This document shows, in pieces, positions 1-48,134 of a stretch of 48,134 nucleotides of DNA. The stretch covers positions 1-48,134 of the IMG/VR virus record IMGVR_UViG_3300032271_001005, one strand, 5' to 3'. Below the pieces are notes generated by a model. The model searched no databases and was not told the DNA's origin. It saw only the letters and a program-made list of their open reading frames with translations. Both the position numbers and the translations under genes were made by a program. Every line of letters starts with the position of its first letter. The stretch's first letter is position 1. The stretch comes from a virus.

Positions 1-61
1 CAACTACTCTATCACTGCTCTGCGTAAGGCTCCCGTAGCCCCACTGTCCCGCAAGGGCTAA
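1..61 (+). CDS. C-terminal end of a gene cut by the window edge
   Basis: Frame 2 is open from the window edge to a TAA at 59-61 and encodes a basic tail that ends in LSRKG. Its strand and position fit the last codons of a plus-strand gene upstream of the small operon. Only about 19 residues are visible, so no function can be given. It is followed by a strong stem-loop. Confidence 0.4.
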   Translation, partial: NYSITALRKAPVAPLSRKG

Positions 62-69
62 CACAGGCT

Positions 70-113
70 GGCAGGGGGATATGCGACCCAACCACGACTC
101 GCTTCCCCCTGCC
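70..113 (+). promoter_or_regulatory. 10-bp stem-loop before the small plus-strand operon
   Basis: GGCAGGGGGA at 70-79 pairs perfectly with TCCCCCTGCC at 104-113 around a 24-base loop. The following bases are only moderately T-rich (TTATCTATTTC). It lies between the end of the preceding gene and the AGGAGA ribosome site at 125-130, so it may be a weak terminator or a 5' leader structure. Any start codon inside it, such as the ATG at 81, is unlikely to be used. Confidence 0.5.
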
Positions 114-131
114 TTATCTATTTCAGGAGAC

Positions 132-437
132 ATGATGAAGACGAAGATAACTGATCAAGATATCGCTTTCATGAATCAAGGCTATGAGCGAGTTGGCACC
201 AAGTGGATCATCATCAAGAATGTAGAAACAAACAAACATCATTTATACATGAAGCATTCTAACTATGGCATGACATACTGTGGGCGGGATATTAACAATC
301 CTAAGTTTCAGACTGTGCATTGGAATGCATCATTCTCTGATACTCTCTATGCCTCCCGCGATACTTGGAGATCATGCCTGACATGTGTTAATCAATTCAG
401 GATTCAGACAGATCTAAAAGAGATGAGGGCATGGTAA
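132..437 (+). CDS. Small hypothetical protein, 101 aa, first gene of plus-strand operon
   Basis: Family not recognised. The start is placed at ATG 132 (or 135) because an AGGAGA site lies just upstream at 125-130; the ATG at 81 sits in a stem-loop. The C-terminal half has two isolated cysteines and a CLTC pair (SCLTCVNQF), so metal binding is possible. The TAA stop shares its last A with the ATG of the next gene (437), indicating translational coupling. Function is unknown. Confidence 0.7.
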   Translation: MMKTKITDQDIAFMNQGYERVGTKWIIIKNVETNKHHLYMKHSNYGMTYCGRDINNPKFQTVHWNASFSDTLYASRDTWRSCLTCVNQFRIQTDLKEMRAW

Positions 438-568
438 TGCTAACTATCAGAGTAAAAGATTTCTACTCCATCGAATATCCCGCCTTTATCTTGTGTGATA
501 CCTGTGATGAATGGGAATGTATTCTTTGCCGCGTCGAAACATGTGAGGGGTGTTTACCTAATGGATGA
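437..568 (+). CDS. Tiny Cys-rich protein, 43 aa
   Basis: The ATG overlaps the previous TAA, with a GAGGG site about 8 bases upstream. In 43 residues it has six cysteines in CDTC, CILC and CEGC arrangements, which looks like a small zinc-binding fold. It overlaps the next gene by 8 bases. Function is unknown; the coupled position and Cys spacing argue that it is real. Confidence 0.6.
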   Translation: MLTIRVKDFYSIEYPAFILCDTCDEWECILCRVETCEGCLPNG

Positions 569-668
569 AATTACAATTACACTCAGGGCGCGTGAAGGCG
601 TAGACCTTGAAGATGCATACTATGAGTTAGAGCGAAACCTTCGGCATCTAGGTTTGGAGGAAGTGTGA
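561..668 (+). CDS. Tiny hypothetical protein, 35 aa
   Basis: The ATG lies within the end of the previous gene and the TGA stop overlaps the GTG start of the next gene. The product is acidic and apparently helical (AREGVDLEDAYYELERNLR). No family is recognised. The evidence is its exact overlapping tiling between two open frames. Confidence 0.5.
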   Translation: MDEITITLRAREGVDLEDAYYELERNLRHLGLEEV

Positions 669-874
669 GCGACTATGAAGTATGGACGTATGACGTTGAG
701 ATTCTAAACGATCTTACCGGACAGTACATGACATTTACATATGAATATGATCTGGGTGAGGCAGGTTCCGAGGGAATTACACCAGATGACTTAGAAATTA
801 ATGGTGAAATAATTAGAGAAATTGAAGATTGGATTCGTATCATTCCTAGATTTGTGAGGTCATCGCATGAATAA
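665..874 (+). CDS. Small acidic hypothetical protein, 69 aa, GTG start
   Basis: It starts with GTG at 665, overlapping the previous TGA, with GGAGGAA just upstream. The protein is acidic and Tyr/Glu-rich, without obvious motifs or membrane segments. Its TAA overlaps the next ATG by 8 bases. Function is unknown. Confidence 0.65.
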   Translation: MSDYEVWTYDVEILNDLTGQYMTFTYEYDLGEAGSEGITPDDLEINGEIIREIEDWIRIIPRFVRSSHE

Positions 875-1214
875 TTTAAATAATCCAATACCGTTGAATG
901 ACCGTGCATACCTGCGCTCCCTTGGCTATGATGTCGGGGAGCGCGGTCGTTTCTCCACAGAGATGAAAGATGAATTAGCAAAACGTGACTACAAGCCAAG
1001 CGTACAAGAAATATTTAAACCAGAAGTCACACCGCAACGTGAAGGCCGTCAACTATATGGATATGACAAACAAGGAAACAAGATCGGATTTGTGATCTGC
1101 CACCGCTGCGCACAACACATGGTCTGGTGCCGGTGTAGTCAGGGAGTCCATGCACCACAATATATATATTCCTCCAAAGATCCCCTTGTGTTCATCCCTC
1201 CCGTCGCGGTATAA
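867..1214 (+). CDS. Protein with Lsr2-like segment and Cys cluster, 115 aa
   Basis: The N-terminal segment LRSLGYDVGERGRFSTEM resembles the C-terminal DNA-binding helix region of actinobacterial Lsr2 (pattern ENGYEVSERGRIP). A CHRC...CRC cluster near residues 79-91 may bind zinc, and the C-terminus is hydrophobic (PLVFIPPVAV). Lsr2 is a xenogeneic silencer of AT-rich DNA; only part of its DNA-binding half is suggested here, without the dimerisation half. A nucleoid or promoter role is inference. It overlaps the previous gene by 8 bases. Confidence 0.6.
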   Translation: MNNLNNPIPLNDRAYLRSLGYDVGERGRFSTEMKDELAKRDYKPSVQEIFKPEVTPQREGRQLYGYDKQGNKIGFVICHRCAQHMVWCRCSQGVHAPQYIYSSKDPLVFIPPVAV

Positions 1215-1245
1215 TGAAAGGCCAACAACTACAGAGAGGCACAAT

Positions 1246-1572
1246 ATGGCACAGACGCCTGAACAGAAGGCAGCCAAGTATCTGATTGATGCTTGCTCCG
1301 ATTCCCGATTCAACGAGGCGGCATTAGCAGAAGCCTTGCAACGTCAACCACTGGAGGTACAATCAAGATTCTGGAATGTAATCGTGTCATATGTTTATCA
1401 CATGTCGCATTGGTATGAGGTGGGACATATTCAGAAAGACACATTTGAGATTAGCCGGTTATCCAAGAAAATCAAAGACTATGTATTCTCAGATGAATAC
1501 AAGTATATCGTGTATGAGAAATATGGTGATCATGATCCGCGTGCGGATTTGACACTATTCGATTTATTATAA
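1246..1572 (+). CDS. Hypothetical helical protein, 108 aa, last gene of operon
   Basis: The start at ATG 1246 is chosen for the AGAGAGG site just upstream; a longer frame from 1150 would overlap the previous gene heavily. The product is predicted mainly helical and soluble, with no recognised family. It ends the plus-strand operon and is followed at 1645 by a strong intrinsic terminator. Confidence 0.75.
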   Translation: MAQTPEQKAAKYLIDACSDSRFNEAALAEALQRQPLEVQSRFWNVIVSYVYHMSHWYEVGHIQKDTFEISRLSKKIKDYVFSDEYKYIVYEKYGDHDPRADLTLFDLL

Positions 1573-1644
1573 TATAATATTGTTGCAGTTAGGCTATCAG
1601 ACAATTCTGTCAAGTCTTATAAACAATTTGAACTGCATTATTCA

Positions 1645-1676
1645 GGGCGGGTCTTCGGACCCGCCCTTTCTTTTTT
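1645..1676 (+). terminator. Strong intrinsic terminator with UUCG loop
   Basis: GGGCGGGTC (1645-1653), loop TTCG, GACCCGCCC (1658-1666), then TTTCTTTTTT. A 9-bp GC-rich stem closed by a stable UUCG tetraloop and followed by a T-tract is a textbook rho-independent terminator for the plus-strand operon. Confidence 0.93.
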
Positions 1677-1680
1677 ATCA

Positions 1681-1718
1681 AAGATCTTGACATGCGCCCG
1701 CTGCGCGGGCAAGATCTT
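1681..1718. repeat. GC hairpin flanked by two AAGATCTT palindromes
   Basis: AAGATCTT occurs at 1681-1688 and again at 1711-1718; each copy is its own reverse complement. Between them GCCCGC (1696-1701) and GCGGGC (1705-1710) form a hairpin with a 3-base loop. The symmetry suggests a protein-binding or structural site just after the terminator, but its function is unknown. Confidence 0.6.
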
Positions 1719-1985
1719 AACCGCAAAATAAAATTTTGTCAATACCTTTACGAACAAACCTAAAAATTCACCACGATTTTACATTTTATATAAAATTATT
1801 TTATGAGACATTTTATGGGCGGGCGGGATTTATATTATCTTGAAACAAAGGAGGTCTATCCTATATATATACTATATATACTAATAACCTTTACGAATTC
1901 CCCCGTTTTTCACCCGGTTTTATATAAAATTATGTATTTTTACTATAAAAACTGTACTTTTTAGCATAAAATGTCCTATTTTAGA

Positions 1986-2019
1986 CAAAAAATAAGAAGG
2001 ATGGCTAATAAAACCATCC
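1986..2019 (-). terminator. Intrinsic terminator of the minus-strand operon
   Basis: GGATGG (1999-2004) and CCATCC (2014-2019) form a stem with a 9-base loop. Read on the minus strand it is followed by TTCTTATTTTTTG. It faces the leftward genes that end at 2291 and probably ends their transcript. Confidence 0.75.
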
Positions 2020-2290
2020 CTCTTACTGTGAAATACGCCATATACAAAAGAATTGACAGCATTCAAAATATGTGCATAATTACATAAAATCTATCAAAAG
2101 TGTATACTGTCTGTATTTTTTACTTTTAGGAGTGTATTTTTCTCTCTTCTTTTGTGTGTAATACGTCTATTTTTTCTTTTGATAGTCTATTCCATATGTG
2201 TCTAATATCTTTCTTAGTCTATCTATTTCTAGTATAAGAGTGGATATTATTATATATATGGAAGGGGTGTCTATCTTTCTACCGTCCCGC

Positions 2291-2713
2291 TCATTTCTCA
2301 TCATCTTCGACTTCAAGAAGGTCTAGGATTTCTTCAATATCATCATGAAGATTCTTGACATCTTCCCTCACTTCCGCACTAATATCAGCACTTTCATGAA
2401 TCTTATGAGAATCTTTCTGTTGCTGTCGTGTTGAAGAATTAAGAATAAGCATAGACAATAGAATAGCCTCTAGGGATAACACCATAGTAAGTTCACCAAA
2501 GGGGAATGGATCTCTACCTATCCCCGCCGTCACAATCCACCATGTCCAAAACGCAACATGAAGGGCTATAGACAGAGGCTTTCCAAACCATTCCGAAGCC
2601 TTATCTGAAACTTTCTCAGCGGCCTCATTTATCTTACGGAATAGTTTTATATTTTTGATTTCTACCACCATTTTCGCCGTAAACGGCAGAATTGAGTGAC
2701 ACATACATGCCAC
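2291..2713 (-). CDS. DUF1003-like small membrane protein
   Basis: A 140-aa protein with two hydrophobic segments (about residues 46-66 and 74-93) joined by a DPFPFGELTMVLSLEAI stretch, followed by a charged RQQQKD tail and a coiled coil rich in Asp/Glu. The loop and second helix match the DUF1003 pattern (DPYPF, LSLEAI, RQ..KD); the low-affinity iron permease family looks superficially similar and is a weaker alternative. An AGGA site 9 bases before ATG 2713 supports this start, though ATG 2671 is possible. It is the last gene of the leftward operon. Function is unknown. Confidence 0.6.
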   Translation of the reverse strand: MACMCHSILPFTAKMVVEIKNIKLFRKINEAAEKVSDKASEWFGKPLSIALHVAFWTWWIVTAGIGRDPFPFGELTMVLSLEAILLSMLILNSSTRQQQKDSHKIHESADISAEVREDVKNLHDDIEEILDLLEVEDDEK

Positions 2714-2748
2714 CCAATCCTATTTTATCATGATAGATTATCTTATTA

Positions 2749-3228
2749 TTAAGCGATATAGCCGGGAACAACTATAGTAGGAATACCATTATCCTGCCAT
2801 AACTTAATCACACTAGGATTATCCTCTACAGCAAGAATAATAACATCACCATTACTCTTTATCTTATCTAAAGAATCCCGCTTTGTTTCAACATCCGGCC
2901 TTGAATCACCATCTTCACGAAGATAAATATCTTTAAAAGGAATATTATACTTATTAAGCCATTGAATAGTTAAATTACGATGTTTCTCATGACGGGCAGA
3001 AACAATAAAAATATCAAGACCGGCCTCCGAAAGATCTTTAGCAAGCCTAACAACCCAATCATTAGGTGGACATTTAGCAGCCTCAGCATGGTATGCATCA
3101 AGTTCGGGAGATGGTCCAAGTTTCTTGCCACGAATCATATAACTTATTTTACTAGTATCTACAAGTGTCCCGTCCATATCAAAAATGGCAGCAAGTTTAT
3201 ACTTTTTTAGATTTAATTTATTATTCAT
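2749..3228 (-). CDS. HAD phosphatase resembling the 3'-phosphatase domain of polynucleotide kinase
   Basis: The 159-aa protein has HAD motif I (IFDMDGTLVDT), motif II (IFIVSAR), a downstream lysine region (ETKRDSLDKI) and motif III/IV acid residues (LAVEDNP). The REDGDSRPDVETK segment resembles the phosphatase domain of T4-type polynucleotide kinase, but no kinase P-loop is present. A role in repairing 3'-phosphate ends of DNA or RNA is plausible but inferred; a nucleotidase is the alternative. It overlaps the upstream gene by 8 bases. Confidence 0.75.
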   Translation of the reverse strand: MNNKLNLKKYKLAAIFDMDGTLVDTSKISYMIRGKKLGPSPELDAYHAEAAKCPPNDWVVRLAKDLSEAGLDIFIVSARHEKHRNLTIQWLNKYNIPFKDIYLREDGDSRPDVETKRDSLDKIKSNGDVIILAVEDNPSVIKLWQDNGIPTIVVPGYIA

Positions 3229-3427
3229 AATTCTCTTCCGTATTTTTACTTAAGATATAAAGAGACAAAATATTACATGGGTAATGTATGCACGCCTTAT
3301 ATTCTCTAGTGTCTCCATCGTCCTTATGGTGCCTCCAATGATAATCCCACATGAGCGTATCGAAGGCTAAATATAAATTTTTAATATGTGAAAGTAATTG
3401 ATCTACTGTGGGTTCTGAAGAAGCCAT
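3221..3427 (-). CDS. Small hypothetical protein, 68 aa
   Basis: Soluble, rich in Tyr, Trp and His, with no recognised family. It overlaps the gene on each side (8 and 25 bases), the usual pattern of this operon. Its N-terminus resembles a helix (TVDQLLSHIKNLYLAFDTLM). Function is unknown. Confidence 0.6.
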   Translation of the reverse strand: MASSEPTVDQLLSHIKNLYLAFDTLMWDYHWRHHKDDGDTREYKACIHYPCNILSLYILSKNTEENYE

Positions 3428-3642
3428 TGTGAAGCCGCCAAAGCCTTCTTATTAACTAATTCATTAAAATAAAACATGTAACGATTAATGCATAAAGAAG
3501 CAATATTTACACACATATTAGTCCAATCTTCCATATCTTCATCAACAATATCATTATCTATCGCCATGTCAGAAAGAAGGTCGCGGGAAACATTAGTCAC
3601 AATTTCTTCCAATTCTTCAATACTCAGTGGTACTTCAGCCAT
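3403..3642 (-). CDS. Small acidic hypothetical protein, 79 aa
   Basis: ATG 3642 is preceded by GGAGATGAA, a good ribosome site. The product is acidic and helical (SIEELEEIVTNVSRDLLSD) with three cysteines in the middle. No family is recognised. Confidence 0.65.
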   Translation of the reverse strand: MAEVPLSIEELEEIVTNVSRDLLSDMAIDNDIVDEDMEDWTNMCVNIASLCINRYMFYFNELVNKKALAASQWLLQNPQ

Positions 3643-3668
3643 TTCATCTCCAATATTTGCTAATGCAA

Positions 3669-3947
3669 TTATTCTTCATCATCAATATCTAATTGTTTTT
3701 TTAATTCAATATTTTCTTCTAGTGTTTGAAAATATTTTTCACGCCATTTATCAGACTGTTTTTCCAAAACCTGATAATCCAACCTAAGAGAAAGTAATTC
3801 AGCACGTTGCTCAGAACGTATTTGAGATGCATAATCTAAACTCATTTTCTTTTTAGAAACTCTAACATCGAATATTTTTGTACCAAGGCTTCCAATTATG
3901 GCAGAAGCAAGACCAACAAAAAGAGTAGCACTACCATTATCTAACAT
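3669..3947 (-). CDS. Membrane-anchored coiled-coil protein, 92 aa
   Basis: One N-terminal hydrophobic segment (about residues 7-27, ATLFVGLASAIIGSLG) is followed by a long charged helix with heptad character to the acidic C-terminus. This resembles small phage membrane proteins such as holin-like or spanin-like accessory factors, but there is no diagnostic motif. Its ATG overlaps the end of the upstream gene. Confidence 0.65.
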   Translation of the reverse strand: MLDNGSATLFVGLASAIIGSLGTKIFDVRVSKKKMSLDYASQIRSEQRAELLSLRLDYQVLEKQSDKWREKYFQTLEENIELKKQLDIDDEE

Positions 3948-4180
3948 TATGAAAGCAACTCTTCTGCGGTAATAATTTTACCCAAGTATTTTCTCTTAGT
4001 AATATATTCTTTAATTGATTCAGGACCGTTCTGACGACCGCCTAAAACAACTGTCCATCTAGGTTCATAATCAAAATCAATACACGATTGACACATAATT
4101 ATAGTAATACCATTAATTATATTAGAACCCCTTGGATGCAAGGAATTCTTTTGTTTCCCGCAGGAAGCACAATCCATCAT
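3947..4180 (-). CDS. Small zinc-ribbon protein, 77 aa
   Basis: CASC near the N-terminus and CQSC about 25 residues later form a four-cysteine knuckle pair, followed by a basic region. This is a typical zinc-ribbon layout, which suggests nucleic-acid or protein binding. No specific family is recognised. It overlaps the flanking genes by 1 to 4 bases. Confidence 0.65.
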   Translation of the reverse strand: MMDCASCGKQKNSLHPRGSNIINGITIIMCQSCIDFDYEPRWTVVLGGRQNGPESIKEYITKRKYLGKIITAEELLS

Positions 4181-4470
4181 ACTCCGCCACCTCTTGGTAA
4201 ATATTTTTCACCATTTAATTCACAAGGAACATTATAAGACCTGATTACATCTCTAACAAGAATCAAATAGCCCATAATTGCCTCACGCTGATTATCATTA
4301 TACTCAAGTATATTCTCTTCGTAAACAGTAACAGCCAAAAAATTAGGTAGACCTTTAATGTCCATCACCAGACCCTTGACGGGCTTTTTAATTTTTCTGA
4401 TAGCCCTAGCCATATCCATATTATAAACAATCCTGCCGGTCTGTCTAGGGCTGTACGATTGATCTTCCAT
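4177..4470 (-). CDS. Hypothetical protein, 97 aa
   Basis: Basic N-terminus (ARAIRKIKKPVKG), then a segment that alternates hydrophobic and polar residues like beta strands, then a helix. No recognised domain. It overlaps the WhiB gene by 26 bases and probably shares its transcript. Confidence 0.6.
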   Translation of the reverse strand: MEDQSYSPRQTGRIVYNMDMARAIRKIKKPVKGLVMDIKGLPNFLAVTVYEENILEYNDNQREAIMGYLILVRDVIRSYNVPCELNGEKYLPRGGGV

Positions 4471-4813
4471 GCTTTTTCTTCAACGCCTTCCAAATTTCTG
4501 GTGTTTTATGTTCATTCATATCTTTATCTATACGTCCAAGATTAAGATATATCCCACCCCAAACACCAACTTGCTTTTTATCTATACCCTCTTGCAAACA
4601 ATGTGATATTACTGGACATCCCAAACATATCTCATCAACTTGCTTAGCGTGAATTCTGTTAGGATCTTCTTTCTTATCCTCATACTTATCATAAAACCAA
4701 TTAATATCCATATTTTTACATGCGGCTAAATGATACCATTGAACGCGATCCTCTTCTAAACCTAATTCATTAAGTAGATTAGACATATTTTGAAAGAACT
4801 CTCCACATTCCAT
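4445..4813 (-). CDS. WhiB-family iron-sulfur transcriptional regulator
   Basis: 122 aa with the WhiB cysteine set C32, C63, C66 and C72 (CLGC..C spacing) and the GVWGG turn at 83-87. These residues bind a [4Fe-4S] cluster, and WhiB proteins act by contacting the primary sigma factor. The family is restricted to Actinobacteria and their phages, so this gene is the best host marker in the window. It lies in a leftward operon starting at 5003, with a promoter-like sequence at 5038-5067. It might redirect host transcription or sense redox state; which one is inference. Confidence 0.9.
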   Translation of the reverse strand: MECGEFFQNMSNLLNELGLEEDRVQWYHLAACKNMDINWFYDKYEDKKEDPNRIHAKQVDEICLGCPVISHCLQEGIDKKQVGVWGGIYLNLGRIDKDMNEHKTPEIWKALKKKHGRSIVQP

Positions 4814-5003
4814 TATCAGAACATGGAATGGTCACATAGAATCCCCATGTGTTATTACGAAACATCCCATTTTTTTGGGTATAGCCATTAGGATTGGGAG
4901 TCCACTTGATAATGTCCCACCCATTCCAATAAAAACCCTTAGACTTATTGCTGACAACAAAGTCGTGAGCCTGATCATAGTTTAGTTCTGTATATGTAGA
5001 CAA
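4779..5003 (-). CDS. Small hypothetical protein, 74 aa, TTG start
   Basis: Starts with TTG at 5003, preceded by AAAGGAAA. The protein is rich in Trp, Asn and Gly and probably a small beta-sheet fold. No family recognised. It is the first gene after the 532-base structured gap and overlaps WhiB by 35 bases, so it likely leads the whiB transcript. Confidence 0.65.
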   Translation of the reverse strand: MSTYTELNYDQAHDFVVSNKSKGFYWNGWDIIKWTPNPNGYTQKNGMFRNNTWGFYVTIPCSDNGMWRVLSKYV

Positions 5004-5037
5004 AATATTTCCTTTAGTTGTAGTTACAATTACTATA

Positions 5038-5067
5038 AGTGTACCAATTATGTACGGTTTATGTCAA
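5038..5067 (-). promoter_or_regulatory. Likely sigma70-type promoter for the whiB operon
   Basis: On the minus strand a perfect TTGACA (5062-5067) is followed 18 bases later by TACACT (5038-5043). The start point would be near 5030, about 30 bases before the TTG start at 5003. A GTAC...GTAC palindrome overlaps the spacer and -10 box and could be an operator. Confidence 0.5.
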
Positions 5068-5079
5068 TATTTTTTGAGT

Positions 5080-5351
5080 TATTCCTGTTTAGCACCCTTA
5101 AACAGGAATAGCGAGGTAGTTATTCCTGTTTAGCATTTCGTAAACTATCCTGCAAATAGGAGATTTTACGAAACTAATGTACTTTTCGCCAGACAATTAA
5201 TGTACTTTTCGCCAAACAATTAGACTACTACAATAGTGTTAAAAACAGAACAATCCGCTATTATGCTAGATTGTTCTAATTCTTACACAAGCCGCTTTCA
5301 TATGTAACTTTAATGAATAACCTTACATATGGAAAATTTTATTCCTGTTTA
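5080..5351. repeat. Dispersed 12-base repeat TATTCCTGTTTA
   Basis: Direct copies at 5080-5091, 5121-5132 and 5340-5351, and one inverted copy at 5099-5110. The first and the inverted copy form a perfect hairpin with a 7-base loop. The spacing is irregular, as for protein-binding sites or RNA structural units. Confidence 0.75.
5175..5220. repeat. Perfectly abutting tandem 23-base repeat
   Basis: Units 5175-5197 and 5198-5220 (TAATGTACTTTTCGCC...) are identical except for one G/A difference. Abutting iterons of this size are typical of replication-initiator, partition or repressor binding sites. The binding protein is not identifiable here. Confidence 0.8.
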
Positions 5352-5535
5352 ATAATGCGGATAGCCGTTATTATGAGTTATCTCTTAAATCATAATAAAG
5401 CGCAAGGGGGTATCCGATTGAATACCCCCTTGGCAACCAGTAGCCTAAGCATCTGGCGGTGCGAAAACCCAACCTTGACATAAGACAGAGGGAAGGGTCA
5501 AGCAGACAGGCGCACTCTAGAAAGCCTGACTGCAA

Positions 5536-5619
5536 TTATATTTTAGTAATACAATAGCCAATGTATAACATTAATACAATAATACCTATTGTCCATGCTA
5601 GACGTTCTGATTTTTTCAT
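5536..5619 (-). CDS. Tiny single-pass membrane protein, 27 aa
   Basis: Starts at ATG 5619, overlapping the TGA of the upstream gene (ATGA). After a basic start (MKKSER) nearly all of it is one hydrophobic helix (WTIGIIVLMLYIGYCI) ending in KI. The overlap and the inside-positive helix support a real micro-protein. Function is unknown. Confidence 0.55.
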   Translation of the reverse strand: MKKSERLAWTIGIIVLMLYIGYCITKI

Positions 5620-5828
5620 GCTGATGATTCCGATTTATTATTAATCCGATCCCGCTCATCAATAATCTCATAAGCAAACTCAGTTAGTTTATCTTCAAAC
5701 TTAGCAAAATGATGCCCACAGAACAATAGTTCTCCAGACATGCCTTTAACTAGGACGAATGCTTGTGCCCCGCATCTATCGCATCGGTCGGCTACTTTAA
5801 TTAGTGGCTCTGTCAAAGTTTCAGTCAT
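5616..5828 (-). CDS. DUF7455-like actinobacterial small protein
   Basis: 70 aa with DRCDRCGAQAFV near residues 14-25 and LLFCGHH near 35-41, matching the DUF7455 pattern common in Actinobacteria and their phages. The CxxC plus CxHH residues probably bind zinc. Biological role unknown. It overlaps both neighbours by 4 to 8 bases. Confidence 0.8.
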   Translation of the reverse strand: MTETLTEPLIKVADRCDRCGAQAFVLVKGMSGELLFCGHHFAKFEDKLTEFAYEIIDERDRINNKSESSA

Positions 5829-6003
5829 TCACAATCCAAATGGATTGGGGACGAACACGAAGCAATCGGTGTCCTTGAGCGGATAGAACAGTGAAACGGC
5901 CTTGTTGCATCCAATCAGAATGCGGGAAACGGGGGTGATCCTGATCAATAATCTCACATGGACCATGCTGACTGAGGATAGATCCTCGATATTCTAGATG
6001 CAT
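5821..6003 (-). CDS. Small hypothetical protein, 60 aa
   Basis: Preceded by AGGAGGATATT, a strong ribosome site. The sequence looks like a small beta-barrel with a basic C-terminus (RLLRVRPQSIWIVND). No family recognised. Confidence 0.65.
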   Translation of the reverse strand: MHLEYRGSILSQHGPCEIIDQDHPRFPHSDWMQQGRFTVLSAQGHRLLRVRPQSIWIVND

Positions 6004-6020
6004 AATATCCTCCTAATTAA

Positions 6021-6416
6021 TTATACTACGGGGTTGATTCCAAGTCGTTCATTACGAAGTTGTTCAAGAATCTGGCTAAGACCACTTACCACTTCCGGCT
6101 CACGATCAAATGATTCATTAACCTGATTCATATCAGGAACGGTGGGGTAAAAAAGTTTATATTTATCAGAAAGACGATCATTTAAATCTGAAATAGTCTT
6201 TTTATAAGAATCATTCAAATCTTCCAGATCACGAATTTCATCAAGATACTTATCAGTCAGATTCATCCATGATTCATTCTCATCCTCAAGTCTTTTAATA
6301 GTCATCTGACGTATATCACAAATCTCAATATAAGTACTGATAGTTTTAATAAGATTCTCAATGGATTCCGACTGAGACTTGATGATTCGCTGGGCATGTT
6401 CAAAATCGTTGCTCAT
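6021..6416 (-). CDS. Coiled-coil protein, 131 aa
   Basis: The start at 6416 is chosen because AAGGAGT lies 7-8 bases upstream; a longer frame from 6452 lacks a site. Most of the protein is a charged, heptad-rich helix (about residues 8-95), followed by a proline-containing tail. Coiled coils of this kind occur in phage scaffolds and host-takeover proteins, but nothing here fixes a role. Confidence 0.65.
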   Translation of the reverse strand: MSNDFEHAQRIIKSQSESIENLIKTISTYIEICDIRQMTIKRLEDENESWMNLTDKYLDEIRDLEDLNDSYKKTISDLNDRLSDKYKLFYPTVPDMNQVNESFDREPEVVSGLSQILEQLRNERLGINPVV

Positions 6417-6484
6417 GTTTACTCCTTGTGTTAAGGTTTCTGTGTTTGTCATATAAAAATATTAGCAGTGCGGCTAACTTAAAG

Positions 6485-6628
6485 TCAATCATTTTCAAGA
6501 ACTTTCTTAATACGTTCTGTTACCGATGAAACAATAGGCCATGCGATAGTACCAACTGCTTCCCACTCAAGAAGTTTCAAGGTTGCTAAAACCCTCTTAA
6601 TTTTTTCATCTGATTCAACTGACATCAT
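6485..6628 (-). CDS. Tiny hypothetical protein, 47 aa
   Basis: ATG 6628 overlaps the TGA of the upstream gene (ATGA). The product is amphipathic, with helix KIKRVLATLKLLEWE and helix SSVTERIKKVLEND. Supported mainly by coupling and by filling the gap between neighbours. Confidence 0.5.
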   Translation of the reverse strand: MMSVESDEKIKRVLATLKLLEWEAVGTIAWPIVSSVTERIKKVLEND

Positions 6629-6840
6629 AGATCCATCTTCTTTTGAGACTGCGTATACAACTCATACCATAAGGTAGTATTAATAGGACAATCAGGGCAG
6701 GTAATATGACCTGTAAACCAAGGCACACAGTCCCAGCCTAAATCAAACGCTTCCTGCGCCGTCCCTTTAAATGTAGACTTACATCCCTCACAATAAAGTT
6801 CTACGTTGGCTTTTGTAAGTTCATCAAACGTGGGCTTCAC
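6625..6840 (-). CDS. Small zinc-finger-like protein, 71 aa
   Basis: CEGC at residues 17-20 and CPDC near 49-52 are separated by about 28 residues, a zinc-ribbon spacing. It starts 7 bases after the deaminase gene and may be co-translated with it. No specific family is recognised. Confidence 0.65.
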   Translation of the reverse strand: MKPTFDELTKANVELYCEGCKSTFKGTAQEAFDLGWDCVPWFTGHITCPDCPINTTLWYELYTQSQKKMDL

Positions 6841-6847
6841 AACTCTC

Positions 6848-7168
6848 CTATGTGTAAATGATCTTGTTGATACCTGACTTTACAAGATCCTGAAAACAAT
6901 TGTTACACGGTCGAGACAAACCTGACTCGCCTAACCGATTAACTCTAGCAATATAAATAGTAGCACCTCTAGGATTCTTAACACGACTAAGCGCATCAAC
7001 TTCTGCATGAACAGAACATTCCTGCTTAATCTTTTCTGTCTCGATAATCTCTGGATTATTACGCCACTTATTAATTCCTACAGACATAACACGACCGGAC
7101 TTTACAATAACCGCCCCATGTCGTTGCTTCATAGTTGAAGACTCTGCAACCTTCTCTGCTAGACGCAA
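6848..7168 (-). CDS. Cytidine/deoxycytidylate deaminase-family protein
   Basis: 106 aa with the deaminase zinc motifs HAEVDAL (His ligand, catalytic Glu) and PCNNC (two Cys ligands), plus TMKQRHGAVIVKSG typical of the family N-terminus. A role in converting dCMP/CMP-type substrates for nucleotide supply is likely; tRNA or other base substrates cannot be excluded. The only in-frame start is TTG 7168, without a clear ribosome site. In-frame codons extend upstream to about 7200 (NYLTNTEKSF), where they run out of phase with an ATG at 7220 that has a perfect AGGAG site. A +1 frameshift would join them. See the separate leader entry. Confidence 0.8.
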   Translation of the reverse strand: MRLAEKVAESSTMKQRHGAVIVKSGRVMSVGINKWRNNPEIIETEKIKQECSVHAEVDALSRVKNPRGATIYIARVNRLGESGLSRPCNNCFQDLVKSGINKIIYT

Positions 7169-7196
7169 GAAGGATTTCTCTGTGTTGGTAAGATAA

Positions 7197-7220
7197 TTAC
7201 TTACCTGCTCCTTTAGGCAT
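7197..7220 (-). other. Seven-codon leader frame MPKGAGK before the deaminase
   Basis: AGGAGTTAAG places an ideal ribosome site before ATG 7220, yet the frame ends at TAA after MPKGAGK. A +1 shift at AAG-TAA continues as NYLTNTEKSF into the deaminase, giving a natural-looking N-terminus. This could be a programmed shift at a stop codon, a real frameshift mutation, or a sequencing error. Confidence 0.45.
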
Positions 7221-7221
7221 C

Positions 7222-7407
7222 TTAACTCCTAGTCTCTACTAGAGTGGGGCAGGGGTAAGCCTGCCCACACTCATGACAAATGTATCCGTTATCAAGTTCT
7301 ACTTCATAGTGTAGTATCTCATCTATTTTACGGGAAGCCCTGATCAAACTAAAGATTCCGCCAATAATAAAACCGGATGCAAAAACAATGAATAGTCCTA
7401 AAATCAT
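7222..7407 (-). CDS. Small membrane protein with zinc-knuckle tail, 61 aa
   Basis: The N-terminus is one hydrophobic helix (ILGLFIVFASGFIIGGIFSL), followed by a basic stretch and a cytosolic-looking tail with CHECGQAYPC. It starts directly after the stop of the 23-aa membrane protein upstream. Function unknown. Confidence 0.65.
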   Translation of the reverse strand: MILGLFIVFASGFIIGGIFSLIRASRKIDEILHYEVELDNGYICHECGQAYPCPTLVETRS

Positions 7408-7479
7408 TTAATTAATCCTTTTATACTTAGAATACAGCCATAAACAAAATAATGCTAGGGCTATCCAAAAAAAATCCAA
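7408..7479 (-). CDS. Putative micro-membrane protein, 23 aa, TTG start
   Basis: The frame begins with TTG directly after the TAG of the upstream gene and ends directly before the ATG of the next, so it fills the interval exactly with no spacer. It is one hydrophobic helix (FFWIALALFCLWLY) followed by a basic KYKRIN tail. The start codon is weak and there is no homology to lean on. Confidence 0.4.
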   Translation of the reverse strand: MDFFWIALALFCLWLYSKYKRIN

Positions 7480-7878
7480 CTAAACTTCCTTCGCCACAAT
7501 GGTAGGAATACTAAATTCTTTTAAGATTCTCACACAATACTCCGCTCGTTTGTCTCCTTGCTTAAAGAACACAATGGCATGATCAATACCAGAAGTAATC
7601 ATATCATAATCAGCGGTAGCCTTCTGAAGATGATTACCCTCCAACTTAACACGATACAATTCCTCTTTAACAGAATAGCCTTTCTGACGAAGAAACTTCT
7701 CAACCTTACCTAAATATTCAGTTACCATATTCTCTGCACCACGAAGTCCAGTGTGAACAAAAACAATTTTCTTATCTTCTAAATCCTGTGCAGCAATATC
7801 TTCAATCTCTAACGTCATATTTCTCATGACTTCATTGTAGTTTTTCCAATTTGTACTACCAACAACCAAAACTCTCAT
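7480..7878 (-). CDS. SLOG/DUF2493-like nucleotide-binding protein
   Basis: 132 aa beginning MRVLVVGSTNW, with a central HTGLRGAENMVTEYL and a late ADYDMITSGIDHAIVFF strand: the Rossmann-like layout of the YspA/DUF2493 branch of the SLOG superfamily. Such proteins may bind or process nucleotide-derived ligands; the ligand is unknown. It is preceded by a hairpin and has a GGAG site at its start. Confidence 0.65.
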   Translation of the reverse strand: MRVLVVGSTNWKNYNEVMRNMTLEIEDIAAQDLEDKKIVFVHTGLRGAENMVTEYLGKVEKFLRQKGYSVKEELYRVKLEGNHLQKATADYDMITSGIDHAIVFFKQGDKRAEYCVRILKEFSIPTIVAKEV

Positions 7879-7899
7879 AATGTCTCCTAAAATAGAGAA

Positions 7900-7920
7900 G
7901 CGGTCTAAATTTTAGACCGC
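7900..7920 (-). terminator. Probable terminator hairpin
   Basis: GCGGTCTAAA (7900-7909) and TTTAGACCGC (7911-7920) form a nearly perfect palindrome; with a realistic loop it is a 7-bp GCGGTCT stem. On the minus strand it is followed by TTCTCTATTTTAGG. It sits between two minus-strand genes, after the Cys-rich gene. Confidence 0.6.
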
Positions 7921-7942
7921 CCTCCATTTAATTGTATAAATA

Positions 7943-8854
7943 TTACTCAAATGTGAACATTGTACGAACAGCAGCACCATCTGGAGTAATCGGAGCAAAC
8001 GCTCCACCCCAAATTGACTTTTGAATATCTGACTTTTCATCTACGGATTTGTTTGTAATAGAACAACTATCACAACAATCTCCATCACAATTAGGTCCAC
8101 AATCACCACAACAATCACATGCTGCCTTAGTCATTGCATGTTCACAAGAACATCCCTGACAATCATCACCATCGCAACCATCGCAAGTCTGACATCCAGA
8201 ACAGGCACAACCTACACACTTACCCATACCAGCACAATTACAAAGTTGCATAGTATCTCCATCAGCATCCTTATTCATAGCCTTAGTAGGCTCTGTCGTT
8301 TCACCGGGAACAGGGGCATCTACAGTAGAATTAGCAGTAGTACTGTATGTACCATTACCCTGCTGCTTTGAAGAATCAGTTTCACTCAAGTCAAGACCTT
8401 TCTGCATGGCAAGTTCGCTCTGGGGATCAGGTTCAGTTGTTGATGTGACACCGGGATCATAAGCACGATCTACAGTCTCTGAATTATCTACGTCTAGTCC
8501 TTTTTCAGTCATTTTTTCACCACCTTCAAAATAAAGTTTGCAGTATCCTTGAGGGTCTATTCGACCGGATACAATAGTGCAAGAATCTCCATCTACGAAG
8601 AACTTGCATGTGCTACAAACCTTATCCGTTGGCTTGTAATCACTATCTTCAGGCGCAAGGTAGTCAACTTTGCTCTTTTCCTTTTTTAAATAGTAATCTA
8701 CGGAATTGTCAGAACTATCAGGATCTTCTACCTGTTGACCACTAGAAGATGTTACTGGAGAAAGAGTACCTTGTGCCTCATATTTAGAAATTTCTTCCTT
8801 AACAGAAGAAAGAAAATTAAGTAATGTTTCCTTCTTCAAATTAATATCTCCCAT
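7943..8854 (-). CDS. Cys-rich protein with HiPIP-like motif and 19-Cys cluster
   Basis: 303 aa in four parts. Residues 1-78 are acidic and helical. A CSTCKFF...C...GYC motif (about 80-106) has the spacing of high-potential iron-sulfur-like cysteines often seen in phage proteins. A Ser/Thr/Pro-rich linker follows. Then about 19 cysteines fall within about 63 residues (205-270) in CxxC, CxC and CC pairs, interspersed with Gly/Asp. The C-terminus ends in an aromatic FTFE. The cluster resembles metallothionein or multi-cluster metal binders, but the metal and role are unknown. No signal peptide is visible, so it may be a virion or cytosolic protein. Confidence 0.8.
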   Translation of the reverse strand: MGDINLKKETLLNFLSSVKEEISKYEAQGTLSPVTSSSGQQVEDPDSSDNSVDYYLKKEKSKVDYLAPEDSDYKPTDKVCSTCKFFVDGDSCTIVSGRIDPQGYCKLYFEGGEKMTEKGLDVDNSETVDRAYDPGVTSTTEPDPQSELAMQKGLDLSETDSSKQQGNGTYSTTANSTVDAPVPGETTEPTKAMNKDADGDTMQLCNCAGMGKCVGCACSGCQTCDGCDGDDCQGCSCEHAMTKAACDCCGDCGPNCDGDCCDSCSITNKSVDEKSDIQKSIWGGAFAPITPDGAAVRTMFTFE

Positions 8855-8872
8855 TTTAAATTACTAATGGAT

Positions 8873-9130
8873 TCAGGCGTTTGGGCCGGTCTGGTTTGAA
8901 ACCTTGCCCTGTTCTGTTGAAACGATTGGGCCACCGTAAGCCTGTGGTGTTGTCATAGAAACATCAGCACCGCTAAGTGGTGACTGAACGCTAGTTCCAG
9001 CCATTGGCTTGGCAGAATTTAGGCCAAGATTCGTTACTGAAGGATTTACTTCAGTATGTGGAAAGATGGGATCTGTAAAATTTGGGCTACCGCCCTGCTT
9101 TGCATTAGGAGCCTGTTGATTATTATCCAT
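8873..9130 (-). CDS. Disordered small hypothetical protein, 85 aa
   Basis: Rich in Asn, Gln, Pro, Ser, Gly and Thr, without hydrophobic core or motifs, so it is probably disordered. It starts at ATG 9130 with an AAGGTGAAT site. It lies 18 bases before the Cys-rich gene and may be functionally paired with it. Unknown function. Confidence 0.6.
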   Translation of the reverse strand: MDNNQQAPNAKQGGSPNFTDPIFPHTEVNPSVTNLGLNSAKPMAGTSVQSPLSGADVSMTTPQAYGGPIVSTEQGKVSNQTGPNA

Positions 9131-9195
9131 TTATTAATTCACCTTCTTTCTAAGGGTATTTGTTTTAATTATACACTAAAAACGATATTTTGTAA

Positions 9196-9303
9196 TCATT
9201 TTTTATGGCATTCGCAAGTACATTGACGATCTTCTGATAATAATCTAGTTAAACATTTATCGTGTTGATTAGTTAAACACCAACCAAATTTACCTTTAGA
9301 CAT
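9196..9303 (-). CDS. Tiny Cys-rich protein, 35 aa
   Basis: ATG 9303 with GGATAATA upstream. Five cysteines in 35 residues (C9, C17, C28, C30, C32, ending TCECHKK) suggest metal binding. It fills the gap between the beta-helix gene and 9130. No family recognised. Confidence 0.55.
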   Translation of the reverse strand: MSKGKFGWCLTNQHDKCLTRLLSEDRQCTCECHKK

Positions 9304-9311
9304 TATTATCC

Positions 9312-10211
9312 TTAAAATTCAACTAATTTACCATTCTTGGATTCAGAAGGAGAATACCAAGTATTATTTTTCCAAACATTGCTAGGATCTTTAGACCAAG
9401 ATTCCACAGGTCCGTAAATACCACAATTAATACTGTAAAGCGTATCAAATTTATTATTCTCAAATAATATTTGAATGTTTGGTTTTTCTGTTCCAGAATT
9501 ACCAAGATACACACAATAGGAGCCACCCCTAACAAGGTTGTACGTTATTTTCCAATTAATATTTGGACCTTGCTCAGGGAACATACTTATCGCTGACGTA
9601 CAATTGTTAGTATGACATCCTAAAACATTATTATATATAGTTACATTTTTTACATTTCCAGAAGAAAGAACTGCTTGAGCATGATTGCTACTAGGATTAA
9701 TAAAATTATCAACATAAGAATTTGTTAATTTCATCCCATCAGTTGCAAAAATACCTCTTTGCGTACCATGAACATAGACATGATCTAATTTCATTTCTGT
9801 GCCGCCCAAAATTGCTGTATCGGGGTGTGAGTTCTTTGCAGCAGTTATTTCTACATAAGACATGTTTAAATTATTAAATTGACTCCATTGTCTAACCGCA
9901 TACCAAGTTGTGGGAGAAATAATTAAAGACCTAGTTATTGTTACATTGCTTGCTTCTACAAGCACCGGGCCGCGAATTTCATATCCATCAATCTTAGTAC
10001 CATTTTTTGTAATAATCATTTGCCCATTAAAAACTTTAAGTTTTTTAATTTTAGGTTTCCACCCAACAGAATTTTTTGTAGGAAATGATGAAGGTTTAGC
10101 AATTAATCTAGCAGGAATTTTTGATAAATTAAAAACAAAAACAAATATTGCTATACATATTAACACAATAAATGCTGAAATAATTTTAATTAATTTTTTA
10201 TTTTTAAACAA
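9312..10211 (-). CDS. Membrane-anchored right-handed beta-helix protein
   Basis: 299 aa. A basic start (MFKNKKLIK) and one hydrophobic helix (about residues 8-28) act as signal anchor. The rest has short repeated strands (VLVEASNVTITRSLI, MKLDHVYVHGTQRGIF, MKLTNSYVDNF, VKNVTIYNNVLG) typical of pectate-lyase-like parallel beta helices. No catalytic set is evident. Such folds often bind or cut polysaccharides at the cell surface; a role in altering host envelope sugars or superinfection is inference. Confidence 0.75.
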   Translation of the reverse strand: MFKNKKLIKIISAFIVLICIAIFVFVFNLSKIPARLIAKPSSFPTKNSVGWKPKIKKLKVFNGQMIITKNGTKIDGYEIRGPVLVEASNVTITRSLIISPTTWYAVRQWSQFNNLNMSYVEITAAKNSHPDTAILGGTEMKLDHVYVHGTQRGIFATDGMKLTNSYVDNFINPSSNHAQAVLSSGNVKNVTIYNNVLGCHTNNCTSAISMFPEQGPNINWKITYNLVRGGSYCVYLGNSGTEKPNIQILFENNKFDTLYSINCGIYGPVESWSKDPSNVWKNNTWYSPSESKNGKLVEF

Positions 10212-10505
10212 TTAAACATTTGCACCACTTTCAATTAAATTTATAAGATCTTTTTTGAGGATAAAAGAATCTTCAATAATTCTAACACTATTAATAAGAT
10301 ACTTAAACTCATTAAGTATTTCATCTGTAGCAAAATTTGGATCGCCATTAGACTTAATATAAAAATTAATAATTCTGTAAATCCTATCAGAAATATTAAC
10401 AGGATCTAGCATCGAAGCCCAATCCTCCAACTTGCCATCATCAACATTACGAATTAACTTAGCAATCTCCCTAGCAACATCAGCAGGGATTTTAATCTCA
10501 TTCAT
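10212..10505 (-). CDS. Hypothetical helical protein, 97 aa
   Basis: Mostly helical, acidic, soluble; no recognised family. It ends one base before the beta-helix gene starts, suggesting joint expression. The N-terminus IPADVAREIAKLIRN resembles small regulatory helices but has no diagnostic motif. Confidence 0.65.
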   Translation of the reverse strand: MNEIKIPADVAREIAKLIRNVDDGKLEDWASMLDPVNISDRIYRIINFYIKSNGDPNFATDEILNEFKYLINSVRIIEDSFILKKDLINLIESGANV

Positions 10506-10520
10506 ATTACATCCAATTCA

Positions 10521-11003
10521 TTATATAGACTTAGCAGCAGCAGCAATCTGCGCTGGAACAACCAAATAAGGATCTTCAAAAGTATCATCTCCAGCAGCCT
10601 GTGCAGACAAAGCAGACACTTGAGAACATACTAATGTTGACAGATTACGCATAATATTGTCAACCCATTTAGGGTCAGCGCCACAGATTAAAAAGATAAA
10701 AGCAATAATATCAACCCAACCATAAGGAGTACCAACTAAAGATTTCGCTTTCTCTACCGCCGCTTTCCTGTCACCCTTAATAGATAAAACTAAATAGTCT
10801 TCTTCAGGATATTGAGATAAATCATCAATAGCAACACCCCAAGGATTCGCTTCTACGATCTTCCCGTCACCAATATAAACTGCAGAATGATTATATTTCC
10901 ACTCACCTTCTTTACGCCAACGAAACCACTGGGCAGTTTGGATCATTCGTGAAAAAAATTGTGTTGTATGTATCGCAAGTATATCGCCGGGTTCAAGGTT
11001 CAT
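10521..11003 (-). CDS. NlpC/P60-superfamily (YiiX-like permuted papain) hydrolase
   Basis: 160 aa opening with LEPGDILAIHT, then NHSAVYIGDGKIVEA (the histidine block), GTPYGW and LVCSQVSAL (the cysteine block). This order, His before Cys, is that of the permuted YiiX/YaeF branch. These enzymes cut peptide or amide bonds in the cell envelope or on lipids. No signal peptide is seen, so export by lysis machinery or action inside is open. It overlaps the HNH gene by 4 bases. Confidence 0.8.
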   Translation of the reverse strand: MNLEPGDILAIHTTQFFSRMIQTAQWFRWRKEGEWKYNHSAVYIGDGKIVEANPWGVAIDDLSQYPEEDYLVLSIKGDRKAAVEKAKSLVGTPYGWVDIIAFIFLICGADPKWVDNIMRNLSTLVCSQVSALSAQAAGDDTFEDPYLVVPAQIAAAAKSI

Positions 11004-11428
11004 GAGAACAACCCCTTAACATATTTAGATGCTTCAAAATCTGAAGAAGCAGCAACATGCACACCACCATGACCTCTATGATGATGAACACACAAAACAA
11101 TTAAATTATCTGCTGATTCTACCCAAGCACCAACATTTTTAAGATCAGAAATACCCGGATAATCTTTTTCCAGCCAAGCCAACTCAACACCATTTTGAAG
11201 GCTAAACTCCACATGACTATGATGTAGTTCTAAAGGTTTCTTTAAATCACACTCAGAAAAATCATTACGATGCTTCCCAATCGCACACTGCCATTTTTCT
11301 GGATCTTTCTTCCACTGCTTGCGGATATGATTAAAATCAACGTAATGCGGATCATCCTTACGGGCAGGATGTGCAGGATAATGCACATTGTAAGAATGGG
11401 TTACTCTCTGAGTATGTTCCTCCGTCAT
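11000..11428 (-). CDS. HNH endonuclease-like protein
   Basis: 142 aa with ELHHSHVEF, then a DNLIVLCVHHHRGHGGVHV segment that carries the HNH metal and general-base histidines. An upstream Cys pair (QCAIGKH..DFSEC) may bind structural zinc. The start is taken at MTEEHTQ (11428); a GTG at 11440 is an alternative. Probably a nicking or cutting nuclease; whether a free-standing homing enzyme is unknown. Confidence 0.75.
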   Translation of the reverse strand: MTEEHTQRVTHSYNVHYPAHPARKDDPHYVDFNHIRKQWKKDPEKWQCAIGKHRNDFSECDLKKPLELHHSHVEFSLQNGVELAWLEKDYPGISDLKNVGAWVESADNLIVLCVHHHRGHGGVHVAASSDFEASKYVKGLFS

Positions 11429-11477
11429 ATATATCACCAATTAAATAAATTTTATTACATTACTATTTTATCAGATT

Positions 11478-11510
11478 AAAAAGACAGGAGCCTCCCATAG
11501 GAGGCTCCTG
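11478..11510 (-). terminator. Strong intrinsic terminator after the papain-like gene
   Basis: CAGGAGCCTCC (11485-11495), loop CATA, GGAGGCTCCTG (11500-11510): an 11-bp perfect stem. On the minus strand it is followed by TCTTTTTAATC. It lies 15 bases past the stop of the papain-like protease gene. Confidence 0.9.
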
Positions 11511-11525
11511 CTTATTATTTCTTAT

Positions 11526-12455
11526 TTACAGAGTGTAATTTTTTGAACGTCCCCAAGCAAGAATCGCCTGAGCAACCTTGCGACTCTTACCATATCTTGT
11601 GGATGAAGCCCAAATCTTAACGCAATTCCATAATGCAAGATCATCATCTACAGGAGGAACTGGGGTAGGTGTTGGGGTTGGTGGCACTGGTGCAGGAGGC
11701 ACAGGTGCCGGTGGTACCGGAGTTGGATCTGGTGTAGGTGTTGGAGGAACAGGAGTTGGAGTAGGTGCAGGCTTATTTAAGCCAACAAGAACTGTAGCAT
11801 CTCCCTGCTCTGAAAGCAATCTGCCGAGTGTATTAAATGACATGTACGCACGACCATTATCAACACCCCAAGATGTTCCCCATGAATTCTGCATCCCGAC
11901 CAACTGACGTTCTACATCAATTTCATCAAGAATAAACTCATGCCCACCTGCTACCGAATCACCAGCAGGAATGGTCAAAAGACCATTGGAATCAGGATGG
12001 AACATATTATTATACCAATTTACACCAATCATGACTGGATGCTGTGTTAAAGCAGCAAGCACATCATTTAAAGAGAAGCAATGCGTAAATCCACTGATAA
12101 GGCCACGGTTCTGTAGCACTTTTGCTACAGACAAACCGTCCGACCCGGTATCATCTGGAGGATAACTACCCGGCGCATTATCAATCTTAGTAGCATCCGA
12201 ATAAACGGAAACTGCTACAGATTCATCCAACACCGTTCCCGCAGGAAGAGTACTAAAATAAGGATCTGTGCCGATTAGTCCGACCCCGCTATTCCCGGTA
12301 CAACTGCCAAGATTGCCTTGGTCAAAGCACGGGACTTCTCTCCTCCACCTTGTTGACGTGAGGGTGATACTTGAACCATCAAAAGCATATGCTCTTGAAC
12401 GTGGATCATGGTTTACATTACGACCTAAAGTGTATCGACCTAAATTGTATATCAT
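11526..12455 (-). CDS. Papain-like C1 cysteine protease with Pro/Thr linker
   Basis: 309 aa. The full papain catalytic set is visible: Q46 and C52 in DQGNLGSC, H172 in GGHEF and N190 in NSWGTSWG, with the papain spacing Q-5-C. Residues about 230-262 are a PTPxP linker of the type found in actinobacterial wall proteins, and a roughly 40-residue C-terminal domain (LALWNCVKIWASSTRYGK) follows, perhaps a binding module. No signal peptide is seen. A strong terminator follows. Role could be cleavage of host surface proteins or virion maturation; inference. Confidence 0.85.
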   Translation of the reverse strand: MIYNLGRYTLGRNVNHDPRSRAYAFDGSSITLTSTRWRREVPCFDQGNLGSCTGNSGVGLIGTDPYFSTLPAGTVLDESVAVSVYSDATKIDNAPGSYPPDDTGSDGLSVAKVLQNRGLISGFTHCFSLNDVLAALTQHPVMIGVNWYNNMFHPDSNGLLTIPAGDSVAGGHEFILDEIDVERQLVGMQNSWGTSWGVDNGRAYMSFNTLGRLLSEQGDATVLVGLNKPAPTPTPVPPTPTPDPTPVPPAPVPPAPVPPTPTPTPVPPVDDDLALWNCVKIWASSTRYGKSRKVAQAILAWGRSKNYTL

Positions 12456-12562
12456 TAATATTTTCCCCTAAATTCAATTTTTTTCCAGTGTTCAATTTCT
12501 TTATCTTTTCCGAACGAATTTAACGCATCCATAAGAGCGTCTAATAAATATTTAGAAATCAC
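12455..12562 (-). CDS. Tiny hypothetical protein, 35 aa, GTG start
   Basis: GTG 12562 lies 6 bases after the stop of the FMN-binding gene, and its TAA overlaps the ATG of the papain gene (TAATG). Amphipathic helix followed by a basic tail. Evidence is the coupling on both sides; the sequence itself is not informative. Confidence 0.45.
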   Translation of the reverse strand: MISKYLLDALMDALNSFGKDKEIEHWKKIEFRGKY

Positions 12563-12568
12563 TAGTTA

Positions 12569-13462
12569 TCAGAAACCTGCCTGCTTCAATGCATCTGCAA
12601 GGGAAGTTTTGAAACCAGAGGTGGTGTATGTTGCACCTGAGATAGTAGCAATGTTTGAACTTTGTGCCGCTAGAGCCTCGAAAATCATAGTCGGATTTGC
12701 GGGGTCACTATTCATCGCTGCCAAAGTAGCAACATTATATTTACCAATATTCTTAGAAGTACTGTCGGTTGCACCAAAAACTGGTACGGTGATAGCAGTA
12801 ATCTTACCGCCAGAAATTGTTGCTGCAACCTGAATTGGGTAAGTTAGACCCTGATCTGCAACATTAACAGTAGCGGCTACACCAGTAAATGTACCATCCT
12901 TTACCGTACCGCCAGTAGCAGTTGGGCTAGGGGTAGGTGTTGGTGTTGGTGTAACGGTACCAGTTGGAGTTGGTGTGGGGGTGGCTGTGCTAGAAGGAAT
13001 TACAGGAGTTCCTGTAACCTTAGCATTATTTGTCTGGTCCTTGAGAACCTTGGTGGAACAAGTGTACGTCCATGTCTCGCCTACATTAAGAAGCGGATCT
13101 GAATCATTTCCGCTGACATAAGTTACTGGACTGCACTTGTCATCTTCAACGACAATATTTTTGAAATCAATAGTACCTGTATTTGCTACCTTGTAAGTAT
13201 AGGTAACTGTACTACCGGGAACTACTACATTCTTATTGCTAGTTGTTGTGAGAGACATCTGGGCATTACGGGCGTAAACGGTTGCGTTTGCATTTGCCGT
13301 AACTGTTAGACTATCTAGATTTGCTGAATCAACCGGAATTGGAAGAGAAAAATCTGCCATAGCATTTGATGACCAACCAATTACTCCAATACCAGCAACT
13401 GCGCTTAGCGCAAAAACGGCTTTCTTCTTATTATTTGTTCTTACCTTTTTAACACGACTCAT
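12569..13462 (-). CDS. Secreted FMN-binding (flavinylated) protein with DUF11-type repeat
   Basis: 297 aa. A Sec signal peptide (KKK, hydrophobic AVFALSAVAGIGVIGW, cleavage after NAMA near residue 36) is followed by a DUF11/DUF7507-like beta domain (about 70-150), a PTPTP linker (about 158-185) and a C-terminal FMN_bind domain (about 186-297). The last has DGTFTGVA, TISGGKITAI and the flavinylation motif SGATYT, in which T278 is the expected site for covalent FMN attached by host ApbE. FMN_bind proteins shuttle electrons outside the membrane, and actinobacteria pair them with ferric-reductase-like proteins such as the one at 15224-16531. No ApbE gene is present in the window. Confidence 0.9.
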   Translation of the reverse strand: MSRVKKVRTNNKKKAVFALSAVAGIGVIGWSSNAMADFSLPIPVDSANLDSLTVTANANATVYARNAQMSLTTTSNKNVVVPGSTVTYTYKVANTGTIDFKNIVVEDDKCSPVTYVSGNDSDPLLNVGETWTYTCSTKVLKDQTNNAKVTGTPVIPSSTATPTPTPTGTVTPTPTPTPSPTATGGTVKDGTFTGVAATVNVADQGLTYPIQVAATISGGKITAITVPVFGATDSTSKNIGKYNVATLAAMNSDPANPTMIFEALAAQSSNIATISGATYTTSGFKTSLADALKQAGF

Positions 13463-13586
13463 GAGTGTTTATATTCTCCTATTTTCTGGGGCTTAGTTTT
13501 ATTTCATACCCCAATCATATTTTAACACGAATGGGTTATTTAATTTTATAAGAACTGGTTAATTTTAGTCACTTTAGTCACACAAG

Positions 13587-13659
13587 TCCCACCGGCTGGA
13601 ATCGAACCAGCGACATCGAAATTAGAAGTTTCGCGTTCTATCCCCTGAACTACGGTGAG
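13587..13659 (-). tRNA. tRNA-Arg (anticodon UCU)
   Basis: The minus strand folds into a complete cloverleaf. The acceptor arm is CTCACCG/CGGTGGG with one T-G pair, the D-stem GTTC/GAAC, the anticodon stem CGAAA/TTTCG with loop CTTCTAA, and the T-arm GCTGG-TTCGATT-CCAGC. CCA is not encoded. Its 5' end overlaps the last 10 bases of the upstream coding sequence. It would decode AGA, useful for AT-rich phage genes. Confidence 0.95.
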
Positions 13660-13814
13660 TAACCATGACGCAAAAGCATCATGGCGTAGCGCATTCCATT
13701 GAAAAACCAACGGGACTCTTCATCAGCGGGCTTGTCTGAAGAAATACATTCTTCTATCTCAAGAGCAAACTTATTACGATAATACTCTTCAAAGTCCCGC
13801 TGAAGATCGTCCAT
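13650..13814 (-). CDS. Small protein whose end overlaps tRNA-Arg, 54 aa
   Basis: The start at ATG 13814 follows AGGGACTGAC, directly after the upstream gene. Acidic N-terminus, then SRWFFNGMRYAMMLLRHGYSP. The stop TAG (13650-13652) lies inside the tRNA-Arg acceptor and D region, so processing of the tRNA would cut the 3' end of this message. No family recognised. Confidence 0.65.
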   Translation of the reverse strand: MDDLQRDFEEYYRNKFALEIEECISSDKPADEESRWFFNGMRYAMMLLRHGYSP

Positions 13815-13815
13815 G

Positions 13816-14055
13816 TCAGTCCCTGTACTTCCCAACCTTGATACGTTCTGGGGTGGAATCATATTCTTCATCATCTTCCTGCTCTAACTGGAATTGACGA
13901 ATCTCATTCTGTATAGACTTAAACTGCTTCATAACAGTAGTGTAACGATCATAAAGCATTATTGGAATTTCAATGGTTTCATCAGTGGCAAAAATTCTTG
14001 GTGCCAAAGTATAAACCGGGTACAAAGATTCCTCGTTAACAACTACCTGAATCAT
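13816..14055 (-). CDS. Small hypothetical protein, 79 aa
   Basis: Beta-like N-terminal half (IQVVVNEESLYPVYTLAPRIF) followed by a charged helix. No recognised family. It ends 1-2 bases before the next start. Confidence 0.65.
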   Translation of the reverse strand: MIQVVVNEESLYPVYTLAPRIFATDETIEIPIMLYDRYTTVMKQFKSIQNEIRQFQLEQEDDEEYDSTPERIKVGKYRD

Positions 14056-14070
14056 TCGGAAATCTCCCGA

Positions 14071-14238
14071 TTAGTTTTCATTATTATCTCCATAATTTGT
14101 AGTTGATCCTACTTTTGCAAGATCATTCTCGTTTAGAATTTCTTGAATTCCCCCTACGAGACTAGATGTATAAAGTCTACCATCTTTCCATGTATCTAGT
14201 AAAGCCTGAATTCTCTGAAATTGATCTAATTCAGGCAT
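14071..14238 (-). CDS. Small hypothetical protein, 55 aa
   Basis: The start at ATG 14238 (MPELDQF) is chosen because it overlaps the upstream stop by 8 bases; longer forms lack a normal start codon. Helical start, Asn-rich end. Function is unknown. Confidence 0.6.
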   Translation of the reverse strand: MPELDQFQRIQALLDTWKDGRLYTSSLVGGIQEILNENDLAKVGSTTNYGDNNEN

Positions 14239-14446
14239 CTGGACTCTCAGCAATCATCATAACGCCTCTCAAAAATGCTTCCGGCATATTAGCCGCAAGA
14301 ATCCCGACTGACTTACGGGTATCTTCATTCATAGCATCTACGGGAACGGTAACACGCATAGTAATACCAGTATTTGCATCAGTACAATGAACAAATAACT
14401 CGTTCCCCTGATGGTCCACAGTTGCTTCAGTAAGAATACTAGCCAT
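14231..14446 (-). CDS. Small hypothetical protein, 71 aa
   Basis: A compact alpha/beta-looking sequence with THE CTDANTGITMRVTVPVDAM centre, typical of phage proteins with unknown function. It overlaps the 26-aa frame upstream by 8 bases. Confidence 0.65.
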   Translation of the reverse strand: MASILTEATVDHQGNELFVHCTDANTGITMRVTVPVDAMNEDTRKSVGILAANMPEAFLRGVMMIAESPDA

Positions 14447-14519
14447 TATCTAAATCCTCAATATTAGAAGTTAACCATTCAAACCATTCATCAAGAGTCA
14501 TCACACGCTCGTTAGACAT
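14439..14519 (-). CDS. Putative micro-protein, 26 aa
   Basis: The frame from ATG 14519 to TAG 14439 overlaps both neighbouring genes by 8 bases and gives an acidic, Trp-containing helix (LDEWFEWLTSNIEDL). The overlaps match the operon's style, but so short a frame could be chance. Confidence 0.45.
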   Translation of the reverse strand: MSNERVMTLDEWFEWLTSNIEDLDNG

Positions 14520-14739
14520 TCTTACCCTCCCTATTGTTAGCATTAATCTTAATCATTTCTATATAATGTATAAGACCCTTACCAAGACTGTTAAATACTA
14601 GATCCAGAGCATAGTAAACATCCTCTGGGTGCCCCTTCTCGTCAAGTCCCGGACTAACATTAGTGTCCTGATAGACTCGCGCTGCCAACTCCAACAATTC
14701 AGTTGGAGTAATATGCATATCTTTATACTCGATGTTCAT
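14512..14739 (-). CDS. Small hypothetical protein, 75 aa
   Basis: Helical protein (TPTELLELAARVYQD, DVYYALDLVFNSLGKGL). No family recognised. It overlaps the pyrimidine-dimer glycosylase gene upstream by 17 bases and is probably translated with it. Confidence 0.65.
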   Translation of the reverse strand: MNIEYKDMHITPTELLELAARVYQDTNVSPGLDEKGHPEDVYYALDLVFNSLGKGLIHYIEMIKINANNREGKNV

Positions 14740-15214
14740 AATTTTCCTTTACATGTGTAGGCCAATAATAATTACAACTATCACAACAAACAAAATCGGC
14801 ACCAATAGATGCTTCATACTCATACTGAGGATACAATTCTGGGGCTTTATTGTAAAGACTTCTACGATGAGTAGTTACAACACTATGAAGAGTTGCCCGA
14901 TCAACAAACCAAGGAGGGTTACTATAACCATCTTCACGATCAAAGTAGTCCCGCAACCTTACAATTTCATTCCAGTTATTCTCATACTTGTAGCCGCGAG
15001 CATCCATCTCTTTGGCAATACAGTAAAGATAACCATAAAGAGCAAGTTCATGGCCCTCAAACATTTTAGTAGCAGGGTGCAAACGCCAGCCCTTAGTCTG
15101 TCCAGCAAGGGCAGCAAGAATCTGACGACCCTCAAGCAACTGCTTAACCAAACGCTTATTATCTAGTGCCTTGGCAGAATCCTCAAACGTGTACTCTGAC
15201 ATAAAAACTTGCAT
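14723..15214 (-). CDS. Pyrimidine-dimer DNA glycosylase family protein
   Basis: 163 aa with the opening MQVF...DSAKALDNKRLVKQLLEGRQIL and a GWRLHPATKMFEGHELALYGY segment that match the bacterial/actinophage members of Pfam Pyr_excise. The C-terminus adds FVCCDSCNYYW, a possible zinc site. Family members excise UV-induced pyrimidine dimers like T4 DenV, so this could protect phage DNA in sunlit water. The distance from DenV itself is large, so activity is inferred. Confidence 0.75.
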   Translation of the reverse strand: MQVFMSEYTFEDSAKALDNKRLVKQLLEGRQILAALAGQTKGWRLHPATKMFEGHELALYGYLYCIAKEMDARGYKYENNWNEIVRLRDYFDREDGYSNPPWFVDRATLHSVVTTHRRSLYNKAPELYPQYEYEASIGADFVCCDSCNYYWPTHVKENYEHRV

Positions 15215-15223
15215 GTGTTCTCC

Positions 15224-16531
15224 TTAGAACGAAAACGATTCGTGGTATATCCTATTATCCATGACACCCGCATTTAGCGCAAGGGTAATTACGTCATCCA
15301 TAAAACTTTCTGAACCGCACACAAACACATCCCTAAAAGAAATGTCTGGAATGTACTGACGAATATTTTCTGCCGTCATCGGATGCTCTGATCTATTACC
15401 AATTAAATAGTATAAAGTCCATCCTTCTCTCAAGAAAAGTGCATCCAATTCATCACCAAAGATTATGTCATCGAATGTGGGTACCCTATAAATTAAAGTA
15501 ACTTCTGCTCTATGAGGAAGTTCTTCAAGGACGGCTAGAATCGGAGTTATTCCAACTCCTGCCGCAAATGCCGCAATTAAATTAGTTTCACGTCTACGTG
15601 AAGTAAAAACCCCATACGGACCTTCTGCAAAAATTTTAGTTCCCGGCTTCAGCCTTCTAGCAAGATCATGGCTATGGTCACCAAGAATCTTAACAGTAAT
15701 TCTTAAATCACCACTCAAGGGTGAGCAGGACAAGGAATAGGGGTGTGACTGCCACCACCACTCTCTTGTGAGAAAACGCCATTGGAAAAACTGACCCCCT
15801 CTGGCATCAATGTCTCCTAGACGATCACCTGTTATGTAAACACTATACACATCATTAGTTTCTTTCACAACTCTTTTTATCTCTAACTTGTGACGCCTAG
15901 AAAAAATAAATGGTTGCACAAATCTGTTAGCAATAATGGCTAGAAAAACAAGTACATAAAAAATTATCCAACATGCTCTAATAAAATAATGTTTTATAAA
16001 AATACTTCCATTGTCTAATTGGTGTCCAAATGCTAGGACAACTGCTACATAAAAGAAAAGGTGAAGAGTCCACCATATTTCATAACGCATCCTACTTCTG
16101 ATAAATCTATAACTCATTATGCCAAGAATCATCATCATAGCAAGGGCCACAATTGCTTCCGGCATCCACGGATAATCAGTAAAAAACATTTGTGTCTGTG
16201 ACCAAAAAGTCTGTCTAATTGGTTTAGCATAACCTAGAGTAGTAAAAATAACATGAGCAAAAATTAGAATAAGGGCATAGGGAGCAATCTTCCTATGCCA
16301 CAAAATCATTTTGTCATGTCCAATTTCTCTCTCCAAGAAGGGAGATCGGGAAGAAAGAATAAGCATCAACAGGCATAAATATGTTCCCGTCATTGCAAAA
16401 ATAGTACCCCAAGAAGTTAAACTTCTCAGGGACGCTTCTACAACAAAAAGAGAACTACCAACAACAAGTCCAAAACCCAGACCCGACAGTCCAATAGCAA
16501 AACTTGCTATATCAATTCTTTGCTTCAACAT
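15224..16531 (-). CDS. Ferric-reductase-like transmembrane flavocytochrome
   Basis: 435 aa. Six membrane helices fill residues 8-205. The heme ligand pairs H79/H93 and H157/H170 sit on two helices with 13-residue spacing. A ferredoxin-reductase-type flavin domain follows with HPYSLS (263-268), GPYGVF (304-309) and GVGITP (325-330). The NAD(P)H domain has FVCGSES (403-409) and ends in an aromatic F435. All key residues are present, so the protein should take electrons from cytosolic NAD(P)H through FAD and two hemes across the membrane. The acceptor may be the secreted FMN-binding protein at 12569-13462, as in actinobacterial extracytosolic flavin systems. Direct iron reduction or oxygen reduction are alternatives. 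Confidence 0.92.
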   Translation of the reverse strand: MLKQRIDIASFAIGLSGLGFGLVVGSSLFVVEASLRSLTSWGTIFAMTGTYLCLLMLILSSRSPFLEREIGHDKMILWHRKIAPYALILIFAHVIFTTLGYAKPIRQTFWSQTQMFFTDYPWMPEAIVALAMMMILGIMSYRFIRSRMRYEIWWTLHLFFYVAVVLAFGHQLDNGSIFIKHYFIRACWIIFYVLVFLAIIANRFVQPFIFSRRHKLEIKRVVKETNDVYSVYITGDRLGDIDARGGQFFQWRFLTREWWWQSHPYSLSCSPLSGDLRITVKILGDHSHDLARRLKPGTKIFAEGPYGVFTSRRRETNLIAAFAAGVGITPILAVLEELPHRAEVTLIYRVPTFDDIIFGDELDALFLREGWTLYYLIGNRSEHPMTAENIRQYIPDISFRDVFVCGSESFMDDVITLALNAGVMDNRIYHESFSF

Positions 16532-16679
16532 TATCTTCCGTTAATCTTTTATATTCTTCCAACGCTTCATATGCTACGCGAGCCAATTGACGCCAAGTAA
16601 AGTTCTCTGTCTCAGTTTCATCATAACGCTTCATTGCCTCAGCCATTTTTGCAATAGCAGCAAATCTATCAAACTGCAT
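16512..16679 (-). CDS. Small helical protein, 55 aa
   Basis: ATG 16679 has GAGGAAGAAA upstream and the frame overlaps the flavocytochrome start by 20 bases, indicating coupling. Amphipathic helices with aromatic residues; no recognised family. Confidence 0.6.
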   Translation of the reverse strand: MQFDRFAAIAKMAEAMKRYDETETENFTWRQLARVAYEALEEYKRLTEDNVEAKN

Positions 16680-16833
16680 TTTCTTCCTCTATCATTTTAA
16701 AATATTCAGACAAAATAAAAGATGTATACTCTAAAGCAATCCTACGAGTTTCATCTGTTTCCTTATTTTTAATAAACTGATTATGAAACTTTTGAGATAT
16801 TTTAAAGATAGCGTCAACAAGTTCCTCGTTCAC
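16669..16833 (-). CDS. Small helical protein, 54 aa, GTG start
   Basis: GTG 16833 overlaps the upstream TGA (GTGA), and the end overlaps the next gene by 11 bases. Predicted all-helical, with charged and aromatic residues. No recognised family. Confidence 0.55.
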   Translation of the reverse strand: MNEELVDAIFKISQKFHNQFIKNKETDETRRIALEYTSFILSEYFKMIEEENAV

Positions 16834-17012
16834 TTTAATCCACCACGATACTTTTTCTTAAGTTTAGGTGCAGCACCAGCCTTAACCAAAGCCATGTACG
16901 CCTGACCGTACTTTTGTTCAGCGCCCATTCCAGTCTTATTGCCAGCACCCTTCTTTAATTCGTTTGATGCTGCATTAAATGCTCGCTTTAGATCTTCAAT
17001 ATCGTTTGACAT
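16830..17012 (-). CDS. Small basic protein, 60 aa
   Basis: The start at ATG 17012 is chosen because of GGGAG 6 bases upstream and the TAATG overlap with the gene before; a longer frame to 17069 would overlap it. Basic C-terminus (KLKKKYRGGLK) could touch nucleic acid. No recognised family. Confidence 0.65.
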   Translation of the reverse strand: MSNDIEDLKRAFNAASNELKKGAGNKTGMGAEQKYGQAYMALVKAGAAPKLKKKYRGGLK

Positions 17013-17191
17013 TAATACTCCCTGTCCAATGGTGTAGGTGCGGTAGCAGTAGTACCGCAATAAAAACATTCCATATCTAAAAGATATGCTGATATCTCGT
17101 AATCCTCAAAAGAGACTACGAGTTTCCACATGTTAGATCCGCAGATACATTCATGTGTAATTATTCCAGATAGATCAAGTTTATCATTCAT
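17012..17191 (-). CDS. Small zinc-ribbon-like protein, 59 aa
   Basis: CICG near residue 15-18 and CFYCG near 42-46 give four cysteines in a zinc-ribbon spacing. It is coupled to the next gene by a TAATG overlap. Family and role unknown. Confidence 0.6.
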   Translation of the reverse strand: MNDKLDLSGIITHECICGSNMWKLVVSFEDYEISAYLLDMECFYCGTTATAPTPLDREY

Positions 17192-17197
17192 GGCAAC

Positions 17198-17707
17198 CTA
17201 GATCGATAAATAATTAAACGGTGATCTTACATTGGTAGAAAAAGTTTCGGCTGCTTTAAGTGCCTGCTCGATCCTGCTTAAAGGTTCCCCGGTTGTTGAA
17301 TACAAGGAACCCAAGGCATACGGACTGCCTGAACCAATAGCATGATAATTTGTCATATCCTGACCTACCTGCCAATCACTTTCTACATAAAAAATATTAC
17401 CATCATAACCAATAATAATGGAAGAGTCTTTTTCCTCATATCCATTATTTTCTAAAACTCTCCTAAGTTCAGGAACAAACTTAGTAATCATATATTTCAA
17501 TAAATCTTTTTCTTGAACTTGAGGCGGTTTAAAATGATATTCAATTATTTGACCATATCTAAAACTATTACAATAACCAATTAAAAACTTACCATTTTTA
17601 AATATTTTTGAAGCAACCCTTAAAGATATAGAATCTCCTTCTACTGCGGCGGAATCAGCCCCCATATAAATAGTTCCCTGATCTTCTAAAGCCACAATAC
17701 AAGTCAT
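17198..17707 (-). CDS. Proteasome-beta/HslV-like Ntn hydrolase
   Basis: 169 aa. After removal of the initiator Met, the protein begins with Thr1, and Asp17 (GADSAA) and Lys33 (ASKIF) fall at exactly the positions of the proteasome beta/HslV catalytic set, followed by GSG at 124-126. The length is close to HslV (about 175). No ATPase partner (HslU, Mpa) is visible in the window. The product could form a ring that uses a host unfoldase or degrades peptides alone. Self-processing of a propeptide is not needed, as the nucleophile is already second in the sequence. Biological target unknown. Confidence 0.85.
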   Translation of the reverse strand: MTCIVALEDQGTIYMGADSAAVEGDSISLRVASKIFKNGKFLIGYCNSFRYGQIIEYHFKPPQVQEKDLLKYMITKFVPELRRVLENNGYEEKDSSIIIGYDGNIFYVESDWQVGQDMTNYHAIGSGSPYALGSLYSTTGEPLSRIEQALKAAETFSTNVRSPFNYLSI

Positions 17708-18001
17708 CTAGTTTGGCCCTGCTCCTTTTGAATACCAATAATTAACATTATTAATAAGTCTAACAACATCTTCTTCTGTTAACTTACCCTCATCCTGAAC
17801 AACAACGGGACTTTTAACATACTCCAAAATAACCGCTGCCTTTTTAAAAGTAAAATAAGAAAAAATTAAAATTAAAGGAAGATAAGGAAATTCATGATTT
17901 CTTAAAGAAGAAAAAATTCCCCAAACTACAGAAACATATAAAATAATTTGTAAAACATATCCACTATAATAACCAAACTTATAATAAAAATTATTCTGCA
18001 T
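17708..18001 (-). CDS. Two-helix membrane protein, 97 aa
   Basis: Start at ATG 18001 with GAGGA upstream; it overlaps the previous gene's end by 11 bases. Two hydrophobic segments (about residues 12-30 and 40-58) lie near the N-terminus, followed by a soluble acidic half. Might be a holin-type or accessory membrane protein, without proof. Confidence 0.65.
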   Translation of the reverse strand: MQNNFYYKFGYYSGYVLQIILYVSVVWGIFSSLRNHEFPYLPLILIFSYFTFKKAAVILEYVKSPVVVQDEGKLTEEDVVRLINNVNYWYSKGAGPN

Positions 18002-18308
18002 TACTACCATCCTCTTTAGGAATAAAACCAATATTCCTTAAAGCATCCCTAGCCTCTTCAGGAATAGAAAAATAAGGTTCTAGATTCTCATCATATTCAA
18101 TATCTACAATACCCTTTTCGTATAGATCGACAAGAGCCTGCTCTGTTTCTTCAATCATAACTTCATAAAGTTCCGGCATTAACTCTTTCATTCTTATCAT
18201 GTCAAAGTTATAAGTTACTTCGCCGTCCTTAGTCATACCATTTAATTCAGCAATTCCTAATTCAACTAACTTCTCTAAGAAATGCTCTTCATCATTCTCA
18301 TCATACAT
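17991..18308 (-). CDS. Acidic helical protein, 105 aa
   Basis: The start at ATG 18308 overlaps the glycosyltransferase stop by 8 bases; a longer start at 18350 would overlap it by 50. Very acidic, many Met and Glu; helical with no motif. Unknown function. Confidence 0.65.
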   Translation of the reverse strand: MYDENDEEHFLEKLVELGIAELNGMTKDGEVTYNFDMIRMKELMPELYEVMIEETEQALVDLYEKGIVDIEYDENLEPYFSIPEEARDALRNIGFIPKEDGSNAE

Positions 18309-19443
18309 TATTAAGCCTGCTCTTTGGATTGGCCTTAACAATCTTTTCAATTGCCTCTACCCACAAGTGTACAACATTTTCAACATTATATTTAGTGCTA
18401 ACAAGTTCATATCCACGGTCAGCCTGTTCTTTTCTCACAGCCGGATCAAGAAGTTTTTCCATATGCTTAATCCACTGCATAGGCTTCTTAGCAGTATTAC
18501 CTGCACCTTCCAACTCTAATTTCTTATATTCTTCTGAAGCATACGCCACAAAAGGCATACCAGTCATAGCATACTCCATGCCTTTAAGATTACTTTTTGC
18601 TTCATTGAAAGGAAGGCTATTTAATGGAACAATACCAATGTCCATTGGTAATAAAATATTTCCATAATACTGAGGATTAGATCCCGGAGTTCCAGTCAAT
18701 CTTTCAGGATCAATATTAGCAATTCTTGCAAATTCTTGAGGATCTTCCACATTAATTCCAGCATGATGAAAACGCAAATCATATTTATCTAGGAAAGGAC
18801 CAAGCCAACCGCGCAACTCTTCAATATCCCCAGAACGCCAAACCATAATTCCAACCCAACCAATCGTAGGTTTCCAACCAGCAACATCATATCTCTTTAC
18901 AAAATACTGCGGATTCAAAGAATTATAAACCTGATAACAATTTTTATTATGCTTAGAATAAAAATCATTTAAAAACTTAGTGCTAGTAATCAAACCATCA
19001 ACATTACGATAGGTTGCCAACATATGATTTCTATTCCAAGTAGCATCCCGATCTGGGTGAGTTGTCTGAAAAGCAATATTTGTTGTAGGAAGACCGTGGA
19101 ACCAGTCATCAATATCAATAATAATAGTTTGACCTAAATATTGAGCCTTTTTAATATAATCATTAGCCTCATGCCACATCCACAATTTAAGAATAACTAC
19201 ATCAAGGCCGCCTTCGTATGCGGAAGGATTCTTAATTGGTCCTCTATCAGGTTGACTTAGACGATCTACTGTGGGTACAGCAACAAAACCTTCTTTTTCG
19301 ATCCAACCAACTTCACCAATAATAGTTTGAATTCCTAATTTATTCATTTCACCGGCAGGGCCAAAAAACCTAATCCATGTACATCCACCGGGGGAAGATG
19401 TAATATAATCTCCCCAGTCTGCACTTAACATGCCTATCTTCAT
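18301..19443 (-). CDS. GT-B glycosyltransferase (group 1/GT4-like)
   Basis: 380 aa starting MKIGMLSADWGDYITSSPGG, with PTIGWVGIMVWRSG starting the second Rossmann domain and FNEAKSNLKGMEYAMTGMPFVA, the GT-B donor-binding region with the family's conserved glutamate. It lies far from the sugar cassette at 33962-40999, beside lysis-type genes. It may add sugars to the host wall or to phage structural proteins. Acceptor and sugar donor unknown. Confidence 0.8.
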   Translation of the reverse strand: MKIGMLSADWGDYITSSPGGCTWIRFFGPAGEMNKLGIQTIIGEVGWIEKEGFVAVPTVDRLSQPDRGPIKNPSAYEGGLDVVILKLWMWHEANDYIKKAQYLGQTIIIDIDDWFHGLPTTNIAFQTTHPDRDATWNRNHMLATYRNVDGLITSTKFLNDFYSKHNKNCYQVYNSLNPQYFVKRYDVAGWKPTIGWVGIMVWRSGDIEELRGWLGPFLDKYDLRFHHAGINVEDPQEFARIANIDPERLTGTPGSNPQYYGNILLPMDIGIVPLNSLPFNEAKSNLKGMEYAMTGMPFVAYASEEYKKLELEGAGNTAKKPMQWIKHMEKLLDPAVRKEQADRGYELVSTKYNVENVVHLWVEAIEKIVKANPKSRLNNV

Positions 19444-19463
19444 AGATAGCCTTTCTTAATTTT

Positions 19464-19490
19464 AAGGTGGGGGCTTTTCGCCCCCACCTT
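19464..19490. terminator. Bidirectional-type terminator hairpin
   Basis: AAGGTGGGGGC (19464-19474), loop TTTTC, GCCCCCACCTT (19480-19490): 11 perfect pairs. Plus-strand reading has TTTTT after the stem; minus-strand reading has TTAAAATT. It follows the stop of the transglycosylase gene (minus strand). Confidence 0.8.
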
Positions 19491-19491
19491 T

Positions 19492-19980
19492 TTAGAAGCA
19501 ACGATAACGGCCTCCCGACCAGTTACTTCTTCCCTTTCCATTATTCCATATAACCCAAAATGAATGATCCTGATTTACTCTAGACCAATATCTAATCGGC
19601 GTGTTCGCCAATTCTGGGTGTCCGATTTTTTTAGCGAGGGTTCTTCCCCAAAAAGGCATAAATTGATACGCGCCCTGAGCGAATGAATTCCTCTCCACAA
19701 CATAATATAAACCCTCAGATTCCCTCTTGACAATGCAACGACGGACAAGTTCCCACTTTGGGATATAATACTTGCCTGTCCATGCAGAAGGCTTAATGCC
19801 CTTAATAGGTCCATAAGGTTTAATCATGCTTACTGTGGTGGATGTTTTTACAGTTTTAACGACACTGCCAGCCTGTACTACTATATTACTTGCATTACTA
19901 CTCTGGGCCATTGGTACCTGTACGACAAGTGCCGCAAGAAGGGCAATAGCGGGAGTAATAACTCGCATAATTGGAGTCAT
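19492..19980 (-). CDS. Secreted lytic transglycosylase / Rpf-like peptidoglycan hydrolase
   Basis: 162 aa. The Sec signal peptide (hydrophobic ITPAIALLAALVVQVPMA, cleavage near residues 26-31) is followed by VRRCIVKRESEG, the catalytic-Glu motif of transglycosylases, then GAYQFMPFWG and a C-terminal GGRYRCF typical of actinobacterial Rpf-like domains. It should cut the glycan backbone of the wall. The signal peptide suggests export through the host Sec pathway. It ends right at a strong terminator. Confidence 0.85.
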   Translation of the reverse strand: MTPIMRVITPAIALLAALVVQVPMAQSSNASNIVVQAGSVVKTVKTSTTVSMIKPYGPIKGIKPSAWTGKYYIPKWELVRRCIVKRESEGLYYVVERNSFAQGAYQFMPFWGRTLAKKIGHPELANTPIRYWSRVNQDHSFWVIWNNGKGRSNWSGGRYRCF

Positions 19981-20017
19981 TATATTAGAATACCCTATTA
20001 TGGATATTCAGTCAAGA

Positions 20018-20467
20018 TTAAGCGACAGTGCTTTTTAAAGTAACACCCAACTGCCAATTCCAAAACTGATGCTTATCAATACGCTCAGCAATAAAATTAG
20101 CAATACCCTGTTCATCAGCAGCATCAGCAATCTTAAAAAGAACCTTCAACTGATCAACAATCTTAGAATTAGTAATCATTAACTCACCAATCATCTCAAC
20201 AGCACTCAAATTAGGATCTTCATTAATCGTAATCGTTGCAGTCTCACTCCACGTTTTCAAACCAAACGGAGCATCTGCACCAAGTTTACGAAGATTCTCA
20301 GAATAAGCATCAATAGAATCAAAAACATCTTCATAAATCTCTAGGAAAAAGGCATGAAATTGCTTAAACAACATACCCTTAACATTCCAATGATAACCAT
20401 GAGATTGTGCATACATGGCTACCACATTCGCTTGAGCATACCTCAAACCTTCTATTAAATCAGACAT
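20018..20467 (-). CDS. Dps-like iron-storage and DNA-protection protein
   Basis: 149 aa with the Dps ferroxidase residues H26, H38, D53 and E57 in the same spacing as characterised Dps (H-12-H-15-D-4-E), in HWNVKG, FHAFF and DAYSENL. Dps forms 12-mers that oxidise Fe(II) with hydrogen peroxide and store the mineral, sometimes coating DNA. A phage copy could protect DNA or hold iron for virion or host use. Start at ATG 20467 is supported by AAGGATTT upstream; a hairpin lies upstream. Confidence 0.9.
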   Translation of the reverse strand: MSDLIEGLRYAQANVVAMYAQSHGYHWNVKGMLFKQFHAFFLEIYEDVFDSIDAYSENLRKLGADAPFGLKTWSETATITINEDPNLSAVEMIGELMITNSKIVDQLKVLFKIADAADEQGIANFIAERIDKHQFWNWQLGVTLKSTVA

Positions 20468-20489
20468 ACTAAATCCTTAGATATTATTA

Positions 20490-20522
20490 GGGGCGGGGGC
20501 TGCCTACCGCAACTCCCGCCCC
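20490..20522 (-). terminator. Probable terminator hairpin upstream of dps
   Basis: GGGGCGGG (20490-20497) pairs with CCCGCCCC (20515-20522) around a 17-base loop. Minus-strand tail is TAATAATATC, only partly T-rich. It may end the M15 peptidase transcript, or modulate dps. Confidence 0.45.
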
Positions 20523-20542
20523 AGCAAATCTATTATAACATT

Positions 20543-21466
20543 TTATGGAATTACTGTAAACCCAGTTTTCTTACCTAAAGCAGTAAGAGACTTAGTTCCC
20601 GGAACACCATTAGCATCCGTGCCCTTGTACCCAAGAGAAGCCTGCCATGTTGCATATGCTGAACGAGTTGCTTTATCAAAAGTATTATTAATTGGTCCAT
20701 CATACTTCTTAACAGACTTCAAGGCTTCCTGAACAACCCCCACCTGCTTATTCTTCTTACCGGGCTGTACTGCAACCAAGGAAACTTCTACTTTTGGCTT
20801 CTTTACTGCAGGAGTGACCGGCTTAGCCACAGGTGCTGGAGTCGGCATTGGCTTAGGTGCTGGAACTGGAACCGGAGGTTTTGGAGCAGGCTTAAAAACA
20901 TTAATAATCTTCTGAACAGTACTAACAGTACCATCAGACTTAATGCCTAAACGCTTCTGCACATTCTGGAAATCTGCAACAGTTGCATTAGATCCATGAC
21001 TTCCGGGGGACCAATTTTGAATAGCCTCTAGATGCATTTCATCACAAAATCCCGGCTGAGTGTCCGTGGCAACTTTCCAATCACCTCCCCATCCAAAAAC
21101 TCTCTTTCCGCTAGTTGTTACATACTTATTTAACAAAGAATGCATGGCATTAATTTGTGCCTGTGTCATATGACGGCGATGATCGGCAAGAAGCACATCG
21201 TAGCGGAAATCACACGCAACAGCCCCGGCGTGCTGAGAAAGACCTGCTCCTGTGCGTGCTTGACGAAATTCCCATCCATCCAATGGACCCTTATTTAAAT
21301 TAATAACCTTCTTATGTACTTCTGCTAGGAATGCTGCAAAAACTGGAGCAATTTCCTTACGCAATTGAACTTTCTTAACTGTACCGGGCACCTTAATCCA
21401 CACAAGAACTTTCTGTTCCTGTGCTGTTTCGATACCGGGCCAACCACCTAGTGTGGTACCTGTCAT
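20543..21466 (-). CDS. M15-family D,D-peptidase with peptidoglycan-binding domain (endolysin-like)
   Basis: 307 aa. The N-terminal M15/VanY-like zinc peptidase (residues about 40-150) carries the metal set in SQHAGAVACDF and FCDEMHLEA. A Pro/Ala linker (about 195-225) leads to a C-terminal PG_binding_1-like domain (QVGVVQEALKS, SAYATWQASLGY). It should cut wall stem peptides for release or entry. No signal peptide, which is usual for a classical endolysin that relies on a holin. The proline linker resembles other wall proteins in this phage. Confidence 0.87.
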   Translation of the reverse strand: MTGTTLGGWPGIETAQEQKVLVWIKVPGTVKKVQLRKEIAPVFAAFLAEVHKKVINLNKGPLDGWEFRQARTGAGLSQHAGAVACDFRYDVLLADHRRHMTQAQINAMHSLLNKYVTTSGKRVFGWGGDWKVATDTQPGFCDEMHLEAIQNWSPGSHGSNATVADFQNVQKRLGIKSDGTVSTVQKIINVFKPAPKPPVPVPAPKPMPTPAPVAKPVTPAVKKPKVEVSLVAVQPGKKNKQVGVVQEALKSVKKYDGPINNTFDKATRSAYATWQASLGYKGTDANGVPGTKSLTALGKKTGFTVIP

Positions 21467-21475
21467 TTCTAACTA

Positions 21476-22216
21476 CTAATGAGGATTGGTTCCGGCACTA
21501 CGATTTCCGTATCCGGCGCTTTCTGTCCCATCTTTCTGTGGGGGAGTATTAAAAGTTGACTGCCAACCAGTATCCTGATTCATTGTTCCAGAATTTGGAC
21601 CCATAGTTCCAGATTTTGCTGGGAAAAATACTCCATCCCAGAACGATGTAGCAGTCATTTGTTTATTCACTCTATCTTGCTGAATTTCTTCAGGAGACTT
21701 TGTAGTTCTTACTTCATCTCCAAGAATATCAATGGTATCAGATGTCATTTCTTCCATGTGTTCTACGGCTTCATCTTCTGTCTTATAACACCCTACAACT
21801 TGACCAGTACCATCTTTTAATACCGCCCAGCCACCTTGACAATCTCCTACATTGTATTCTACACGAAAAGGCTTTTCTGTACTACCCCCATATAGATTCA
21901 TTTTCTCCATACTAGCAACTTTCCTTCTTGACCAAGAAAAGCCGGAATCTCCGCCCCACAAATCCCACGCAACTCTGCCGGGACTCGGGAAACCCTCTTC
22001 ACCAGAAGAAAATCCTTTTGCTTTCTTATCTACTTCATGGCGGGAGAAAAAAGAATACATTCTCTTAACAGTAGAATCACTAAGATTTTCACGACTAACA
22101 ATTTGATGAGCGCGATTAAGGCCAATACTTGTACCGCCAGCCTTACCTTGTTTTTTCCATTCTAATGCTCTTTTAGCAGCGGAAACCATTGCGTCTGTCG
22201 GTATATTATTATTCAT
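21476..22216 (-). CDS. Phage protein with the AKRALEWK / RHEVDKKAKGF domain
   Basis: 246 aa. Residues 1-100 match a domain common in phage morphogenesis proteins: MVSAAKRALEWKKQGKAGG, then RHEVDKKAKGF and WDLWGGDSGFSW. The second half has a YNVGDCQGGWAVLKDGTG-like beta domain and a disordered Gly/Asn tail. The domain often accompanies prohead-protease or scaffold genes, so a virion role is likely but not certain. It overlaps the fibre gene upstream by one base (TGATG). Confidence 0.6.
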   Translation of the reverse strand: MNNNIPTDAMVSAAKRALEWKKQGKAGGTSIGLNRAHQIVSRENLSDSTVKRMYSFFSRHEVDKKAKGFSSGEEGFPSPGRVAWDLWGGDSGFSWSRRKVASMEKMNLYGGSTEKPFRVEYNVGDCQGGWAVLKDGTGQVVGCYKTEDEAVEHMEEMTSDTIDILGDEVRTTKSPEEIQQDRVNKQMTATSFWDGVFFPAKSGTMGPNSGTMNQDTGWQSTFNTPPQKDGTESAGYGNRSAGTNPH

Positions 22217-23613
22217 CAGAAAGAAGCAATATCCATACTAGAAATAAATGTACCATCATACCCAGTTATTGTTGGCAATGTGTATGCAGTCCATGAAACA
22301 CCATCGGAAGAAACCAAAACTTTACCATCAGTAGAAGTAGCAAAAAACTTTGAAACAGAAAAAATAATTTTATTAATGATTGCTGTTGTGGGCGATGTAG
22401 CATTTGTCCATGTATTAACAGCATTATCAGCAGCATAAACAATTTTGCCACCGAAACCGACTGCAACAAACTTGCCAGCACCATAAGCAACTGAAAGAAG
22501 TGGTTGAGTTATACCAGTTGAAATTGTTTGTTGCGCCCATGAAATACCGTCAGTAGATGTGTAAATCATAGGACCGCTGACCGTCTGAGATTGATTATAT
22601 GTTGTTTTTGGATTGCCACCAACCGCAACAAACGTGCCATTACCAAACGTGACAGACTTGGCACCAGTTGTGGTTGGACCTGACGTGTTTGCTCCAATTG
22701 ACCATGTTCCAGCAGTTAAACTAGATGAATATATTGATTTAAATGCTGGGATTGTATCACTCTGATAACCATGTTCTCCTACAATAACATATCTGCCCAC
22801 GCCACCGGCTGTTGATCCTACACCATAGGCTATATCCCACCAACGACGGAAAGGAATTGCGCTACCACTGCTACCTTGAGAAATCATTACTGAACTTGAA
22901 ACAGTATATGAAACATTATATGAAGTTGCTGAGTTTACCGTTGATACTTGATGACTAATATTATTAACCCCACTTGAAGAACCCTGAATGTAGATCCATT
23001 CACCGTTTAAGAGTCCATGTGGCGATGCAGTATTTACTGTAATCGTAGTGCCAGATTTATTTATTGAAGAAATCAAAGTAGTTAAAATAGGACCATTAGT
23101 AAATGTTCCTCCATTAACAGAACTGGAACCTACGTTTTGGGTTCCTATAGGATTTACATATACCCAATTATTATTAACATAACGAGTATTTGCAGTAGTA
23201 AAATTATAACCCAAATACGCAATATTTATTCCGGGATAATCAGAAGCAGTCACCATTCTTTCTTGCGCCTGCGACGCTAGATTTTGATAGTTGGGCGATG
23301 CAACATCACTCCATAATGCTGATGGAGGATATGATCCAGAAATTGCTGCAACAGAAGTTTCAGTATAATCAAGAGCGTATGCATAATTGTTATTGGCTGC
23401 AATAGACAGTGGACCGGCTCCTGAATTAGCAAAAACTGCATTAGTATTTGTCGCAGTTAAAACTTTAGTACTCCACGAAGTATAAGAACTATCATTTGCA
23501 TAAAAAAGAACCCCATAATAAGTAACACTAGGATTTGCATATAGAATTCCAAAAACTCTTGGACTAGCACTTGTTGAGATTGAACTAACTGCACCAATAA
23601 CTGCGGGGATCAT
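22216..23613 (-). CDS. Fibre-like protein with beta-propeller C-terminus
   Basis: 465 aa from ATG 23613, which overlaps the upstream TGA (ATGA). A longer frame would run 120 bases into the upstream gene. The C-terminal 200 residues contain repeated IYTSTDGISW, VAYGAGKFVAVG and VLVSSDGVSW strands, typical of BNR/Asp-box beta propellers. They align with the C-terminus of the 1081-aa fibre at 25684-28929. Probably a receptor-binding tail protein. No catalytic site was seen. Confidence 0.75.
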   Translation of the reverse strand: MIPAVIGAVSSISTSASPRVFGILYANPSVTYYGVLFYANDSSYTSWSTKVLTATNTNAVFANSGAGPLSIAANNNYAYALDYTETSVAAISGSYPPSALWSDVASPNYQNLASQAQERMVTASDYPGINIAYLGYNFTTANTRYVNNNWVYVNPIGTQNVGSSSVNGGTFTNGPILTTLISSINKSGTTITVNTASPHGLLNGEWIYIQGSSSGVNNISHQVSTVNSATSYNVSYTVSSSVMISQGSSGSAIPFRRWWDIAYGVGSTAGGVGRYVIVGEHGYQSDTIPAFKSIYSSSLTAGTWSIGANTSGPTTTGAKSVTFGNGTFVAVGGNPKTTYNQSQTVSGPMIYTSTDGISWAQQTISTGITQPLLSVAYGAGKFVAVGFGGKIVYAADNAVNTWTNATSPTTAIINKIIFSVSKFFATSTDGKVLVSSDGVSWTAYTLPTITGYDGTFISSMDIASF

Positions 23614-24299
23614 GTAAGATTTCCTAGAATCTTCCATGTATCTTGCGCGATTTTGATTAGGGTAGCACCAGCATGAATTCCTTTTAGTGTTGCTGAAGCA
23701 GTTGATCCCGCCCCAGAAACTGAAGGTGAATACCATTGCAAACTAGCAGCACCACCATTATTTGTTATAGTGACAGCACCAGAACCTGACTGAGTAACAA
23801 GTATCTGTGTACCAATCGCAAATTGCACCTGATTATTTGGTGGAACAATAATACTCATTGCTGAATTGCTTGATGCTGTTACAAGTCTTCCCGCATCTGT
23901 TAAAACTAAAGAAGATGTAGTGGTTAAATTGTTGAAAGAATTATTTATATGATAGTTCAATGTTTCAAGATTATTTACTCCATCTTCAATTGATTTAACA
24001 ACAGATGCAGTTGGACCTTGAAAAATTACGGCAGAAGCAGCGAATGTCAAAGACGCTGTTCCTTCATATCCTCTTTGAATAGTAAATGTTTCTGATGCAG
24101 GATTTGCTGTTATTAAAACAATTTCTGAATTAGTTCCATCTGGTGTTGCTGAAGCAGCAACAATTGTTGCGGGACCAGCGAGAAATCTTGAATAAGTTCC
24201 AGTAGCAACTGTAACACTTGTTGCAGTATTACTAAGCCCACTTGGTATAATTGATATAGCAAAATTTTTATGCGTATAAAAGTTTGTAGTACCTGCCAT
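23610..24299 (-). CDS. Tail-fibre/virion protein with fibre N-terminal motif
   Basis: 229 aa. ATG 24299 has AAGGAA upstream. The segment NTATSVTVATGTYSRFL followed by EIVLITANPASETFTIQRGYEGT matches the tail-fibre adhesin motif seen in many phage proteins (RGxEGT). The rest is Ser/Thr/Gly-rich beta. It probably links the tail to the receptor-binding protein encoded after it. Confidence 0.7.
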   Translation of the reverse strand: MAGTTNFYTHKNFAISIIPSGLSNTATSVTVATGTYSRFLAGPATIVAASATPDGTNSEIVLITANPASETFTIQRGYEGTASLTFAASAVIFQGPTASVVKSIEDGVNNLETLNYHINNSFNNLTTTSSLVLTDAGRLVTASSNSAMSIIVPPNNQVQFAIGTQILVTQSGSGAVTITNNGGAASLQWYSPSVSGAGSTASATLKGIHAGATLIKIAQDTWKILGNLT

Positions 24300-24389
24300 T
24301 TTAATAATTCCTTTTTTAAAAAATAAATAAGCAAAATAAATTATAAACAATATGCCTATGTATTATTATTGTATCAGAAATTTTAATTA

Positions 24390-25682
24390 CTATACATGCC
24401 AATTCGCTGGCAAAATTGAATCTAAGATTGCTCGGGTTGTTGCTAAACCGTTTACAGAACCATGCGACCATGTACTACCAGTAGGATAATCTTGATGAAT
24501 CCAACAAGTTATACTTTCTGCGGTCCACTCAAGAATATTAGTACTATAAGTACCAGCATTACCCGGACCACCTGCGACAGCAAAAGCCAGTATCCAATCT
24601 GGTCTACTACTAATAGGAGTCCCGTCTTTTTGACCCACGAAATCAATAACATGTCCAATTTCATGAGAAAATGTTACAACACCAATATTGTTGTAAGGCA
24701 AAAGTACACAAGTCTCATTATCATATGAATATCCATTAAGAATTTCGTATTGAGCCAAATTCATTGTTAACCCTGTTCCCGATACGCCCGGAGTTTGAGT
24801 ATAATTAAACAATGGACCTGATGCCGGAGAAGTTGTGGGACTAACTTCCGCATGAACATTTCTATCGGCAAGACCTCTCATCAAGCCATCCGGCATTTGC
24901 GAAATAACTGAATTTATTGATGTTTCTAATGTTGAAGTTTGTGCTGGTGAATTTAAGGGTATCAACCACGGAATTTTATTAGAATACCAATAACTACTTA
25001 CATTAATTGCTTGTACAGATGTTATATACCATCCATATGGATATCCCAACCATTCCATAGATACAACTCTTGCAGATGATGCAGTGGTCGGAACAATATT
25101 TTGTGATACTCCATTGGCAAAGGTGACGGCATTACTATTAAATATACCACTGTATGCACCAACTGAAGCCGCTTTATCATTTACAAGAACAAGCGTTTTC
25201 TTAACATTTTCAGTTGGTCTTTCAGGATAAGCAAACCATAAATAATATGAACTAAAAATAGGAAGTATAACATGTTCCAATGTTGATTCTGGACTATTTT
25301 TTAAACTCCCCTTTAAACTATGTTTATTATCATTTCCACCTATTTCAATAAAATTATAAGTAGTTGTATTAATAATCTTATTATTTATAGGGTTAACCCC
25401 ATATTTTCCTTTATAATTTTTTATTTTATTTCTAGAAATAACAGGACTAACACTTAAAGATGAATCATTAAAATATGTCTCTGTTGCAAAACCCTGATAA
25501 TTACCACGATCAATATCTGAAGATGCACTGTTAACACTACCAGAACTATAAACGGGTAGAGCGCCGATGGGCGGCACGATTTGAACAGATGATGCTGACC
25601 ATTTGCCATTTGATACAATTAATATTTTATTATTGTCTGCATTAGTTATATCGGGGACTCCGCCCACCTTTATTTGTGCCAT
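24390..25682 (-). CDS. Tail-associated zinc metalloprotease (HEIGH motif)
   Basis: 430 aa. Residues 1-45 resemble a fibre attachment segment. A zincin site H340-E341-I-G-H344 (FSHEIGHVIDFVG) is followed about 42-45 residues later by a glutamate in ILEWTAES, the position expected for the third zinc ligand of gluzincins. The central domain is beta-rich. The gene starts one base after the stop of the giant fibre gene and precedes another fibre gene, so a virion-borne enzyme that cuts host surface proteins during entry is plausible. Substrate unknown. Confidence 0.7.
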   Translation of the reverse strand: MAQIKVGGVPDITNADNNKILIVSNGKWSASSVQIVPPIGALPVYSSGSVNSASSDIDRGNYQGFATETYFNDSSLSVSPVISRNKIKNYKGKYGVNPINNKIINTTTYNFIEIGGNDNKHSLKGSLKNSPESTLEHVILPIFSSYYLWFAYPERPTENVKKTLVLVNDKAASVGAYSGIFNSNAVTFANGVSQNIVPTTASSARVVSMEWLGYPYGWYITSVQAINVSSYWYSNKIPWLIPLNSPAQTSTLETSINSVISQMPDGLMRGLADRNVHAEVSPTTSPASGPLFNYTQTPGVSGTGLTMNLAQYEILNGYSYDNETCVLLPYNNIGVVTFSHEIGHVIDFVGQKDGTPISSRPDWILAFAVAGGPGNAGTYSTNILEWTAESITCWIHQDYPTGSTWSHGSVNGLATTRAILDSILPANWHV

Positions 25683-25683
25683 A

Positions 25684-28600
25684 TCAGTATCCTACCACAA
25701 GTGCGCTAAATAGGCCGCTTGCTGTCAATCCATTAACATTTGGAGTATATTCATTCCAATAAAAAGCAGGCCAATATGAAGAAAGTGAAGCGGAAGTAAT
25801 AATTGTTCCACTTGAAGTAACTGCTACAAATTTATCTTTAACCCATCTAGCATCCATAATTACAGTATTTTGAGTTACTACATTTCCGCCCAATGGACTG
25901 GGATACATGCTTGCTTTCACCCAATTTAACGGATTAGTTGGACTTGCCGCGATAGCACTTGCAACAGCATAATAATAATATCCGCTTCCAGACCAAGCAA
26001 TAAATCTTGCTGATCCATAAGTAACAGCCACAATAGGCAATTCTTGACGTGCGTCGGTGACCCCACCTTGAAGAGTCGATGCAGAAAACCAATTAGTTCC
26101 ATCAAGACTTGTGTATATCTTAGGACCACTAAGTATACTTCCACCGCCAGCAACAAATATGCCTTCACCAAAGGTGACGCAGTTTGCATCAGCACTTGCA
26201 CTGATTGGAACAGGAGATCCTGAATACGGCGCTGCGCTTGCAGCCAACGTCCACGAACCTGAAGTAAGACTAGAAGCACTATAAATCATCAAACCGGCAG
26301 TACCCGGAGCAGCCGATACTTGACCTCTTCCAACCATAACATATTTCCCTACTCCGCCTGAATTTAATCCAGCGCCGTAAGCAATATCTCTAGGAACAAA
26401 ATACGAGGCTAGGCCGGTATTATTTATTGGATTATTAGATCCAGTAGGACTAGTCCAATACTGTGTATTCGCATATTGCTGTGGCATAACCCAATATCCG
26501 TTAACAAGTCTCATCGACGATCTATTATAAATTCTTCCATATGCAAGACCCGACAATGGGAAATTATTAATAGAAAGTTTTAAATTATTAGGATCTGCCT
26601 CGCCCAATATAAAACTTGCGTTTGAATTAAAACTAGAATTGTATTGCAAAGAATTATCATTAAAAGTTGAACCACCATCAAGGGTATACGCCCATAAAGC
26701 ATTATCTTCAGAGTAAAAAAACCCTAAACCATTGGAATCAATGTCTCCTGAAATATAATTTCCACCATTGGATTGTGCAAGAAAGCCATACGGGGTCAAT
26801 CCTGAAGCAGCAATAATTGGGGATGACCATGAATTAAAAGAAGCATTGGGACTAATTATTGCATTGCCTTGTGCAATTCCATTCAATCCATAAAATGCAG
26901 CAAGAATTTTCAATCCAGTTAAAGCAACAGGGGTAGGTGTTACTGAAGTAAATGATGAATATTGACTATTTCCTACCGCATTATTAGCAAGATATTTTAT
27001 GTAATAAGTAGTATTATTGGTCAAACCTGTTATAACGCTTGAAATATTGTTTAAATTTCCACTTCCCGTTATTGTTGAAAAATTGCTTGCAGTAGACCAT
27101 ACGACATTATAGTAATTGATACTTGCCCCATTATCAGTTGGAGGCGTAAGCAAAACCGTAAACTGAGAATTTCCTCTGCTTAAAAGTGGTGCTGAAGGAG
27201 TATTTGGCACTGCTGCTGAAGTAGAATATGTAATTATATTACTATTTGCACTATATCCAAATTGGTTCAGTGCTGCAATTCTTACATAATAATTAATACC
27301 ATAATTAAGATTACTCAAGGTGAATGGTGAAGATAATGTTGCAGCACTAGAAGAATTAGTCAGAACATAATTCCAAGTTGATCCAAGGTCTGCGCTATAA
27401 GAAATAAGATAATTATTAATGGTTGAATTCCCATTAAAACTTGGAGAATTCCAATAGAATAGACCTGCTCTTTGAGTTGTCAGAGCACTCAATGATGTAG
27501 GTGCTGAAGATATTGTTCCAACCAGTGTTTGAACAATAGACGCTTCTTGCGGTCCTCTGAAATTACTAGGAGCAGTTATAGCCTCCACTGTATATATATA
27601 TTTATAATTAGACAATAAATTATTAAATATAGCAATATTAACTGCCGAAGTCGTACTTACTCCACTACTAGAATGAAGATAATACGACCCATTACTAACA
27701 ATATTTAATGGATCATACAAACTAACAAGATATGCACTTATGCTTCCAGATGTTGGTGGAGTCCAAGATACGGACAGGCTAGTTGTTCCTACTGAAGAAG
27801 ACACATTATTAACTTTAGTAGCACTACTACTGGTGCTATAATTATATCTTACTAATGGGGATAATGGTGATAATGCTCCAATAGAATTCCCCAGCATATT
27901 ATTAAAATAAATACCTGTATAGTAATCATTATTAATATTAAAATTAGAGGCAGTTGTACTAAAAAATGTTGCTGAAGATATCGTATAAGGGGCAGTACTA
28001 GGAGTAAAAACTGCACTACCTTGCATAACAAAATTACTGTTATATATAACAACGACGCCATTGATTATCGGGTTTCCACCATTGTATGAAGATAAATAAT
28101 TGATATCATAACTATTGTTTGTAATATTATTTACCCATAAATAATTTGCTTGAGAGGGAGCCGCAGGTATACCATTCTCATAAACCAATTGACCGCTTCT
28201 ATTTACCCAAAAATAATTACCAACATTTGCAGAACTAGCCAAATAACTGGCATCTAAAGGAGTATCTGCATAAAATACTTGTGCCCTACCATTAAAAAGA
28301 TTATTAACATCATTAACTGTTGCAACAGTTGCATTATTTACTGTTAAAACATTAAAATTAGTTTGAGAAGTACTCGCAGAAATACCAGCACTTGCAGAAT
28401 AAGAACTATTTCCCTGACTACCGGGAGTAATTGCAACACCACCAATTGATGCAGAAACAAAATTTGCACCAGACAATTTAGCATATGCAGTGTCCGGTAA
28501 ACCACCCAAGGAGGCAGAATTACTAGCAGTACCGCCTACAGGAACATTGATAGTTACAGAACCACCAGTACCTGAAATATTTATTCCACCAGTAAAATTT

Positions 28601-28929
28601 AATGCACTGGCAGCCGAGGTAACAAGACTGCCAGAATTTTGAATAGTTATAGCATTACCACTGCCGATAGCGGTCCCGTTAATTGTTGGAGTACCAGTAA
28701 AGTTAGGACTATTATTAAAAACTAGAACGCCTGTTCCAGTTTCATCTTTAATAGCAGAGGCTAATGCTGAAGAAGTTGAAAGATAATAATCAAAATGCCA
28801 TAGAGCATCCATTATATTCTGATGATCAGATATATGTCCAGTCGCACCAGAAGCAATAGAGGAAAATGCATTTGGCCCAGCATTCGGTAATCCTGAAGCC
28901 GAACTAATAAATACTGATGCTGCCGTCAA
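25684..28929 (-). CDS. Giant tail fibre with fibronectin-III repeats and beta-propeller
   Basis: 1081 aa. An N-terminal disordered/beta region (1-380) is followed by three fibronectin type III domains, at about 385-475, 485-580 and 590-680 (VSWTPP.., YWNSPSFNG.., LLTPPTDNG.. strands, NYYVRIAALNQFG). The C-terminal 350 residues have BNR-like propeller repeats (IYTSLDGTNW, VTYGSARFIAWSG). The C-terminal part aligns with the fibre at 22216-23613, an apparent duplicated receptor module. Likely the main host-contact fibre. Confidence 0.85.
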   Translation of the reverse strand: MTAASVFISSASGLPNAGPNAFSSIASGATGHISDHQNIMDALWHFDYYLSTSSALASAIKDETGTGVLVFNNSPNFTGTPTINGTAIGSGNAITIQNSGSLVTSAASALNFTGGINISGTGGSVTINVPVGGTASNSASLGGLPDTAYAKLSGANFVSASIGGVAITPGSQGNSSYSASAGISASTSQTNFNVLTVNNATVATVNDVNNLFNGRAQVFYADTPLDASYLASSANVGNYFWVNRSGQLVYENGIPAAPSQANYLWVNNITNNSYDINYLSSYNGGNPIINGVVVIYNSNFVMQGSAVFTPSTAPYTISSATFFSTTASNFNINNDYYTGIYFNNMLGNSIGALSPLSPLVRYNYSTSSSATKVNNVSSSVGTTSLSVSWTPPTSGSISAYLVSLYDPLNIVSNGSYYLHSSSGVSTTSAVNIAIFNNLLSNYKYIYTVEAITAPSNFRGPQEASIVQTLVGTISSAPTSLSALTTQRAGLFYWNSPSFNGNSTINNYLISYSADLGSTWNYVLTNSSSAATLSSPFTLSNLNYGINYYVRIAALNQFGYSANSNIITYSTSAAVPNTPSAPLLSRGNSQFTVLLTPPTDNGASINYYNVVWSTASNFSTITGSGNLNNISSVITGLTNNTTYYIKYLANNAVGNSQYSSFTSVTPTPVALTGLKILAAFYGLNGIAQGNAIISPNASFNSWSSPIIAASGLTPYGFLAQSNGGNYISGDIDSNGLGFFYSEDNALWAYTLDGGSTFNDNSLQYNSSFNSNASFILGEADPNNLKLSINNFPLSGLAYGRIYNRSSMRLVNGYWVMPQQYANTQYWTSPTGSNNPINNTGLASYFVPRDIAYGAGLNSGGVGKYVMVGRGQVSAAPGTAGLMIYSASSLTSGSWTLAASAAPYSGSPVPISASADANCVTFGEGIFVAGGGSILSGPKIYTSLDGTNWFSASTLQGGVTDARQELPIVAVTYGSARFIAWSGSGYYYYAVASAIAASPTNPLNWVKASMYPSPLGGNVVTQNTVIMDARWVKDKFVAVTSSGTIITSASLSSYWPAFYWNEYTPNVNGLTASGLFSALVVGY

Positions 28930-29018
28930 AGTAACTCCATGTCATTGATCTATATTGATTATAACATGAAAATATTTTTAATAATATTTAAATCTTTAAA
29001 AATAAAAACTTTTTAACG

Positions 29019-29089
29019 CTGCCCCTCATGGATTCGAACCACGATAAACGGTACCAGAAACCGTTGTCCTGCCGTTAGACGAAGGGGCA
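29019..29089 (-). tRNA. tRNA-Gln (anticodon CUG)
   Basis: Acceptor TGCCCCT/AGGGGCA, short D-stem GTC/GAC, anticodon stem ACGGT/ACCGT with loop TTCTGGT, T-arm CGTGG-TTCGAAT-CCATG. All stems pair on the minus strand. CCA not encoded. The 5' end abuts the stop codon of the HNH gene with zero spacing. Confidence 0.93.
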
Positions 29090-29584
29090 TTAACCAGTAA
29101 TTAAATGCTGAGTAACACTTTTCTTTTCAACAATACCAATACTACAAGCCCAGCACCAAAAAATATTATGATCACATTCTGGAGATTTACGTTTTAAATA
29201 ACGAGGATTCTCTATTGGTCCCGGCAAAGCACCACAAAACTCACAACTCTGACCAGCCTGAAGATTCCTACCGCCCTGACAATCATAACAAAAGTCACCA
29301 AGGATTCTTTTCTTCTCAGTTTGTCTTTTATTATAAGGAATTTTCTTGGGTTTTTCAGGAAGCGTACCGTCTGGATTTGGAATTAGGTCAGCCTTAGCAA
29401 CATTACATTTCTTATGTGAAATTCTAAGATTATCTAATTCATCACTTCCACCGGCAGCGCGAGGAATCCAATGCTCAATTGTAATATCAAGATTATTAAT
29501 AAATGGCTTCTTGCAAATAAAACACAAGTCGCCGTCGCGTTCCTTAATCATCTTGATTCGCTCTGCTCTTTTAGGGACCATCAC
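29090..29584 (-). CDS. HNH endonuclease between tRNA genes
   Basis: 164 aa (GTG 29584 or ATG 29581). LCFICKKPF, TIEHWIPRAAGG, DNLRISHKKCN form the HNH/ββα-metal site with two CxxC zinc pairs; a second cysteine cluster (CYDCQGG...CEFCG, CWAC) lies in the C-terminal half. It sits directly upstream of tRNA-Gln and downstream of tRNA-Ile and the structured element. It may be a mobile nuclease at a tRNA locus. No intron boundaries were identified. Confidence 0.85.
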   Translation of the reverse strand: MMVPKRAERIKMIKERDGDLCFICKKPFINNLDITIEHWIPRAAGGSDELDNLRISHKKCNVAKADLIPNPDGTLPEKPKKIPYNKRQTEKKRILGDFCYDCQGGRNLQAGQSCEFCGALPGPIENPRYLKRKSPECDHNIFWCWACSIGIVEKKSVTQHLITG

Positions 29585-29606
29585 ACTACAATTCTATCAT
29601 ATTGGA

Positions 29607-29726
29607 GAGTTGCGAGAGGCGCAAAATTCCACAGCACACCAGCATAAAAGGACTCCCCTGTACGCTCCCGTGGATCATTTCGGATACTGTAACTATACCA
29701 TCCCAAGGAATCATCTCTCGCAACTC
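29607..29726 (-). ncRNA. Candidate tRNA-linked small structured RNA, 120 nt
   Basis: GAGTTGCGAGAG (29607-29618) and CTCTCGCAACTC (29715-29726) form a perfect 12-bp closing stem. Inside, on the minus strand, GATTCC can pair with GGAATT, GGAT with ATCC, and AGCGTAC with GTGTGCT. The last uses two G-U pairs that exist only in minus-strand RNA, the strand of the tRNA 2 bases away. It does not fold as a normal tRNA. Phage T4 encodes stable non-tRNA species in its tRNA cluster, a useful precedent. Confidence 0.4.
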
Positions 29727-29728
29727 CG

Positions 29729-29803
29729 TACGCCGGGTGAGATTTGAACTCACGATACACAGTGTATAAGACTGCTGCCAAAACCGGGCTAGGCTACCGG
29801 CGC
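29729..29803 (-). tRNA. tRNA-Ile (anticodon UAU)
   Basis: Acceptor GCGCCGG/CCGGCGT with a G-U at the first pair; D-stem GCC/GGC; anticodon stem GCAGT/ACTGT with loop CTTATAC; T-arm GTGAG-TTCAAAT-CTCAC. The loop gives anticodon UAU for AUA codons, rare in many high-GC hosts and common in AT-rich genes. CCA not encoded. It lies 3 bases after the terminase gene. Confidence 0.9.
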
Positions 29804-29806
29804 GTA

Positions 29807-31636
29807 CTATATAATTGTTGGCAGATTGCTAAAATCTCTGCCGGGATCATCAGCATCTCCATACACAAAATCTTGGAGAAAACTTGGCATTTCTCTATTC
29901 TCTGGTAATTGTATAACACTTGCACCTTTATCTTCAAGTGCTTTTCTTTCTAAATCTTCATCTTCCCAATCATAACTATGAATTTCAATTTCTTTATCAA
30001 GGTCTACCGGCGTCCTGCTAATAGCATTATAAATAGCGCCACAAGTAGCATCAGCCAAATCTTTTGATCCAGTTCTTGGATGGTCAACCTTATCCTTAAT
30101 AATTCTAAGTTGTAACAATTCGTTAATTAAAATTTCATTTCTAGGTCCAAACAATCTTTCTTCCATAACCACAAGAGCCATGTCCTCATAATGTTTCTTA
30201 GCAACAGAAAGAACTTCAGTATTCATTCCATTAGCCTTAAGTTGCTGCATCATGTCATGAGAATTCCAACGGTCAAAAGTAACCATTTTAATATCAAAAC
30301 CACGATGCCTCAAAGAAAGAATATAATCTTTAACCTCTGTGAAATTTACACTCTCAGTTGACTTCGGTGTCCACCATCTAATTGCATCTACAACAATAAA
30401 TGGTGCTGCCTCTGTCGTCTGACCGCCCACGCGAATCTTTTTCCAAGAATCCACATGCGCCATTGTTACCGCACATCTGTCATGCTTTTGTGCAAGATCA
30501 ACATGAACAAAATACATCTTGTCTGGTTCTGGCTTAAACCATTCCTGAAACCTATTATGCTCATCTAAATTGGGATTGAGACTAGCAAATGCTTTCTCCA
30601 CTTTTTCTCTAGATTTAAAGAATGCGTCCTGAGCATCTGGAGGCATACACGCAAACCTACCAAGTGCATCAACCGGGTCGGAATAAAACGCTACAGTAAA
30701 ATCTTCAATCTTAATTGTTGGATTAATATCCCATGTGGGACGCCTTAGAGCATAAACTTTTGGAATCTTATAAGCATTAATATGATCTTCCTCCCACTCA
30801 ATAGAAAAATAATTCTCTTCTATATCATCAGGTAATTCAGAATCAATCTTAAATTTATGAGTTCTAATAACAGTTTCTTTATCTGCAATAACTTCTTCGT
30901 ATCTTTGCTGAATAAAGTCATTCTTGTAACGTGGGAATGAAAGTAGTACAACTTTACCATATTCCGGGAATCGAGAATCTACAGATCCACGATACATTCG
31001 ATAAATTGCTCCAGCAGTCTTAGCCTGCTCATTACCACTAGTTGATTCTATATCAAAACCGGAAATCTCGTCAAGGAAAACGATGATAACATTGTATCCC
31101 TCCCAAGACTCTCTCTGAGAGTGACCAGAATGAACTGTGATAGCCTTTTTAAATTCAATACTATTTGCCTTTGCATCATATTTCCCAGCAAACCAAGGAC
31201 ATCTTTCAATCCTGTTAAGAAAACCCTTAAAGAAAACTCTGTTAGCCTGAACAGCGTTAATAGCAATATTGATAATATCAATAGCATCACCGGGAGGCTT
31301 GCCATAATATTTGGCTGGATCTTTGAGGCATAACAATAAATAAACTACATAGGAACAGGCAATGGTAGAAACATAGTCTTTCCCCGACCCTTTACCTAAC
31401 TGGAAAATAACTTCATTACACGTTTGAGAAAATATTTTCTTTCCTTCTTTTTCCCCATACAATCTAATTAAAGTTTCTTTTTTATAAATTTGCGTAGAAG
31501 CCTTAATCATTTGATATTGATATTGAGAAAGCGGAGGCAAACCAAGGAAGTCCTTAGACACAACAAATTCTTCAATAGGTACGGGTTTCTCTTGAAATTC
31601 GTCACCCTCTAAAACTTGAAGAAAATCATCAAACAT
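29807..31636 (-). CDS. terL: Terminase large subunit
   Basis: 609 aa. The Walker A loop is GKGSGKD (81-87), Walker B IIVFLDEISGF (about 185-195). The nuclease half has FVHVDLAQKHDRCAV, VTFDRWNSH and SKDLADATCGAIY acid residues. The protein cuts concatemers and pumps DNA into proheads. It overlaps the small subunit by one base (31636). No portal or capsid gene follows; tRNAs and fibre genes do. Confidence 0.93.
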   Translation of the reverse strand: MFDDFLQVLEGDEFQEKPVPIEEFVVSKDFLGLPPLSQYQYQMIKASTQIYKKETLIRLYGEKEGKKIFSQTCNEVIFQLGKGSGKDYVSTIACSYVVYLLLCLKDPAKYYGKPPGDAIDIINIAINAVQANRVFFKGFLNRIERCPWFAGKYDAKANSIEFKKAITVHSGHSQRESWEGYNVIIVFLDEISGFDIESTSGNEQAKTAGAIYRMYRGSVDSRFPEYGKVVLLSFPRYKNDFIQQRYEEVIADKETVIRTHKFKIDSELPDDIEENYFSIEWEEDHINAYKIPKVYALRRPTWDINPTIKIEDFTVAFYSDPVDALGRFACMPPDAQDAFFKSREKVEKAFASLNPNLDEHNRFQEWFKPEPDKMYFVHVDLAQKHDRCAVTMAHVDSWKKIRVGGQTTEAAPFIVVDAIRWWTPKSTESVNFTEVKDYILSLRHRGFDIKMVTFDRWNSHDMMQQLKANGMNTEVLSVAKKHYEDMALVVMEERLFGPRNEILINELLQLRIIKDKVDHPRTGSKDLADATCGAIYNAISRTPVDLDKEIEIHSYDWEDEDLERKALEDKGASVIQLPENREMPSFLQDFVYGDADDPGRDFSNLPTII

Positions 31637-32157
31637 TAATCAATCCTAATAACTTCTGCTTGATTAGTTACAGAAGAAAGCCTGCTCATAACTTCATGCT
31701 TACACTTGTCACAATCAGAAGTAACATCCCGCAAAATCTCTACAAGAATCTTCTGCTTTCTTTCTGTCTCTATAAGTTGTTCAGCAAGTTCACTATTCTC
31801 CAGTACACCCGCCTTGTTTAACATGTCAAGACGTTTCTGCTCAGTATCCGCAACAAGTTTAAGAGCCTGTGTCTTAACAGAATATTGCTGATTAGAATCT
31901 GCCTGCTCTACTGTTTCCCAAGCCTTAGAAATAATCATAGCGTAATGCTGATCGGCTCCAGCAATTGCTTCCCTAGCACGACCATGAATATTACTATCAT
32001 TATGAATAATATTCTTCCACTCAGAAATTAATTCTGAAACAAGTGCGCGGGACATATTAAGTCGCATAGCAATTTCTCTAGGTGCTGAACCCTTAAGTAA
32101 TTCTTCTACTACTCTATTCATAGAATCGAAGCGGTCGGCAATTTCTAAATCAGCCAA
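31636..32157 (-). CDS. terS: Terminase small subunit
   Basis: 173 aa. The N-terminal helix-turn-helix (APREIAMRLNMSRALVSELISEWKN, about residues 24-48) is followed by a long helical oligomerisation region and a late C-terminal CDKCKH. The position directly upstream of terL with a one-base overlap supports the call. It should recognise the packaging site; the cos/pac sequence was not identified. Confidence 0.8.
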   Translation of the reverse strand: MADLEIADRFDSMNRVVEELLKGSAPREIAMRLNMSRALVSELISEWKNIIHNDSNIHGRAREAIAGADQHYAMIISKAWETVEQADSNQQYSVKTQALKLVADTEQKRLDMLNKAGVLENSELAEQLIETERKQKILVEILRDVTSDCDKCKHEVMSRLSSVTNQAEVIRID

Positions 32158-32467
32158 TTAATTTTTTCCTTATACTTTTTTTAGCACGATGAACACCCTT
32201 TAAAGTATCCATATAAAAAGATCTAAATTCACCAGTGTTAGGATTCATACAATCAATCCAAGTAACATCTAGATGTGAATTATGCGCCCATTTATGAAAA
32301 ATAAAATACCCGCGAGTATTCTTAATTTTAATCTTATCCCCCGGTTTAATGACATCTTTACCAAACTCTAGTTCTGTATAAACTATAATATCGGGATTAT
32401 TGTAGGGAAGGCGCTCAACTTTTTCCCTCTTCTTTTTCACCTGAACCCGCCCGCTGTCGGTGCCCAC
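32150..32467 (-). CDS. Hypothetical protein with SH3-like beta domain, 105 aa
   Basis: Basic start (KKKREKVERLP) then IKPGDKIKIKNTRGYF, a strand-rich KOW/SH3-like pattern, and TWIDCMNPNTGEFRSFYMD. Common near phage terminase genes, but function is unknown. It overlaps the zinc-ribbon gene upstream by 31 bases. Confidence 0.65.
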   Translation of the reverse strand: MGTDSGRVQVKKKREKVERLPYNNPDIIVYTELEFGKDVIKPGDKIKIKNTRGYFIFHKWAHNSHLDVTWIDCMNPNTGEFRSFYMDTLKGVHRAKKSIRKKLIG

Positions 32468-32604
32468 ACGCTTCCCGGCCTATCAATTCCACGAATTAAA
32501 CTATAACCACATTCTGGACAACGGGCCGCATCGCGTTGTTCCATTTTTTGCATAAGAACCATTTCCTTATCACAAGGTAGGCAGGTATAAGTATACATTG
32601 GCAT
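32437..32604 (-). CDS. FmdB-like zinc-ribbon protein, 55 aa
   Basis: Frame from ATG 32604 to TGA 32437. MPMYTYTCLPCDKEM and RCPECGYS give two CxxC pairs about 20 residues apart, the FmdB-type zinc ribbon layout. The C-terminus is Gly/Pro-rich and basic. It overlaps the downstream gene by 31 bases. Function unknown; many phages carry such ribbons. Confidence 0.65.
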   Translation of the reverse strand: MPMYTYTCLPCDKEMVLMQKMEQRDAARCPECGYSLIRGIDRPGSVWAPTAGGFR

Positions 32605-32605
32605 T

Positions 32606-32926
32606 TTATCTCCAGTTGTCGCGCTTCGCTACCTTTAATAATACCAGATAGCCAATTAGATCGTCAATATCATTGTCACCGGGAAACTCTTTCCCCTTAA
32701 GAAATCTACTTAACTTATCATCAATTCTCACAAGCAACTGTTCTGTATTATTTGCTTTAGAAAAAACTCTAACAGGCTCTAATGCAGAATTACCATATGC
32801 CCTATTCTTACCAATAAGAAAATCTGCCATCTCATTACAAATATCAGTAATTTCTTTTTCAACACCATTCCTTGGCGCAAAATTATCATACGCATTATCA
32901 ATACTATTTACTTTAAGATTTGCCAT
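32606..32926 (-). CDS. Nucleotide-modification-associated domain protein (DUF1599-like), 106 aa
   Basis: Helical protein with DFLIGKNRAYGNSALEP, RIDDKLSRFL and DDLIGYLVLLK, matching the small all-helical family that is often linked to modified-nucleotide enzymes and MazG-like folds. Start taken at ATG 32926, with 32935 as alternative. It sits next to the IMPDH gene, consistent with purine-related use. Substrate unknown. Confidence 0.7.
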   Translation of the reverse strand: MANLKVNSIDNAYDNFAPRNGVEKEITDICNEMADFLIGKNRAYGNSALEPVRVFSKANNTEQLLVRIDDKLSRFLKGKEFPGDNDIDDLIGYLVLLKVAKRDNWR

Positions 32927-33959
32927 GAGGCACACTCTCCTTTAAACTATTTGATGTAACTTTAATATATTCTGAAAAAAGTTGTAAATCTTCAAGACTA
33001 TGAACTCCTGAATAAGAACAACCACTCTGAATTCCTGCTCTCCATTCGTCCAAGGTTCTACCCACATCACCCTTGAATGAAACTATCGTTGATTCTCCCT
33101 CAACTACAGAAACTTTACCATGCCAATTTTCCTGAGCCTGACGACTTGCCATACCACGGAATTCTTTATACTGATTATCACCTTGATTAATTAATTTACC
33201 CGGCGCTTCCTTGTGACCAGCCAATGCTGATCCCAACATAACTGCATCAGCACCAGCAGCAAAAGCCTTGACCGCATCACCACTATTTTTAATTCCACCA
33301 TCAGCAATAATAGAAGTAGGAAGATCAAGCCGATCAAGCATATCGTAAATTTCCATAATAGATGCAAGCGTCGGCATACCATGACCAGTTACGATTCTAG
33401 TACTACACATAGAACCACCACCAATTCCTACCCGAATAGAATCAGCACCTGCAATAGCAAGTTTCATAAAACCATCCCATGTAGAAACATTACCCGCCAT
33501 AATATGAATGTCTGGGAATTCTTTTCTAATTTCTCTAACAGTATTAATCGCTAAAAGATTATGACCATTTGCCGTATCAACAAGAATAACTTTCGCACCT
33601 GAATAAATCAAAGACCTTACCTGACCTAAAACTGAATTATTAGGTGTCGAAACTCCAACAGCGGCACCAACAATATGTTTTTTCATAGCAACTGAATTAA
33701 CTTGTTGTGTTTGCTTTTCATTATTCATAAAACGATGAATAATTCCAAGGCCACCGTAGGAAGAAATTTCCATAGCCATATCTTGCTCACATACGGTATC
33801 CATCGGAGAAGCAATAATTGGAAGATATAAATCAATTTTTCTTTCAACACCAATTGACATATTAAGATCTATGTCTTTTCTACTTTCAATTGCAGAAGGC
33901 TTTGGAACCATTAAAATGTCATCAAAACAGAGTGCTTCTTGATTATTATATAATTTCAT
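32913..33959 (-). CDS. IMP dehydrogenase / GMP reductase family enzyme
   Basis: 348 aa TIM-barrel. Start at ATG 33959 with AAGGA upstream. Catalytic Cys is in GGGSMCSTRIVTGHG, substrate loops are SPMDTV, DTANGH, IADGGI and MLGSALAG, and a terminal SGCSYSGVHSL strand is present. No CBS pair is inserted, so it is shorter than bacterial IMPDH and matches GMP reductase length; the motif near Cys does not settle the direction. Either GTP supply for GDP-sugars (the cassette upstream) or purine recycling is possible. Confidence 0.85.
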   Translation of the reverse strand: MKLYNNQEALCFDDILMVPKPSAIESRKDIDLNMSIGVERKIDLYLPIIASPMDTVCEQDMAMEISSYGGLGIIHRFMNNEKQTQQVNSVAMKKHIVGAAVGVSTPNNSVLGQVRSLIYSGAKVILVDTANGHNLLAINTVREIRKEFPDIHIMAGNVSTWDGFMKLAIAGADSIRVGIGGGSMCSTRIVTGHGMPTLASIMEIYDMLDRLDLPTSIIADGGIKNSGDAVKAFAAGADAVMLGSALAGHKEAPGKLINQGDNQYKEFRGMASRQAQENWHGKVSVVEGESTIVSFKGDVGRTLDEWRAGIQSGCSYSGVHSLEDLQLFSEYIKVTSNSLKESVPHGKS

Positions 33960-33961
33960 TA

Positions 33962-34630
33962 TTACCAATCCTTTATGGTTAAATTCGGATTACCGAAAGG
34001 CGTCGTAAAAATTTCTTCTTGAGGTTTACCGCCCCATTTTTTAATAAAATATTTTTCATTTTTTTGAAATTGTTCGGGCGGAACAACAAAATTATTTGGA
34101 TCAGCATTTTGAGTAGCAGAGTTATGATGAAAAATTTTTGCACCAGTATCAATTTTAATTTTAAGACCAGCCAATTTGATACGATATCTCATATCATTAT
34201 CCTCAAAATAAGCGGGTGTAAAATTTTCATCAAAATACCCACATTTAAGAATTAATTTATTTATATTAACCGCATAGCAAGAAAAAACTGATAGAAAAAA
34301 ATCTTCTGGACGAATTTCTTCAATCAAACCACACTCTTCTCTGTCTAAATGCTGGTCTGCTCCAACAATAACATTTTCATCTTTTATAATTTCATTATGC
34401 AATCTTTTAATTGTTCCCGGTTTAAATACTACATCATCATTAGATATGATCGCATAATTAAAACCATCCCTTTTGGCTTTCACCATACCCAAATTCCAAG
34501 ACTTCGATACACCACGATTATTAATATAATTATCAATAACATATGGTCTAATATCATAATCTACAGAATTTATATTGTGAGTAAATAGATCAAACCTTTT
34601 TAAAACAGGAACAATTAAAGGAATTGTCAT
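33962..34630 (-). CDS. GT-A (family 2-like) glycosyltransferase
   Basis: 222 aa from ATG 34630, coupled to the upstream stop (TAATG). The chain has YAIISNDDVVFKPGTI with the DD metal motif, a GWFDENFTPAYFEDNDMRYR-like acidic block (here YFDENFTPAYFEDND) and AKIFHHNSAT. This is the nucleotide-sugar GT-A layout. Part of the leftward sugar cassette 33962-40984. Donor and acceptor unknown. Confidence 0.8.
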   Translation of the reverse strand: MTIPLIVPVLKRFDLFTHNINSVDYDIRPYVIDNYINNRGVSKSWNLGMVKAKRDGFNYAIISNDDVVFKPGTIKRLHNEIIKDENVIVGADQHLDREECGLIEEIRPEDFFLSVFSCYAVNINKLILKCGYFDENFTPAYFEDNDMRYRIKLAGLKIKIDTGAKIFHHNSATQNADPNNFVVPPEQFQKNEKYFIKKWGGKPQEEIFTTPFGNPNLTIKDW

Positions 34631-35226
34631 TAAAAATTTTCTCCAAGGGCTTCTGGTATGCTTACATAAGAATATTTTTGACACATTTTTTCATAAATTA
34701 TTCCATCACTTGCAGGCTCTTTGTTATACCAATAACCTTCTCTTCCCCAAATTCCTCTATGAGCAACCAATTGCATAGCATCAATATTATTGGCAATTGG
34801 AGGAAGTCCAGTAAAAATAAAATTAAAACTCCCCGGAAAATGTTTATGATGAATAATAGAAAATATTATTATTTTAGAATCTGCTTCTTCTATTTCTTCA
34901 TTTATTTTTTCTAAACAATTTGGGTACAAAATATTATCTATATTAAATTGAAAAAAATATTCGCCTTTTGCTTTTTTCATTGCCATGTCTCTACTAGAAT
35001 GACCCCAATCATTCATTCTTACTGGAGTATTCATAAAAACAGGTTTATTTTTAAATTGACTAAAATCAAATTCTTCTGAGTATGGTACTTCCTTTGGTCC
35101 ATCATGACAGATAATTAATTCAAAATCTTTAAAAGTTTGATTAACTAAAGATTTAAGACCATTCACCATGCCGTTTCTTGGAACATGTTTTTCATAATCA
35201 ACTGCTATAATTGAAAATTTTGGCAT
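34630..35226 (-). CDS. Glycosyltransferase family 2-like protein, short
   Basis: 198 aa starting PKFSIIAVDY, with LVNQTFKDFELIICHDG, MKKAKGEYFFQFNIDNILYPN. The catalytic DXD is degenerate (NIDN). The domain is shorter than usual (about 200 against 230+), so it may be a minimal or altered GT-A enzyme. Part of the sugar cassette. Confidence 0.75.
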   Translation of the reverse strand: MPKFSIIAVDYEKHVPRNGMVNGLKSLVNQTFKDFELIICHDGPKEVPYSEEFDFSQFKNKPVFMNTPVRMNDWGHSSRDMAMKKAKGEYFFQFNIDNILYPNCLEKINEEIEEADSKIIIFSIIHHKHFPGSFNFIFTGLPPIANNIDAMQLVAHRGIWGREGYWYNKEPASDGIIYEKMCQKYSYVSIPEALGENF

Positions 35227-36091
35227 TTACCTTATCCTTAATAATATTAAATACACTATCGTCGTCATATAAATTATACCAAGATGTATCTGCCTCTATA
35301 CCATCTATACCATTCCAAAAAGTGTTTCCTTCTCCAATAACAAAAGCAATAATTGTTTTATTCTTATCTAGAAAATTATTTTTTGTCATAGAAAAAGTTC
35401 CCGGTCCAGAAGAATTTGTAATAATAACATTACAATGTTCAGAAATTTTTCCGATTTCTGGAAGATCACAAATAATTTTTTCTCTATTAGTTAAATTATT
35501 TGTAAAAAATACATTGGGCATATTTGTTTCAAAAACATTTGTACATATAAAATTTACATTTTCAAAATCATTCGCTAACCTTTGAATAGCAGATTCCCAT
35601 TTTCCATTATGAGATTGACCAGATATTGGAATATCATTGCAAATTAATACATTAAACCCCTGCGGAATTTTAACTTCAGACAATAATTCTACATCTATTT
35701 GAGATACATAGTCAAGCGGATTTTCTGATATCTGTACATTAATAAGACCATCTGATGAAACAAGAACCTTTAAAGATATATCTTCCCACATCTCTTTTTG
35801 AGCAGAAAAATTATGAGAAGTCATAGTTATATAATGACCAATCCATGTATTAATATACATAGTATTGGTTGATTGATCAAAATAGGTCGCTGGATTAGCA
35901 ATTAAATGTGGATAATTATAAATACTTTCAGTATTAATTGGTAAATTTACTGCCCGTCCCGGAACTATTGTTGCATAACATAAAGAAATATCATTTTTAT
36001 TAAATTCATCAATAAATTGACGAACATATTCTTTATTACTATGCAAATCTCCAAAATGCCATGTGTTAAAAAATACAACATTTTTAATCAT
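35198..36091 (-). CDS. Putative GT-B-like sugar-transferase fold, 297 aa
   Basis: Starts IKNVVFFNTWHFGDLHSNK, like heptosyltransferase-type GT-B N-termini (FGDL loop), and later has CNVIITNSSGPGTFSM, a donor-site-like strand-loop. No family is firmly recognised. Its place between glycosyltransferase and methyltransferase genes, with 29-base and 1-base overlaps, ties it to the sugar cassette. Confidence 0.55.
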   Translation of the reverse strand: MIKNVVFFNTWHFGDLHSNKEYVRQFIDEFNKNDISLCYATIVPGRAVNLPINTESIYNYPHLIANPATYFDQSTNTMYINTWIGHYITMTSHNFSAQKEMWEDISLKVLVSSDGLINVQISENPLDYVSQIDVELLSEVKIPQGFNVLICNDIPISGQSHNGKWESAIQRLANDFENVNFICTNVFETNMPNVFFTNNLTNREKIICDLPEIGKISEHCNVIITNSSGPGTFSMTKNNFLDKNKTIIAFVIGEGNTFWNGIDGIEADTSWYNLYDDDSVFNIIKDKVNAKIFNYSS

Positions 36092-37305
36092 TATTGTGAA
36101 ATAACCTCAAATTTAGGACATGGAACAATAAATTTACCACCATTTTTTAAATAATCTTGCTCGCGCTGAACAAATTCATTAATAAAATGCCAAGGTAACA
36201 CAAGAAGGTAATCCGGGTTTGCCACACGCATATCTTCTTCAGAACAAATTGGAATTTCTGTACCAACAGTTTTTAAACCAAACTTATACGGACTTCTTTC
36301 TGCAATACAATCAATAAGGCTGGAGTCAAGACCAAAGTACTGCAACAAAGTATTTCCCTTAGTTGATGCTCCATATCCCCAAATTTTCTTCCCCTTGGCT
36401 TTTTCTGAAACAATAAAATCATAAGTTTGTTGTTTAAGTTGCTGTAAATTCTCATAAAATGGAATCCAAATTTCAGGTGTATTGTAACCATGTTCTTTTT
36501 CATATGAAATCAGAGAATCAACCCTAGCCTTGCAAACATCTCTATATGGCTGTGTGCCGAACTTCTTGACATTACCCTTTTCCTTCATTGCATAAACCCT
36601 AAAAGAACCACCATTAATATCATTTAATTGAACATCAACAATTGCAAAGCCTGCTTCAGAAAAAATCTTACTTATTGAACCAAGGGAATGGTAATACAAA
36701 TGCTCATGGCAAATATTATCAAAAGCCATCTGATTAATCATTAATGGAGTGTAACTCATCTGAACCACAAGAAGGCCATCATCATCCATCACTGTATCTA
36801 AATCTTTTAGAAAACCAACAGGATTTTCTAAATCATAAAACATAGCAATAATGGTTACAACTTTTGCCTTTTCAGAAACTTTTTCAGAATAAGAGTTTGC
36901 ACTAAAATAATCCTGAACAATAACGTCAGCATGTTGTGAAGACTCAGCAACAAAGGAGTCATCTACTGGATCTACCCCGACCCTAAAACAAGTTTTAGGC
37001 ACAAACTTTAGTAAGGTGCCATCGTTACATGCGATATCTAACCACACATCATTTTCTGATAACTTATAAACAGAAGTTATAGAATTAACAATATTTTCAA
37101 GTTCATTAGTCATAGTCACATTCGTGCCAGAACGATACCAATATTTCCCATACATAAATTCAGGCGGAGTAATTTCTTCTAGACGTGGTGCGCCCTTATC
37201 TTCATCCCAAACCATCTTCATCTCTACCCTACCGCCGCGAGGCTCTTCATTATCTGCAATAAAATCAGATACATACAAATCACCCAGTGTAAACAATTCT
37301 TTCAT
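36091..37305 (-). CDS. Sugar C-methyltransferase (NovU/TylCIII-like)
   Basis: 404 aa. The SAM domain has VWLDIACNDGTLL (motif I) and VQMSYTPLM, then CHEHLYYHSL, the catalytic His block of the family. The C-terminal domain has WGYGASTKGNTLLQYFG and PDYLLVLPWHF. The N-terminal zinc-ribbon cysteines usual in this family are absent (LGDLYVSDFIADNEEPRGG), so that site is degenerate. It should C-methylate a keto-sugar nucleotide; with GMD in the same cassette the substrate may be GDP-4-keto-6-deoxymannose, an inference. Confidence 0.85.
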   Translation of the reverse strand: MKELFTLGDLYVSDFIADNEEPRGGRVEMKMVWDEDKGAPRLEEITPPEFMYGKYWYRSGTNVTMTNELENIVNSITSVYKLSENDVWLDIACNDGTLLKFVPKTCFRVGVDPVDDSFVAESSQHADVIVQDYFSANSYSEKVSEKAKVVTIIAMFYDLENPVGFLKDLDTVMDDDGLLVVQMSYTPLMINQMAFDNICHEHLYYHSLGSISKIFSEAGFAIVDVQLNDINGGSFRVYAMKEKGNVKKFGTQPYRDVCKARVDSLISYEKEHGYNTPEIWIPFYENLQQLKQQTYDFIVSEKAKGKKIWGYGASTKGNTLLQYFGLDSSLIDCIAERSPYKFGLKTVGTEIPICSEEDMRVANPDYLLVLPWHFINEFVQREQDYLKNGGKFIVPCPKFEVISQ

Positions 37306-38225
37306 TTTACTATTTCCTCCAAAATATTGAAAAACTTATTCTTTAAATTTGTGCTACTCCACTCTTCTCTAAAATAATTAGAAGGGGCAGAACCAAAACT
37401 CATTATACTTTCAATTGAATTTTCATTAGCATTTAACTCTGGAAACTTTTCTAAAACATGCCTAAACATTGATGAATTACTTACACCGAAAGGTTTTCCC
37501 GATGCTGCTGCATAATCAATTGCTGAAGATAAACCACGATTATCTTCATATGCATACAAAAAAAGATTTACATCATTGTTTCCCAAAAAATCAATTAGAT
37601 CTTTGTCTGGGATAAAATGATTTGTAATGTTTAATTGAATGTTTGGCTTTGTTATTGAATTTTTGCATTGATCAGAAATTTTTTGAGTCATTACGCCCAA
37701 CCTGTCACCAAAAAATGCTGCGGTAATATGTAAATTAATTATTGCTTCATCATATTCCTCACATACTTTAACACAAATTTTTTCAAAACCTTTATTTTCA
37801 AAGCCAAAACCAAAACTACCCACCGTTAAGATTTCATTATTTTTTATTTCAGGTAAGGGAAAATCAAATAATGGTCTTTGCAATCCATATATTCTTGCTA
37901 CTTTATTTTCGCTCATATCAGTCATAATAATAGCATTACTATTCAAATGATAAGGGATATTATCTTCATGATGAAGTATTAACTGTTTTGCTTTTACTTG
38001 ATAAGATATTTTTGGGGTAAACCACGAAAGCGTAGCATTATGCCAATTATAAACAATTACATCAGGATTAAATTCTGAAACATTCTTAAAAAATGTTTCT
38101 TGATCATCTGCCTCAATGTATTTTGAAATATAACGATTATCGGTTAAAAGTATATCTGCCATTCTCTTACCATATTGATATACTCCACAACGCTGTTGTG
38201 AATGATTTACTAATAATACTTTCAT
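37302..38225 (-). CDS. GT-B glycosyltransferase-like protein
   Basis: 307 aa. GVYQYGKRMADIL near the start, ILTVGSFGFGFENKGFEKI beginning the second domain, and NLFLYAYEDNRGLSSAIDYAAASGKPFGVS in the donor region: the GT4-like layout with a conserved E near DNRG. Overlaps neighbours by 4 bases. Donor unknown. Confidence 0.78.
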   Translation of the reverse strand: MKVLLVNHSQQRCGVYQYGKRMADILLTDNRYISKYIEADDQETFFKNVSEFNPDVIVYNWHNATLSWFTPKISYQVKAKQLILHHEDNIPYHLNSNAIIMTDMSENKVARIYGLQRPLFDFPLPEIKNNEILTVGSFGFGFENKGFEKICVKVCEEYDEAIINLHITAAFFGDRLGVMTQKISDQCKNSITKPNIQLNITNHFIPDKDLIDFLGNNDVNLFLYAYEDNRGLSSAIDYAAASGKPFGVSNSSMFRHVLEKFPELNANENSIESIMSFGSAPSNYFREEWSSTNLKNKFFNILEEIVK

Positions 38226-38485
38226 GACCTACCATACATTTTTGTTGAGCCTTGATTATACAATTTTTGCAAACTCCCATTTTTAACCATGTCATTAATT
38301 AATTCATCAATTTCTTGAATTAAATCATTTCTTTGAGAATTACATATATTTGTAAGTCTTGTAGCATCTGCTATTTTTTTATCAGAAGAATCAGGATTAC
38401 GCTTGATGTCTTCCGCCATCCAAATTCTAATATTTACTATAGATAATTTATCTATTAAACTTCCTACTGTATCCATTATATTCAC
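38222..38485 (-). CDS. DUF4254-like small protein of sugar clusters
   Basis: 87 aa. VGSLIDKLSIVNIRIWMAEDIKR, RLTNICNSQRNDLIQEIDELI closely follows the DUF4254 pattern (DLIDRL..N.KIW, QR.DL..E.D.L). Such proteins lie beside glycosyltransferase genes in many bacteria; their job is unknown. Overlaps the GT gene by 4 bases. Confidence 0.7.
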   Translation of the reverse strand: MNIMDTVGSLIDKLSIVNIRIWMAEDIKRNPDSSDKKIADATRLTNICNSQRNDLIQEIDELINDMVKNGSLQKLYNQGSTKMYGRS

Positions 38486-38495
38486 CGCATAATCT

Positions 38496-39083
38496 CTATA
38501 AATTAATTTTTTCTAAAATACTTTCGTGGACAAACCAATCTTCATATGGTTGCATATACCATGCAGGGTTTTGATCTAAAACTGGAGCATCTTCAACAAC
38601 ACGCACATAACCATTTTTACTTAATACCTCAAAATTATTATTTTTATTTGTTGGACCCCAACAATATAAATTATGTTCAACTGTCATAATACCAATGCGC
38701 CATTTATTAAAATCGATAGCATGAAGAACAGAATATTCCATACCTTCAATGTCAATTGAAAGATAATCAATATACTCTGGAGCGCCTGCTTCTTCAAGAA
38801 TTGTATTCAATTTCATTGCCGGAACTGCTGTATTCTCAAATACACCATCATAATCAGTAGCATATGCCCAAAAATTTGACGAATTTCTTACTTTAACTAA
38901 AGCATTAAATTGTGATGCATCACACTCTACACATATACCTTTCCAATTTCTTTCTTTTTCAAAGAAATATGTGTTACTTGTATCAACACCATTATAAGCA
39001 CCAATTTCAACATAATAACCATTTGTCTTAGATCTAAGAATCTTATCAACCCAAGCATCTTGACCAGATTGAGAATAAAACAT
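38496..39083 (-). CDS. FkbM-family methyltransferase
   Basis: 195 aa from ATG 39083 with AAGGGGATT upstream; the longer frame would overlap the dehydratase. FYSQSGQDAWVDKIL, GYYVEIGAYNGVDTSNT (SAM motif), CVECDASQFNALV and YLSIDIEGMEYSVL match the FkbM O-methyltransferase family. It probably methylates a sugar hydroxyl. Confidence 0.87.
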   Translation of the reverse strand: MFYSQSGQDAWVDKILRSKTNGYYVEIGAYNGVDTSNTYFFEKERNWKGICVECDASQFNALVKVRNSSNFWAYATDYDGVFENTAVPAMKLNTILEEAGAPEYIDYLSIDIEGMEYSVLHAIDFNKWRIGIMTVEHNLYCWGPTNKNNNFEVLSKNGYVRVVEDAPVLDQNPAWYMQPYEDWFVHESILEKINL

Positions 39084-39087
39084 TGTA

Positions 39088-40095
39088 TCAATCCCCTTTG
39101 CTTTCAAAAAGACACATGTCCTGAACCAAATCTTCAAAAGAATAATGCGGTGACCAAGATAGTTCTTTTTTAGCAAACGAAGGATCTGCAGTCAAGGTAT
39201 TTACCTCTGCTGGACGAAAGAAATCTGGAGAAACGCGAATAATAGTTCGACCAGTATTCCTGTCTATACCAATTTCATCGATACCGCTTCCCTCCCAAAC
39301 AATATCCATACCAAAATATTTTCCAACTTCTTCCACAAATTCTCTAATTGAATGTGATTCTCCTGTACCAATAACATAATCATTTGGTGTATGATGCTGT
39401 AAAATCATCCACATCGCACGAACAAAATCTTTTGCATGACCCCAATCACGGAGAGGGTCTAGATTTCCAAGAAGCAGAATTTCTTGTCTGCCCATATAAA
39501 TGTTATATATACCATTGACAATTTTTTTTGTTACAAAATCAATACCCCGACGTGGTGACTCATGATTAAATAAAATACCACTACAAGCAAACATTCCATA
39601 TGATTCACGATAATTTTTTGTAATCCAATGACCATAAATTTTAGCCACTCCATATGGAGATCTAGGATAAAAAGGCGTAGATTCAGACTGAATATTTTCT
39701 TGAACAAAACCAAACATTTCCGAAGTACTTGCTTGATAAAACTTTGCTTCAATGCCAAGAATTCTTATCGACTCAAGTATCCTGCCCGGTCCCAAAGCAT
39801 TAATATCTGCTGTGTGTTCTGGCTTCTCAAAAGAAACTTTAACTTGACTCTGACCAGCCAAATTATAAATTTCATCTGGTTCAACATTTTTAATTATATT
39901 AAACAAACTTAAACTATCGCTTAAATCTCCAGTATGCAATTTTATATCATCAATAATACTATTTATTCTATAATTATTTTCTGTTGAGGATCTGCGCTTT
40001 AACCCATGAACTTCATAACCCTTTTCAAGAAGCAACTCCGCTAAATACGAACCATCTTGACCTGTTATTCCAGTTATTAATGCTTTTTTTGACAT
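39088..40095 (-). CDS. gmd: GDP-mannose 4,6-dehydratase
   Basis: 335 aa. GITGQDGSYLAELLLEKGYEV (NADP-binding start), ASTSEMFG, YPRSPYGVAKIYGHW (YxxxK) and FNHESPRRGIDFVTKKI are diagnostic for GMD of the extended SDR family, and length is usual. It converts GDP-mannose to GDP-4-keto-6-deoxymannose. No GDP-fucose synthase or reductase is seen nearby, so the keto sugar may be C-methylated, or finished by host enzymes. Confidence 0.95.
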   Translation of the reverse strand: MSKKALITGITGQDGSYLAELLLEKGYEVHGLKRRSSTENNYRINSIIDDIKLHTGDLSDSLSLFNIIKNVEPDEIYNLAGQSQVKVSFEKPEHTADINALGPGRILESIRILGIEAKFYQASTSEMFGFVQENIQSESTPFYPRSPYGVAKIYGHWITKNYRESYGMFACSGILFNHESPRRGIDFVTKKIVNGIYNIYMGRQEILLLGNLDPLRDWGHAKDFVRAMWMILQHHTPNDYVIGTGESHSIREFVEEVGKYFGMDIVWEGSGIDEIGIDRNTGRTIIRVSPDFFRPAEVNTLTADPSFAKKELSWSPHYSFEDLVQDMCLFESKGD

Positions 40096-40108
40096 TAAAA
40101 ATCCATTC

Positions 40109-40984
40109 TTAATAACTTATATTATACTTTTCTAGCAAATGCTCTTTTCCAGCATATCTATCAATTATAGCGTTTCTAACAATATCTGTAAATGAAACCA
40201 AATCATGGCATTCTGATCTTTTCATTGGTTCTTTTTCAAATCGATACCAAGTATCTTTCATCCACTCAACATGCCTACTACCCGGTCTATCCAAATAACC
40301 TTTATTTTGCTTAATTTCAAATTCTTCTCTGGATTTTACTCCATAATGGTGTAATTTAATTTTTTCAAATCCGGGGTCATAGTTATTAAAACTTTGATTT
40401 AAAGGAAAAAATCTTTCATTAACAGGAACAAAGCCGTTATTAATTATTACAGAATGAGTTGTACCATTATTACAAACGGCTACCTCTGGCCTAAAAATAG
40501 TTTTTATATGATGAAGGGTGTCTTCAAACGTGGCTGTATAATTTTCTATTGCTAAACCTTTAGGCTTTTTTATATGATTACTAGAACTAAATTGTTCCCA
40601 TTCTACACCAAGTGCGCCAACATGATCATAATTACTTAAAAAAATTGGTAAAGATTCACCATTAGTTGTAAATAAAAATTCATCAGTCGCATGATAGAAC
40701 AACCATTTCGTTTTGCCTGCCTGTTCTTGAATACAATAATCCATAACCCAAAAACATTTAGTTGGCAGACCCATTTTAGGCGCTGGCTCTAAAACTTCTG
40801 GAAATTCTCTAATCTCTAAAATATTATCAACAATATAAGGATCTAATGCTTCATAAATACCATCTGTTGAACCATCATTATAAAGAATAAAATGGTCAAC
40901 ACCTTGCAAAAGATGGAACTCTAACCATTCTGGAATATACGGAGTTTCATCTTTTACCCACATAACAGAAGTTAAATTATACAT
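40109..40984 (-). CDS. GT92-like glycosyltransferase
   Basis: 291 aa (ATG 40984; GTG 40999 possible). VMWVKDETPYIPEWLEFHLLQGVDHFILYNDGSTDG and WLFYHATDEFLF match the family 92 / DUF23 fold with its DE metal pair; HHYGVKSREEF follows. Begins the sugar cassette on the minus strand. Acceptor unknown. Confidence 0.82.
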   Translation of the reverse strand: MYNLTSVMWVKDETPYIPEWLEFHLLQGVDHFILYNDGSTDGIYEALDPYIVDNILEIREFPEVLEPAPKMGLPTKCFWVMDYCIQEQAGKTKWLFYHATDEFLFTTNGESLPIFLSNYDHVGALGVEWEQFSSSNHIKKPKGLAIENYTATFEDTLHHIKTIFRPEVAVCNNGTTHSVIINNGFVPVNERFFPLNQSFNNYDPGFEKIKLHHYGVKSREEFEIKQNKGYLDRPGSRHVEWMKDTWYRFEKEPMKRSECHDLVSFTDIVRNAIIDRYAGKEHLLEKYNISY

Positions 40985-40998
40985 TTTAAACAAACTCA

Positions 40999-41145
40999 CT
41001 ATCTTTTTTTAATAAGGCCCGTTTTTTCTAGGGCACGCTGAATAGTCATATGACTACATTTGGCTTCATTAGCCATTTCAACAATATTCTTTTTTTCTAC
41101 AACATATCGCTTATACAACCATTGTTTCGACTCATATAATTTCAT
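40999..41145 (-). CDS. Small helix-turn-helix protein, 48 aa
   Basis: Start at ATG 41145 with ACGAGGT upstream; a longer frame overlaps RuvC-like gene. LYKRYVVEKKNIVEMANEAKCSHMTIQRALEKTGL has an HTH form (helix, turn, recognition helix CSHMTIQRAL). Possible local regulator between recombination genes and the sugar cassette. Confidence 0.7.
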   Translation of the reverse strand: MKLYESKQWLYKRYVVEKKNIVEMANEAKCSHMTIQRALEKTGLIKKR

Positions 41146-41146
41146 A

Positions 41147-41713
41147 TTACCTCGTAAGGTTGTGTGCAGCATACCAAGCAATACCGGCTGCATCAGCGAC
41201 ATTATCGCTAGTAGTAATTATACCTTTATCATGCATAAACTGTAAAGTTGCTTCCTTACGCAAAGACCTAATCCTATTACGATACCAATTCTCCGTCTTA
41301 CCGGGAAACTCTTTTTTGACCGCTTCCTTCTGAGCCTTAGTATAATTTTTATTACCAATAAAAGACTGCCAAGTTATTGGATGAATTTCAATTACTTCGA
41401 TATTTTCATCCAATAATTGACCCATGATAACCCCAAAGACATAGGCCATTTTGATTCCGGTCGCGGCAGATCTGACAACGACCCCTGCTTCGATTGCCAC
41501 AAAGTCCACATCAAGGATTCCTGCTTTACAGATCGCTGCCGTTTTTCTTTTGGCGTCAAGGATTCTTTCATAAACATTTGTCCCCTCAAAAAAAATTTCT
41601 CCATAAGACTTTACTTTTTTATCCTCAAAAATGCAAAAAGCAAGACTATTAGTACTAGCATCAATACCCAAAACTTTATGCGCTTTTGCCTTATGAAGTT
41701 TAGCCAGAGACAT
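41147..41713 (-). CDS. RuvC-like Holliday-junction resolvase
   Basis: 188 aa RNase-H-fold protein. VLGIDASTNSLAF (first Asp), VDFVAIEAGVVV (Glu), ENVADAAGIAWYA-type ending (DNVADAAGIAWYA, last Asp). The order fits RuvC-like resolvases. The basic GNKNYTKAQKEAVKKEFPG middle resembles the family loop. Resolves recombination or packaging junctions. Confidence 0.87.
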   Translation of the reverse strand: MSLAKLHKAKAHKVLGIDASTNSLAFCIFEDKKVKSYGEIFFEGTNVYERILDAKRKTAAICKAGILDVDFVAIEAGVVVRSAATGIKMAYVFGVIMGQLLDENIEVIEIHPITWQSFIGNKNYTKAQKEAVKKEFPGKTENWYRNRIRSLRKEATLQFMHDKGIITTSDNVADAAGIAWYAAHNLTR

Positions 41714-41993
41714 TTTTTATCATATCTAAAATATAATTACGTTGCTTAGTATCATCCTTAGCAACACACTCTTGACAAACATCTTTAGTATTATAACGAC
41801 TCAAAGAATTGGAACACCCGCGCCTAGAACAAATTCTTTTTTTACCACGCAGGCGTTCCTTATTCTCATAATATTTTTCTTTAATTTTTAAATTAGTTGC
41901 TGTTCTACAACAATCATCAGAACAATATTTTTGATTATGAGTTTGTTTAGTAAAAGACTTACCGCAATCTTTATAAGCACAAGTTTCTGTCAT
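41700..41993 (-). CDS. Small multi-Cys zinc-binding protein, 97 aa
   Basis: At least ten cysteines in two groups: CAYKDCGKSF..YCSDDCC and CSRRGCSNSL..VCQEC. The arrangement resembles two treble-clef/zinc-finger units joined by a basic helix. It overlaps RuvC-like and Cas4-like genes. Role unknown, perhaps DNA-binding. Confidence 0.7.
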   Translation of the reverse strand: MTETCAYKDCGKSFTKQTHNQKYCSDDCCRTATNLKIKEKYYENKERLRGKKRICSRRGCSNSLSRYNTKDVCQECVAKDDTKQRNYILDMIKNVSG

Positions 41994-42769
41994 TTCGGTG
42001 GCACATATTCTTCAATAATATTTTCGCCTTCCGGCAATTCTTTCCAACAAATATCAAAAACTGGACAACCCTTACACGCTGGTTTACTTTTAGTAAATGC
42101 ACGATTAGGCAATTCCCCAGTATCATAACTAGCACGAACTTTTCTCAACCAAGTAAAAAGATCCTCAATAATTTTAATATACTTTTCTGAAACCTTAATC
42201 GGAATCAATACAAGTTCCTGATCATTCTTATTCTCATAAATAAAAACACCCTGAGAAGTCTTAAGAATCTTCATATAAATTAACAACTGAAGCAAATGAT
42301 TAGAAGAAGGCTTCATGCTTGACTTCCGAATATCATAAACTTCCTGCTTAGCAGTCTTTATTTCTGCAACGACTTCGTTGCCTTCCCATTCCAAAACAGC
42401 ATCGACAAACCCGCGAATGGGTGGATCATCATAAGTAACTTCAATTTCAACATCTTTTAACTTTCCTGTCTCTTTTAAAACTTTTTGAATTCTATCATGT
42501 GCAGCAGTACCATTCTGCATATTGGCAAGACCCTGAGCATCAGCAGTTTCCTTAAACTCAGCACCAGTAAAAGCAATATACCAATACCTAGCACAATTAC
42601 CATGACCATAACCAATAGTGCTAGGACTAAAAGTAGTCTTCTTCGTCAGCCCACCAGAACGACGCTGCTTCAAATATGCTTCTTCAATCTCCTGACCAAA
42701 AGCAACATAATCAAAATCACCATCCAAAGTTTTCTGAAACTTCAACGTACCAATAATACTTCTAACCAT
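41990..42769 (-). CDS. Cas4/RecB-like PD-(D/E)XK exonuclease with Fe-S cysteines
   Basis: 259 aa. The nuclease core has GFVDAVLEWEGNEVVAEIKTAKQ (D, E-x-K) with an upstream His (TAAHDRIQ) and downstream QLLIYM. A lone N-terminal Cys (GNCARYWYI) and C-terminal CKGCPVFDIC complete a four-Cys Fe-S cluster like Cas4 and AddB. There are no CRISPR genes, so recombination or end resection is the likely role, with RecA just upstream. Confidence 0.9.
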   Translation of the reverse strand: MVRSIIGTLKFQKTLDGDFDYVAFGQEIEEAYLKQRRSGGLTKKTTFSPSTIGYGHGNCARYWYIAFTGAEFKETADAQGLANMQNGTAAHDRIQKVLKETGKLKDVEIEVTYDDPPIRGFVDAVLEWEGNEVVAEIKTAKQEVYDIRKSSMKPSSNHLLQLLIYMKILKTSQGVFIYENKNDQELVLIPIKVSEKYIKIIEDLFTWLRKVRASYDTGELPNRAFTKSKPACKGCPVFDICWKELPEGENIIEEYVPPK

Positions 42770-43086
42770 TAATAATTACCTCGTAACGAATATTTAAGTG
42801 CTGCTACCAGTTTATCAATGGCATCTGCTGCTGTATAATAAGTATTCTTCTTCTGAGATGCTACCGGACCTTTTTCAAAAGACGTGTAATATCTCGCAAG
42901 CATTGCAAACTTAGCACTCATAGCCTGCAACCTAATAATCAATTCCGGCGCTTTAGCAGAAGGAACATCAGGCTTTGCTATTAATTTTATCACAAGTGAC
43001 AACGCTTCATCCAGATCAGGATCTTGCATAATTGAAGACATATCGTTAAAAACAGTAAGTTCACTTACCTGATCAATCACTGTCAT
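42769..43086 (-). CDS. Hypothetical helical protein, 105 aa
   Basis: Mostly helical, with MQDPDLDEALSLVIKLIAKPDV and PELIIRLQAMSAKFAMLARYY. No recognised fold. Its position between the nuclease and RecA genes suggests a replication or recombination partner. Confidence 0.65.
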   Translation of the reverse strand: MTVIDQVSELTVFNDMSSIMQDPDLDEALSLVIKLIAKPDVPSAKAPELIIRLQAMSAKFAMLARYYTSFEKGPVASQKKNTYYTAADAIDKLVAALKYSLRGNY

Positions 43087-43393
43087 GATGCCACTCCCAA
43101 CTCTCTACCAGATCCTCCAACAAAGCCCACTCAATAACAGCAAGCCTTGTCTTCTCACCACCATCACCCAAAATAACTTTAAGCACCGGAAAACAATCCC
43201 GACTCACCTTAAACGTATCCGTACAAATCTTAGCCCATGAAGATTTATTAATTGAAAAAGATTTAGAATATTCTTTGTAATCTACAACAAAATTTTTCCA
43301 ACGAGCATCGCCCTTTTGATATTGCCCCCGTCCAGAATTCTTCTGAGCCTTAGCACCATCACGTTTTATTTCACCACGCTCAGTCAAGTTCAA
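43073..43393 (-). CDS. Hypothetical basic protein, 106 aa, TTG start
   Basis: TTG 43393 overlaps the upstream TGA. KNSGRGQYQKGDARWKNFVVDYKEYSKSF resembles the core of small archaeal-type resolvases or VRR-NUC nucleases (VDYKEY), but catalytic residues are not clear. RLAVIEWALLEDLVE follows. A nuclease-related role is a guess. Confidence 0.5.
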   Translation of the reverse strand: MNLTERGEIKRDGAKAQKNSGRGQYQKGDARWKNFVVDYKEYSKSFSINKSSWAKICTDTFKVSRDCFPVLKVILGDGGEKTRLAVIEWALLEDLVESWEWHHDSD

Positions 43394-43574
43394 TCACCGA
43401 CGTATGACCATCAGGACAAACCCACTTCATTTCATGAGTTGAAGAATTAAAATATGAAACCTCAGCATCCAACGGACACTTCTGACACCCATACAACCCC
43501 ATGTTCTCTTCCCAGCCATCCCAATCATGCTTCTCACGATCAGGCTTACCCAAAAACTCATTAAGACTTGGCAT
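43380..43574 (-). CDS. Small zinc-ribbon protein, 64 aa
   Basis: ATG 43574 with AAGGAG upstream. CQKC and a late C (WVCPDGH) suggest metal binding. It overlaps the RecA gene end by 14 bases. No recognised family. Confidence 0.65.
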   Translation of the reverse strand: MPSLNEFLGKPDREKHDWDGWEENMGLYGCQKCPLDAEVSYFNSSTHEMKWVCPDGHTSVIELD

Positions 43575-44565
43575 AAATATCACTCCTTAACTTATCAACA
43601 ACATCAGGATTATTTCTCAAATAATCAACAGTCTTAGCCCTACCTTGAAAACGCTCTTCCCCAACCGTATACCAAGCACCACCCTTTTGAACAATACCCA
43701 TCATTTCGGCTACGTCCAAGGTTTCACCAACTCCATCAACGCCAACTGTGTCTCCTTGGTAGTAAAAATCATACTGACCGCTGAGATTGGGTGGACCAAG
43801 TTTGTTGTAATCGATAATCCAGTTGACAGGTCGTCCAACCTTCTGTTCAATAATCTTATCACCAACGCGAACTCCAGTTTTGATAGCATTCGCTTCGGCT
43901 TCGGATGACCATAACTTAACGACAGTACTGGAAAAGAACTTGACTGCCATTCCCCCGGTTGGGATGTGTGATGCGTGCATAGACCCAAATTGATTTCTCT
44001 GTTGAGAGATAAGAACGAGTAACGTATCCTTATTGGCATAATTAAGCATCTTGACTGCATGTGTCATATCCTTTGCTTCAGCACCAATCTGCTTGGTGTC
44101 TTGAAGATTCTTTAACTCTTCTCCATCTTTTTCAAAGTAGATCGCTGGAAGCAAGGCTGAGATAGAATCAACAACAATAATATCCACCCCCGCCTGCATA
44201 AGTTGAACGCCAACATCAACCATATCGTTAATAGTTTTTGCTGGAGAATAAATTAACTTATCAGAGTCTACGCCCAGACGACTAGCCCATTCTGCTGAAT
44301 ATGAAGACTCAGCATCAATCCACGCACAAATCTTCCCGTCTTTTTGTGCTTCAGCAATCATTTGCAAGCAAAAGGATGATTTACCAGCAGACTTATTGCC
44401 CCATACTAGAACCTGCCTACCATACCCCAGACCGCCCTTAAGCGCGAGGTTTAGTCCGATGCTGGGAGTTACTTGTTTTTGTACGTCGATTTCTGTTGCT
44501 AGTTGTACTCTTTGTCTTGTCTTTGGATCTAGTTTGGCTAGAATTTCCTCTGCTACCGGGGTCAT
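43561..44565 (-). CDS. recA: RecA-like recombinase
   Basis: 334 aa. Walker A GNKSAGKSS, Walker B DIIVVDSISALL, and ISQQRNQFGSMHASHIPTGGMAVKFFSST cover the RecA core with its L2 loop, then RFQGRAKTVDYL at the C-terminus. Slightly shorter than bacterial RecA (about 350). It drives strand exchange for phage recombination and repair. It overlaps a small gene upstream by 128 bases. Confidence 0.93.
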   Translation of the reverse strand: MTPVAEEILAKLDPKTRQRVQLATEIDVQKQVTPSIGLNLALKGGLGYGRQVLVWGNKSAGKSSFCLQMIAEAQKDGKICAWIDAESSYSAEWASRLGVDSDKLIYSPAKTINDMVDVGVQLMQAGVDIIVVDSISALLPAIYFEKDGEELKNLQDTKQIGAEAKDMTHAVKMLNYANKDTLLVLISQQRNQFGSMHASHIPTGGMAVKFFSSTVVKLWSSEAEANAIKTGVRVGDKIIEQKVGRPVNWIIDYNKLGPPNLSGQYDFYYQGDTVGVDGVGETLDVAEMMGIVQKGGAWYTVGEERFQGRAKTVDYLRNNPDVVDKLRSDIYAKS

Positions 44566-44722
44566 ATAAACTCTTCTCTAATTCTGCGGCTAAGTCTTTC
44601 ATCCATTTAAGGCGACTCGTATTCAAGCGGTCTATGACCGCCAATATTGTGTTTACATCTTCAGTTTTAATGACTAAAAGGTATTCACTTTCAATTCCTT
44701 CTAGTATGTAGGAATCTAGCAT
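44438..44722 (-). CDS. Small protein with long out-of-frame overlap into recA, 94 aa
   Basis: Residues 1-52 look structured (EYLLVIKTEDVNTILAVIDRLN), while residues 53-94 are Ser/Thr/Arg/Lys-rich and read from the recA start region in another frame. The GGAATC site precedes ATG 44722. The long overlap makes the C-terminal half doubtful, but the N-terminal half lies in non-recA DNA. Confidence 0.55.
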   Translation of the reverse strand: MLDSYILEGIESEYLLVIKTEDVNTILAVIDRLNTSRLKWMKDLAAELEKSLYDPGSRGNSSQTRSKDKTKSTTSNRNRRTKTSNSQHRTKPRA

Positions 44723-44752
44723 TTGATTCCATTATACAGGAACATCAAATTC

Positions 44753-45085
44753 CTAGATCAGATTCCCATGTTTTTTTGCACGCATTTTATTTTTATCAAT
44801 CTTTTTACGAACAATTTTATCAAATGAGGAATCAGGGTCGGCCCACCTTGACCTCTTGGCACCCTCAACAAAATCAAGAAGGCGAATAAGCACATCAGCC
44901 AATTCTTCCTCAACCTCAGCGTACCCCTTCTGCTTTCTTAAAGCCTCAAGAGTCTCACTCACCTCAGAATGAACTAAAGCCAACTTAGCAAGCATAAAAT
45001 TAATATCAGGATCAGTTACCCAAAACCCTTTTTCGCAAGCATTATCATGAATCTCAAATGCTAAATTATCAAGATGCATTATCAT
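44753..45085 (-). CDS. MazG-like nucleotide pyrophosphohydrolase
   Basis: 110 aa. LALVHSEVSETLEALRK then YAEVEEELADVLIRLLDF gives the E-x3-E...E-x2-D metal motif of all-alpha MazG-type NTP pyrophosphohydrolases. It may remove altered or signalling nucleotides (such as dUTP or ppGpp) during infection. Overlaps the upstream gene by 17 bases. Confidence 0.85.
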   Translation of the reverse strand: MIMHLDNLAFEIHDNACEKGFWVTDPDINFMLAKLALVHSEVSETLEALRKQKGYAEVEEELADVLIRLLDFVEGAKRSRWADPDSSFDKIVRKKIDKNKMRAKKHGNLI

Positions 45086-45272
45086 CTCTTTCCACTAAAC
45101 TAAAAATTACATAATCATCACGTTCTTGAGATACAGAAATTTGGAAACTTGTATAATCTGCAAGCAAATCTTCCACAGGAATTTCAATCTCATCAGTATT
45201 CTTAAGAATGGCAGCCAAAAGCCTTTCTGGGGCAATCGGCACGTTAACATCTTCACTCTGTTGCTCTGTCAT
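45069..45272 (-). CDS. Small acidic hypothetical protein, 67 aa
   Basis: Start at ATG 45272 overlaps the DnaE stop (ATGA). Acidic, with VPIAPERLLAAILKNTDE and a strand-rich end. No family recognised; it links polymerase and MazG genes in one transcript. Confidence 0.6.
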   Translation of the reverse strand: MTEQQSEDVNVPIAPERLLAAILKNTDEIEIPVEDLLADYTSFQISVSQERDDYVIFSLVERDDNAS

Positions 45273-48134
45273 CGTACTTCCTTTACATACATAGTTCCGT
45301 CATCTAATTTTTCGACAATCGGTTCACAGATTGATCCCGGCTTCATCTTGCCAAGAACAACCGTATAATTTTTAGGGAAAGCAATTACTCTCCGTAATTT
45401 TTTATCATTAGTTGAAATTATAATATGTGCCATCATCTTGTTAGCCTTTGTCCTATATGGAGTAAAATCAACCACTCCATACTGATTGTCATCAGCAGGA
45501 ACCTCTTTAGCATACAAATACTTAATAAAAGGGTCAGGCTTTCTTTCAACGACATCCTCTAGAGTAACATATCTATGAATTCTATTGTCACCTACAAGAA
45601 AGATGTACATGTTATTAGTCTCAATCTGAGTACCCTCGCTATGGAAAATACCAATAGACTCTGTAGAATCCACTAACTCTACCCTAGACCAACCCGATCC
45701 ACGCTTAATTGATTTAACCATAGCCATAAGAACAAAACACCCCTGCTCTGAAAAATCTTCAAGCGGGGATATCTGAGCCATAATATCTGGAGGAATACCC
45801 TTAGTATCAAACTTAGGGATATTCAAATACTCGTAATAATTATCTGACTCATCACCCTTACGGGGATTATCCTCAAACGCCGCGCCGCCAACTGCATTAA
45901 GTGCAGAAATAGCGCGAGAATTAATTCCACTCCCCTTTTTCTGGGCAAACTCTAATAACTCAGAGTAACTATCAAATGGCCTTCCATCAATAATCTTAGA
46001 CCCAATACCCTCAGAGACATACTTAATATTAGAAAAACCAAACCTAATAGAGTCGCCCTGAATACTGAAATCTAAATCAGATTCATTAACATGAGGAAGC
46101 AAAACTTTAATACCCAAACGCTTTGCTTCCAAAAGGTAATCGGTTCTGGCATCTTTGTCCTTTTCGCTTTTTAGCAGTGCGAACATAAATTCGACTGAAT
46201 AGTAATGCTTGAGCCACGCTGTCCAATATGAGAGCATGGAATATGCCACGGCATGAGAGCGGTTGAACGAATATCCCGCGTGCGCCTCAAAGTCGTGCCA
46301 TAATTGCTCAGCGGAGTCCTTGTCAATATACTGGGTTGCCCCCACAACAAACTTCTCCTTGAAAACATCGAACTCATGGGCATCCTTCTTCTTTCCAATA
46401 ATCTTACGGATCTTATCAGCATCCGACCATGACATGCCTGCCAAATACACACATGCCTGCATAACCTGTTCCTGATAAATAACGACACCATAAGTGTTCA
46501 TCAAATAAGGCTGCATGACAGGGTGAATATAAGTAGTTACCTCTTCACCCTTCTTTCTTGCAACGTACTTAGCCCCTACAGTATTCATAGCGCCGGGACG
46601 AACTAGAGCATTAGAAGCAACCAGATCCTCAAAATTATCTACACCCATCTTCATAAGAAGATTAGTGTAGGGAGTTGCCTCTGCTTGGAAGACACCCTTG
46701 GTATACCCCATTGTAAGATCATTATATACTTTCTTATCATCTAATTTAATCTCTGTCAATACAATATCTTTATTGTATCTCTGCTTAATTATTTCAACAG
46801 TGTTAGCAATAACAGATAATGTTTTAAGACCCAGAGCATCGATTTTAATTAGACCAATATCTGCTGCTTGATCCATATCGTAAGCAACTACAGGGATGCG
46901 ACCTGACACACTATCAGAAGCATCAGCGCGAGTTTCAATCGGAGCATAATTTCTAATAGGCTCCTTAGCCACAACAATACCCGCAGCATGAATACCCGTC
47001 CCACGAATACGCCCACGTAGATTCCTAGCAAGATCCAAGACCTCCGGGAACTTCTGACGAAATTCCTGAGTGTTAGGAGACACCTCAAATTCTTCAAAAG
47101 TCTCTACAGCCTTCAGAGCCTTATTCACTTCATGTAGGGGAATCATAAAGACGCGGGAAGCATCACGAATAACGCCCTTGTCCTTGAAATACTGATAAGT
47201 AGAAATAGAAGCAACATTCTTAAACTTCTTACGCAAATATTCTTTTACCTCGCCACGGCGAGTATCCTGAAAGTCTGTATCAATATCTGGAAAATCGTTA
47301 CGTTCTTCATTAATAAAACGACCAAACAATAGATCATACTTAATAGGATCTACTTCTGTAATACCAAGGAGGTAACAGACTAAAGATCCCGCCGCTGAAC
47401 CACGGCCCGGTCCCACCAGAATACCCTGAGACTTTGCCCACGTAATCATGTCTTCAACAACTAGGAAGTAAGCGGAGAAGTCCTTCTTCTTAATTACTGA
47501 CAGTTCCATTTCAAGTCTGTCATCGTAGATACTATCATCAATGATACCTCGATTAATCAAACCCTCTTTACACTTATCCCGCAACTTATCATGAGCATTA
47601 CGCTTAGGAACAGGAAGAAGATTCTTATTCTCTACATAATCATAATCACCAACAGAGTCAGCAACAGAAAGAGTGTTCTCATAAATATCTGAACGATCTA
47701 TACCCTGTGCTTCAAGTTGCTCTTTGATGTTTGCTTTTTCTGCGAGGTACACGTCGATATCCTGAAAACTAATCGGTCGATCAGGATAAAGATAGTTAAT
47801 ACGTTCAAAAAAATCCATTTTACGAGACTTTTCAAAATCTGCTTCCTTATTATAATTAGGCTTAGTTGAAAGAATAAGCAAAGCCTCTTCTACTCCGCGC
47901 TGGCTTTCCGTAGCAAAATGACAATCGGATGTCACAATCGGAGCAACATTATACTTATCGGCAAGTTTAAGTAATTCATGATTCAACGCTGCTGGATTAT
48001 GCGGCTGAATCTCCATAAAGAAATTATTCTCAAAACGATTACTAAACCAACGAGTCAACTGCTCAGCACGATCAAAATTCTCTTTTTCAATAGCCTTAGA
48101 AATAAGACCATTCATACATCCAGAAAGAACCGTA
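45269..48134 (-). CDS. dnaE: DNA polymerase III alpha subunit (DnaE-type), N-terminus missing
   Basis: Over 950 aa, open to the window edge: bases upstream of ATG 48115 still read TVLSGC in frame, matching the PHP-domain LSGC, so about the first 100 residues are outside. PHP remainder (SDCHFA, PHNPAALNHELL), then the palm with VGPGRGSAAGSLV, FPDIDTDFQD (catalytic Asp pair) and LIKIDALGLKTLSV (third Asp). The finger domain (YQEQVMQACVYLAG, HAGYSFNRSHAVAYS), the helix-hairpin region and an OB-fold C-terminus (VELVDSTESIGIF) follow. This is the main replicase. Confidence 0.95.
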   Translation of the reverse strand, partial: TVLSGCMNGLISKAIEKENFDRAEQLTRWFSNRFENNFFMEIQPHNPAALNHELLKLADKYNVAPIVTSDCHFATESQRGVEEALLILSTKPNYNKEADFEKSRKMDFFERINYLYPDRPISFQDIDVYLAEKANIKEQLEAQGIDRSDIYENTLSVADSVGDYDYVENKNLLPVPKRNAHDKLRDKCKEGLINRGIIDDSIYDDRLEMELSVIKKKDFSAYFLVVEDMITWAKSQGILVGPGRGSAAGSLVCYLLGITEVDPIKYDLLFGRFINEERNDFPDIDTDFQDTRRGEVKEYLRKKFKNVASISTYQYFKDKGVIRDASRVFMIPLHEVNKALKAVETFEEFEVSPNTQEFRQKFPEVLDLARNLRGRIRGTGIHAAGIVVAKEPIRNYAPIETRADASDSVSGRIPVVAYDMDQAADIGLIKIDALGLKTLSVIANTVEIIKQRYNKDIVLTEIKLDDKKVYNDLTMGYTKGVFQAEATPYTNLLMKMGVDNFEDLVASNALVRPGAMNTVGAKYVARKKGEEVTTYIHPVMQPYLMNTYGVVIYQEQVMQACVYLAGMSWSDADKIRKIIGKKKDAHEFDVFKEKFVVGATQYIDKDSAEQLWHDFEAHAGYSFNRSHAVAYSMLSYWTAWLKHYYSVEFMFALLKSEKDKDARTDYLLEAKRLGIKVLLPHVNESDLDFSIQGDSIRFGFSNIKYVSEGIGSKIIDGRPFDSYSELLEFAQKKGSGINSRAISALNAVGGAAFEDNPRKGDESDNYYEYLNIPKFDTKGIPPDIMAQISPLEDFSEQGCFVLMAMVKSIKRGSGWSRVELVDSTESIGIFHSEGTQIETNNMYIFLVGDNRIHRYVTLEDVVERKPDPFIKYLYAKEVPADDNQYGVVDFTPYRTKANKMMAHIIISTNDKKLRRVIAFPKNYTVVLGKMKPGSICEPIVEKLDDGTMYVKEVR

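Follow-up and report, generated by a model that had tools for sequence, protein, structure and literature searches.

Can a bacteriophage encode a route by which electrons leave the cell that it infects? The question is raised by two genes on a contig of 48,134 nucleotides (IMG/VR record IMGVR_UViG_3300032271_001005, analysed over its full length and referred to here as the window), one of which encodes a predicted membrane flavocytochrome, while the other encodes a predicted secreted protein with an FMN_bind domain. An earlier note, made from the letters alone, regarded the two as an extracytosolic flavin electron-transfer pair and judged that no phage system of this kind had been described. 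Searches of open-access papers concerning phages together with ferric reductases, FMN-binding domains or extracellular electron transfer returned no title or abstract on such a system, which agrees with that judgement as far as titles and abstracts reach. To our knowledge, a pair of this type is known in bacteria and new in viruses.

The two proteins and their genomic setting

The contig is that of a phage, as had been claimed, because it encodes the large terminase subunit TerL, a tail protein with fibronectin domains, a DnaE-type polymerase, UvsX/RecA and a WhiB protein; it also contains genes for a PD-(D/E)XK nuclease and an M15 peptidase, as well as three tRNAs. The WhiB gene, which we take to be a sign of an actinobacterial host, suggests the host at the level of phylum or order. 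Several other genes, all on the minus strand, are found elsewhere in the window. These encode a secreted-looking protein of unassigned family with repeats resembling a beta-helix (9312-10211), which only one sibling record contains out of three that were checked, a protein with weak similarity to proteasome beta-subunits (Ntn-hydrolases; 17198-17707), which is kept in many related phages, and a sugar-modification cluster comprising GDP-mannose dehydratase, C-methyltransferase, FkbM methyltransferase and glycosyltransferases (34630-40999). A Dps/ferritin-like protein (20018-20467) was considered as part of an iron module, an assignment weakened by its presence in sibling phages that do not carry the flavin pair.

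The flavocytochrome (15224-16531, minus strand, 435 aa) matches the Pfam families Ferric_reduct (2.3e-19), NAD_binding_1 (1.2e-6) and FAD_binding_8 (1.7e-5), in each case above the curated cut-off. Hydropathy indicates six transmembrane stretches, at residues of about 13-31, 42-60, 82-100, 122-144, 152-170 and 183-201, and the haem ligands are arranged as H79-x13-H93 and H157-x12-H170. These four residues are invariant in all 58 aligned homologues, a set obtained with an ORF filter that itself required the histidine spacing, and they are the only ones among the histidine positions checked across the 58 that never vary; the two loci left out by the filter were aligned separately and keep all four. 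Conservation across the homologues is also high for the HPYS motif (FAD), the GxGxTP motif (nucleotide) and the E-x-F at the C-terminus.

The predicted structure of the flavocytochrome has a pLDDT of 61, a medium confidence, and most of its reductase half scores higher. In the PDB the top match, by sequence profile (E 3e-10) as well as by Foldseek (TM 0.63/0.67), is SpNOX of Streptococcus pneumoniae (8qt6), and the eukaryotic DUOX1, NOX2 and NOX5 also match; Foldseek against viral models returned no match at E 0.001. The model fits an SpNOX-like fold, with which the reduction of a flavin and that of O2 would both be compatible. The phage protein could accordingly be viewed as a NOX-type oxidase that transfers electrons to O2 and forms superoxide outside the cell, in the manner of SpNOX, with the FMN_bind protein being unrelated. 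The ranking of the PDB matches is in line with such an activity and so is the haem spacing, although x13 and x12 are typical of the whole superfamily. On the other hand, SpNOX is distant, at 18% identity, and in all of the nearest cellular relatives of the phage protein an FMN_bind gene comes immediately downstream, pointing to a flavin acceptor; a NOX-type oxidase is therefore regarded as improbable.

The second protein (12569-13462, minus strand, 297 aa) is predicted to be secreted or membrane-anchored and matches FMN_bind (6.1e-7) and DUF7507/DUF11, again above the curated cut-offs. Its N-terminus, read directly, consists of a basic stretch, a hydrophobic stretch and AMA-D, and this predicted signal sequence is followed by a DUF11/DUF7507 domain with two conserved cysteines (C110 and C135), a Pro/Thr linker and the C-terminal FMN_bind domain, which ends in ATISGATYT, with T278 as the predicted flavin acceptor. 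Within the canonical D-x-x-[ST]-G-A-[ST], the SGAT portion is present and the usual Asp at -6 is replaced by Ala. Among the 69 rows examined, 20 have Ala and 19 have Asp at this position, and cellular FMN_bind members encoded beside ApbE can also be devoid of the Asp. The Asp-to-Ala exchange in the ApbE motif has been reviewed as having only minor effects (PMC12052999). The PDB relatives of the protein are 8p2a and 3o6u, while its AlphaFold model (pLDDT 39) was kept out of the analysis.

Both ORFs are open at these ends and lie on the same strand, separated by 1761 bp that hold about six small ORFs and one tRNA, tRNA-Arg(TCT) (13586-13659, minus strand; ARAGORN), which lies outside the module. 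A pyrimidine-dimer DNA glycosylase gene (14723-15214, minus strand; PF03013, 1.8e-21) is located directly downstream of the flavocytochrome and is kept beside it in sibling phages, and we judge it to be a constant neighbour outside the electron path. Directly downstream of the FMN_bind gene, in a position that is also kept in sibling phages, a gene at 11526-12455 (minus strand) encodes a protein with a Pro/Thr-rich linker that gave no Pfam match and that we read as papain-like. It is followed by a strong bidirectional terminator-like hairpin of 11-12 pairs (11484-11511), possibly the end of the transcript holding the FMN_bind gene; promoter matches in the window did not differ from the shuffled expectation.

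The picture drawn in the earlier note is thus recovered here. Its coordinates, strand and spacing of about 1.8 kb are correct, and Pfam agrees with hydropathy and alignment on a six-helix flavocytochrome with four haem histidines and motifs for FAD and NAD(P)H, and with the motif on a predicted secreted protein that has a signal peptide and an FMN_bind domain, the latter bearing SGATYT and T278. The HMM searches proposed for both proteins gave matches that pass the Pfam cut-offs, and ApbE, said to be missing from the window, is absent from the sibling records as well.

Distribution, composition and selection in related phages

The co-occurrence of the two genes, which had been suggested as a check, was followed in 46 related IMG/VR records, nearly all of which were reached via the terminase and some of which are fragments. 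Ferric_reduct is present in four of the 46 records, and the FMN_bind domain in three of these four and in no other; in the fourth record the contig stops short of the domain, and the DUF11 part is present, at 78% identity. Records with either gene consequently have both (4 of 4), and the remaining 42 have neither. The 11 kb contig L096 has the flavocytochrome and stops before the position of the FMN_bind gene. Gene order is kept across the carriers, with a gap of 1.8 kb in the window that widens to about 4 kb, and at most about 4.4 kb, in siblings. Beyond the window, three flavocytochrome scans of 2.9 million viral contigs returned the same four contigs and no others, so that the trait is narrow. 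In INPHARED phages the FMN_bind protein has no homologue and the flavocytochrome only FAD/NAD-domain look-alikes, and neither protein is represented in PHROGs.

The bacterial descent of the genes raises the possibility of host contamination or of a chimeric assembly in which a phage contig was fused with bacterial genes. The independent sibling contigs rule out a chimera, since they have the same synteny and their flavocytochromes have diverged to 68-80% identity. In addition, both genes have a phage-like GC3 of 0.28-0.34 (phage GC, 0.37), well below the total GC of the cellular loci examined (0.47-0.74), and contamination is hardly credible.

The restriction of the genes to a narrow phage clade would also be expected of recently captured passengers that drift without function. 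However, pairwise dN/dS values span 0.07-0.17 for the flavocytochrome. For the FMN_bind protein, five of six comparisons give 0.12-0.19, and the sixth, between two near-identical copies (dS 0.06, dN/dS 0.56), involves too few changes to carry weight. The divergence covered is deep, with a dS of about 1 or higher in many of the comparisons. The frames are intact in every copy that is not cut by a contig end, and the composition is adapted to the phage. Both genes are under purifying selection, and drifting passengers are very improbable.

An unrelated phage contig of 63 kb and 58% GC (L156) encodes a further DUF11-linker-FMN_bind protein (9989-10843), which is 45% identical to that of the window and is flanked by a major-tail-like gene on one side and the tail chaperone/tape measure on the other; no flavocytochrome was found on this contig. 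The protein may be fed by a flavocytochrome of the host or may have another role, and its occurrence, the chief ground for doubt about the pair, indicates that the coupling is not obligatory in phages.

Its position among tail genes invites the view that the FMN_bind protein of the window also acts alone, linked to the surface or the virion by its adhesion-like DUF11 domain and Pro/Thr stalk and either using host donors or having a non-redox function, with the flavocytochrome as separate cargo. The distance of the FMN_bind gene from the flavocytochrome, together with its position next to the gene of another Pro/Thr-linker protein, would suit such a role, whereas the perfect co-occurrence in the window's own clade and the presence of both parts in host genomes speak for a joint function. 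A stand-alone role is accordingly considered unlikely, albeit with an appreciable residual probability.

Cellular relatives and origin of the genes

The phage flavocytochromes form one clade in the tree (100/100), and the enclosing clade (99/98; 22 rows, starred in the tree) holds cellular flavocytochromes from one actinobacterial order, that of the MAG WB6_1B_277, which shows their actinobacterial descent. The best identity between phage and cellular flavocytochromes is about 50-52%. Thirty cellular loci were fetched in this order, and 27 of them, with at least 600 bp downstream, were readable. An FMN_bind gene, often followed by ApbE, is located directly downstream of the flavocytochrome in every one of the 27 (24 identified by script, plus L110, L118 and L109, the last taken as L195 and called on a start near-identical to that of the L107 protein). 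The pairing that the earlier note had ascribed to Actinobacteria is therefore found throughout the readable relatives in one order, and it has also been published (PMC8238504).

The cellular proteins nearest to the phage FMN_bind protein are of a longer type with the DUF11-linker-FMN_bind layout, and their genes do not adjoin that of a flavocytochrome. A first scan of genome contigs with one protein as the query gave no match; full-length proteins of this type are present in two genomes of the same order, both of which also carry flavocytochromes. Tandem gene pairs of this type on bacterial chromosomes (L190:989-3495 and L191:5534-7863), likewise away from flavocytochromes, are a possible source of the phage gene. 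Because the closest FMN_bind type lies apart from the flavocytochromes, the phage pair was apparently assembled from components of two different cellular loci.

A terminase 56% identical to that of the window was observed in one MAG of the flavocytochrome-bearing order (G084:C3:19034-20737), and this likeness lends weak further support to a host link with that order.

Proposed electron path and comparison with known systems

The reading that we favour, and to which we assign a fair probability, is that the pair is a form, carried by phages, of the MsrQ-like extracytosolic flavin electron transfer of actinobacteria, with the FMN loaded by host ApbE. Host NAD(P)H would donate electrons to the FAD of the membrane flavocytochrome, and two bis-histidine haems would conduct them through the membrane to its outer side, where the phage-encoded secreted FMN_bind protein would receive them. 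The Pro/Thr linker and DUF11 domain may allow the flavin head to sit in the cell wall, and FMN would be attached to T278 by the ApbE of the host, which would be needed because the phages do not encode this enzyme. The flavin could then reduce an acceptor outside the cell. We tentatively place Fe(III), converted to soluble Fe(II), first among the candidates, at well below an even chance, and rank an overflow of electrons during infection next. The coupling of the flavocytochrome and the FMN_bind protein is probable and not proven, since the closest cellular FMN_bind type is non-adjacent and L156 has no flavocytochrome.

The auxiliary metabolic genes known from phages mostly function within the cell. 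Whether actinobacteriophages build their own outward electron line, borrowing host ApbE and bringing the surface redox of the infected cell under phage control, is in our estimation an evenly balanced proposition. If it is true, phages would also reprogram redox chemistry on the outside of their host, which could affect both the supply of iron and the balance of NAD(P)H in infected cells. The two genes share with auxiliary metabolic genes a bacterial-type character, a location in a real phage genome, retention in relatives and maintenance by selection.

SpNOX and the eukaryotic NOX and DUOX enzymes resemble the phage flavocytochrome in combining six helices, two bis-histidine haems and an FAD and NAD(P)H domain in one chain. 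These enzymes reduce O2 directly and have no FMN_bind partner. The cellular proteins of G061 and G063 (L191 and L190) have the same three-part layout as the phage FMN_bind protein, with 51% identity in the DUF11 part and 54% in the FMN_bind part, but they are encoded as a chromosomal tandem pair.

The MsrQ-like flavinylation systems of Actinobacteria, described from the annotation of five genes on each side of every key gene, typically occur with apbE and FMN_bind, carry electrons from NAD(P)H through FAD and two haems to a secreted FMN_bind protein and, in certain clusters, are associated with VIT1, a ferrous transporter (Meheust et al. 2021, eLife, PMC8238504). The phage pair has in common with them the PF01794 six-helix cytochrome with its haem histidines, the C-terminal NAD(P)H-binding reductase domain and the extracytosolic FMN_bind protein. 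It differs in being phage-borne, in the absence of apbE, which is typical of the MsrQ-like clusters and not obligatory, in a partner that is non-adjacent and of the DUF11-linker type, and in that the phage genes form a clade of their own. Extracellular electron transfer in Listeria (Ndh2/PplA/FmnB, PMC9973259) similarly directs electrons from NADH to a secreted protein that receives its flavin from an ApbE-like enzyme, although it uses another membrane electron carrier and is not borne by a phage.
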